In this document: piece after piece, positions 1 to 40,676 of the stretch
Numbering within the stretch: position 1 is the first letter of the stretch
How the letters are laid out: each line of letters starts with the position of its first letter
From: Comamonadaceae bacterium
GTDB taxonomy: Bacteria > Pseudomonadota > Gammaproteobacteria > Burkholderiales > Burkholderiaceae_C
Length of the DNA: 40,676 bases
Direction: 5' to 3'
NCBI GenBank assembly: GCA_030602185.1
Contig: JAUWAE010000005.1
Span: 1-40,676 of the forward strand
Position numbers and translations under genes: made by a program
The notes under the pieces: generated by a model
What the model was told of the DNA's origin: nothing
Database searches by the model: none
What the model saw: the letters and a program-made list of their open reading frames with translations, nothing else

Positions 1-238
1 GGTTGCCAACCGCGCCCATCGACACCCTCGCCCTGGACCGGCTGGTCACCTGCCACACCCTGGGCGGCGCCCCCCGCCCCGCACTGCAGGCCGACCGCCT
101 GCACGGCATGCTCACGGGCTACATCGACCTGGTGTTCGAACACGGCGGCCGCTACTACGTGGCCGATTACAAGTCCAACTGGCTGGGCCCCCACGGCAGC
201 GCCTACACCACCGAGGCCCTGCGCCAGGCGGTGGTGAG
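1..238 (+). pseudogene. recB: RecB nuclease-domain fragment, inverted relative to the rest of recB
   Basis: Read on the plus strand from base 3, this translates as the start of the RecB C-terminal nuclease domain. Visible are the GYIDLVF block (first catalytic Asp), then YYVADYKSNWLG (second catalytic Asp and Lys), then [13 protein letters not shown]. In RecB proteins this block follows the helicase region on the same strand, but here the helicase region is on the minus strand and stops at the same place. After about base 238 the frame becomes antisense to recB and carries no protein homology I recognise. Base 1 is already inside the domain, so the fragment is cut by the window edge. The switch lies in GGCGGTGGTGAGCC (about 227-240). 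It could be a real small inversion or a chimeric contig end. The identity of the domain is clear; the cause of the inversion is not. Confidence 0.8.
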
Positions 239-3200
239 CCAGCCGTGCAGCCAGGAGGTGAGCGGGTCTATCCAGTGGGCCCAGTCGCTCGCCTGGCAGC
301 GCCGGGCGACCTGGTCGCGCAGGCCCGTGGGGTCGTGGGCCACGGCCGCGAAGCCTTGCTGGGCGCACCATTCGAGCAGGTCGTGCAGCAGCGTGCCGGC
401 CGAGGCGCCGCGCGGGAAGGCGTGCGGGCTGTCGGGCTCGGGCCGACCATCGGCAGGTGCGTCGGTCGGGCTGGTGCCCGTGATTTCCCGCAGGCGGTCC
501 TGCAAAAGCGTGTCGGGGGCGTCTGCGGCCGTTTGGTCGGGTGCTGCGGTGGCTTCATCGGCGATGCGCAGGGCCGAATAGCTGGCAATCCACCAGCGGG
601 GGCGAGGCTGACCCCGGTAGGTCCGGCACTGGCCGCGGGTGGGGGCTTCGGCCGGGGCTTCCCAGCGCTCGGTGGTGGGCATGGGCGCCGCGGTGACGGT
701 GCCAGTGGGGCCGGCGAGGCGTTCGGCGAGCGGGGTGGGCCAGTCGTGCAGCGCGATGGGTTGGCCCGCACCGATCAGGTAGCCCAGGGCGCTGCGGTGC
801 AGGTCGTCCAGCGGCGCCACGCCGACCCAGGTCGCGTGGCGGGCCCGGGTGAGTGCCACGTAGAGCTTGCGCAGGTCTTCGCCCAGGCGCTCGGCATCGG
901 CCTGCTGGGCGGCCCGCGCACGCTCGTCGGCGCTGCCGCCCAGGGTCAGGCGGGCACGGCCCTCGGTGTCGTGCCAGCGCAGCACCGTCTGGTCGGGTTC
1001 CACCGGCCGGTGGTGGGTGGCGAAGGGGTAGAACACCAGCGGGTACTCCAGCCCCTTGGATTTGTGGACGGTGATGACCTGGACCCGGTCGGCGTCGCTT
1101 TCGAGCCGGATCTGGGGGGCGTCGCCGCTGCGCCCGAGTGCGGCGAGGCGTCGCTCCTCGGCCAAGTGGCGCACCAGGGCGTGCTCGCCGTCCAGCACGG
1201 TGCTGGCGTCCTGCAGCAGCTCGGCGAGGTGGAGCAGGTCGGTGAGGGTGCGCTCGCCTTCGGCCGCTGCGTCCGCGGCCAGCAGCCGGGCGGGCACGTC
1301 AAAGTCGTGCAGCAGTTCGCGCAGCATGGGCAGCACACCGCGCTGGCGCCAGGTGCTGTGGTAGCGGCGGAAGCGCAGCACGGCGGTGTCCCAGGCGTCT
1401 TCGTCGTGGCGCATGCGGTCCAGGGTGGCCCAGTCGAGGGCCAGCACGGCGGTGCCGAGCGCGGCGCGCAGGGCGCGCGGGTCGTCGGGCTGGGCGCAGG
1501 CTTGCAGCCAGTGCTGCAGGTCCTCGGCCACCGCGCTGCGGTAAACCGACTCGCGGTCCGACAGGTAGACGCTGCGCACCCCCCGATGGGCCAGCGCGGC
1601 CCGGATGGCGTCGGCTTCGCGGCGGCTGTTGACCAGCACGGCCATGTCGGATGGCCGCAGTGCGCGCCAGTGGGGCGGGCTGCCCTCGGTGGCAAAGCCG
1701 GCCGTTGGGCGTTGCAGCAGGCCAACCATTTCGGTGGCGCAGGCCTCGGCCATCTGCCGCAGGGCGGCGTCGCGGCCCAGGGGCTTGCCCTCGGGGGCGG
1801 GCAGGTGCCACAGCGTGAGTGGGCCAACCGGGCTGGGCGCCTCGGGACCGTCGGGGCACCAGCGGGTGCGTGGCCCGGCCGCCTGGGCAGGCTCGAACGG
1901 GACCGGGTTGTCGCCCGCCGGGTTGCGGAAACCGAAGGCGCCCTGGCCCGCCGCGCGGGTTTCGGCCTGTTGGAAGCAGTGGTTCACTGCGGCGACCAGG
2001 GCAGCGTCGGAGCGGAAGTTGGTGTCCAGCGTGTACAGGCGGCCGGCGCAGGCGCGGCGGGCCTGCAGGTAGGTGTAGATGTCGGCCCCACGGAAAGCGT
2101 AAATGGCCTGTTTGGGGTCGCCGATGAGCACCAGCCCGGTTTCGGGGGCGGGCTCGGCCACGTGGTAGACGCGGTCGAAGATGCGGTACTGGACCGGGTC
2201 GGTGTCCTGGAATTCGTCGATCAGGGCGACCGGGAACTGCTGGCGCAGGGTGGCGGCCAGCGCCTCGCCCGCCGGGCCGTGCAGGGCGTGGTCGAGCCGC
2301 TGCAGCACGTCGTCAAAGCCGAGTTGGGCACGGCGGGCCTGGGCTTGCTGGAAGCGCTGCTGCACCCAGCGCGCGGCATGTTGCAGCAGGCTGGAATGGG
2401 CGTTGGGCAGGGCGGCCAGAGCGCCCGGCAAGGCGGCCAGCGCATGCAGGGCGGGGTGGTCGGGGCAGTCGGCCGGGTCGAGGTACACCTCGGCCAGCCC
2501 TGTGGGGGTCAGCCGCTCCCAGCCGGTGTTGAGTGCGGGGGGCTCCTTTGCGTCGGGGTCGATGGCCCAGGCGTGCAGCCGGTCCAGCCAGGGGCCGTAA
2601 TACTGGGGGCGAAACTTGCGGCCGTTGACCCGCTTGGCATCGGCCTCGAAGCGCTCGCGCAGCTCGGCCACCCAGGCGGGCCAGGGCGCCTTGAGCTCGG
2701 CCAGGGCGGCCTGGCGCTGGTCCAGGGCACTCTGCAGCAGGGCCTGGGGCGGCGGGGTGTCGACGGGCAGGTCGGCGGTGTGGGGCAGCAGGTCGCGCAC
2801 GGCGCGCAGCAGGTCGTCGGGGCCGCGCCACCAGCGCAGCACCTCGCGCGCCAAGCCCTCGGGCAGCGGGGCATAAAAGGTGCGCCAGGCGTCGCGTGCC
2901 ACCTCGGCCAGCAGTTCGCTGGGGTCGGTTTCCAGGGTCTGCCGGAACAGGGTGTTGCCGTCGAAGGCGTGCTCGCGCAGCATGCGCAGGCACCACCCGT
3001 GGATGGTGGCGATTGCGGCCTGATCCATCCACTCCGCGGCGAGTTGCAGCCGGCTGGCGAGGCGCGGCCAGTCGTCGGCAGGGTAGTCGGCCCGCAGCTG
3101 GTAGAGGGCCTGCAGGTCGCCAGCGGCATCGGGTGGGGTGGCGGGGGCGCGGAACACTTCGGCGGCTTGGGCCAGGCGGCGGCGGATGCGGGTGCGCAGC

Positions 3201-3415
3201 TCCTGGGTGGCGGCTTCGGTGAAGGTCACGACGAGGATGTCGGGCGGCAGCAGGGCGCGTGCAAAGCCGTTTGGATCGTCTGCGGCGCGTGGGCCGAGCA
3301 CCAGCCGCACGTACAGCATGGCGATGGTCCAGGTCTTGCCGGTGCCGGCGCTGGCCTCGATGAGGCGGCTGCCGTGCAGGGGGAAGGTGCGGACGTCCAG
3401 GCGGGGCGTGCTCAT
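203..3415 (-). CDS. recB: RecB, exodeoxyribonuclease V beta subunit (helicase part; C-terminus lost at inversion junction)
   Basis: RecB is the 3'-5' helicase and nuclease subunit of RecBCD, which processes double-strand ends for recombination. Helicase motifs are in order: Walker A ASAGTGKT (residues 21-28), DEFQDTD (Walker B), [29 protein letters not shown] and LYVALTRAR. The ATG at 3415 overlaps the recC stop (ATGA), and the following residues match a normal RecB N-terminus; the longer open frame upstream lies over recC. Native sequence runs to about GWLTTA near base 230. The frame then crosses into the inverted nuclease segment, adds WRRASVV and stops at 203, giving about 1070 residues instead of roughly 1200. 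As assembled the protein would lack its nuclease domain. recD would be expected further left, outside the window. Confidence 0.88.
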
Positions 3416-6400
3416 GCCTGCCCCTCTTTCGGCGTGCTGCGCCGGCTGACCGGGATGGCTTGCCACAGCGGGCGCAGCAGCTGTTCGGTCCAGTGGCGGA
3501 AGGGGCTGGCCTCGTGGGCCAACTCGGGTGGGCCGAGCAGGTCGCGCGCCGTGGGGTAGGCGCGGCGCAAATAGGGGTTGTGCGCCCATTCGCCGCCGCC
3601 GCCCGCAGGGGCCAGCGCGTCGTGGGCGGCCTGCCAGGCACGCGCGGCGTCGTCGGGCGCGCGGCCCTGGGCCCGCAGCCACGCGAAACCGGCTTTGGCC
3701 GACAGGGGCAGCGGTGCCTGCATGCCGTACTGCCATGCCTCCAGCAGCGCCTGCCAATGCCTGGTCGCCTCGGCCAGCGGCAGCGCCGCGAGTGTGATTT
3801 CCCCCGCATGGCTGAGGATGCGGGTGGTCATGGGGCCGACCGCCAGGTGACCGGCCAGGTGCGCCACCCAGTGCGCAATGACGCGGTGGGGTCGGTACTG
3901 CTGGGAGCGGCCATCGGTGAGCGCGCTGACTTCCAGCACGACGCGGCCGGTTTCGCCAGCGGTGTTGTGGCGCAGGTCGTCGAGCCGGTCCAGCACGGCC
4001 ACGGGTAGGCCGCTGGCCATGCCTGCCCAGTCCAGTGTGGCGCTGAAGGTGTCTGGCCAGTCGGCCAGGGCCTGCGCGTAGGTGGCCAGCAGGTCGGGCA
4101 GCGGCTCGGCCAGCGACTCCCGTTGCGCCTGGCCAAATCCCCCGGCGGCAAGTTCACCACGGCGCTGCATGGCATCCAGCCGTGCCGACAGCCGTTGCGA
4201 CAGGTGGGCCGGCGACGCTTCGCCGCGGGGGACTGCCTGGGCCAGGTCCTGCAGCAGCTCGCGGTGCAGCCGCCAGCGGTCCAGCCCGTCCAGGTCGAAC
4301 GGTTCGTGTTCGGCCAGTGTCGGGTCGTCCAGGGCCAGCGTCACGCCGAGCCGGCGCCGAAAGAACGCTTTCACCGGGTCTTGCAGGAATTCGGTGAGCT
4401 CGGCCAGCGTGAGGGGTTCTTCGCGGGCCAGGGGCGGCAGGGGGGTGGTCGAGGTGGTAGCCGGTGCCCCCGGGCGGCGCCATTCGTGGGCGTAGGTGAA
4501 CCAGGGGGTATCCCCGGCGGGTGTGTGGTGGGTGCCGAAGTACGCAGGGCTGAAGGGCTGCAGCCGGTGCTCGGTGGTGAGTGCGGCCAGCAGGTCGCCA
4601 CCCCCGTCGAGCCGCCAGCCGCTGGCCAGATGGTCGCGCAGCTGGTGGATCAGCACCGAGGGCGCGCGCTCGGTGTTGTCGGTGATGCTGCGCCCGACCC
4701 ACGAGACGTAAAGCCGTTCGCGCGCCGACAGCAGGGCTTCGAGCAGCATGTAGTGGTCGTCGCTGCGGCGCGAGCGGTCGCCAGGCCGGTAGTGGCGCGC
4801 CATGAAGTCGAAATCCTGCGGTGTGTGCGGGCGTGGGTAGGCGCCGTCGTTCATGCCCAGCAGGCACACGTGCCGGAACGGGATGGCTCGCATCGGCATG
4901 AGGGTGGCGAAGGTGACGGCGCCGCCAAAGAAGCGCTGCGACAGGTTTGGGGTTTCGGCCGCGTTCAGCCAGTGGTCGGCGGCCACCGCCAGGGGCAGGG
5001 GGCTGTGGAGCCGGGCCTCCTCGCAGATGGCCTGCCACTGTTCCAGCGCGCCGTCGAGCCGCAGCAGGGTGAGTGCGTCGCGGCTGGCGCGTTCCGGGTC
5101 GTCGGGCGTGGCCGGGTCGAAAAAGGCCCGCAGCAGGGCCCGGAAGCGATCGCACCAGTCGGGCACGGTGGCGGGGGTGGACAACGTGTGCCAGGCGTGC
5201 TCCAGCGCGTCGAGCAGTTGCACCAGCGAGCCCAGCAGGGTGGCTTCAAGGCCGCCCACTTCGTCGTACGGCTCGATCCCCTGCCAGGCACCGCCGGCTG
5301 GCCCCACCGCGTAGCCCAGGAGCATGCGGCGCAGGCCGAAGCGCCAGGTGTGGGGGGCTTCAGGATCTGGCGGCTCGGGCAGGTCGAGGCCGGCGCGGTG
5401 GGCCGCGTGCAGGCCCCAGCGGACATTGGCACCGCGGATCCAGCGCTGCAGCCAGGGCAGGTCGGCAGCGGAGATGCCGAAACGCTGGGCCAGCGCGGGC
5501 ACGTCCAGCAGGTCGAGCAGTTCGCTGGCGCTCAGTCGCGCCTGGGGCAGGCCCAGCAAGGTGCGCAGCGCCTTGAGCAGTGGGTCGGTGGCCTGCTGGC
5601 CCTGGTCCACCACCCGGAAGGGCAGGTGACGCGGGTCGTCGGCACCACGCCGGCCGAACACCGCCTGCACGGCGGCTGCGTAGCCGGCGATGTCGGGCAC
5701 CATGACGATGACATCACGGGGCTGCAGGGTCGGGTCGGCCTCGAAGGCGGCCAGCAGCTGGTCGTGCAGCACCTCCACCTCGCGCTGGGGGCTGTGTGCG
5801 ATGTGGAACCGTACCGAGGCGTCGGCCGCAGGCTGGACCGGCGGCCAGACGTCGCGCGTCTCGTGCAGCGGCCGCAGCTCCAGGATGTCGTCCTGCAGTT
5901 GCTGCAGCAAGGTGGTGGTGCCCGGCGAGGTGAACAGCTCGGTGGCGCGGCCGATGGCCTGGAATCCGCGCTGGTGCCGGGCCAGGGTGGCCGCGTCGTC
6001 GTGCTCGGCCAGCAGGCCGATGAAGTCTCGCCCCTGCTTGCCCCAGGCCGCCAGCAGGGGGTGGGCGTGCTGGTGTAGCTGCTCGGGGTCGATCGAGGCG
6101 GGTGTGCCTGGCCGGCGCGCCTGCCGCCCACGGCCCTGGTGCAGGCTGCGCAGCAGGTCGTGGTCGGACACGATGTCGGCCCAGTGGTGGCGGCAGGGGT
6201 TGTGCACACACACCAGCACCTGGCACCACTGCGCCAGCGCGGCCAGTACTTCCAGGGATTGCCGCGGCAGTGCTGAGATGCCGAACACGATGAGCCGGCG
6301 CGGCAGGTCCTGTGGCTGCTCGGGCGGACGGCCCTGCTGCACCTGCGCCAGGAACGCGTCGTGCACCGCCGCCCGGCCAGGGCGCGGGCCCGCGGCGGCT

Positions 6401-7026
6401 GCGTCCTGCGCCACGTCGGCCAGCAGGGCGCGCCACAGCGCCGGTTGCCACTCCTGCCCCGCGGGCAGGGGGCGTGGCTGGTCCCGGGCGTCGAGCAGCA
6501 CGTCTTGGCCTTGCGCCCAGGCCCGCAGCCAGTCGGCCCGGTAGACTTGGTATTGGTCGTAGAGGTCGGCCAGGCGTTCGGCCAGTTGGTGGCGGCGCCG
6601 GCCGTCGAGGTCGTTGTCGAGGTAGCGGCGCAGCGGCGCGTAAGCCGGCTCGTGGCCGCAATCCTCCAGCAGCCGTACCAGCCGCCAGAGCAACCGCGGT
6701 TTGTCGAATGGGGACTGTTCCGGCACCTGGGCCGGACCCAGCACGGCCCGGTAGGCTTGCCACAGGAACTGCGAGGGCAGCTGGAGGTCCAGCGCGGCAG
6801 CAATGCCACAACCGCCGGCGGCCACGGGCTCGGCCAGCGACAGCTTCAGCCATTGCGCCATGCCGTTGCTCTGCACCAGCACGGTCTCGTTTTCCAGCGG
6901 GGCGAGCGGGTAGCGGCCGATCCAGGCGACCACCAGGTCGCGCAGTGCCTCGGCCTGGTTGCCGTGCACCACGATCAAGCCCGTCGCCCATTCCGGTGGG
7001 CGGTCCGTCTCCCTGCTGCGGTTCAT
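3412..7026 (-). CDS. recC: RecC, exodeoxyribonuclease V gamma subunit
   Basis: RecC is the Chi-recognition subunit of RecBCD and holds the complex together; it is a helicase-like fold without active ATPase motifs. The 1204-residue product starts with a normal RecC N-terminal block (VHGNQAEALRDLVVAWI, then QSNGMAQWLKLSLAE and DLQLPSQFLWQAYRAVLG). It also contains HIAHSPQREVEVLHDQLL, PFRVVDQG and LPMRAIPFRHVCLLGMNDG (the last preceded by Met), all typical of the family. It is slightly longer than the E. coli protein (about 1120 residues). Its stop overlaps the recB start by 4 bases, so the two are translationally coupled. The ATG at 7026 is preceded by only about 43 bases before ggt, which lies upstream on the same strand. 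Confidence 0.93.
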   Translation of the reverse strand: MNRSRETDRPPEWATGLIVVHGNQAEALRDLVVAWIGRYPLAPLENETVLVQSNGMAQWLKLSLAEPVAAGGCGIAAALDLQLPSQFLWQAYRAVLGPAQVPEQSPFDKPRLLWRLVRLLEDCGHEPAYAPLRRYLDNDLDGRRRHQLAERLADLYDQYQVYRADWLRAWAQGQDVLLDARDQPRPLPAGQEWQPALWRALLADVAQDAAAAGPRPGRAAVHDAFLAQVQQGRPPEQPQDLPRRLIVFGISALPRQSLEVLAALAQWCQVLVCVHNPCRHHWADIVSDHDLLRSLHQGRGRQARRPGTPASIDPEQLHQHAHPLLAAWGKQGRDFIGLLAEHDDAATLARHQRGFQAIGRATELFTSPGTTTLLQQLQDDILELRPLHETRDVWPPVQPAADASVRFHIAHSPQREVEVLHDQLLAAFEADPTLQPRDVIVMVPDIAGYAAAVQAVFGRRGADDPRHLPFRVVDQGQQATDPLLKALRTLLGLPQARLSASELLDLLDVPALAQRFGISAADLPWLQRWIRGANVRWGLHAAHRAGLDLPEPPDPEAPHTWRFGLRRMLLGYAVGPAGGAWQGIEPYDEVGGLEATLLGSLVQLLDALEHAWHTLSTPATVPDWCDRFRALLRAFFDPATPDDPERASRDALTLLRLDGALEQWQAICEEARLHSPLPLAVAADHWLNAAETPNLSQRFFGGAVTFATLMPMRAIPFRHVCLLGMNDGAYPRPHTPQDFDFMARHYRPGDRSRRSDDHYMLLEALLSARERLYVSWVGRSITDNTERAPSVLIHQLRDHLASGWRLDGGGDLLAALTTEHRLQPFSPAYFGTHHTPAGDTPWFTYAHEWRRPGAPATTSTTPLPPLAREEPLTLAELTEFLQDPVKAFFRRRLGVTLALDDPTLAEHEPFDLDGLDRWRLHRELLQDLAQAVPRGEASPAHLSQRLSARLDAMQRRGELAAGGFGQAQRESLAEPLPDLLATYAQALADWPDTFSATLDWAGMASGLPVAVLDRLDDLRHNTAGETGRVVLEVSALTDGRSQQYRPHRVIAHWVAHLAGHLAVGPMTTRILSHAGEITLAALPLAEATRHWQALLEAWQYGMQAPLPLSAKAGFAWLRAQGRAPDDAARAWQAAHDALAPAGGGGEWAHNPYLRRAYPTARDLLGPPELAHEASPFRHWTEQLLRPLWQAIPVSRRSTPKEGQA

Positions 7027-7069
7027 GGGGTTCGATGGTAGCGAAGTTGATGCAGGCCTCGGCTCGGTG

Positions 7070-8857
7070 TCAGTCGCCGGCGACCGCGCCTTCGCGCCGG
7101 GGGTCGGCGCCGCCTTCCAGCCCGTGGGGCTGGCGTCGCAGCGCCTGCAGGCCGCTGGTCAGCGGCACCTCCTGCACCGTGTGCCCCAGCGCCCGCAGGC
7201 CCGAGGCCGTGGCCGGCGCAAAACGGCCTTGCTCCAGCAGCAATGGGCCACCGGTGGTGCCCAGGTTGGGGAGGTCGATGGCGGCCTGCGGTGTCAGCCC
7301 TTGCACCAGCATGCCGTGCAAGGCCTTGGCGGTGTAGTGGATGATCATGGCCCCGCCAGGGCTGCCGGTGCTCAGGACGAGCTCGCCGGTGGTGTCGTCG
7401 AACACCAGTGTCGGGGCCATGGACGATCGCGGCCGTTTGCCAGGCTCGACCCGGTTGGCGACGGGGCGCCCCTGGCGGTCGTGCGGCAGAAAGCTGAAAT
7501 CGGTGAGCTGGTTGTTGAGCAGGAAGCCGGCCACCAGGGTGCGCGTGCCGAAGGCGCTCTCGATGGTGGTGGTGAGGGCCACGGCATGGCCATCGGCGTC
7601 CACGACGCTCACGTGGCTGGTGCCGCGTTCCGGTTGTTCGGCCATGGGGGCCAAGGCGGTGGGTGTACTGCCAGGCCGCCCCGCGGGCGCGTCGGGCCGG
7701 GCGTGCGGGCCGATGAGCCGGACGCGCTCGCGCAGGTAGGCCGGCGCCAGCAAGCTGTGCCAGTCGCCGGCCGGCGGCGGGACGAAATCCGGGTCGGCCA
7801 GGTACAGGGCTCGGTCGGCAAAGGCCAGCCGCGCCGCCTCGGCGTAGGTGTGCAGCCAGGCCACGCTGCCCGGGTGGGCGGGTGTGGTCTCGGTGGCGGC
7901 TTGCAGCAGGCCCAAAATCTGCCCAACCGCAATGGCCCCCGAGCTGGGTGGCGGAAAGCCACAGACGCGGTAGCGCCGCTCGGGTGTGGGCAGCGGGTGG
8001 CAGAGGGCCGCCCGCACGCGGGGCTGGTAGCCGCGCAGGTCCTGCTCGTCGAGGGTGCCGGGCAGTTGCGGGTGACCCTGCACCGCCTGCGCGATGGCCG
8101 TGGCGATGTGCCCTTCGTGCAGCGCCCGGGCGCCGTCGCGGGCAATGTGCCGCAAGGTGTCGGCCAGGGCGGGGTTGCGCAGGCGGTGCCCCACGGGCCA
8201 GGCTTGCCCCTGGGCGTCGTAGTACAGCTGGCGCGCTGCGGGGTGGCTGCGCAGGTGGGGGTCCTGGTCGAGCAAGGTGTGCAGCCGGGGCGTGACGGCA
8301 AAGCCCTCGTCAGCCAGCCGGATCGCCGGCTCGACCAGCCGGGCCCAGGGCAGCCGGCCATGGCGCCGGTGCGCCAGTTCGAGCATGGCCACCGCACCTG
8401 GCACGCCCACCGCGCGCCCGCTGGTGACAGCGACGTCAAAGGGCAGCGGTCGCCCGTCGGGGCCCAGGAACAGCCGCTCGTCCACCCCGCGCGGGGCGGT
8501 TTCCCGGCCATCGTAAGCGTGCACCGTGCGGCCGTCGTGGACCAGCAGGAACGCACCACCGCCCAGCCCGCTCGATTGCGGCTCGACCACGCCCAGCACG
8601 AATTGCACCGCCACCGCCGCGTCCACCGCGTGGCCGCCGGCCCGCAGCACCGCGGCGCCCGCCTCGGCCGCCAGGGGGTGTGCGGCGGCCACGGCCTGCC
8701 GGTCGAACCGCCCGCCGTGCTGCTGGGTCAGCGCCGACGGGGCTTCAGGGGCGATCGCCGCGGCGTCGGGCAGTGGGGGCGGGTGGCTGCAAGCCACCAG
8801 CAGGGCGGCCAGCAGATTGGCCAAGAGCAGGCCGGGGATGTTGGACAATGTCTGCAC
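7070..8857 (-). CDS. ggt: Gamma-glutamyltransferase, lipoprotein type
   Basis: This enzyme cleaves the gamma-glutamyl bond of glutathione and related peptides, normally in the periplasm. The 595-residue precursor begins with a hydrophobic segment ending in the lipobox LVAC (Cys23), so it is probably a membrane-anchored lipoprotein. The substrate-binding block SSGLGGGAFLLVHDG is near residues 95-109. The family autoproteolysis site lies in ERGTSHVSVVD, making Thr413 the predicted catalytic N-terminal residue of the small subunit. PGKRPRSSMAPTLV and STGSPGGAMII complete the active site. It is divergent from greB, with about 45 bases between the start codons. Family assignment is secure; the physiological substrate is not shown by the sequence. 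Confidence 0.93.
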   Translation of the reverse strand: MQTLSNIPGLLLANLLAALLVACSHPPPLPDAAAIAPEAPSALTQQHGGRFDRQAVAAAHPLAAEAGAAVLRAGGHAVDAAVAVQFVLGVVEPQSSGLGGGAFLLVHDGRTVHAYDGRETAPRGVDERLFLGPDGRPLPFDVAVTSGRAVGVPGAVAMLELAHRRHGRLPWARLVEPAIRLADEGFAVTPRLHTLLDQDPHLRSHPAARQLYYDAQGQAWPVGHRLRNPALADTLRHIARDGARALHEGHIATAIAQAVQGHPQLPGTLDEQDLRGYQPRVRAALCHPLPTPERRYRVCGFPPPSSGAIAVGQILGLLQAATETTPAHPGSVAWLHTYAEAARLAFADRALYLADPDFVPPPAGDWHSLLAPAYLRERVRLIGPHARPDAPAGRPGSTPTALAPMAEQPERGTSHVSVVDADGHAVALTTTIESAFGTRTLVAGFLLNNQLTDFSFLPHDRQGRPVANRVEPGKRPRSSMAPTLVFDDTTGELVLSTGSPGGAMIIHYTAKALHGMLVQGLTPQAAIDLPNLGTTGGPLLLEQGRFAPATASGLRALGHTVQEVPLTSGLQALRRQPHGLEGGADPRREGAVAGD

Positions 8858-8902
8858 AGCGGATACGGTAACACGGTCCGCACCGATCGATCACGTGGAC
8901 CC

Positions 8903-9460
8903 ATGAGCAAAGCATTCACCAAGGAAACCGACGCCGACGACGATGACGACCTGCCCGGTGGCCCGGCCCTGCCGGCGGGTGGCAAGAACTACATGACACC
9001 GCAAGGCCATGCGCGCCTGCGGGCCGAGCTCATGCAGCTGCTGGACGTGGAGCGTCCCAAGGTGGTGGAGGTGGTGCACTGGGCGGCCAGCAATGGCGAT
9101 CGGTCCGAAAACGGCGACTACCTGTACGGCAAGAAGCGCCTGCGCGAGATCGACCGCCGCATCCGCTTCCTCACCAAGCGGCTGGACCAGGCGGTGGTGG
9201 TCGATGCCTCGGCCCACCACGGATCGGACCAGGTGTTTTTTGGTGCCACCGTGACCTACGCCCGGCAGGATGGCCACGAAACCACGGTCACCATCCTGGG
9301 CATCGACGAGGCCGACAGTGCCCAGGGACAGGTGAGCTGGGTGTCGCCGGTGGCCCAGGCGCTCCTCAAGGCACGGGTGGGCGACGAGGTGCGCTTGCGC
9401 ACCCCCGCTGGCTGGGACACGCTGGAAGTGCTGGAGGTGAGCTACCCCGCCCCGCAGTGA
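8903..9460 (+). CDS. greB: Transcription elongation factor GreB
   Basis: GreB rescues backtracked RNA polymerase by stimulating transcript cleavage through its coiled-coil N-terminal arm. The 185-residue product has an acidic N-terminal stretch (DADDDDD) followed by the Gre signature YMTPQGHARLRAEL, then SENGDYLYGKKRLREIDRRI. The basic coiled coil with ENGDYLYGKK is typical of GreB rather than GreA. The C-terminal FKBP-like domain runs from about residue 110 (FFGATVTYA) to the end. The ATG at 8903 was chosen because upstream sequence in this frame lies over ggt and recC and has no Gre similarity. It converges on spoT with a 10-base gap, an arrangement seen in related betaproteobacteria. Confidence 0.93.
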   Translation: MSKAFTKETDADDDDDLPGGPALPAGGKNYMTPQGHARLRAELMQLLDVERPKVVEVVHWAASNGDRSENGDYLYGKKRLREIDRRIRFLTKRLDQAVVVDASAHHGSDQVFFGATVTYARQDGHETTVTILGIDEADSAQGQVSWVSPVAQALLKARVGDEVRLRTPAGWDTLEVLEVSYPAPQ

Positions 9461-9467
9461 GGGCGGG
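9446..9467. terminator. GC hairpin between converging greB and spoT (possible terminator)
   Basis: CCCGCCC (9446-9452) pairs with GGGCGGG (9461-9467) around an 8-base loop that includes the greB stop codon. It lies exactly where two converging transcripts end. There is no T-run on either side, so intrinsic termination is uncertain. Confidence 0.3.
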
Positions 9468-9470
9468 CCG

Positions 9471-11726
9471 TCAGGCGCCGTTGCGCACCGGGCGCACGCG
9501 CTGGGCCCGCACCACCGATGGCGTGCGCTTGAGCTGACGCAGCACCTGCGCCAGGTGCACCCGGTCGCGCACCGCGATGGTGAAGCGCAGGTCGGTGGCG
9601 CTCTGGGCCGCTTCGTCGCCCATGTGGATGTGGGTGATGTCGGCCTCGGCCGCAGCCAGTGCAGCGGCCACCTTGGCCAGGACACCTTTGCCGTTGACCA
9701 CCGTCACCAGCACGGTGGATTCAAACAGGCGTGACGCCTCCTCCGCCCACTCCACCTCGAGAAAGCGCTCGGCGTCACGGTGCAAGAGTTTTTTGCCGAC
9801 TGGGCAGTCGTCGGTGTGCACCACCAGGCCTTCACCGCGCCCCAGGTAGCCGACGATGCGGTCGCCCGGCAGCGGACGGCAGCAGGTGGCATACTGGACC
9901 GACGTGCCTTCGCTGCCGTCGAGCGTGACGACGCCCTGGCTTGGTCGGTCCTCCTGGGCGGTGCCGTAGCGCTCCTGGCTGATCAACAGCAGATCGGGCT
10001 TTTCGCCGGCCTCGGCCAGCAAGGCGGCCAGCTTCTTGCCCACCATGCTGGCGATCCGTTTGCCCAGCCCGATGTCGGTGAGCAGTTCCTCGCGCTGGCG
10101 GTTGCCGGTGAAGCGCAGCAGCTTGTCCCACACGCCCTGGTGCTCGCCGTCGAACGGCGGCAGGGTGGCAATGCCTTCGGCCCGCAGGGCCTGGCGCAGC
10201 AGCCGCTCACCCAGTGCCATCGACTCTTCCAGGGCCAGCGTTTTCAGGTGGTGGCGGATCTTGGAGCGGGCGCGCCCGGTCTTGACAAAACCGAGCCAGG
10301 CCGGGTTGGGCTTGGCATGGGGCGAGGTGATGATCTCCACCACGTCCCCGTTGTTGAGCTCGCTGCGCAGGGCCGCCTGTTCGCCATTGATCTTGGCGCC
10401 GATGGCGCAACTGCCCACGTCGCTGTGGATGGCGTAGGCGAAATCGATCGCCGTGGCCCCGCGCGGCATGGCCATGATGCGGCTCTTGGGCGTGAACACA
10501 TACACCGAGTCGGGGAACAGGTCGATCTTGACGTGGTCCCAGAACTCGGCGGCGTCGTGGGTTTCCTGCTGGATGTCGAGCAGCGACTGCAGCCACTGGG
10601 TGTTGAGGTCCTGCGAGGCGGGGCTGTCGGGGTCGCTCGCCTTGTACAGCCAGTGTGCTGCCACGCCCGATTCGGCCACCACGTCCATCGTGGGCGTGCG
10701 CAGCTGGAACTCGATGTTGGTGCCGAACGGCCCCACCAGCGTGGTGTGCAGCGACTGGTAGCCGTTCATCTTGGCGATCGCGATGTAGTCGCGGAACTTG
10801 CCCGGCAGCGGCTTGTAGAGCTGGTGCAGGATGCCCAGTGCGCGGTAGCAGTCCAGCAGTTCGGGCAGGATGATGCGAAAGCCGTAAATGTCCGTCACCT
10901 GCGCGAACGACAGGTGCTTCAGGTCCATCTTGCGGTAGACCGAGTAGAGCGTCTTTTCCCGGCCGACGATGCGCACCTCCATGCCATGGCGGGCGAAGGC
11001 GCTTTCCAGCTCGCCCTGCACCCGGGCGATCAGGTCCTTGCGGCGGCTGCGCGATTTGTCCAGTGCCTTGGCCAGTGCCTGGTAGCGCCAGGGGTGCAGG
11101 TGCTTGAACGCCAGGTCCTGCAGCTCGCGGTAATTGTTGTTCAGCCCCAGGCGGTGTGCGATGGGGGCGTAGATTTCCAGCGTTTCGCTGCTGATGCGGG
11201 CCCACTTGCTGCGCGGCATGTCGCCCATGGTGCGCATGTTGTGGGTGCGGTCGGCCAGCTTGATGAGGATGACCCGCACGTCACGCGCCATCGCCAGCAG
11301 CATCTTGCGAAACGACTCGGCCTGGTTCTGCTCCCGGCTGTCGAATGCCAGCTTGTCGAGTTTGGTGAGGCCATCGACCAGGTCCGCCACCTGGGGCCCG
11401 AACCGCTCGGTGAGGTCGGCCTTGGTGATGCCGCAGTCCTCCATCACGTCGTGCATCAGCGCCGCGCACAGGGCCTGGGCGTCGAGCTTCCACTCGGTGC
11501 ACTGCTGCGCCACCGCGATCGGGTGGGTGATGTAGGGGTCGCCGTTCTTGCGCATCTGGCCCAGATGGGCCTCGTCGGCAAAGCGGTAGGCCAGCCGAAC
11601 TTGTTCGATTTCCTGGCTGCTGAGGTAGTCCAACCGGGCTTCGAGCGCGGCGAAGCTGGCGGCAGCGGCGCTGGCCGCCGCCTGGGCAGGGCTCATCGCA
11701 GGGGTGGACATCACGGCATCGCTCAT
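9471..11726 (-). CDS. spoT: Bifunctional (p)ppGpp synthetase/hydrolase SpoT/RelA family
   Basis: The enzyme makes and degrades the stringent-response alarmone (p)ppGpp. Domains in the 751-residue product are in canonical order. The HD hydrolase domain has HPIAVAQ and ALMHDVMEDCG with intact His-Asp. The synthetase domain contains GREKTLYSVYRKM and YGFRII. A TGS domain follows (SVYVFTPKSRIMAMPRGATAIDF, first Asp omitted), and a C-terminal ACT domain has VTVVNGKGVLAKV. Because the HD motif is complete, hydrolase activity is expected, unlike monofunctional RelA. I placed the start at the ATG at 11726 (MSDAVMSTPAMSP); the open frame extends 37 codons upstream but through the rpoZ terminator hairpin. 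That terminator suggests spoT also has its own promoter in 11727-11800. Confidence 0.93.
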   Translation of the reverse strand: MSDAVMSTPAMSPAQAAASAAAASFAALEARLDYLSSQEIEQVRLAYRFADEAHLGQMRKNGDPYITHPIAVAQQCTEWKLDAQALCAALMHDVMEDCGITKADLTERFGPQVADLVDGLTKLDKLAFDSREQNQAESFRKMLLAMARDVRVILIKLADRTHNMRTMGDMPRSKWARISSETLEIYAPIAHRLGLNNNYRELQDLAFKHLHPWRYQALAKALDKSRSRRKDLIARVQGELESAFARHGMEVRIVGREKTLYSVYRKMDLKHLSFAQVTDIYGFRIILPELLDCYRALGILHQLYKPLPGKFRDYIAIAKMNGYQSLHTTLVGPFGTNIEFQLRTPTMDVVAESGVAAHWLYKASDPDSPASQDLNTQWLQSLLDIQQETHDAAEFWDHVKIDLFPDSVYVFTPKSRIMAMPRGATAIDFAYAIHSDVGSCAIGAKINGEQAALRSELNNGDVVEIITSPHAKPNPAWLGFVKTGRARSKIRHHLKTLALEESMALGERLLRQALRAEGIATLPPFDGEHQGVWDKLLRFTGNRQREELLTDIGLGKRIASMVGKKLAALLAEAGEKPDLLLISQERYGTAQEDRPSQGVVTLDGSEGTSVQYATCCRPLPGDRIVGYLGRGEGLVVHTDDCPVGKKLLHRDAERFLEVEWAEEASRLFESTVLVTVVNGKGVLAKVAAALAAAEADITHIHMGDEAAQSATDLRFTIAVRDRVHLAQVLRQLKRTPSVVRAQRVRPVRNGA

Positions 11727-11801
11727 GCCTTTACTGTAGCGTGACTTTGCACGCTTCGTGTGCAGCCAAGCTGCAAACCTGACAATCGAGCCGATAAAAA
11801 C

Positions 11802-11826
11802 AAAAAAGCACCGCGGTGGGCGGTGC
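11802..11826 (-). terminator. Intrinsic terminator downstream of rpoZ
   Basis: On the minus strand, GCACCGC and GCGGTGC form a perfect 7-bp stem (11826-11820 with 11814-11808) around a 5-base loop. A run of six T follows. It sits 26 bases after the rpoZ stop and before spoT, a textbook intrinsic terminator separating the two genes. Confidence 0.8.
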
Positions 11827-11852
11827 CTCTGTGCCAAAAAATCCGGTCAGTG

Positions 11853-12056
11853 TCAGACCGCGACTTTTTTCAGCATTTCCAGGCCGACCTTGCCTTCGGC
11901 GATCTCGCGCAGAGCGGTCACGCCGGGCTTGTTGCGGGTCTCGATCTTGGGGGTGTGGCCCTGGTTCAACATGCGCGCGCGGTAGGTGGCAGCGAGCACC
12001 AACTGGAACCGGTTGGGGATCTTTTCGAGGCAGTCTTCGACGGTGATGCGAGCCAT
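11853..12056 (-). CDS. rpoZ: RNA polymerase omega subunit
   Basis: This small subunit aids RNA polymerase assembly and forms part of the ppGpp binding site. The 67-residue protein matches the family in length and sequence: [20 protein letters not shown], then ARMLNQGH and [17 protein letters not shown]. It lies between gmk (36 bases upstream) and spoT, the usual order in proteobacteria. A strong terminator follows directly, so gmk and rpoZ probably form one transcript ending here, with some readthrough into spoT. Confidence 0.95.
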
Positions 12057-12092
12057 GACGGTAACTCCAATGCAAGCCAGGCGGCTTGCTGG

Positions 12093-12719
12093 TCAAGGGA
12101 TATTGAGGGCGCGGAACGTGTCGGCCCGGGCGCGGCGTTGGGCCGATACCTTGAGCCGCTGGGCGTGCGCGATGGCCTTGAGGTCGAACAGCGCACGTTC
12201 GAACATTTCATTAATTATAACGAAATCGAATTTTCCAACGTGGGCCACTTCTTCGGCGGCGTTGCGCATACGCAGTTCGATCACTTCCTCACTGTCCTCG
12301 GCGCGCCGCATGAGGCGTGAGCGCAGCTCGGGCCAGCTCGGTGGCAGGATGAAGATCAGCACCGCGTTGGGAAACTTCTCCTTGATCTGGATGGCCCCCT
12401 GGTAATCGATCTCCAGCACGATGTCGGCGCCGGCGGCGATCTTGTCCTCGATGGCCTTGCGCGAGGTGCCGTAGCGGTTGCTGTGGACGTGCGCCCATTC
12501 GACGAAGGCATCGTGCGCCACCATGCGGTCGAACTCTTCGTTGCTGACGAAGTAGTACTCGCGGCCGTGCACCTCCTGGCCGCGCGGTGCCCGCGTGGTG
12601 TGCGAGACCGACAGCTCCATGCGCGAGTCCACCTCCAGCAAGGCCTTGACCAGGCTGGACTTGCCGGTGCCGCTGGGGGCGGCGACGACGTACAGGTTTC
12701 CGGGGTAATCCATGTTCAT
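12093..12719 (-). CDS. gmk: Guanylate kinase
   Basis: Guanylate kinase phosphorylates GMP to GDP using ATP, supplying GTP and (p)ppGpp synthesis. The 208-residue protein has the P-loop [16 protein letters not shown] near the N-terminus and the GMP-binding block [21 protein letters not shown] with its conserved Arg and Tyr residues. The lid region and the later block [17 protein letters not shown] are also typical. Its ATG at 12719 overlaps the stop of yicC by 4 bases, so yicC-gmk are coupled, and rpoZ follows 36 bases later. A second ATG two codons in (MDYPGN) is an equally plausible start. Confidence 0.95.
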
Positions 12720-13624
12720 TCCAGGTTCTGCACCTGCTCGCGCATCTGTTCGATCAGCACCTTCATGTCCACCGACACGCGGGTCAGCTCCAGGCTGGAC
12801 GACTTGCTGCCCAGCGTATTGGCTTCGCGGTGCAATTCCTGGATGAAGAAGTCCAGCCGCTTGCCGACCTCGCCGCCCTTGTGGATGAGCCGTTCGATCT
12901 CGTCGAGGTGGGACTGCAAGCGCGTCAACTCTTCGGCCACGTCGATGCGGATGGCGAAGGCCGTCGCTTCGGTGAGGGCACGCTCCTGGGCCGCGCTGGC
13001 CGCAGCGTCGGCGTGGGCAGCGCCCAACGCGTCTTGCCAGCGCTCCAGGAAGCGCTGGCGCTGCAGCTCCACCAGTTGCGGCACCATGGGCTGCGCCTGG
13101 GCGGCCAGGGTGCGCAACTGGGCCACGCGGTCGAGCAGCATGGTGGCCAGTCGGCCGCCCTCCCGCTCGCGCGACGCGGCAAAGTCGTCCACCGTGCGGC
13201 CGGCCAGCGCAAGCAGTGCATCTGTCAGGCCGGTAGGGGCGGGCGCGCTGCGCGACAGCGTCTGCACCACTTCGGCCACGCTGAGCTCGCGCGCGGTGGG
13301 CAGCCAGGCCCGCACCTGGTCCTGCAGGTTTTGCAGTTTTTGCAGTTCGGCCACGGTGGGTGCGCGCAGCGCCGCGTCCTGGCGGCCTTCGATCCAGGCC
13401 CGCACCTCCACCTTGCCGCGTTTCAGGCGGCTGCCAATCAACTCGCGCAGGGCCGGCTCGGCCGGACGCAGCTCGTCAGACAGGCGGAACGCCAGGTCCA
13501 GGAAGCGGCTGTTGACCGAGCGGATCTCCATGCCGAGCGCGGGCGCGGCCTGCAGTGAGGGGGCGCCCGGTTCGGGCGGCAGGCTCTGCCCGGTGGCGTA
13601 ACCGGTCATGCTGTAAACTGGCAT
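12716..13624 (-). CDS. yicC: YicC/YloC family endoribonuclease
   Basis: YicC-family proteins are conserved RNases found beside gmk in many bacteria. The 302-residue product has the family N-terminus [10 protein letters not shown], then [24 protein letters not shown], split here as [16 protein letters not shown] and SDELRPAE. The C-terminal block [20 protein letters not shown] then [14 protein letters not shown] is a hallmark of the family. Length is normal. It overlaps gmk by 4 bases and is divergent from the kinase gene at 13674, with about 50 bases between them that must hold both promoters. Confidence 0.92.
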
Positions 13625-13673
13625 TCAAAACTTTCGGTCTGTGCAACGTCGTTGGGGTTGCCAAAATCGGATT

Positions 13674-14684
13674 ATGTCAAAGACCAAGCCAGCCCCACTA
13701 CCGCCAGACACGCTCATTGGCGGCTACCGGATCGTGCGCCTGCTGGCCGCGGGCGGCTTCGGGCTGGTGTACCTGGCGCTCGACGGCCAGGGCCAGCAGG
13801 TAGCGCTGAAGGAGTACCTGCCTTCGGCACTCGCCGTGCGCGCGCCCGGCGAACTGCTGCCCGTGGTGCCTCCCGAAAAGCTGTCGTTGTACCGCCTGGG
13901 CCTCAAGAGCTTTTTCGAAGAGGGGCGGGCACTGGCGCAGATCGCCCACCCGTCGGTGGTGAGCGTGCTCAATTTCTTTCGCGAGAACGAGACCGTCTAC
14001 ATGGTGATGAACTACCTGGAGGGGGCGTCCCTGCAGGAGTTCATCGTGATAGCGCGCGGGCTGAAGAAAAAGAAGGTGCTGCGCGAGGCCACCATCCGCT
14101 CGCTCTTCGACGAGGTGTTGCGCGGGCTGCGCATCGTGCACCAGCACAAGATGCTCCACCTCGACATCAAGCCGGCCAACATCTTCATCACCGACGACAA
14201 CAAGGCGGTATTGATCGACTTCGGTGCCGCCCGAGAGGTGCTCAACACCGAAGGCAATTTCGTGCGGCCCATGTACACGCCCGGCTTTGCCGCTCCCGAG
14301 ATGTACAAGCGCAACACGGGCCTCGGCCCCTGGACGGACATTTACGCCGTGGGGGCCTGCATCTACTCGTGCATGCAGGGCTACCCGCCGCACGACGCCC
14401 CGCAACGGCTGGAAAAAGACCGCCTGGCCCTGTCGATGGCACGGCTGCGAGGGGTCTATTCCGACAACCTGATCGAGGTGGTGCAGTGGTGCATGGCAAT
14501 CGATCCGCTGTCGCGTCCGCAGTCGGTGTTTGCCCTGCTAAAAGAGCTCAACCGCGCGGAAGAGCAACGGTACACCCCCCCGGGCCTGCTCGACAAGGTC
14601 CGCCTGACTCTGGGAGGGCTGGTGGGTGCCAAGCCGGCGGAAGCCACCCGCCACTCTGAACGTTCGAGCTTCCTGGAATCATGA
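13674..14684 (+). CDS. Serine/threonine protein kinase (Hanks type), cytoplasmic
   Basis: The 336-residue product is a single eukaryotic-type kinase domain. The glycine loop is AAGGFGLVY (residues 25-33). The ATP lysine is K46 in VALKEYLP, the catalytic loop is HLDIKPAN (162-169, Asp164), DFG is at 182-184, and APE falls around 207-209. HLD replaces the usual HRD, so the activation-loop-contacting Arg is absent; this points to a kinase not needing activation-loop phosphorylation. No transmembrane segment or PASTA repeat is visible. The ATG at 13674 is chosen over an upstream in-frame ATG because homology starts there. The stop overlaps the PP2C phosphatase start by 4 bases, so the two are translationally coupled and likely act on the same targets. 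Confidence 0.88.
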   Translation: MSKTKPAPLPPDTLIGGYRIVRLLAAGGFGLVYLALDGQGQQVALKEYLPSALAVRAPGELLPVVPPEKLSLYRLGLKSFFEEGRALAQIAHPSVVSVLNFFRENETVYMVMNYLEGASLQEFIVIARGLKKKKVLREATIRSLFDEVLRGLRIVHQHKMLHLDIKPANIFITDDNKAVLIDFGAAREVLNTEGNFVRPMYTPGFAAPEMYKRNTGLGPWTDIYAVGACIYSCMQGYPPHDAPQRLEKDRLALSMARLRGVYSDNLIEVVQWCMAIDPLSRPQSVFALLKELNRAEEQRYTPPGLLDKVRLTLGGLVGAKPAEATRHSERSSFLES

Positions 14685-15592
14685 AGTTTTCGGTCTACCA
14701 GGTCAGCCGCAAGGGGGGGCGTCCCATCAACGAGGACCGGCTGGGCTACACCTACACCCGCGAAGCCCTGCTGCTGGTGCTGGCCGACGGCATGGGCGGC
14801 CACCCCGAGGGCGAGAAGGCCGCCGAAATGGCCGTGCAGGCGTTCACCCGCAGCTTTCGGCGTTCGGCACAGCCGCGCCTGGCCAATCCCGCGGCCTGGC
14901 TGGAACAGACGGTGCTGGCAGCCAGCCAGGCCATCGTCGACTACGCGCGCGAGCAGGGCATGGCCGACAACCCCCGCACCACCGCCGTGGCCGTGGTGGT
15001 GCAGGACGGCCAGCTGACCGCCCTGCACTCGGGCGACTCCCGCCTGTACTGGGCGCGCCAAGGCCACTTGGTGCAGCGCACCCGCGACCACACCTACCAC
15101 GACAAGCCCGAGCTGTTTCGGCACCTGCCACAGGACATCAACCGCAGCGTGCTGTTCACCTGCCTGGGTTCGGACAGTGCGCCGCTGTACGACCTGACGG
15201 GGCCGTTGCCGCTGCACCGTGGCGACCGGCTGCTGCTGTGTTCTGACGGGCTGTGGTCCGTCATGGCCGACGACGAGGTGGCCGCCGGGCTGCATGGCCA
15301 GCCGCTGAAGGATGCCGTGTCACAATTGGCAGAAGAGGCCCTGGTCAAAGGCGGCCGGCATGGCGACAATGTGTCGTTGCTCGGCGTGGAGTGGGACACC
15401 GAAGACCACTTCGCGGCGACCGAGCTGATCCGGCCCGAGGCCTTGGCCGCCGATGCGGTGGTGTCGTCGTTCGACGACGCAGCCCCGGCCCAGGCCGGCG
15501 ACCTGGCCGATTTTGACGAGGCCGCCATCGACCGGACGATCGCGGAAATCAACGACGCCATCCGACGGACCGCGCGGCGCAAACTGTCCTGA
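14681..15592 (+). CDS. PP2C-family serine/threonine phosphatase
   Basis: PP2C phosphatases are metal-dependent and remove phosphate from Ser/Thr. All metal-ligand motifs are visible in the 303-residue product: INEDR (Asp19), DGMGGH (36-41), HSGDSRLYW, LLLCSDGLW, and GRHGDNVSLL near residues 225-235. A C-terminal tail of about 60 residues after the domain is acidic and then ends in a basic IRRTARRKLS. The start ATG overlaps the kinase stop (ATGA). The pair sits just upstream of rph with a 57-base gap, so kinase, phosphatase and the rph-rdgB-hemW genes could share a transcript. Substrates are unknown. Confidence 0.92.
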   Translation: MKFSVYQVSRKGGRPINEDRLGYTYTREALLLVLADGMGGHPEGEKAAEMAVQAFTRSFRRSAQPRLANPAAWLEQTVLAASQAIVDYAREQGMADNPRTTAVAVVVQDGQLTALHSGDSRLYWARQGHLVQRTRDHTYHDKPELFRHLPQDINRSVLFTCLGSDSAPLYDLTGPLPLHRGDRLLLCSDGLWSVMADDEVAAGLHGQPLKDAVSQLAEEALVKGGRHGDNVSLLGVEWDTEDHFAATELIRPEALAADAVVSSFDDAAPAQAGDLADFDEAAIDRTIAEINDAIRRTARRKLS

Positions 15593-15649
15593 GCTCGGAC
15601 GGCAGCCGACGCACGCAAGCCGTCCGCGTAACCCTGCTCACCACCTACC

Positions 15650-16402
15650 ATGAACCTGTCCACTACTGTTTCCCCCCGCCACGACGGCCGCGCCCCCGAT
15701 GCGCTGCGACCGGTGCGCATCACCCGCCAGTACACGATGCACGCCGAGGGCTCGGTGCTTATCGAGTTCGGCCACACCCGCGTGCTGTGCACCGCGTCGG
15801 TGGAGGAAAAGGTGCCGCCGCACCAGAAGGGTACTGGACAGGGTTGGGTCACGGCCGAGTACGGCATGCTGCCACGCGCCACCCACACCCGCAGCGCCCG
15901 CGAGGCCGCCAAAGGCAAGCAGAGTGGGCGCACGCAGGAAATCCAGCGCCTGATCGGACGCTCCCTGCGCGCGGTGTTCGACCTGCAGGCGTTGGGCGAG
16001 CGCACGCTCACCCTCGACTGTGACGTGCTGCAGGCCGACGGCGGCACCCGCACCGCGGCCATCACCGGGGCCTTTGTGGCGGCACAGGACGCCGTGCACC
16101 GCCTGCTCGCCGAAGGCAAGCTTGAGCGCAGCCCGGTGTTGCACCCGGTGGCGGCCGTGTCGGTGGGGCTGGTCGGTGGGCGCCCGGTGCTGGACCTGGA
16201 TTACGTGGAGGACTCCGCCTGCGACACCGACATGAACGTCGTCATGACCGGGGCTGGCCACTACGTGGAAGTGCAGGGCACTGCCGAAGGCGTGGCGTTT
16301 TCGCGCGACGAACTCAACCAGTTGTTGCTGCTGGCCGAACGCGGCATCACCGAACTGATCGCGCTGCAGCGTGCCGCCTTGGCCGGCGCCGACGTGGCCT
16401 GA
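15650..16402 (+). CDS. rph: Ribonuclease PH
   Basis: RNase PH is a phosphorolytic 3'-5' exoribonuclease that trims tRNA 3' ends. The 250-residue protein carries [13 protein letters not shown], the block [18 protein letters not shown], the signature [17 protein letters not shown], and [17 protein letters not shown]. The phosphate-site block [20 protein letters not shown] is split in the same order. Length is close to the usual 240 residues with a short N-terminal extension. It precedes rdgB by about 10 bases, an arrangement conserved in many proteobacteria. Confidence 0.95.
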
Positions 16403-16412
16403 GGAGCACACG

Positions 16413-17027
16413 ATGACGACCCAGCGACTGGTGCTCGCCAGCAACAACGCGGGCAAGCTGGCCGAGCTGCAGGCCATGTTCGCGCCGCTCGGGGTGGAGC
16501 TGGTCCGGCAGGGCGACCTGAACATCCCGGAGGCGCCGGAGCCCCACCGCACCTTTGTAGAGAACGCCCTGGCCAAGGCCCGGCATGCCAGCGCCCAGAG
16601 CGGCTTGCCGGCCATTGCCGACGATGCCGGTCTGTGCGTCGAGGCTTTCGGCGGTCAGCCGGGGGTGGACACCGCTTACTTCTGCACCCGCTTTGGCTAC
16701 GAGAAAAGCGACGCCAACAACGTGCGTGCCCTGCTGGAACAGCTTCAGGGCCAGGCCGACCGCCGGGCCGCCATGGTCAGCACGCTGGTGGCGGTGCGCC
16801 ATCCGCAAGACCCCGAGCCCCTCATTGCCAGCGGCCGCGTGCAGGGCCTGATCGCCGAGGCGCCGGTGGGCAGCAACGGCTTCGGTTTCGACCCGGTGAT
16901 GTGGATCCCCGAGTTCGGCCAGACCTTTGCCCAGCTGCCGGTCGAGGTCAAGAACGCAAACAGCCACCGTGGCCGGGCGGCCCAGGCCATGCTGCAGCTG
17001 ATGCGGGAACGGTGGTTTGGGGCATGA
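16413..17027 (+). CDS. rdgB: XTP/dITP diphosphatase (RdgB/HAM1 family)
   Basis: This enzyme hydrolyses dITP, XTP and ITP to monophosphates, keeping deaminated purines out of nucleic acids. The 204-residue product begins LVLASNNAGKLAEL (substrate loop). It has TFVENALAKARHA, then ADDAGLCVEAFGGQPGV with the conserved Asp, then SNGFGFDPVMWIPE and the C-terminal KNANSHRGRA. The ATG at 16413 is preceded by GAGGAG (16401-16406), which decides this start over an earlier in-frame ATG inside rph. The stop overlaps the hemW start by 4 bases. Confidence 0.94.
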   Translation: MTTQRLVLASNNAGKLAELQAMFAPLGVELVRQGDLNIPEAPEPHRTFVENALAKARHASAQSGLPAIADDAGLCVEAFGGQPGVDTAYFCTRFGYEKSDANNVRALLEQLQGQADRRAAMVSTLVAVRHPQDPEPLIASGRVQGLIAEAPVGSNGFGFDPVMWIPEFGQTFAQLPVEVKNANSHRGRAAQAMLQLMRERWFGA

Positions 17028-18229
17028 GCGAGACCGTCGTCCACCTGCACCGGCCCGGCCAGCTGCACTTTGCCGCCTTGCCGCCGCTGACGCTGTACAT
17101 CCACCTGCCGTGGTGCCTGAAGAAATGCCCCTATTGCGACTTCAACTCGCACGAATGGGCCGACCCGGCCGGCGGGCTGCCGCAGGAGCGGTACCTGCAG
17201 GCGCTGCGGGCCGATCTGGAGGCCAGCCTGCCGCTGGTCTGGGGCCGACCGGTCCACAGCGTGTTCATCGGCGGGGGCACGCCCAGCCTGTTCACCCCCG
17301 ACGCGATCGACCGGCTGCTCTCCGACGTGCGGGCCCTGCTGCGGCTGGAGGCCGATGCCGAGATCACCCTGGAAGCCAACCCCGGCACCTTCGAGCGCGA
17401 CCGTTTTCGCGGCTACCGCGAAGCCGGGGTGACCCGCCTGAGCATTGGGGTGCAGAGCTTTGACGACCGCCACCTGCAGGCCATCGGGCGGGTACACGAC
17501 GCGGCCCAGGCGCGCGCTGCCGTGGCCGAGGCCGCCGAGTCGTTCGACACCTACAACCTCGACCTGATGTACGCCCTGCCCGGGCAGACCCTGACCGACC
17601 TGGACCGCGACCTCGACACTGCGCTGGGCTTTGCGCCGCCACACCTGTCGGTGTACCACCTGACGCTGGAGCCCAACACTTACTTTGCCAAGCACCCGCC
17701 TGTGGTGCCCGACGACGACAGCGCCTACGCCATGCTCGACCGCATCACCGAGCGCACTGGCGCCGCCGGCTTGGCGCGTTACGAGGTCTCGGCCTACGCC
17801 CGCACCGGCCACCGCTGCTTCCACAACTGGAACTACTGGCAGTTTGGCGACTACCTGGGCATTGGCGCCGGCGCTCATGGCAAGCTGAGCTTTGCCCACC
17901 GGGTGGTGCGCCAGGTGCGCTGGCGCGACCCACGGCGTTACATGGAGCAGGCCTTGCAAGGTCTGCCAGTGGCCAGCGAGAATGAGGTGGCGGCGCGCGA
18001 CCTGCCGTTCGAGTTCATGCTCAACGCCTTGCGCCTGCGCGAAGGGTTCACGCTCGGCCTGTTCAGCGAACGCACGGGGTTGCCGATATCCACAGTGAAT
18101 GCCGCGTTGGTGCAGGCCCAAAACCGGGGCTGGCTGGAGCGGCAGGGCGACCGGCTGCGCCCCACCGAGCGCGGTTTCGATTTCCTGAGCGATCTGCAAA
18201 GCCTGTTCCTGCCCGACGACGGCGGGTAA
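17024..18229 (+). CDS. hemW: Radical SAM heme chaperone HemW (coproporphyrinogen III oxidase-like)
   Basis: HemW is an iron-sulfur radical SAM protein related to HemN; members act as heme chaperones rather than as the oxidase. In the 401-residue product the cluster motif is CLKKCPYCDF (Cys31, 35 and 38), followed by FIGGGTPSLF, EANPGTFE and RLSIGVQSFDD. The absence of the fourth nearby Cys and the HemN N-terminal arm supports HemW over HemN. A C-terminal HemW domain is present (LRLREGFTLGLFSERTGL, then LRPTERGFDFLSDL). Its ATG overlaps the rdgB stop. Older annotations may call it oxygen-independent coproporphyrinogen oxidase. Confidence 0.92.
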   Translation: MSETVVHLHRPGQLHFAALPPLTLYIHLPWCLKKCPYCDFNSHEWADPAGGLPQERYLQALRADLEASLPLVWGRPVHSVFIGGGTPSLFTPDAIDRLLSDVRALLRLEADAEITLEANPGTFERDRFRGYREAGVTRLSIGVQSFDDRHLQAIGRVHDAAQARAAVAEAAESFDTYNLDLMYALPGQTLTDLDRDLDTALGFAPPHLSVYHLTLEPNTYFAKHPPVVPDDDSAYAMLDRITERTGAAGLARYEVSAYARTGHRCFHNWNYWQFGDYLGIGAGAHGKLSFAHRVVRQVRWRDPRRYMEQALQGLPVASENEVAARDLPFEFMLNALRLREGFTLGLFSERTGLPISTVNAALVQAQNRGWLERQGDRLRPTERGFDFLSDLQSLFLPDDGG

Positions 18230-18271
18230 CGGCCGCGGCACCGGGGCGGTCCCGGAACGGACGGGGGTGAG

Positions 18272-18943
18272 ATGTTCGCAATCTATGGCACGTCGGGTCT
18301 GGTCTACCGGGGGCCGCTCGAGGATTTCAGGAAAGTCGCACCGTCGTTGCGCACGGCGCGCATCCGCGCCTTGATGGTCGAAGCGGACCGCGACCCCCTG
18401 GCGGCAGCGACCGAGCCGGTGAGTGCGACGCCGCCCCGCGGCACCACCGGTGCGCCACCGGCGCTGCAGGCCTATGCCGAGGTGCAGCGGCCTGCCGTGG
18501 TGCGCCGCCCCCTGTACCGGGTCGACGACGTCTGGACGGCTCCGGCGACGTCCGTGCCGCTCGCCTCCACCATCGAAGCGGCCTGGCAGGTCCTCGCAAC
18601 ACAGGGGATCGGGCAGGCCCCGGTGGTGGACGCGCAGCAGCGGCTCGTGGGCCTGCTCACTCGTGCCGAGCTGATGCGCGCCGACCGGCTGCCGGCACCT
18701 GACGCCCACCCGCTGGTCTGGCGCGCCTGGCTGGAGCAGCCGGTGGCCGAGGCCATGGTGTCGCCCGTACCCAGCGTCACCCCCGACACCGAGCTGCGCC
18801 GCCTCGCCCTGTTGCTGCTCGATACTGGGCTGCCGGGCGTGCCCGTGGTGGTGGACGACGGGGTGGTGGAGGGGTTCGTGTCGCGCAGCGACATCCTCAA
18901 AGCGGTGGTGCACGAGCCGCCGCTGGATCTCTGGGCCGGTTGA
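18272..18943 (+). CDS. CBS-domain pair protein
   Basis: The 223-residue protein has two C-terminal CBS domains. The first is around residues 85-140 (STIEAAWQVLATQGIGQAPV, then LVGLLTRAEL). The second is around 165-220 (AEAMVSPVPSVTPDTELRRL, then GLPGVPVVVDD and GFVSRSDILKAVV). CBS pairs usually bind adenosyl nucleotides and regulate a partner. The first 80 residues (starting MFAIYGTSGLVYRGPLEDF) look like a separate, unrecognised N-terminal segment with a Pro/Ala-rich linker; no catalytic domain or membrane segment is seen. It starts 42 bases after hemW and may be read with it. Function is unknown. Confidence 0.85.
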   Translation: MFAIYGTSGLVYRGPLEDFRKVAPSLRTARIRALMVEADRDPLAAATEPVSATPPRGTTGAPPALQAYAEVQRPAVVRRPLYRVDDVWTAPATSVPLASTIEAAWQVLATQGIGQAPVVDAQQRLVGLLTRAELMRADRLPAPDAHPLVWRAWLEQPVAEAMVSPVPSVTPDTELRRLALLLLDTGLPGVPVVVDDGVVEGFVSRSDILKAVVHEPPLDLWAG

Positions 18944-19008
18944 AACCGGCGACAATAGCCCTTTGGCCGATCCGCGGCCCTTTCGACCGACCCTGTTTAT
19001 TGCCCGCT

Positions 19009-21579
19009 GTGAACCCCACCGACAAGACCCCGACCAAATCCGCCGACCTGTCCCAGCTCGATGCCTTGACTGGCGGTGCCTTCAGTGCCCCGACCTCGGG
19101 CGAGCGCGCGGCGCGTGTGCGCGACTGGCTGGCCACCGAGCCGTCCGCCGATGTCATGGCCGAGGTGTACCGCGAGCTCTCCGTCCGCGACAAAGGGGCG
19201 GCCAAAGGCCTGAAGGAAAAAATCGACGAGATCAAGCGCGCCAAGGTGCAAGACGCCATTGCACAGGAATGGGCGGCCCGTGCCGAGGCCATGCTGGCCC
19301 AGCCGCGCCTCAACCTGGCCGATGCCATGGCCTGGCAGCGCGACGCCGCCAAAGCCGGTGCCCCGCTGTCCCGCGAGCCTCTGGCTGGTCTCAAGGTGGC
19401 TTTGGCCGAGCGCATGAAAGCGGTCGAAGACTTGCAGCATCGCCTCCAGGTCGAGCGCGAAGCGGCAGTCTTGCTGGCGCAACGCATTGAGATGCTGTCC
19501 ACCAAGCCCTGGACCGAAGCCCAGGCGGCCCTGGACGGCCTGAGGGCCGACGTGGCGGCCTGGCAGGTGCAGGCCGACGCGCTCGTCAACGACGCCGCCT
19601 GGACGGCACTTGACCCCAAGTTCCCGCCGCAGCTCGACACGTCGCGCAGCCAGCTCAAGCTGGTGTGGGAGGCTTTTGAAGCCGCCCTGGCCCAGGCCGT
19701 GACGGCGGCGAACGACCCGGCTGCCCCCTTGCCTGCCGTGCCGGTGTGGGCCGACGAATTGCGCCTGCTGCGGGGCGAGGCGGCCCCCGCACCGCAGATC
19801 GACCCCGCGGAACTCGTTGCCCGTCAGACCCAGGGCACCGAGGCGGTGAAGGCCGCCTTGGCGGCCCTGGCCAAGGAGGTGACGGCCGGCCACGCCAAGG
19901 CGATCCCCAAGGCGGTGGCTGAGCTGCGCGGCGCGCTCAAAGAGCACGGGCGCCACATCGTGGCCGAACTCGAGGCCGAGGTACAGGCCGCTCTGGCGCA
20001 GGCGGGCGAGCTGGAAGGTTGGCAGCGCTGGCGTGCCGACCAGCTGCGCGAAGAGCTGGTGGCCAAGGCCGTGGCCCTGACCCAGGCCCCCGAAGGGCAG
20101 CGCCTGGGCGGACGCAAGGTGCAGGAGACCTTGCGGGCCCTGCGCGAGCAATGGAAAACCACCGACCAGGGTGGGGCGCCCAACCACGCCTTGTGGAAGA
20201 AGTTTGACGATGCCTGCAACCAGGCCCACAAGGTCGTCGAGGCCTGGCTCGGCCGCCTGAAGGAACAGAACGAAGCCAATCGCGCGCAGCGGCTTGCCCT
20301 GATCGACGAGGTCAAGGCCTGGACCGCTGCCCATGCTGAACACACCGATTGGAAGGCGCAGCTGCGCGACCTGCACGGTTTCGCCGAGCGCTGGCGACAA
20401 TCGGGCCACCTGAGTGAAAAGGCCTTTGCCGAGATGCAGCCCTTGTGGAAGGCCGCCATGGCCGCCGCCCACGAGCGGTTGGAAGCTGCCCAGGCCGCCA
20501 GCCTGGCCCGCCGCCAGGCCCTGATCGAGGAGGCGCAGGCCCTGGGCGCCGCCCCGGCGCTGCGCATCGACGCGATCAAGGCCTTGCAGCAGCGCTGGCA
20601 GCAGGAGGCGCACCAGGTGCCGCTGGACCGGCGCCAGGAGCAGAAACTGTGGGAAGCCTTCCGCAAGCCGATCGACGAGGCGTTCGAGCGCAAGTCGGCC
20701 GAGCGCGAGAAGGCGCAGTCGGCGGTGAGCGCGCACGACCAGGCGGTGCTCGCAGCCGCCAAGGCGCTGGAGGCGGCCAACGCCAGTGGCGATGCAGCGC
20801 GCATCCGTGCTGCCATCGATGCGTTGCGCCAAGCCGCCCGTGGCGAAGCCGATGCCGCCGCCCCGGTGGAAGCGGCACCCGCCGAGTCGCCGGCTGCGAC
20901 CGAAGCGCCGACGGAAGAGACTGCGGCGCCCGCACCGGCAGCCGCCCCGCGCAAGCTGGTGGCCATGCGGGGTGACGACCGCCCGGGGATGACCAAGGCC
21001 GTGCCGCAGGCGCCCCGCGCAGGCGGGCGCGAGGGCCGCCCCGGTGACCGACGCGACGGGCGCGACCTGGGCCGTGCCGGGCCCGCCGCCCGCCATGGCG
21101 AGGCCGCCCGTGGGCCCCGCCTTGGGGACGCCGCATTCCGTGCCCAGCGCCAGGCGCTGGAGCAGGCCGAGCTGGCACTCAAAAAGCTGGCGTCGCAAGC
21201 CCACGGCGAAGCCCTGACCCAGCTGCTCGAGGCCTGGCAGCGCCGCGACGCGCAGGCGCTGCCCGCAGCGCAGGCCCTCGGCGGGCGGGCGGCCGGTGCG
21301 GCACGTCCGGCCTGGGTTCAGGCCCTCGGTCAGGCGGCCGGTGACCCGGCACAGGCCGCCAGCAGCCTGCTGCGGCTGGAAATTGCCGCTGAATTGCCCA
21401 CCCCGGCCGAGCAGCTGGAAGCCCGCCGCGCGTTGCAGTTGCAGCTGCTGACCCGCCGCCACGAGTCAGCCCCGGCCGACACCTGGACCCAGGACGTGGC
21501 CCAGGTGCTCGCGGCCCCGCACGAAGCGGCTCAGGCACGCCGCCTGCAGGCGGTGCTCAAGGTGTTGCTGCGCCGGTGA
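19009..21579 (+). CDS. DUF349 domain-containing protein, large alpha-helical
   Basis: A protein of about 856 residues, mostly charged helix and coiled coil, with repeated tryptophan-containing helical units such as ALREQWKTTDQ, HGFAERWRQSGHLSEKAF and ALQQRWQQEAHQVPLDRR. These resemble DUF349 repeats. Towards the C-terminus is a low-complexity Ala/Pro/Glu region followed by an Arg/Gly/Asp-rich stretch, then another helical domain (from about residue 720). No enzyme motif or membrane segment is visible. The start is uncertain: GTG at 19009 (VNPTDKTPTK) fits the compositional start, but the frame is open to a TTG at 18940 overlapping the CBS gene stop. Its tail overlaps the converging mtfA-like gene by 23 bases. 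Function unknown. Confidence 0.8.
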   Translation: MNPTDKTPTKSADLSQLDALTGGAFSAPTSGERAARVRDWLATEPSADVMAEVYRELSVRDKGAAKGLKEKIDEIKRAKVQDAIAQEWAARAEAMLAQPRLNLADAMAWQRDAAKAGAPLSREPLAGLKVALAERMKAVEDLQHRLQVEREAAVLLAQRIEMLSTKPWTEAQAALDGLRADVAAWQVQADALVNDAAWTALDPKFPPQLDTSRSQLKLVWEAFEAALAQAVTAANDPAAPLPAVPVWADELRLLRGEAAPAPQIDPAELVARQTQGTEAVKAALAALAKEVTAGHAKAIPKAVAELRGALKEHGRHIVAELEAEVQAALAQAGELEGWQRWRADQLREELVAKAVALTQAPEGQRLGGRKVQETLRALREQWKTTDQGGAPNHALWKKFDDACNQAHKVVEAWLGRLKEQNEANRAQRLALIDEVKAWTAAHAEHTDWKAQLRDLHGFAERWRQSGHLSEKAFAEMQPLWKAAMAAAHERLEAAQAASLARRQALIEEAQALGAAPALRIDAIKALQQRWQQEAHQVPLDRRQEQKLWEAFRKPIDEAFERKSAEREKAQSAVSAHDQAVLAAAKALEAANASGDAARIRAAIDALRQAARGEADAAAPVEAAPAESPAATEAPTEETAAPAPAAAPRKLVAMRGDDRPGMTKAVPQAPRAGGREGRPGDRRDGRDLGRAGPAARHGEAARGPRLGDAAFRAQRQALEQAELALKKLASQAHGEALTQLLEAWQRRDAQALPAAQALGGRAAGAARPAWVQALGQAAGDPAQAASSLLRLEIAAELPTPAEQLEARRALQLQLLTRRHESAPADTWTQDVAQVLAAPHEAAQARRLQAVLKVLLRR

Positions 21580-22447
21580 GCGGGGGCGGCTGAAAGAAGC
21601 CGTCGAACAGCCGGGCCAAGCGAGGAAACTCGGCCTCGAACCGGGGCCGGTTGACGAAGTAGGCCTCGCACGCCACCGCAAAGAATTCGGCCGGTGAATG
21701 CGCGCCGTAGGCGTCCAGCCAGGGCGGCTCGGCGCCGAACCGTTCGGCCATTTCGACCGCATTGCGGAACTGGCGGTATTCGTCTTGCAAGGTGTCGGCC
21801 CAGAGGGCGTGGGCCGCCCGTGCGCCCAGGCCCAGGAAACCCGTCGGGAGGCGTGGGCAACCGTCGGCGTCGGCGTGGCGGGGCTTGTGGCGCATGTCGA
21901 TCTTGTGGGCGAATTCGTGGATGACGAGGCTGTGACCCAGCCGCCCGTCCTCCGCGTGGCCGCGCACATGCCGCCAGACCAGCATCACCGGACCACCCGC
22001 CATGGCCTCCCCGGCCAGTGGTTCGTCGTAGTGGTGCACGACGCCGGCTTCGTCCATCACCTCCCGGTGCGCCACCACCTCGTCGGGGTGGATGACGATG
22101 CCCACGAAATCGTCGTACCAGCGCAGCGCCCCAGGCCCCCAGTGCAGCAGCGGCAGGCAGGCCTGGGCCGCCACGCACAGGGCCATGTGGTCGGTGATCT
22201 CCAGCCCGTGGGTGCCGTGGAACTCCTTGCGGGCCAGAAATTGCTGGCACAGCCCACGCAGGCGTTCCCGTTCGCTGGCCGGGCGCGCGGCAATGAAGGG
22301 GTAGCGCGCCAGCACCTCTTGCCACAACGGTTCCGGCACCGGTACAGGGGCCTGCCAGCGGCGCGTCAGCTCCACCAGGGCACGCCACACGCGCTGCCAG
22401 CGGCTGGTCGGTCGGGCTCGTGCCGCCGCAGGTCGATGCCGTGCCAT
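21557..22447 (-). CDS. mtfA: MtfA-like zinc metallopeptidase (M90 family)
   Basis: MtfA in E. coli is a cytoplasmic zinc aminopeptidase that binds the repressor Mlc. The 296-residue product contains the zinc-binding HEFAHKID (177-184) and, downstream, the family block PAEFFAVACEAYFVNRP with the likely third ligand Glu. The preceding region (ARKEFHGTHGLEITDHMAL, then WYDDFVGIVIHPDEVV) is also characteristic. The ATG at 22447 is used because upstream in-frame sequence is antisense to lpxH. The C-terminal codons overlap the end of the DUF349 gene tail to tail. Role here is inferred from the family; regulation of Mlc is not expected in this lineage without evidence. Confidence 0.9.
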   Translation of the reverse strand: MARHRPAAARARPTSRWQRVWRALVELTRRWQAPVPVPEPLWQEVLARYPFIAARPASERERLRGLCQQFLARKEFHGTHGLEITDHMALCVAAQACLPLLHWGPGALRWYDDFVGIVIHPDEVVAHREVMDEAGVVHHYDEPLAGEAMAGGPVMLVWRHVRGHAEDGRLGHSLVIHEFAHKIDMRHKPRHADADGCPRLPTGFLGLGARAAHALWADTLQDEYRQFRNAVEMAERFGAEPPWLDAYGAHSPAEFFAVACEAYFVNRPRFEAEFPRLARLFDGFFQPPPLTGAATP

Positions 22448-22461
22448 GGGACGAACCGATG

Positions 22462-23277
22462 TCAGTTCGCAGGCCAGGGGCGGCGTTCCCAGCGCCCATC
22501 GGGGTGGCCCCGCAGCACTTCGGCGCGGGGGGGCTGGGCGGCCGCGTCCCAGTCGCTCAGCACGAGGCGGCGCTGCGCGCCACCCAGGTCGTGGTCGGCG
22601 GGGCGGTGGGTGTGGCCGTGCACCAGGGTGTCGGCCCCCACCTGCGCCAGTGCGCGCCGGGCGGTGTCGGCGTCCACGTCGCCATAACCCTCGAAGTTGG
22701 GTTGTCCGTTCGGGCCACGCGCCTGGGCTTTGCGGGCTTCGCTGGCCGCCCGCAGGCTGCGTGCCACCGCCTCGCGCTCGGCCAGCGGCCGGGCCAGAAA
22801 GTCGGCCTACCAGGCCGCGCTGCGCACCTGGGCACGGAAGCGCTGGTAGTCGTGGTCGTCCAGGCACCAGGCGTCGCCGTGGGTGAACAGGGTGGCGGAA
22901 CTGCCCCAGTCCAGCACGCAGGGGTCGGGCAGCGCTTGGGTGCCGGCCGCTTGGTGGAACGCGTCGCCCAGCAGGAAGTCGCGATTGCCGTGCATCACGT
23001 ACACAGGGCGCCGCCGGGTGCAGGCCCGCAGGGCTGCCAGTGCCTGACGGGCCACGGCCCGATCGGGGGCGTTCGGGGCGGGTGGGGCCGACAGCACGTC
23101 ATCACCCACCCACACCTCGAACAGGTCGCCCAGGATGAAGAGGGCGTCAAAATCCCCGGCCTGCAGGTAGTGCTCGAAAGCCCGGAGCGTGTCCGGCGTG
23201 TCGGCACCCAGGTGCAGGTCCGAGATCACTTCCACCCAGCGCCAGGCCGGCTGGGCGGTGAGCCGTGCGGCGTTCAG
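22462..23277 (-). pseudogene. lpxH: LpxH, UDP-2,3-diacylglucosamine diphosphatase, interrupted by an in-frame amber codon
   Basis: LpxH cleaves UDP-2,3-diacylglucosamine to lipid X in lipid A synthesis. All metallophosphatase motifs are present in one continuous frame: SDLHLG, LFILGDLFEVWVGDD, MHGNRDFLLG, FTHGDAWCLDDHDYQRFR and, after the break, LVHGHTHRPADHD. After SAAW a TAG at 22807-22809 interrupts the frame, exactly where related proteins have Gln (AAWQADFLARP); CAG to TAG is one transition. Reading frame and spacing are otherwise intact. No ATG is available near the N-terminus: CTG at 23277 (overlapping the ppiB stop) or GTG at the VEVISDL position are the candidates. A base-calling error, a recent mutation, or amber suppression are all possible. 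Confidence 0.85.
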
Positions 23278-23786
23278 AGGGCCACGGCCTTTTCGATCAC
23301 CACGTCTTCCACCGGCACGTCGTCGTGGAAGCCCTTGCGGCCGGTCTTGACGCCACGAATGGCGTCCACGATCTCGGTACCGCCCACCACCTTGCCGAAC
23401 ACCGCGTAGCCCCAGCCCTGCAGCGACGGCGCGGTGTGGTTGAGGAAGGCGTTGTCGGCGACGTTGATGAAGAACTGGGCCGTGGCGGAGTGGGGCGCCT
23501 GGGTGCGGGCCATGGCCAGGGTGTACTTGTCGTTTTTGAGGCCGTTGCTGGCTTCGTTTTCGATCGGCTCGCGGGTGGATTTCTGCTTCATGCCGGGCTC
23601 GAAGCCACCGCCCTGGATCATGAAGCCGTCGATCACGCGGTGGAAGATGGTGTTGTCGTAGTGGCCGCTGGCCACGTAGGCGAGGAAGTTTTCGGTGGAC
23701 TTGGGCGCCTTGTCGGCGTCGAGTTCGACCGTGATGACACCGCGGCCTGCGATGTGCAGTTCGACTTGGGGGTTGGCCATGTTCAT
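23274..23786 (-). CDS. ppiB: Peptidyl-prolyl cis-trans isomerase B, cytoplasmic cyclophilin
   Basis: Cyclophilins catalyse isomerisation of prolyl peptide bonds during folding. The 170-residue product has no signal peptide and shows the core: [19 protein letters not shown] (catalytic Arg in FHRVI), then [17 protein letters not shown] and [17 protein letters not shown]. Start ATG at 23786 overlaps the upstream ppiA stop by 4 bases; a second ATG two codons later (MANPQVELH) is also possible. Its stop overlaps the presumed CTG start of lpxH, so ppiA, ppiB and lpxH are probably one transcript. Confidence 0.95.
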
Positions 23787-24376
23787 TTCTCCAGAGTGGC
23801 TTTGAGGATGGTGACCGGGGTGGTGGGCACGTTCTGGTGCATGCCCCGGTTGCCGGTGGGCACGGCACGGATCTTGTCGACCACGTCCATGCCGCTGATG
23901 ACCTTGCCAAACACCGCGTAGCCGTGGCCGTCGCGTGCGTTGGACTGGTCGAGGAAGGCGTTGTCCTTCACGTTGATGAAGAACTGTGCGGTCGCGGAGT
24001 CGGGCACCATGGTGCGGGCCATGGCGACGGTGCCGCGGGCGTTGACCAGGCCGTTGCGCGACTCCAGCGGGATGGGTGCGCGCGTGGGCTTCTGGTTCAT
24101 GTCGGCCGTGAAGCCGCCCCCCTGGACCATGAAGTCGGGGATCACGCGGTGGAACACGGTGCCGTCGTAGTGGCCGGCCTTGACGTACTCCAGGAAGTTT
24201 TCCACCGTTTTGGGGGCTTTGTCGGGGGCGAGTTCGAGCACGACCGGCCCGAGCGTGGTGTCGAGTTTGACGCGGGGGGCAGTGCCCTGGCCGAAAGCGG
24301 CCGAGGTGGCACAGAGAGCCAGGGCGAACGTCAGGGTGGGCAGCAGGTGGCGTCGTTGCATGGGCTTGATGACCAT
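23783..24376 (-). CDS. ppiA: Peptidyl-prolyl cis-trans isomerase A, periplasmic cyclophilin
   Basis: This is a second cyclophilin with an export signal: basic start ([10 protein letters not shown]), hydrophobic core [13 protein letters not shown] and a likely cleavage after AAFG. The mature domain has [36 protein letters not shown] and [18 protein letters not shown], matching the PpiA core. The ATG at 24376 was preferred over the longer frame because it precedes the signal sequence directly; an ATG at 24361 is an alternative. It follows the TPR gene by 10 bases and overlaps ppiB by 4, placing three folding or envelope genes and lpxH in a row. Confidence 0.93.
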
Positions 24377-24386
24377 CGGGTGGGGT

Positions 24387-24983
24387 TCAGGGCGCGGTGG
24401 CGGCGGGGATTGCCTCAAGGCGTTGCAGCCGCTGTGCCAGCCCAGGGGTGTCTGGTGCCAGGCCCAGGCTGGTGCGGTAGGCCTGGGCGGCCAGCCGCAG
24501 GTAGACGTCGCCCAGGTTCTGGTGCGCGACGGCATAGGCCGGGTTCAGGCGGATCGCCGCTTCCAGGGCCTCACGGGCATGACCGAGCCGGCCGGCTGCC
24601 GCGTGCAGCACCGCCAGGTTGTTGTGGGGTTCCGGCAGCTCGGGGTAGTCGCGTGTCAATTCAGTGAACGTGGTCACGGCGTCGTCGGTACGCCCCTGGC
24701 GGCTGAGGATGACGCCCTTCATGAAGCGCGCTTGGGGGTCTTTCGGGTGGTCGGTCAGCCAGGCGTCGGCCTGTTGCAGCGCTTGCGGCAGCTGGTCGGC
24801 CTGGATCAGGCGTTGCAGCGTGTCGTAAGGCGCGTTTTGGGCCAGGGCGGCAGAGCCGGTGGCGGCGCCCCAGCCGACGGTGGCGCACAAGGCCAGAAGG
24901 CGACCCAACGAGGCCGCACGTTGCCACGGGGGCAGGCGGAGGGGCGGTCGGGGGGCGGAAAGGGTCATGAAGGAGGCTCGCAA
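24387..24983 (-). CDS. TPR-repeat protein, exported
   Basis: The 198-residue product has an N-terminal export signal (arginine-containing start, hydrophobic [18 protein letters not shown], cleavage near ALAQ). Tetratricopeptide repeats follow: [20 protein letters not shown], then [20 protein letters not shown], then [20 protein letters not shown] and [18 protein letters not shown] proteins are protein-interaction scaffolds; the partner is unknown. An internal ATG at 24968 (MTLSAPRPP) would also give a signal peptide and may be the true start. The gene is 10 bases upstream of ppiA and divergent from cysS across a 138-base region. Confidence 0.85.
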
Positions 24984-25041
24984 GGTGGGTCAGGGCAGGT
25001 GGGGCGAATGCGTGCACAATACGCCTCCCCACGCCGCACCG

Positions 25042-25058
25042 CCGTCCGGACCGGACGG
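25042..25058. promoter_or_regulatory. Perfect palindrome in the cysS/TPR divergent region (putative operator)
   Basis: CCGTCCGG and CCGGACGG form a perfect 8+8 inverted repeat separated by one base. It covers the place where a -35 element would sit for the TATACT below. This is operator-like by shape; no regulator is known. Confidence 0.4.
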
Positions 25059-25074
25059 TCGGACCCGGCGTCGA

Positions 25075-25080
25075 TATACT
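25075..25080 (+). promoter_or_regulatory. Putative -10 element of the cysS promoter
   Basis: TATACT matches the sigma70 -10 consensus at five of six positions and lies 41 bases before the cysS ATG. The sequence 17 bases upstream (CGGACG) is a poor -35 and falls within the palindrome at 25042-25058. Confidence 0.45.
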
Positions 25081-25097
25081 GAAAAGATTGTATCTGA

Positions 25098-25114
25098 GGG
25101 GGGCCTTGCCCCCC
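25098..25114 (+). promoter_or_regulatory. Perfect GC hairpin in the cysS leader
   Basis: GGGGGGC, loop CTT, GCCCCCC: a 7-bp all-GC stem that ends 7 bases before the cysS ATG. The only purine-rich ribosome-binding candidate (GAGGGG) is inside its 5' arm, so folding would hide it. Confidence 0.55.
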
Positions 25115-25121
25115 GCCTGCT

Positions 25122-26501
25122 ATGACTTTGCGCATTTACAACTCCCTCACGCGCCGCGTGGACGCCTTCACGCCCCTGGAGCCCGGGCACGTGCGCATGT
25201 ACGTCTGTGGCATGACGGTGTACGACCTCTGCCACCTGGGCCACGCCCGCTCCATGGTCGCTTTCGACGTGGTGCAGCGCTGGCTCAAGGCCAGCGGCTA
25301 CCGCGTGACCTACGTGCGCAACGTCACCGACATCGACGACAAGATCATCGCCCGCGCGCTGAAGAACGGCGAAACCATCCGCTCGCTCACCGACCGCATG
25401 GTGGACGCGCTGCACCAAGACGCCGACGCACTCAAGATCGAGCGCCCCACCTTCGAGCCGAGGGCGACCGAGTTCGTGCCGCAGATGCTCAGCCTGATCG
25501 GCCAGCTGGAGCAAAAAGGCCTGGCCTACCGCAGCCCCAACGGCGATGTGAACTACGCGGTGCGCCAGTTCCCGGGCTACGGCAAGCTGTCGGGCAAAAG
25601 CCTGGACGACCTGCGCGCCGGCGAGCGTGTGGCGGTGGACGACGGCAAGCAGGACCCGCTGGACTTCGTGCTGTGGAAGGCCGCCAAGGCCAGCGAGCCC
25701 GACGAGGCCAAATGGGACGGCCCGTACGGGCTGGGCCGCCCGGGCTGGCACATCGAATGCTCCGCCATGAGCTGCGAGATGCTGGGCGAGAGCTTCGACA
25801 TCCACGGCGGCGGCGCCGACCTGCAGTTCCCACACCACGAGAACGAGATCGCGCAGAGCGAGGGTGCCACCGGCCAGCCACTGGCCACGGTGTGGATGCA
25901 CAACGGCTTCGTGCGGGTGGACAACGAGAAGATGTCCAAGAGCCTGGGCAACTTCTTCACCATCCGCGAGGTGCTGGAGAAATACGACGCCGAAACCGTG
26001 CGCTTTTTCATCCTGCGCGCCCACTACCGCAGTCCGCTCAACTACAGCGACGCCCACCTGGACGACGCCAAGGCCGCGCTCAAGCGCCTGTACACCGCGC
26101 TCGACGCGGTGCCTGCGGCCGACGTGGCCATCGACTGGGCCGAGCCGCACGCGGCGCGCTTCCAGGCGGCGATGGACGAAGATTTCGGCACCCCCGAGGC
26201 GGTGGCGGTGCTCTTCGAGCTGGCCGGCGAGGTGAACCGCAGCCGTTCGGCCGAAAAAGCCGGGTTGCTCAAGGCCCTGGGCGCCACCCTGGGCCTGCTG
26301 CAGGAAGACCCGAAGGTCTTCCTGCAGGGCGGGGCAGCCGGCGGGCTGGACGAGGCCGCCATCCAGGCGCAGATCGAGGCGCGAGCCGCTGCGAAGGCTG
26401 CCAAGAACTGGGCCGAGGCCGATGCCATCCGCAAGGCCTTGCTGGAGCAGGGCATCGTGCTGAAAGACAACCCCGCAGGCACCACTTGGGAACGGGCCTG
26501 A
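25122..26501 (+). CDS. cysS: Cysteinyl-tRNA synthetase
   Basis: The enzyme charges tRNA-Cys with cysteine. The 459-residue class I synthetase starts [18 protein letters not shown] and has [19 protein letters not shown] (zinc Cys and HIGH-like HLGHA). It also has [20 protein letters not shown] and [14 protein letters not shown], with the remaining zinc ligands, and the KMSKS motif in [13 protein letters not shown]. Length is normal. The start ATG is supported by the family N-terminus; there is no separate Shine-Dalgarno, only the hairpin described upstream. The glycosylase gene follows after 7 bases. Confidence 0.96.
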
Positions 26502-26508
26502 GCGAGCC

Positions 26509-27135
26509 ATGACCGCGCTCGTTCCCCCCTACTGGGCCGCCGCGTGCGACCACCTCATGCAGCGCGACCGCGTGATGAACAAGCTCATCCCGCAGTTCCC
26601 CGACGTCTGCCTGCAGTCGCGTGGCGATCCCTTCACCACGCTGGCGCGCAGCGTGATCGGCCAGCAGATCTCGGTCAAGGCCGCGCAGGCGGTCTGGGAC
26701 CGGTTTGCCGCCCTCATGCCCAAAATGGAGCCGGCCCAGTTGCTGCGCCTGAAGGTGGACGACATGCGCACCGCCGGCCTGAGCGCGCGCAAGGTGGAGT
26801 ATCTCGTCGATCTGGCACTGCATTTCGACAACGGCATTCTGCAGCCCGACCAATGGCAGGGCATGGACGACGAGGCCATCATCAAGCAACTGGTGGCCAT
26901 ACGGGGCATCGGCCGCTGGACGGCCGAAATGTTCCTGATCTTTTACCTCATGCGCCCCAACGTGCTGCCGCTCGACGACGTGGGCCTGATCCGGGGCATC
27001 AGCCAGAGCTATTTCTCGGGCGACCCGGTCAGCCGCAGCGACGCGCGCGAGGTGGCCGCCGCCTGGGCGCCGTACTGCAGCGTCGCGACTTGGTATATTT
27101 GGCGCTCGTTGGACCCGGTGCCGGTCGCTTACTGA
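26509..27135 (+). CDS. alkA: DNA-3-methyladenine glycosylase II family (HhH-GPD)
   Basis: This base-excision repair glycosylase removes alkylated purines. The 208-residue protein is a compact HhH-GPD domain: FTTLARSVIGQQISVKAAQA (residues 42-61), then the helix-hairpin-helix VAIRGIGRWTAEMFLIFYLM (129-148) and the catalytic Asp in PNVLPLDDVGL (Asp156 or 157). It lacks the N-terminal Ada or AlkA beta domain of the E. coli enzyme, as is common for short bacterial homologues. The ATG is 7 bases after the cysS stop. The symbol alkA is used for the family; strict orthology is not claimed. Confidence 0.88.
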   Translation: MTALVPPYWAAACDHLMQRDRVMNKLIPQFPDVCLQSRGDPFTTLARSVIGQQISVKAAQAVWDRFAALMPKMEPAQLLRLKVDDMRTAGLSARKVEYLVDLALHFDNGILQPDQWQGMDDEAIIKQLVAIRGIGRWTAEMFLIFYLMRPNVLPLDDVGLIRGISQSYFSGDPVSRSDAREVAAAWAPYCSVATWYIWRSLDPVPVAY

Positions 27136-27174
27136 CCCGCGCCGCGGCATACAAAAGACCACAGGAGTTACACC

Positions 27175-28158
27175 TTGGCCAAGAAGAATTTTCTGGATTT
27201 CGAGCAACCGATTGCGGAGCTCGAAACCAAGATCGAAGAACTGCGTTACGTGCAGTCCGAGTCGGCGGTGGACATCTCGGAAGAGATCGAGCAGCTCGGC
27301 AAGAAAAGCCTGCAGCTCACCAAGGACATCTACAGCAACCTGACCCCCTGGCAGGTGACCAAGATCGCCCGCCACAGCGACCGGCCCTACACCCAGGACT
27401 ACATCAACGAAATCTTCACCCATTTCGTGGAGTTGCACGGCGACCGCCATTTCTCGGACGACCTGAGCATCGTGGGCGGCCTGGCCCGCTTCAACGGCCA
27501 GCCCTGCATGGTGATCGGCCACCAGAAAGGCCGTGACACCAAGGAGCGCACCGCGCGCAACTTCGGCATGACGCGACCCGAGGGTTACCGCAAGGCCTTG
27601 CGCCTGATGAAGCTGGCCGAAAAGTTCAAGCTGCCGGTCTTCACCTTCGTGGACACCCCTGGCGCCTACCCCGGCATCGACGCCGAAGAGCGCGGCCAGT
27701 CCGAAGCCATTGGGCGCAACATCTTCGAGATGGCGCAGCTGGAGGTGCCCATCATCTCCACCATCATCGGCGAGGGGGGCTCGGGTGGTGCCCTGGCCAT
27801 CTCCGTGGCCGACCAGGTGCTGATGCTCCAGTACTCGGTGTACTCCGTCATCAGCCCGGAGGGCTGTGCCTCCATCCTGTGGAAGACGAGCGAGCGCGCC
27901 TCTGACGCCGCCGAGGCGCTGGGCATCACCGCGCACCGCCTCAAGGCCTTGGGTCTGGTGGACAAGATCGTGAACGAGCCGGTGGGCGGTGCCCACCGCG
28001 ACCACAAGCAGATGGCGGCCTTCCTCAAGCGTGCGCTGAACGACGCTTACCGCCAGGTGGCCGACCTGAAGGTGAAGGAGCTGCTGGACCGCCGCCACGC
28101 GCGCCTGAACAGCTACGGCCGCTTCACCGACACCAAGGCCGACGCCCGCCGAGGCTGA
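27175..28158 (+). CDS. accA: Acetyl-CoA carboxylase carboxyltransferase subunit alpha
   Basis: AccA pairs with AccD to transfer carboxyl from biotin to acetyl-CoA, the first step of fatty-acid synthesis. The 327-residue product has [20 protein letters not shown], then [15 protein letters not shown] and [12 protein letters not shown]. Also present are [33 protein letters not shown], and [19 protein letters not shown] with [14 protein letters not shown]. The start is TTG at 27175, supported by AGGAG at 27163-27167 and by the family N-terminus [10 protein letters not shown]; no nearby ATG fits. It precedes tilS by 11 bases. Confidence 0.95.
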
Positions 28159-28169
28159 CCGGCCCTGCC

Positions 28170-29159
28170 ATGGCCCAGGCTGAGCCGCCCACCCCCGATG
28201 CGGCGGTGAAGGCCCTGCAGGCCTGGGCCGCACGCCATCCGCTGCCGCCCACCAACCTGGCTCGCCCCTGGGCGGTGGCCTACAGCGGCGGTGCCGACTC
28301 CACCGCGCTGCTGCGGGCGGCCCATGCGTTGTGGCCAGGACGGGTCCAGGCCTTTCACGTTCACCATGGGCTGCAGCCCGCGGCCGATGGTTTTGTGCAC
28401 CACGCCGAGGCGGCCTGTACCGCCCTGGGTGTGCCCTTGCACGTGGAGCGTGTGCAGGCGGCCCACCGACTTGGGCAGAGCCCCGAGGATGCTGCCCGCC
28501 AAGCGCGCTACGCGGCACTCGCCCGTCTGGCCCACGCCCATGGCGCGGCCTGGGTGTTGCTGGGGCAGCACGCCCAGGACCAGGTGGAAACCGTGTTGCT
28601 GGCGCTTACCCGCGGCGCCGGCGTGGCGGGCCTCGCTGGCATGCCCGAGGCCATGGAACGCTTGGGGGTGTGTTTTGGACGGCCGTTGCTCCAGGTGGAT
28701 GCCCGGGCCCTGCGGGCAGCGCTTGAAGCGCACGGTGTGCCCTACCTGGACGACCCCACCAACACCGACGAACGCTACACGCGCAACCGGCTGCGTGCCC
28801 GGTTGCTGCCGCCCTTGCTGGAGGCATTTCCCGCCAGTCTGGACACCGTCGGACGCAGCGCCCGCCTGCTGGCGCAGGCGCAACGGCTGCTGGACGAGGT
28901 GGCCAGCCAAGACCTGACCGCTGTGGGCGACCCGCCGTCGATCCGCAAGCTCCAGGCGCTGGGCCGCGATCGCCAGGCCAACGTGTTGCGCCGCTGGTTG
29001 CGCCTGGGCTGGCAGGCCGTGCCCAGCGAGGCCCAGCTGGAGGAACTGCTGGACCAGCTGGCCGACTGCCGCACGCGGGGCCACCGGTTGCGGTTGAAGG
29101 TGGCCACCGGCCAGGTGCTCCGGGAGGGCCCGGTCCTGCGTTACATCCCCTCGGTATAA
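28170..29159 (+). CDS. tilS: tRNA(Ile)-lysidine synthase
   Basis: TilS converts the wobble cytidine of tRNA-Ile(CAU) to lysidine so that it reads AUA. The 329-residue product carries the PP-loop YSGGADSTALL (residues 38-48) and the family block QSPEDAARQARYAALARLA, then LGQHAQDQVETVLLALTRG. It continues with GRPLLQVDARALRAALE and YLDDPTNTDERYTRNRLRA, all diagnostic. The C-terminal domain is short compared with E. coli TilS (about 430 residues), as in many betaproteobacteria. The stop codon overlaps a TATAAT that probably belongs to the lysC promoter. Confidence 0.93.
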   Translation: MAQAEPPTPDAAVKALQAWAARHPLPPTNLARPWAVAYSGGADSTALLRAAHALWPGRVQAFHVHHGLQPAADGFVHHAEAACTALGVPLHVERVQAAHRLGQSPEDAARQARYAALARLAHAHGAAWVLLGQHAQDQVETVLLALTRGAGVAGLAGMPEAMERLGVCFGRPLLQVDARALRAALEAHGVPYLDDPTNTDERYTRNRLRARLLPPLLEAFPASLDTVGRSARLLAQAQRLLDEVASQDLTAVGDPPSIRKLQALGRDRQANVLRRWLRLGWQAVPSEAQLEELLDQLADCRTRGHRLRLKVATGQVLREGPVLRYIPSV

Positions 29160-29160
29160 T
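29155..29160 (+). promoter_or_regulatory. Putative -10 element of the lysC promoter
   Basis: TATAAT is a perfect sigma70 -10 hexamer and overlaps the tilS stop codon, leaving about 65 bases of leader before lysC. No good -35 stands 16-18 bases upstream, so support is moderate. Confidence 0.45.
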
Positions 29161-29231
29161 CCACGGGTTTTGCGCCTTACTGCCGGCAACGCAATCCATT
29201 TTTCCGTCGGCGCCTCACTACTCCTTCCGCA

Positions 29232-30515
29232 ATGGCTTTGATCGTTCACAAATACGGTGGCACAAGCATGGGCTCCACAGAGCGCATCCGCAATGTCGCC
29301 AAGCGCGTGGCCAAGTGGCACCGCGCCGGCCACCAGATGGTGGTGGTTCCCAGCGCCATGAGTGGCGAAACCAACCGGTTGCTGGCCCTGGCCAAAGAGC
29401 TGGCGCCCGCCAAGCCGGGCAACGCCTACGGTCGCGAACTCGACCAGCTGGCCGCCACCGGTGAACAGGCGTCTTCCGCACTGCTGGCCATTGCCCTGCA
29501 GGCCGAAGGCCTGGAGGCCGTTAGCTTCTCGGGCTGGCAGGTCCCCATCAAGACCAACAGCGCGTACACCAAGGCCCGCATCGAGTCGATCGACGACGAG
29601 CGCGTGAAGGCCGAATTGGCCGCCGGCAAGGTGGTCATCATCACCGGCTTCCAGGGCATTGATGAAGGCGGCAACGTGACCACATTGGGCCGGGGCGGCT
29701 CCGACACGTCGGCCGTGGCCGTGGCGGCTGCCATCCAGGCCAAGGAATGCCTGATCTACACCGACGTGGATGGCGTCTACACCACCGACCCGCGCGTGGT
29801 GCCCGAGGCGCGCCGCCTGGAGCGCGTCAGTTTCGAAGAAATGCTGGAAATGGCCAGCATGGGCTCCAAGGTGCTGCAGATCCGCTCGGTGGAGTTTGCC
29901 GGCAAGTACCGCGTGCCCATCCGTGTGCTGTCCAGCTTCACGCCCTGGGACATCGACCTGAACGAAGAAGCCAGTTCTGGCACCCTGATCACTTTTGAGG
30001 AAAACGACACCATGGAACAAGCCGTTGTTTCCGGCATTGCCTTCAACCGCGACGAAGCCAAGGTCTCTGTGTTGGGCGTGCCCGATACCCCAGGCATCGC
30101 CTACCAGATCCTGGGCGCCGTGGCCGACGCCAACGTCGAAGTGGACGTGATCATCCAGAACATCAGCAAAGACGGCAAGACCGATTTCAGCTTCACCGTC
30201 AACCGCAACGACCTGGCCAAGACGCTGGACCTGCTCAAAGACAAAGTGGCGCCCAAGCTGGGGGCTTCCGAGGTGCTGGGCGATGCCAAGATCTGCAAGG
30301 TCAGCATCGTGGGCATTGGCATGCGCAGCCACGTGGGTGTGGCCAGCCGCATGTTCCGTTGCCTGAGCGAAGAGGGCATCAACATCCAGATGATCTCGAC
30401 CTCCGAGATCAAGACCTCGGTCGTGATCGACGAGAAGTACATGGAACTGGCCGTGCGCGCTCTGCACCGCGAATTCGACCTCGACCAGCCGGCCGATACT
30501 TTGGCATCCAAGTGA
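29232..30515 (+). CDS. lysC: Aspartate kinase
   Basis: Aspartokinase phosphorylates aspartate, the committed step to lysine, threonine and methionine. The 427-residue monofunctional enzyme starts MALIVHKYGGTSMGSTERI (KYGGTS replaces the usual KFGGTS, a conservative change). It has TGFQGIDEGGNVTTLGRGGS and YTDVDGVYTTDPR in the kinase domain. Two C-terminal ACT domains are recognisable from about residue 265 (VSVLGVPDTPGIAYQILGAV; then VSIVGIGMRSHVGVASRMF), where allosteric inhibition by lysine or threonine is expected. It is followed by tRNA-Ser, 40 bases after the stop. Confidence 0.96.
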   Translation: MALIVHKYGGTSMGSTERIRNVAKRVAKWHRAGHQMVVVPSAMSGETNRLLALAKELAPAKPGNAYGRELDQLAATGEQASSALLAIALQAEGLEAVSFSGWQVPIKTNSAYTKARIESIDDERVKAELAAGKVVIITGFQGIDEGGNVTTLGRGGSDTSAVAVAAAIQAKECLIYTDVDGVYTTDPRVVPEARRLERVSFEEMLEMASMGSKVLQIRSVEFAGKYRVPIRVLSSFTPWDIDLNEEASSGTLITFEENDTMEQAVVSGIAFNRDEAKVSVLGVPDTPGIAYQILGAVADANVEVDVIIQNISKDGKTDFSFTVNRNDLAKTLDLLKDKVAPKLGASEVLGDAKICKVSIVGIGMRSHVGVASRMFRCLSEEGINIQMISTSEIKTSVVIDEKYMELAVRALHREFDLDQPADTLASK

Positions 30516-30519
30516 CCAT

Positions 30520-30547
30520 TTGCCTCGTGTTTTTTGAGGCATAATAT
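30520..30547 (+). promoter_or_regulatory. Promoter of tRNA-Ser
   Basis: TTGCCT (30520-30525) and TAATAT (30542-30547) are separated by 16 bases, and the tRNA begins 9 bases after the -10. A 5-bp inverted repeat GCCTC/GAGGC spans the spacer. Confidence 0.6.
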
Positions 30548-30555
30548 GAAGTTCT

Positions 30556-30648
30556 GGAGCGATGACCGAGAGGCCGAAGGTGCTCCCCTGCTAAGGGAGT
30601 ATGCGGTGTAGAGCCGCATCGAGGGTTCGAATCCCTCTCGCTCCGCCA
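30556..30648 (+). tRNA. tRNA-Ser (anticodon GCU)
   Basis: This is a complete class II tRNA with encoded CCA. The acceptor GGAGCGA (30556-30562) pairs with TCGCTCC (30638-30644). The anticodon arm is CTCCC-CTGCTAA-GGGAG with anticodon GCT at 30590-30592, reading AGC and AGU. A long variable arm (ATGCGG/CCGCAT) is typical of serine tRNAs, and the T arm is GAGGG-TTCGAAT-CCCTC. It has its own promoter and a strong terminator, so it is a single-gene unit. Confidence 0.97.
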
Positions 30649-30652
30649 GTAC

Positions 30653-30690
30653 AAAGCCCAAGTGATTCATTCACTTGGGCTTTTTGTTTG
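30653..30690 (+). terminator. Intrinsic terminator of tRNA-Ser
   Basis: AAAGCCCAAGTGA (30653-30665) pairs perfectly with TCACTTGGGCTTT (30671-30683) around a TTCAT loop, followed by a T-rich tract. It starts 5 bases after the tRNA CCA. Confidence 0.92.
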
Positions 30691-30712
30691 GTTTTTTCGT
30701 TTGGTTTTTTCG
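30687..30712 (+). repeat. Two tandem copies of a 13-base T-rich unit
   Basis: TTTGGTTTTTTCG occurs twice in direct succession immediately after the tRNA-Ser terminator. It probably reflects slippage and adds further T-tracts. Confidence 0.7.
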
Positions 30713-30880
30713 TGCCACCACCGGGCAAATCCCCTCGCATCCATGGCTCAAGTTTGGCGTCGTTCAAACGGTGCGAAATACTCACCGGTTGAGTGCCAGT
30801 GAAGAGGGCTTGTGGTTGGTCGTCTCCAACCGATGAATGCCCCGTGGTGCGTCAGCCGGGGACTGCCCGGCAGCAAACAA

Positions 30881-31690
30881 TCAACTGGCTGGTGCCTGCA
30901 GTGGCCATGGCCGCAGTGCTGGCCGCATCGCCTCGTAGGCTCTGGCGACCTGGAGTACGCCCAGGTCGTCGTGCCGACGGCCAGCAATTTGCAAGCCGAT
31001 GGGCAAGCCCGAAGACGAGTAGCCGCAGGGGATGGAGGCGGCGTGGGATTGTGGATGGAATGTCGACAAAGGCACTTGACAGCTGCCCCCCATGAGATTG
31101 GTGATCATGGGAGCGGAGCCCTGGAATGGCACGTGCGTCAGCTCGATGCCGGTTTGTTGCTTGAACAGCTCGCCATGGAGGTGGGCTGCGCTGGCAATCC
31201 CGTACGAGCCATAGTTATGCCGCCCGGGATTGGCTTTGACCATTTCAACGAACTCCTTCAGTGTTTTTGCTGGAGAGTCGATGGGTACTGCAAACAAATT
31301 ATTGGTCTTGATCGTCAAGACAGCGGGAGTGAAATCCTTGAATGGATCGAACGGCAGCTTTTCCATCACCGCTGGTTGCTGGATCAGGACGCTGTTGTGA
31401 GACAGGATGGTGTAGCCGTCTGCCGCTGCCCTTGCAACGGCGTGTGCGCCAATGATTCCGGATGCGCCGGCTTTGTTGTCCACAATGACCGGCTGGCCCC
31501 AAGCTTTTTGCAGCTTTTCAGCAACCATCCGGGCAATCATGTCTGAAGCCCCCCCTGGCGGGTAAGGGACGACTATTTTTACGGGTCGATTGGGGTAGTT
31601 GGATTTGGCCAGTACAGATGCAGCTGTCCATGGGCCAGTGGCCAAGAGGGCCAGGGTGGTGGTGCCAAATCCACGCTTCGTCATCTTCAT
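30881..31690 (-). pseudogene. Chimeric remnant: Bug/TctC-type solute-binding protein fused to an amidase C-terminus
   Basis: From the ATG at 31690 (AGGAG just upstream) the product begins like a Bug-family periplasmic receptor: a signal peptide, then [40 protein letters not shown], then THVPFQGSAPMITNLMGG. At about 31065-31090, where a Bug protein should continue for another 100 residues, the sequence switches. It then reads HAASIPCGYSSSGLPIGLQ, IAGRRHDDLGVLQVARAYEA, which is the C-terminal end of an amidase-signature enzyme. The two parts are in frame. The simplest reading is that an operon of bug then amidase lost the DNA between by deletion. Neither half can be functional as such. It stands alone between tRNA-Ser and fumC. 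Confidence 0.8.
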
Positions 31691-31839
31691 CAGTTTGTCT
31701 CCTGGGTTTTGAGAGGGCTTCTTCCTCACCGAGCCCATTGTTGGGAGACGCCGAGTTCAAGACTGTCGGCTTTTGGCACTTCCAGGCCACCCGGCCGGCG
31801 CCGTTTCCGGGCGGTCCGGCGACCCTGGTTGCATCAGGG

Positions 31840-31869
31840 TTGGACTTGTCGAGGGTTCAGGCGTTTAAT
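31840..31869 (+). promoter_or_regulatory. Putative promoter of fumC
   Basis: TTGGAC (31840-31845) and TTTAAT (31864-31869) are 18 bases apart, about 80 bases ahead of the fumC start. Both are fair sigma70 matches. Confidence 0.35.
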
Positions 31870-31951
31870 GGGCGGCATGGATGCCGGTACGGTGGCAGGC
31901 GCGTCTGGACTTGCTGCCTGCTGCCGTCGCTGGCCAACCAACACGACCGCC

Positions 31952-33403
31952 ATGTCTGCACCTGCCGATGCCACCTCTCTGCCGCTTTCTGCGCCGCCCG
32001 CAGCCATGCGCAGCGAGCGTGACGCCATGGGCGCCATCGACGTCCCGGCCCATCGGCTCTGGGGTGCGCAGACGCAAAGATCGCTGCATTTTTTTGCCAT
32101 TTCCACCGAGCGCATGCCGCAAGAGCTGCTGCAGGCGCTGGCGATGGTGAAGCTTGCCGCTGCCCGTGTGAACCTCAGCCTCGGTCTTCTGCCGGCCGAC
32201 AAGGCCAACGCCATCGCCCGTGCCGCCGAGGAGGTGCTGGCCGGCGAGCACGACTTGGAGTTTCCACTCTCGGTGTGGCAGACGGGCTCCGGCACGCAGA
32301 GCAACATGAACATAAACGAGGTGCTGGCCAACCGGGCGTCGGAACTGCTGGGCGGTGAACGCGGACAGACCCGGCTGGTCCACCCCAACGACGACGTCAA
32401 CCTCGGTCAGTCGTCGAACGACGTGATCCCGACGGCCATGCATCTGGCCGCTGCTCGCGGCATTGCGTACACCCTGTTGCCCGCGCTGGCGGCGCTGCGC
32501 GCCTCCCTGGCCGGCAAGCGCGAGGCCTTTGCGGGCATTGTCAAGATCGGCCGCACCCATTTGCAGGACGCCACCCCGCTGACGCTGGGCGATGAGTTCT
32601 CGGGCTACGTGGCGCAGCTCGACCAAGCGCAGTCGCACATCCAGAGCACGCTGGCCTCGCTCTATCCGTTGGCCATTGGGGGTACGGCCGTGGGCACTGG
32701 ACTGAACACGCACCCTGCGTTCGGGCAACGTGTGGCCGACGAACTGGCGCAGCTTGCAGGGTTGCCGTTCGTCAGTGCCCCCAACAAGTTTGCCGCGCTG
32801 GCGTCGCACGACGGCCTGGTCGCCATGCATGGGGCGCTCAAGACGCTGGCGGTGGCCTTGATGAAGCTGGCCAACGACATCCGTTGGCTGGCCTCCGGGC
32901 CCCGATCCGGATTGGGCGAGATCGCCATTCCCGAGAACGAGCCCGGCAGTTCCATCATGCCGGGCAAGGTGAACCCCACCCAGTGTGAGGCTTTGACCAT
33001 GGTCTGCTGTCAGGTCATGGGCAACGATGTCGCCATCAGTGCCGGAGGCGCCGCGGGGAACTTCGAACTCAACGTCTACAAGCCGCTGATTGCGCACAAC
33101 CTGTTGCAGAGCATCCGTCTGCTGGGTGACGGCATGGCGAGTTTCGATGCACATTGCGTGCGCGGGATCGAGGCGCAGCGTGAGCGCATCGCGGAACTGC
33201 TGGACCGCTCACTGATGTTGGTGACCGCGCTGGTGCCGCACATTGGTTATGACCGCGCGGCGGAAATCGCCAAACGCGCCCACCACGAAGGCAGCACGCT
33301 GCGCGAAGCGGCGCTGGCCACAGGGTACGTGTCGGCGGACGACTTCGACCGCTGGGTGGTGCCGGCCGACATGGCAGGCGCCGGGCGCGGCAAGCCCCGG
33401 TGA
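31952..33403 (+). CDS. fumC: Fumarate hydratase, class II
   Basis: FumC is the iron-independent fumarase that interconverts fumarate and malate in the TCA cycle. The 483-residue product has [39 protein letters not shown] and [19 protein letters not shown]. It also has the superfamily signature [20 protein letters not shown] with the catalytic Ser. The ATG at 31952 (MSAPADATS) gives about 16 more residues than E. coli FumC; an ATG at 32006 (MRSERDAMG) is an alternative start nearer the usual length. It converges on the yigZ-like gene with a 25-base gap. Confidence 0.95.
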
Positions 33404-33428
33404 TGGACTCACGGGGGCTGTCTCGAGG

Positions 33429-34031
33429 TCAGGTGGTGGGTGCGTCGGTGTTCACCCAACGCAGCTGGCCCTGTCCACCGTTGTCAAGGTGGTCTTGCAG
33501 CGGGGCGGCTTCAGGTGCCGGCAGTTGGAAGCGCGCGGTGACGCGCTCTCCATGGTGGATGTCCAGCGTGGTGGCACCAGCCTGTTGAAGCTCCCGCCGG
33601 AGCCAGCCCTCCAGGGCGTAGGGCACGTCGCATGCCAGGGTCTGCAGCTTCACCAATGGGATTTTTTCGGCCTGCAGCAGGGCCTGCGCCACCGCGTCGG
33701 TATAGGCCCGCACCAGGCCACCCGCGCCGAGTTTGATGCCGCCAAAGTAACGCACCACCGTGGCCAGAACGCCCTCGAGCTGTTGCCGGCGCAGCACTTC
33801 GAGCATTGGCCGGCCAGCGGTGCCGCTGGGCTCGCCGTCGTCCACGGCGGCGGATTCGCCACCGGCCATCAGCGCCCAGCAGACGTGGGCCGCGCCAGGG
33901 TGCTGGGCGCGCAGAGCGTCCACCATGGCTTGCGCCTGCGAGCGGCCATCCACCGCTTGCACCGTGGCCAGGAAGCGGCTTTTCTTGATGACCAGCTCGT
34001 GATGAACCGGTACACGAAGGGAGTAAGGCAT
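33429..34031 (-). CDS. yigZ: YigZ/IMPACT family protein
   Basis: The family is conserved from bacteria to eukaryotes; the eukaryotic IMPACT protein modulates translation control, while the bacterial role is unclear. The 200-residue product has IKKSRFLATVQAVDGRSQA, then AVDDGEPSGTAGRPMLEVL and ATVVRYFGGIKLGAGGLVRA, with the C-terminal ferredoxin-like domain after residue 135. These blocks are diagnostic and length is typical. It lies about 50 bases downstream of adk on the same strand and could be the last gene of that run. Confidence 0.92.
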   Translation of the reverse strand: MPYSLRVPVHHELVIKKSRFLATVQAVDGRSQAQAMVDALRAQHPGAAHVCWALMAGGESAAVDDGEPSGTAGRPMLEVLRRQQLEGVLATVVRYFGGIKLGAGGLVRAYTDAVAQALLQAEKIPLVKLQTLACDVPYALEGWLRRELQQAGATTLDIHHGERVTARFQLPAPEAAPLQDHLDNGGQGQLRWVNTDAPTT

Positions 34032-34083
34032 GGGGGCGAAGCTTACCGCACCCCATGGACCCGACCGGTGCCGGGTCTGGGGG

Positions 34084-35649
<1,566 letters not shown>

Positions 35650-35653
<4 letters not shown>

Positions 35654-35847
35654 GGGGCAGGGGGCAGCCGGCTCGCTTCTTCTTCGCTGATCTCCCGTGC
35701 CTCGTTTTCCAGCATGATCGGGATGCCGTCGCGGATCGGGTAGGCCAGCCGGGCGCTGCGGGAGATCAGTTCCTGGGTGTCGCGCTGGTAGATCAGCGGG
35801 CCTTTGGTGACCGGGCAGACCAGCAGTTCAAGGAGTTTGGTGTCCAT
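35650..35847 (-). CDS. Trm112-like small zinc-ribbon family protein (UPF0434)
   Basis: The 65-residue protein reads [20 protein letters not shown], then [20 protein letters not shown], matching the Trm112/UPF0434 family in length and pattern. In eukaryotes and archaea Trm112 activates methyltransferases; the bacterial role is not established. Only one Cys of the possible zinc site is visible, usual for bacterial members. It overlaps lpxK by 20 bases and kdsB by 4, in the order normally seen in Burkholderiales. Confidence 0.92.
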
Positions 35848-36931
35848 GCGGCGATGATAGTGCGTCCAGGTCGTGTTGCAGCCGGCTCAGCAGCTCGGGT
35901 GGCAGCGTCTGGCGCAGTGGCACGGCCCAGACTTGCGGGTTGTTGGCCGACCGTTGTAGCCGCGGAAACAGCTTGACGGCATCCTTTTCGGTGCAGAACC
36001 ACACTGTGGTCGGGCTGTGACGGGCCAGGGCGTTCTGCAGTTGCTCGCCGCTGGCGTGGTCGGGCAGGGCCAGGGTGTGTTGCAGTGCCAGGCCGTGGGC
36101 GCGCAGCATGTCAAAAAACGCCTCGGGTTGGGCGATGCCCGCCAGCGCGCCCAGCTGCACCGCGTCGGCCTGGGCCCACTGGGCCAGGTCGCGGGTGCGG
36201 CCGTCTGGGGCGAGGGCGTGGCCCGCCAGCGTGCGCTCGCTGCGGTAAGCCGCGGCCAGCAGGGGCGGGGGTTCCGGTGCGTGCGGCGCAGGGTTGTAGA
36301 GCAGGTACAGCGGCCCCTGGCCCCAGGCTGGTGCCGGCCACGGCTCGCGCAACATGCCGGCCGGCAGCAGCCAGCCGTTGCCGATGCCCCGTGCGTCAAA
36401 CACCACCAGGGTGATGTCGCGCTGCAAGGCCCAGTGTTGCATGCCGTCGTCACTGACGACGACGTCCACCTCGGGGTGCTGGGTCAGCAGCATCTGCCCC
36501 GCAGCCACGCGGTCGCGTCCCACCACCAGCGGCACGCCGGTGGCCTGGGCGATCAGCAGCGGTTCGTCGCCGCAGACCGCGCTGTCGCTGTCGGCTCGCA
36601 CCTCCACGCAGCCCTGGTCGCTGCGGCCATGGCCGCGCGAGATCACGCCCGGGCAACGCCCCTTAGCGCGCAGGTCCCGCACCAGCGCGATGACGGTGGG
36701 CGTTTTGCCGGCCCCACCCACCACCACGTTGCCCACCACCACCACCGGCACCGGCAAACGGTGTGTGCGGGCCCAGCCCAGCCTGTAGAACAGCCGGCGC
36801 AGCCACAGCGCCAGTCGGTACAGTTGCGACAGCGGCCACAGCCACAAGGCCAGCCCGCGGCGGTGTGGCCAGGCCGCCACCAGGCGCTGGGCGAAGGTGG
36901 GGTGGCGCGGGGCCGGGGCGTCAGCGGCCAA
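35828..36931 (-). CDS. lpxK: Tetraacyldisaccharide 4'-kinase
   Basis: LpxK phosphorylates the 4' position of the tetraacyl-disaccharide lipid A precursor at the inner membrane. The 367-residue product starts with a hydrophobic membrane-associating segment ([19 protein letters not shown]), then the P-loop in [40 protein letters not shown] and [18 protein letters not shown] follow in order, and later [16 protein letters not shown]. It overlaps exbD by 11 bases and the trm112-like gene by 20. The nearby lpxH at 22462-23277 belongs to the same pathway but is in a different transcript. Confidence 0.95.
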
Positions 36932-37340
36932 GGGCTTGCTGGGTCGCGAAAGTGATCTGCTGCAGCCCGGAGCGGCGCGCGGCGTCCATCACGTTCACCA
37001 CCGCCTGGTGGCTGGCCGCTGCATCGGCGCTGATGACAATGATGTGTTCGCTGCCATTCGGGGCCGCCTGGCGCAGGGCTTGCACCAGCGCGTCCACGCT
37101 GGCCGGCTCGAGCACGCGGCCATTGACGGCATAGCGCCCGTCCTGACCCACCGACACCGTGACTTCCTTCGGGTGCTCGCGCGCCTGGTCAGCATTTGCC
37201 ACCGGAAGGTTGACGCGCAGTTCGGTGTACTTGCTGTAAGTGGTCGTCAGCATTAGGAAGATCAACACCACCAGCAGGATGTCGATGAACGGGATCAGGT
37301 TGATTTCCGGCTCTTCCCGGGTGCCGTTGCGAAAGTTCAT
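36921..37340 (-). CDS. exbD: ExbD/TolR-type biopolymer transport protein
   Basis: ExbD with ExbB converts proton motive force into energy for TonB-dependent (or Tol-type) envelope machinery. The 139-residue protein has an N-terminal cytoplasmic start [20 protein letters not shown] and one transmembrane helix ([15 protein letters not shown]) containing the conserved proton-carrying Asp just before it. A periplasmic domain follows ([11 protein letters not shown], then [20 protein letters not shown]). It follows exbB by about 19 bases. ExbD and TolR cannot be fully separated by sequence alone; the absence of tol/pal genes nearby favours ExbD. Confidence 0.92.
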
Positions 37341-37359
37341 GGCTGGCCTCCCGGCAGGT

Positions 37360-37995
37360 TCAGCGCCGCAGACTCAGCAGATGGTGGGCGAAGCGCTCCG
37401 CCGCCACCTCCATCTGCAGCAGGTAGGCATCCACCCGGGCCCGGAAGTAGCGCCAGAAGATCAGCGCCGGTATGGCCACGATGAGTCCGAATGCGGTGTT
37501 GTAAAGGGCGACCGAAATGCCGTGCGCCAGCTGCTCCGGGTTGCCGCCCCCGGGGGTGAGGCCGCCGGTGCCCGCCTGCGAACCAAAGATTTCGATCATG
37601 CCGATGACGGTGCCCAGCAGGCCCAGCAACGGCGCCGCCGATGCGATGGTGGCCAGCGCCCCGAGGTACTTTTGCAGCTGTGCCGCAGCCAGGCGACCAG
37701 CCGATTCGAGGCTGGAGCGCAGTTCGTCTTCGGTGGCCTTGGGGTTGTGGTGCAGGGTCCGGAAACCCGAGGCCAGGAGTTCACCCAGCACCGAGTTGTC
37801 GGCCAGCTGGTCGATGACCTGCGGGGCGGGGACCGCGGTGCGCGACGCCATGATGGCCTCGTCGACCAGCCGCGCCGGCGCCACCTTGTCGGTCTTCAGG
37901 CTGAGGAAGCGTTCAATGATCAGGGCCAGACCGAGCACGGAACAGGCGATCAGGGGCCAGATGGGCCAGCCAGCGGCTTGAATGATGGACAGCAA
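37360..37995 (-). CDS. exbB: ExbB/TolQ/MotA-family proton channel protein
   Basis: This is the inner-membrane partner of ExbD. The 211-residue product has three membrane segments: [20 protein letters not shown] at the N-terminus, then [20 protein letters not shown], then [27 protein letters not shown] is the family signature. I chose a TTG start at 37995 (reading [10 protein letters not shown]) because AGGAG lies 7 bases before it and the family begins there; the open frame extends 27 codons further without homology. It is divergent from sodB. Confidence 0.92.
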
Positions 37996-38322
37996 TGCAG
38001 GACTCCTCGCGGTGCGACCGGGCGGTGCGACGCCCTGCATTATGGCCCAGCACGGTGGGTCGTCGCGCGACCACAAGCAGGGCTGAAATTGTGGATAACT
38101 TTGTGTAAAAGTCTGTCGAAAGCCGGGGGAAACACACGAAATTCCCTAGGGAGGGCGATTGTTCGGCCGGGCGCTCCACGGTGTGGACACCTGGGGCTTC
38201 TGTGTGCGGTGGTCGTGGGGGTGCTGCCCGTCGGCTCTGGCAGATTTGACCCTGGTGCCGCAAGGCGGCCACTTGTTTCCTACAATGGACGTTTATTCCA
38301 ACCACACACTGAGGAACTGCAC
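37996..38322. other. exbB/sodB divergent intergenic region
   Basis: This 327-base region has no gene I can support. It holds TGTGGATAA at 38090-38098, a perfect DnaA-box match on the reverse sense, and TGTGTAAAA at 38102-38110, one mismatch from it. There is a 10-base palindrome TCCCTAGGGA at 38143-38152. TACAAT at 38281-38286 is a likely -10 element for sodB, without a good -35. GAGGAA at 38311-38316 is the sodB ribosome-binding site. Confidence 0.55.
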
Positions 38323-38904
38323 ATGGAACACACCCTGCCCGCGTTGCCCTATGCCATCGATGCGCTGGAGCCGCACTACTCCAAGGAGACGCTGGAGTTC
38401 CACCACGGCAAGCACCACAACGCCTACGTGGTGAACCTGAACAACCTGCAAAAGGGCACCGAGTTCGAAAGCATGGACCTGGAGTCCATCGTCAAGAAGT
38501 CCAGCGGTGGTATCTACAACAACGCCGCCCAGATCTGGAACCACACCTTCTTCTGGAACTGCATGAAGCCCAACGGCGGTGGTGAGCCCACCGGCGCCCT
38601 GGCCGCGGCCATCAACGCCAAATGGGGCTCGTACGCCGCGTTCAAGGAAGCCTTCGTCAAGAGCGCCGTGGGCAACTTCGGCTCTGGCTGGACCTGGCTG
38701 GTCAAGAAGGCCGATGGCTCGGTGGACATCGTCAACATGGGCGCCGCCGGCACCCCGCTGACGACGGGCGACAAGCCGCTGCTGACCGTGGACGTGTGGG
38801 AGCATGCCTACTACATCGACTACCGCAACCTGCGTCCCAAGTTCGTGGAAACCTTCCTGGACAAGCTGGTGAACTGGTCTTTCGCTGAAGCCAACTTCGC
38901 CTGA
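38323..38904 (+). CDS. sodB: Superoxide dismutase (Fe type)
   Basis: The enzyme converts superoxide to oxygen and peroxide in the cytoplasm. The 193-residue product starts [20 protein letters not shown] and has the four metal ligands: His in [13 protein letters not shown], His in [14 protein letters not shown], and Asp plus His in [22 protein letters not shown] and the GGGEPTG stretch fit the iron type. Start is decided by GAGGAA seven bases upstream. A strong terminator follows directly, so it is monocistronic. Confidence 0.96.
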
Positions 38905-38932
38905 AACCGGCACCTATCGGCGTGAATAAAGC

Positions 38933-38957
38933 AAAACGGCCCACGGGCCGTTTTTTT
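38933..38957 (+). terminator. Intrinsic terminator of sodB
   Basis: AAAACGGCCC (38933-38942) pairs with GGGCCGTTTT (38945-38954) around a 2-base loop, with a run of seven T. It may also serve the toxin gene ending at 38964 from the other side. Confidence 0.9.
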
Positions 38958-38963
38958 GTTGGC

Positions 38964-39362
38964 TCAGTTTTGACTACTCCAGTGGCCGTCAAAGTCAAAA
39001 GAAAGCTGGCGGTGGTGCTTGATCGACAGCAGAAACAGCGTGTCACCAGCCTGCATGTACAGCACCAGGAATTGCGCCATAACGTACTCACGCAAAGAGG
39101 CTGTGGAGCCCCAGCCGACCGCAGCCAGCTTGTTTTGCAAGGCTGCGAGGGCGTTGGTAGCTTCCGCTGAACCAACCGCACGGTTGAAGAACGGTCGGCC
39201 AAGTGCTGGGAACCGTTCCAAGTTGGGCAACACCGTGCCCAACAACTCATCGAGCAAATCGTCGAAGGCATGTGGCGCCTCGGCCTCCAGTAAGAACTGC
39301 TCAATCTCTGCAAGGTTGCGCTCGAAGTTGGCGGTGAGCTTCGCGGTGATGCGACTGGTCAT
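38964..39362 (-). CDS. RelE/ParE-family toxin-like protein
   Basis: The 132-residue product is encoded directly after a Phd/YefM-like antitoxin. Features fitting RelE/ParE toxins are an N-terminal helix pair (LTANFERNLAEIEQFLLEAE, then DDLLDELLGTVLPNLERFP) and a beta-rich C-terminal end (YVMAQFLVLYMQAGDTLFLL, then SIKHHRQLSFDF). RelE toxins are mRNA interferases and ParE toxins poison gyrase; this sequence does not tell which. It is longer than most family members (about 90-100 residues). The start ATG is 25 bases after the antitoxin stop. Toxin identity rests on size, fold-like pattern and pairing, so confidence is moderate. Confidence 0.72.
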   Translation of the reverse strand: MTSRITAKLTANFERNLAEIEQFLLEAEAPHAFDDLLDELLGTVLPNLERFPALGRPFFNRAVGSAEATNALAALQNKLAAVGWGSTASLREYVMAQFLVLYMQAGDTLFLLSIKHHRQLSFDFDGHWSSQN

Positions 39363-39387
39363 CGGGTAGCCAATCTGTCGATGGCGA

Positions 39388-39678
39388 TCAAGCGGCCCGA
39401 CGCTTCTTCATGGCCGTCAGCGCTGCACGGGCATCCTGAACCCGTCCAGCCGCCACGTCATCCAGACCCTTGGATGCCTCGTCAATCAACAGCAAGTGGA
39501 TGCGCTCACGCTCCAGCTGGTGGTAATAGTCCAGGCGCTTGGCGTCGATCAGGGCAATGATCGCTTCCCCGTTCTTGGTGATGATTTTTTCAGCCCCGCC
39601 TCTGACTTCATCGGCCAGCTCAGAAAAGTTGGCGCGAGCCTGTGAAAGGGGAATCACGTCGCTGGCTGAAATTGCCAT
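39388..39678 (-). CDS. Phd/YefM-family antitoxin
   Basis: The 96-residue protein has the family N-terminal DNA-binding block: VIPLSQARANFSELADEVRG, then AEKIITKNGEAIIALIDAKR, ending near LDYYHQLE. The C-terminal part is helical and basic at the end (MKKRRAA) and would wrap the toxin. GGAGG (39683-39687) precedes the ATG. The family represses its own operon, so an operator is expected in 39679-39740, where TGTACA and GTTG/CAAC inverted elements are visible. It is the first gene of the toxin-antitoxin pair. Confidence 0.85.
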   Translation of the reverse strand: MAISASDVIPLSQARANFSELADEVRGGAEKIITKNGEAIIALIDAKRLDYYHQLERERIHLLLIDEASKGLDDVAAGRVQDARAALTAMKKRRAA

Positions 39679-40573
39679 GTGGCCTCCGGATGTTGCGGGT
39701 GGTGCAAGATTTTGTACATTTTATGCGTTGTGCAACCGAAAGTGGCACGGCACTGGTGTCGAGCAGGGCGGTGTGTTCATTGGCCTGGCTGATGCCGTCG
39801 CTGTTGGCGTCTTGCCACACGCGCAGGCTGGCCCAGTTGGCGTCCTGGTTGTTGACGAGGCCGTCGCCGTTGGTGTCCTCTTGCGCCAGGGCGTCGAAAC
39901 CATCCACGGCTTTGCGCACAACGTTGCCGTCAGCGTCGAACACGGGGGTGCTGTCGCCGAAGAGTTCGGTGCCGTCGTTGATGAGGCCGTCGCCGTTGCG
40001 GTCGAGCACCAGGAAGCCGTCGTCGGGCTGGATCCAGCCAGTAGCGTTCTTGACGCCGTCGCCGTCATGGTCGAAGAGGATGGGGTTGGCGGCGTTGATG
40101 CCCACTGTCTCCAGGCCGTCACCGTCCAGGTCCAGGGTCAGCGGGTCGCGGCGTTGGACCCATGTTTGAGCATTTCCATAGCGCCCCGTTACCAAATCAA
40201 AAACTGGATCAAGATATCCATTCCTACTAATCCAGTCACGAAGTTCTTTCAGCCCCCACTCAGCAAGATTCCCGAGCCCAAAATCTCTAAGATTTTTTTG
40301 AGCGACCTGATCTTTCAAATACTCCTCAAACGCCTTATTTTTTCTTAGAGAATCAAAGACTCTATCAAGCCCCGTCTTGGTGACAGCTTTATCAATAAAC
40401 CAAAGAGGTATACCGATCCCCACAGCCTCAGCCAATTTTGTTGCGGCATCGTATGCCGCTTGCTCCCTCTTGGCCGGGTCTGTGGCATTTTGCACAATTT
40501 CCGCGGCCTCCACAACCTGCTTGATTTTGTCGATAATCCATACAACCGACCCAGCTTTCTGCAACACACTCAT
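39620..40573 (-). pseudogene. Truncated calcium-binding-repeat (RTX/EF-hand-like) protein
   Basis: The 317-residue frame begins at ATG 40573 (GGAGG upstream) with an amphipathic region and a GIGIPLWFI segment. Five acidic loops follow: DLDGDG (148-153), DHDGDG (168-173), DRNGDG (191-196), DTNGDG (233-238) and DANSDG (255-260). This pattern is common at the front of large secreted RTX-like proteins, which usually continue for hundreds more residues. Here homology ends near residue 280 (about 39730) and the frame runs 59 bases into the antitoxin gene, ending in sequence that is the antitoxin promoter read through. The first half (40170-40573) is visibly AT-richer than the rest of the window, a sign of transfer. 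I read it as a remnant cut off by the toxin-antitoxin region. Confidence 0.7.
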
Positions 40574-40575
40574 GT

Positions 40576-40676
40576 TCAGCCTCCATTAACCACACAATAA
40601 AACCCTGAGACAAGATCATCAACAAGATCAACAAGCAATCCCACTATGTAAGTCGAGACAGCGATGATCGTTACAT
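40576..40676 (-). CDS. Partial hydrophobic reading frame running off the right end
   Basis: On the minus strand the frame enters from beyond the window and reads VTIIAVSTYIVGLLVDLVDD, then LVSGFYCVVNGG, and stops (TGA, 40576-40578) three bases before the next ATG. The hydrophobic character and tight spacing suggest the end of a small membrane protein encoded upstream of the truncated calcium-binding-repeat gene. Too short to identify. Confidence 0.3.
   Translation of the reverse strand, partial: VTIIAVSTYIVGLLVDLVDDLVSGFYCVVNGG

Follow-up and report, generated by a model that had tools for sequence, protein, structure and literature searches.

Lasken and Stockwell (2007; PMC1855051) studied the chimeras of an amplified E. 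coli cell; according to the available text, 406 of the 475 were inverted, the two joined segments tended to come from within 10 kb of each other, and the 3' end had primed at complementary bases, at least 2 and up to 21 of them, in 76.8% of cases. The accessible part of PMC8458033 describes single strands that anneal via short reverse-complementary stretches and so give rise to library-preparation chimeras of adjacent sequence. Searches of the literature for misassembly in connection with contig ends and for small inversions each returned no paper. At the locus considered here recB changes strand close to base 1 of a contig, and this strand switch is very probably a chimeric contig end rather than a genuine feature of the gene or a genetic switch.

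The two parts of recB and the contig that carries them

The window, that is the whole stretch of DNA that was analysed (40,676 bases), is the complete contig C255 (G000:C255), so its base 1 is a contig end. It belongs to a fragmented assembly (333 contigs, 2.80 Mb) that is estimated to be 90.7% complete and 2.9% contaminated. Two parts of one recB lie on opposite strands of the contig (Table 1), as an earlier note on this DNA had claimed, and the switch between them is far beyond chance. On the minus strand, 206-3415 is RecB and matches positions 2 to 1003 of TIGR00609, where the match stops; its score of 766.4 bits exceeds the family cut-off (696.05), and the UvrD-type helicase families PF00580 and PF13361 are matched as well. 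As assembled, the minus-strand frame continues into the inverted piece, where it meets a stop codon at 203-205; recC and the helicase part of recB together have more than 2,200 uninterrupted codons. On the plus strand, 3-236 matches positions 1036-1106 of the 1175 in TIGR00609 (E 8.9e-22), and 3-233 aligns without gaps to residues 1030-1101 of E. coli RecB (1w36_B; E 7.2e-15), which places the D, D and K of this piece at E. coli residues 1067, 1080 and 1082, which we take to be catalytic (Asp, Asp, Lys). The nuclease core of RecB is thus present, on the strand opposite to the helicase part instead of in the same strand and frame, and in the searchable part of the genome the nuclease piece occurs in one copy, the window's own. 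The earlier note had the nuclease-domain segment inverted against the helicase segment. The LLH motif, whose His is invariant in a seven-sequence alignment (H1011 in the numbering of the minus frame) and is presumably the catalytic His956 of E. coli RecB, remains on the minus strand, so the cut falls inside the nuclease domain and not at its border.

Table 1. Features of the recBC region as assembled (positions are those of the window).
Feature	Position	Strand	Basis or remark
RecB nuclease core fragment (Asp, Asp, Lys), terminal piece of the contig	1..233	+	inverted relative to the remainder of recB
Joint, 4 nt (GGTG) found on the nuclease side and, reverse-complemented, on the helicase side	230..233		residues and codons of relatives
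recB, helicase part with the beginning of the nuclease domain, up to and including ...GWLTT	230..3415	-	profile matches, relatives
recC, directly upstream of recB	3412..7026	-	profile matches

Two observations concern the other end of the contig. A ParE-like toxin gene (PF05016, 24.7 bits, cut-off 23) and an adjoining Phd/YefM-type antitoxin gene (PF02604, 38.8 bits, cut-off 29.8) at 38964-39678 on the minus strand are likely to form a type II toxin-antitoxin pair, judging by their family matches. Near the right contig end, a 317-aa frame (39620-40573, minus) contains Asp/Gly-rich stretches such as LDLDGDGLET, and a Pfam search with it at E 0.001 gave no match.

Arrangement in relatives and the missing 3' end

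Relative loci were obtained with the seven-sequence alignment as query, and the best 80 of 583 confirmed loci were kept; a contig search with the window's RecB alone as query returned no relative. The nuclease core lies on the helicase strand in 79 of these best 80 of 583 loci and on the opposite strand in none. One open frame spans both pieces in 78 of the 79, the exception (L161) having a stop, and the one remaining locus (L192) has no nuclease match, its contig ending before the nuclease. In a second set of relatives, both pieces are collinear on one strand in 8 of the 8 in which both were found, so the alignment with the recB of relatives, which the earlier note had proposed as a check, gave collinear genes in both sets. 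Among 137 recB matches outside the window's own genome, 132 have open frames of at least 1,200 aa and five are shorter (G153, G357, G176, G325 and G108), the short frames of G153 and G357 running off contig ends. Frame length alone is no proof of collinearity in GC-rich DNA, and it is therefore the two strand comparisons that carry the argument. Most likely, the native recB is a single collinear gene on the minus strand, with recD after it.

Relative to these loci, about 78 nt are absent between the two pieces in the window (median; range 72-153; 55 of the best 80 of 583 loci, namely those whose helicase alignment reaches residue 1050), and the C-terminal residues absent from the window number 80 (median; range 69-100; 79 of the best 80 of 583 loci). 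Directly 3' of recB, 10 of 10 relatives examined have an open frame that resembles recD and contains a Walker motif, and in seven of these ten, all of those searched (7/7), recD protein search matches fall at that place. In the window recC is present upstream, and recD would sit just past the contig end. Family and protein searches of the searchable part of the window's own assembly did not find recD, the same protein query being positive in 7 of 7 relatives. The RecB C-terminus (about 80 codons) was likewise not found there with the sequence of one relative, a query without a positive control. All ten of the assembly's contigs below 3 kb in our sample read as N, so the organism may nevertheless have recD and the RecB C-terminus.

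The joint and its origin

The residues that relatives carry at the joint define how many bases its two sides share. After the last matching nuclease codon, Leu follows in 9 of the 9 relatives shown (best 80 of 583 loci) and, in a second alignment of relatives, in 8 of 10, the other two having Ala. After the helicase-side end, Pro follows in 9 of 9 relatives shown (best 80 of 583 loci) and in 7 of the 9 sequences of the second alignment that cover the place, where L053 has Arg and L056 has Ala. Native Leu and Pro would leave an overlap of exactly GGTG (230-233, 4 nt), and native Ala on both sides would allow it to reach 227-234 (8 nt). The 14 nt of inverted homology that had earlier been read at this place shrink to that length, being mostly the joint itself read from both sides. 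When joints between these two stretches are drawn at random, 2.9% share four or more bases, which makes the 4-nt joint only mildly unlikely by chance, and priming by short complementarity at the joint is plausible. The only listed inverted pair with an arm at the joint is 99-115 / 234-250 (17 nt, 88% complementary); the arm at 99-115 belongs to the inverted piece, and in native order the pair is a direct repeat that codes for LHGMLT and LHGWLT. No second junction of an inversion was found within the contig, which stops about 78 nt short of where that boundary should lie.

The position of base 1 at a contig end, the inverted piece of only 233 bases and the fact that 0 of the 79 assessable loci (best 80 of 583) look alike all argue for a chimeric contig end, as do the homology of 4 to about 8 nt at the joint and the lack of a second junction, and the earlier note was right to put an artefact first. 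The second segment is inverted and about 310 nt away, about 78 nt are skipped, and the joint has short complementary bases (4 nt, GGTG, possibly up to 8). In the available text of PMC1855051, amplification or library chimeras have this signature: a nearby segment in inverted order, a stretch left out, and a few complementary bases where the two parts meet. A strand ending ...GGCTCACCACC-3' may, in the course of amplification or library preparation, have paired over about 4 complementary bases with a single strand close by, some 310 nt away in the onward direction, and may have been extended backwards, which would invert the nearby segment and skip about 78 nt. A chimeric read or fragment of this kind would then lengthen the contig by 233 bases, and the assembly would stop there. 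The strand switch and its geometry are plain from the contig, and the 233 bases past the joint would correspond roughly to what one read or insert can span; the exact step could have been multiple displacement amplification, end repair or PCR template switching, or the assembler. It speaks against this reading that rare chimeric reads are normally dropped by assemblers, so that the native path here must have had poor coverage.

A real inversion of about 310 bases in recB, fixed or switching, in the organism or in part of its population, would yield a RecB that has lost the catalytic Asp and Lys of its nuclease and keeps its helicase. Its origin could be a polymerase that switched template between very short inverted stretches; according to the available text of PMC8604942, spacers can become inverted when the template is switched between inverted repeats. 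The joint is clean and both pieces come from the only recB found in the searchable genome, both of which would suit such an event, yet we consider it very unlikely: the second boundary is absent from the sequence, the contig stopping about 78 nt before its expected place, the joint shares just 4 to about 8 nt, and the arrangement is seen in 0 of the 79 assessable relative loci (best 80 of 583). Apart from the contig itself, nothing supports the in vivo inversion that the earlier note had considered, with the RecB nuclease disabled and the helicase intact, and the cut runs through the nuclease domain. If it were true, an inversion that toggles the RecB nuclease would represent a new means of adjusting double-strand break repair and phage defence; as an artefact, the switch matters little.

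Decay of recBCD, in which recB and recD are being lost in the lineage and the rearrangement is one pseudogene lesion, would account for the failure to find recD in the window's own assembly with a query that was positive in 7 of 7 relatives, and for the RecB C-terminus not being found there (with the query that lacked a positive control). We give this explanation hardly any credence, since recC and the helicase part of recB remain open over their more than 2,200 codons, and since recD is expected just past the contig end and could be hidden in small contigs, those sampled below 3 kb all reading as N. A programmed, phase-variable segment that toggles the RecB nuclease on and off has the orientation switch itself in its favour and nothing else, and it is almost certainly not what the contig records, as the two sides of the one joint in view have just 4 to about 8 nt in common, the pair 99-115 / 234-250 has one arm inside the inverted piece and is natively a direct repeat, and the arrangement occurs in 0 of the 79 assessable relative loci (best 80 of 583). 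The other bracket of such a segment, like its second boundary, would fall off the contig.

Fold-backs elsewhere in the assembly were sought by an inverted-repeat scan of 40 of its contigs (every eighth number from C8 to C320), of which ten read as all N and two were covered to 20 kb only, so that 297 kb were readable. With arms within 3 kb, these 297 kb held one perfect inverted repeat of at least 20 nt and none of at least 30 nt, compared with 15 and 6, respectively, many of them from one locus, in 300 kb of the single-contig relative G004. Fold-backs are not in excess in the sampled contigs, which lends no support to a generally chimeric assembly; to chimeras like that of the window, which leave no inverted repeat, the scan is blind. 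A nearly perfect inverted repeat of about 38 nt lies close to the contig start at 114-326 of L081 (G000:C152). A codon-usage strand caller for contig ends, intended to reveal further fold-backs, was dropped, as it identified the correct frame for just 288 of the 600 pieces on which it was tried.

With the strand switch read as a chimeric contig end, the terminal 233 bases of the contig should stay unannotated, and a RecB call made from this end would falsely look nuclease-dead.

Comparison with described systems

As in RecB of the family TIGR00609, both pieces of the window are ordinary RecB sequence and recC lies upstream; the window as assembled differs in that the wrong strand carries the C-terminal piece and in that it lacks about 80 residues at the C-terminus. 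The chimeric reads from library preparation in the accessible part of PMC8458033 likewise involve short reverse-complementary stretches at neighbouring genomic positions, but they come from formalin-fixed samples mapped to the human genome. For the multiple displacement amplification chimeras of PMC1855051, as far as its available text describes them, the window's joint is known from a contig instead of from reads and the sample need not have been amplified in this way, whereas the likeness extends to the nearby inverted segment, the intervening deletion and the few complementary bases at the joint.
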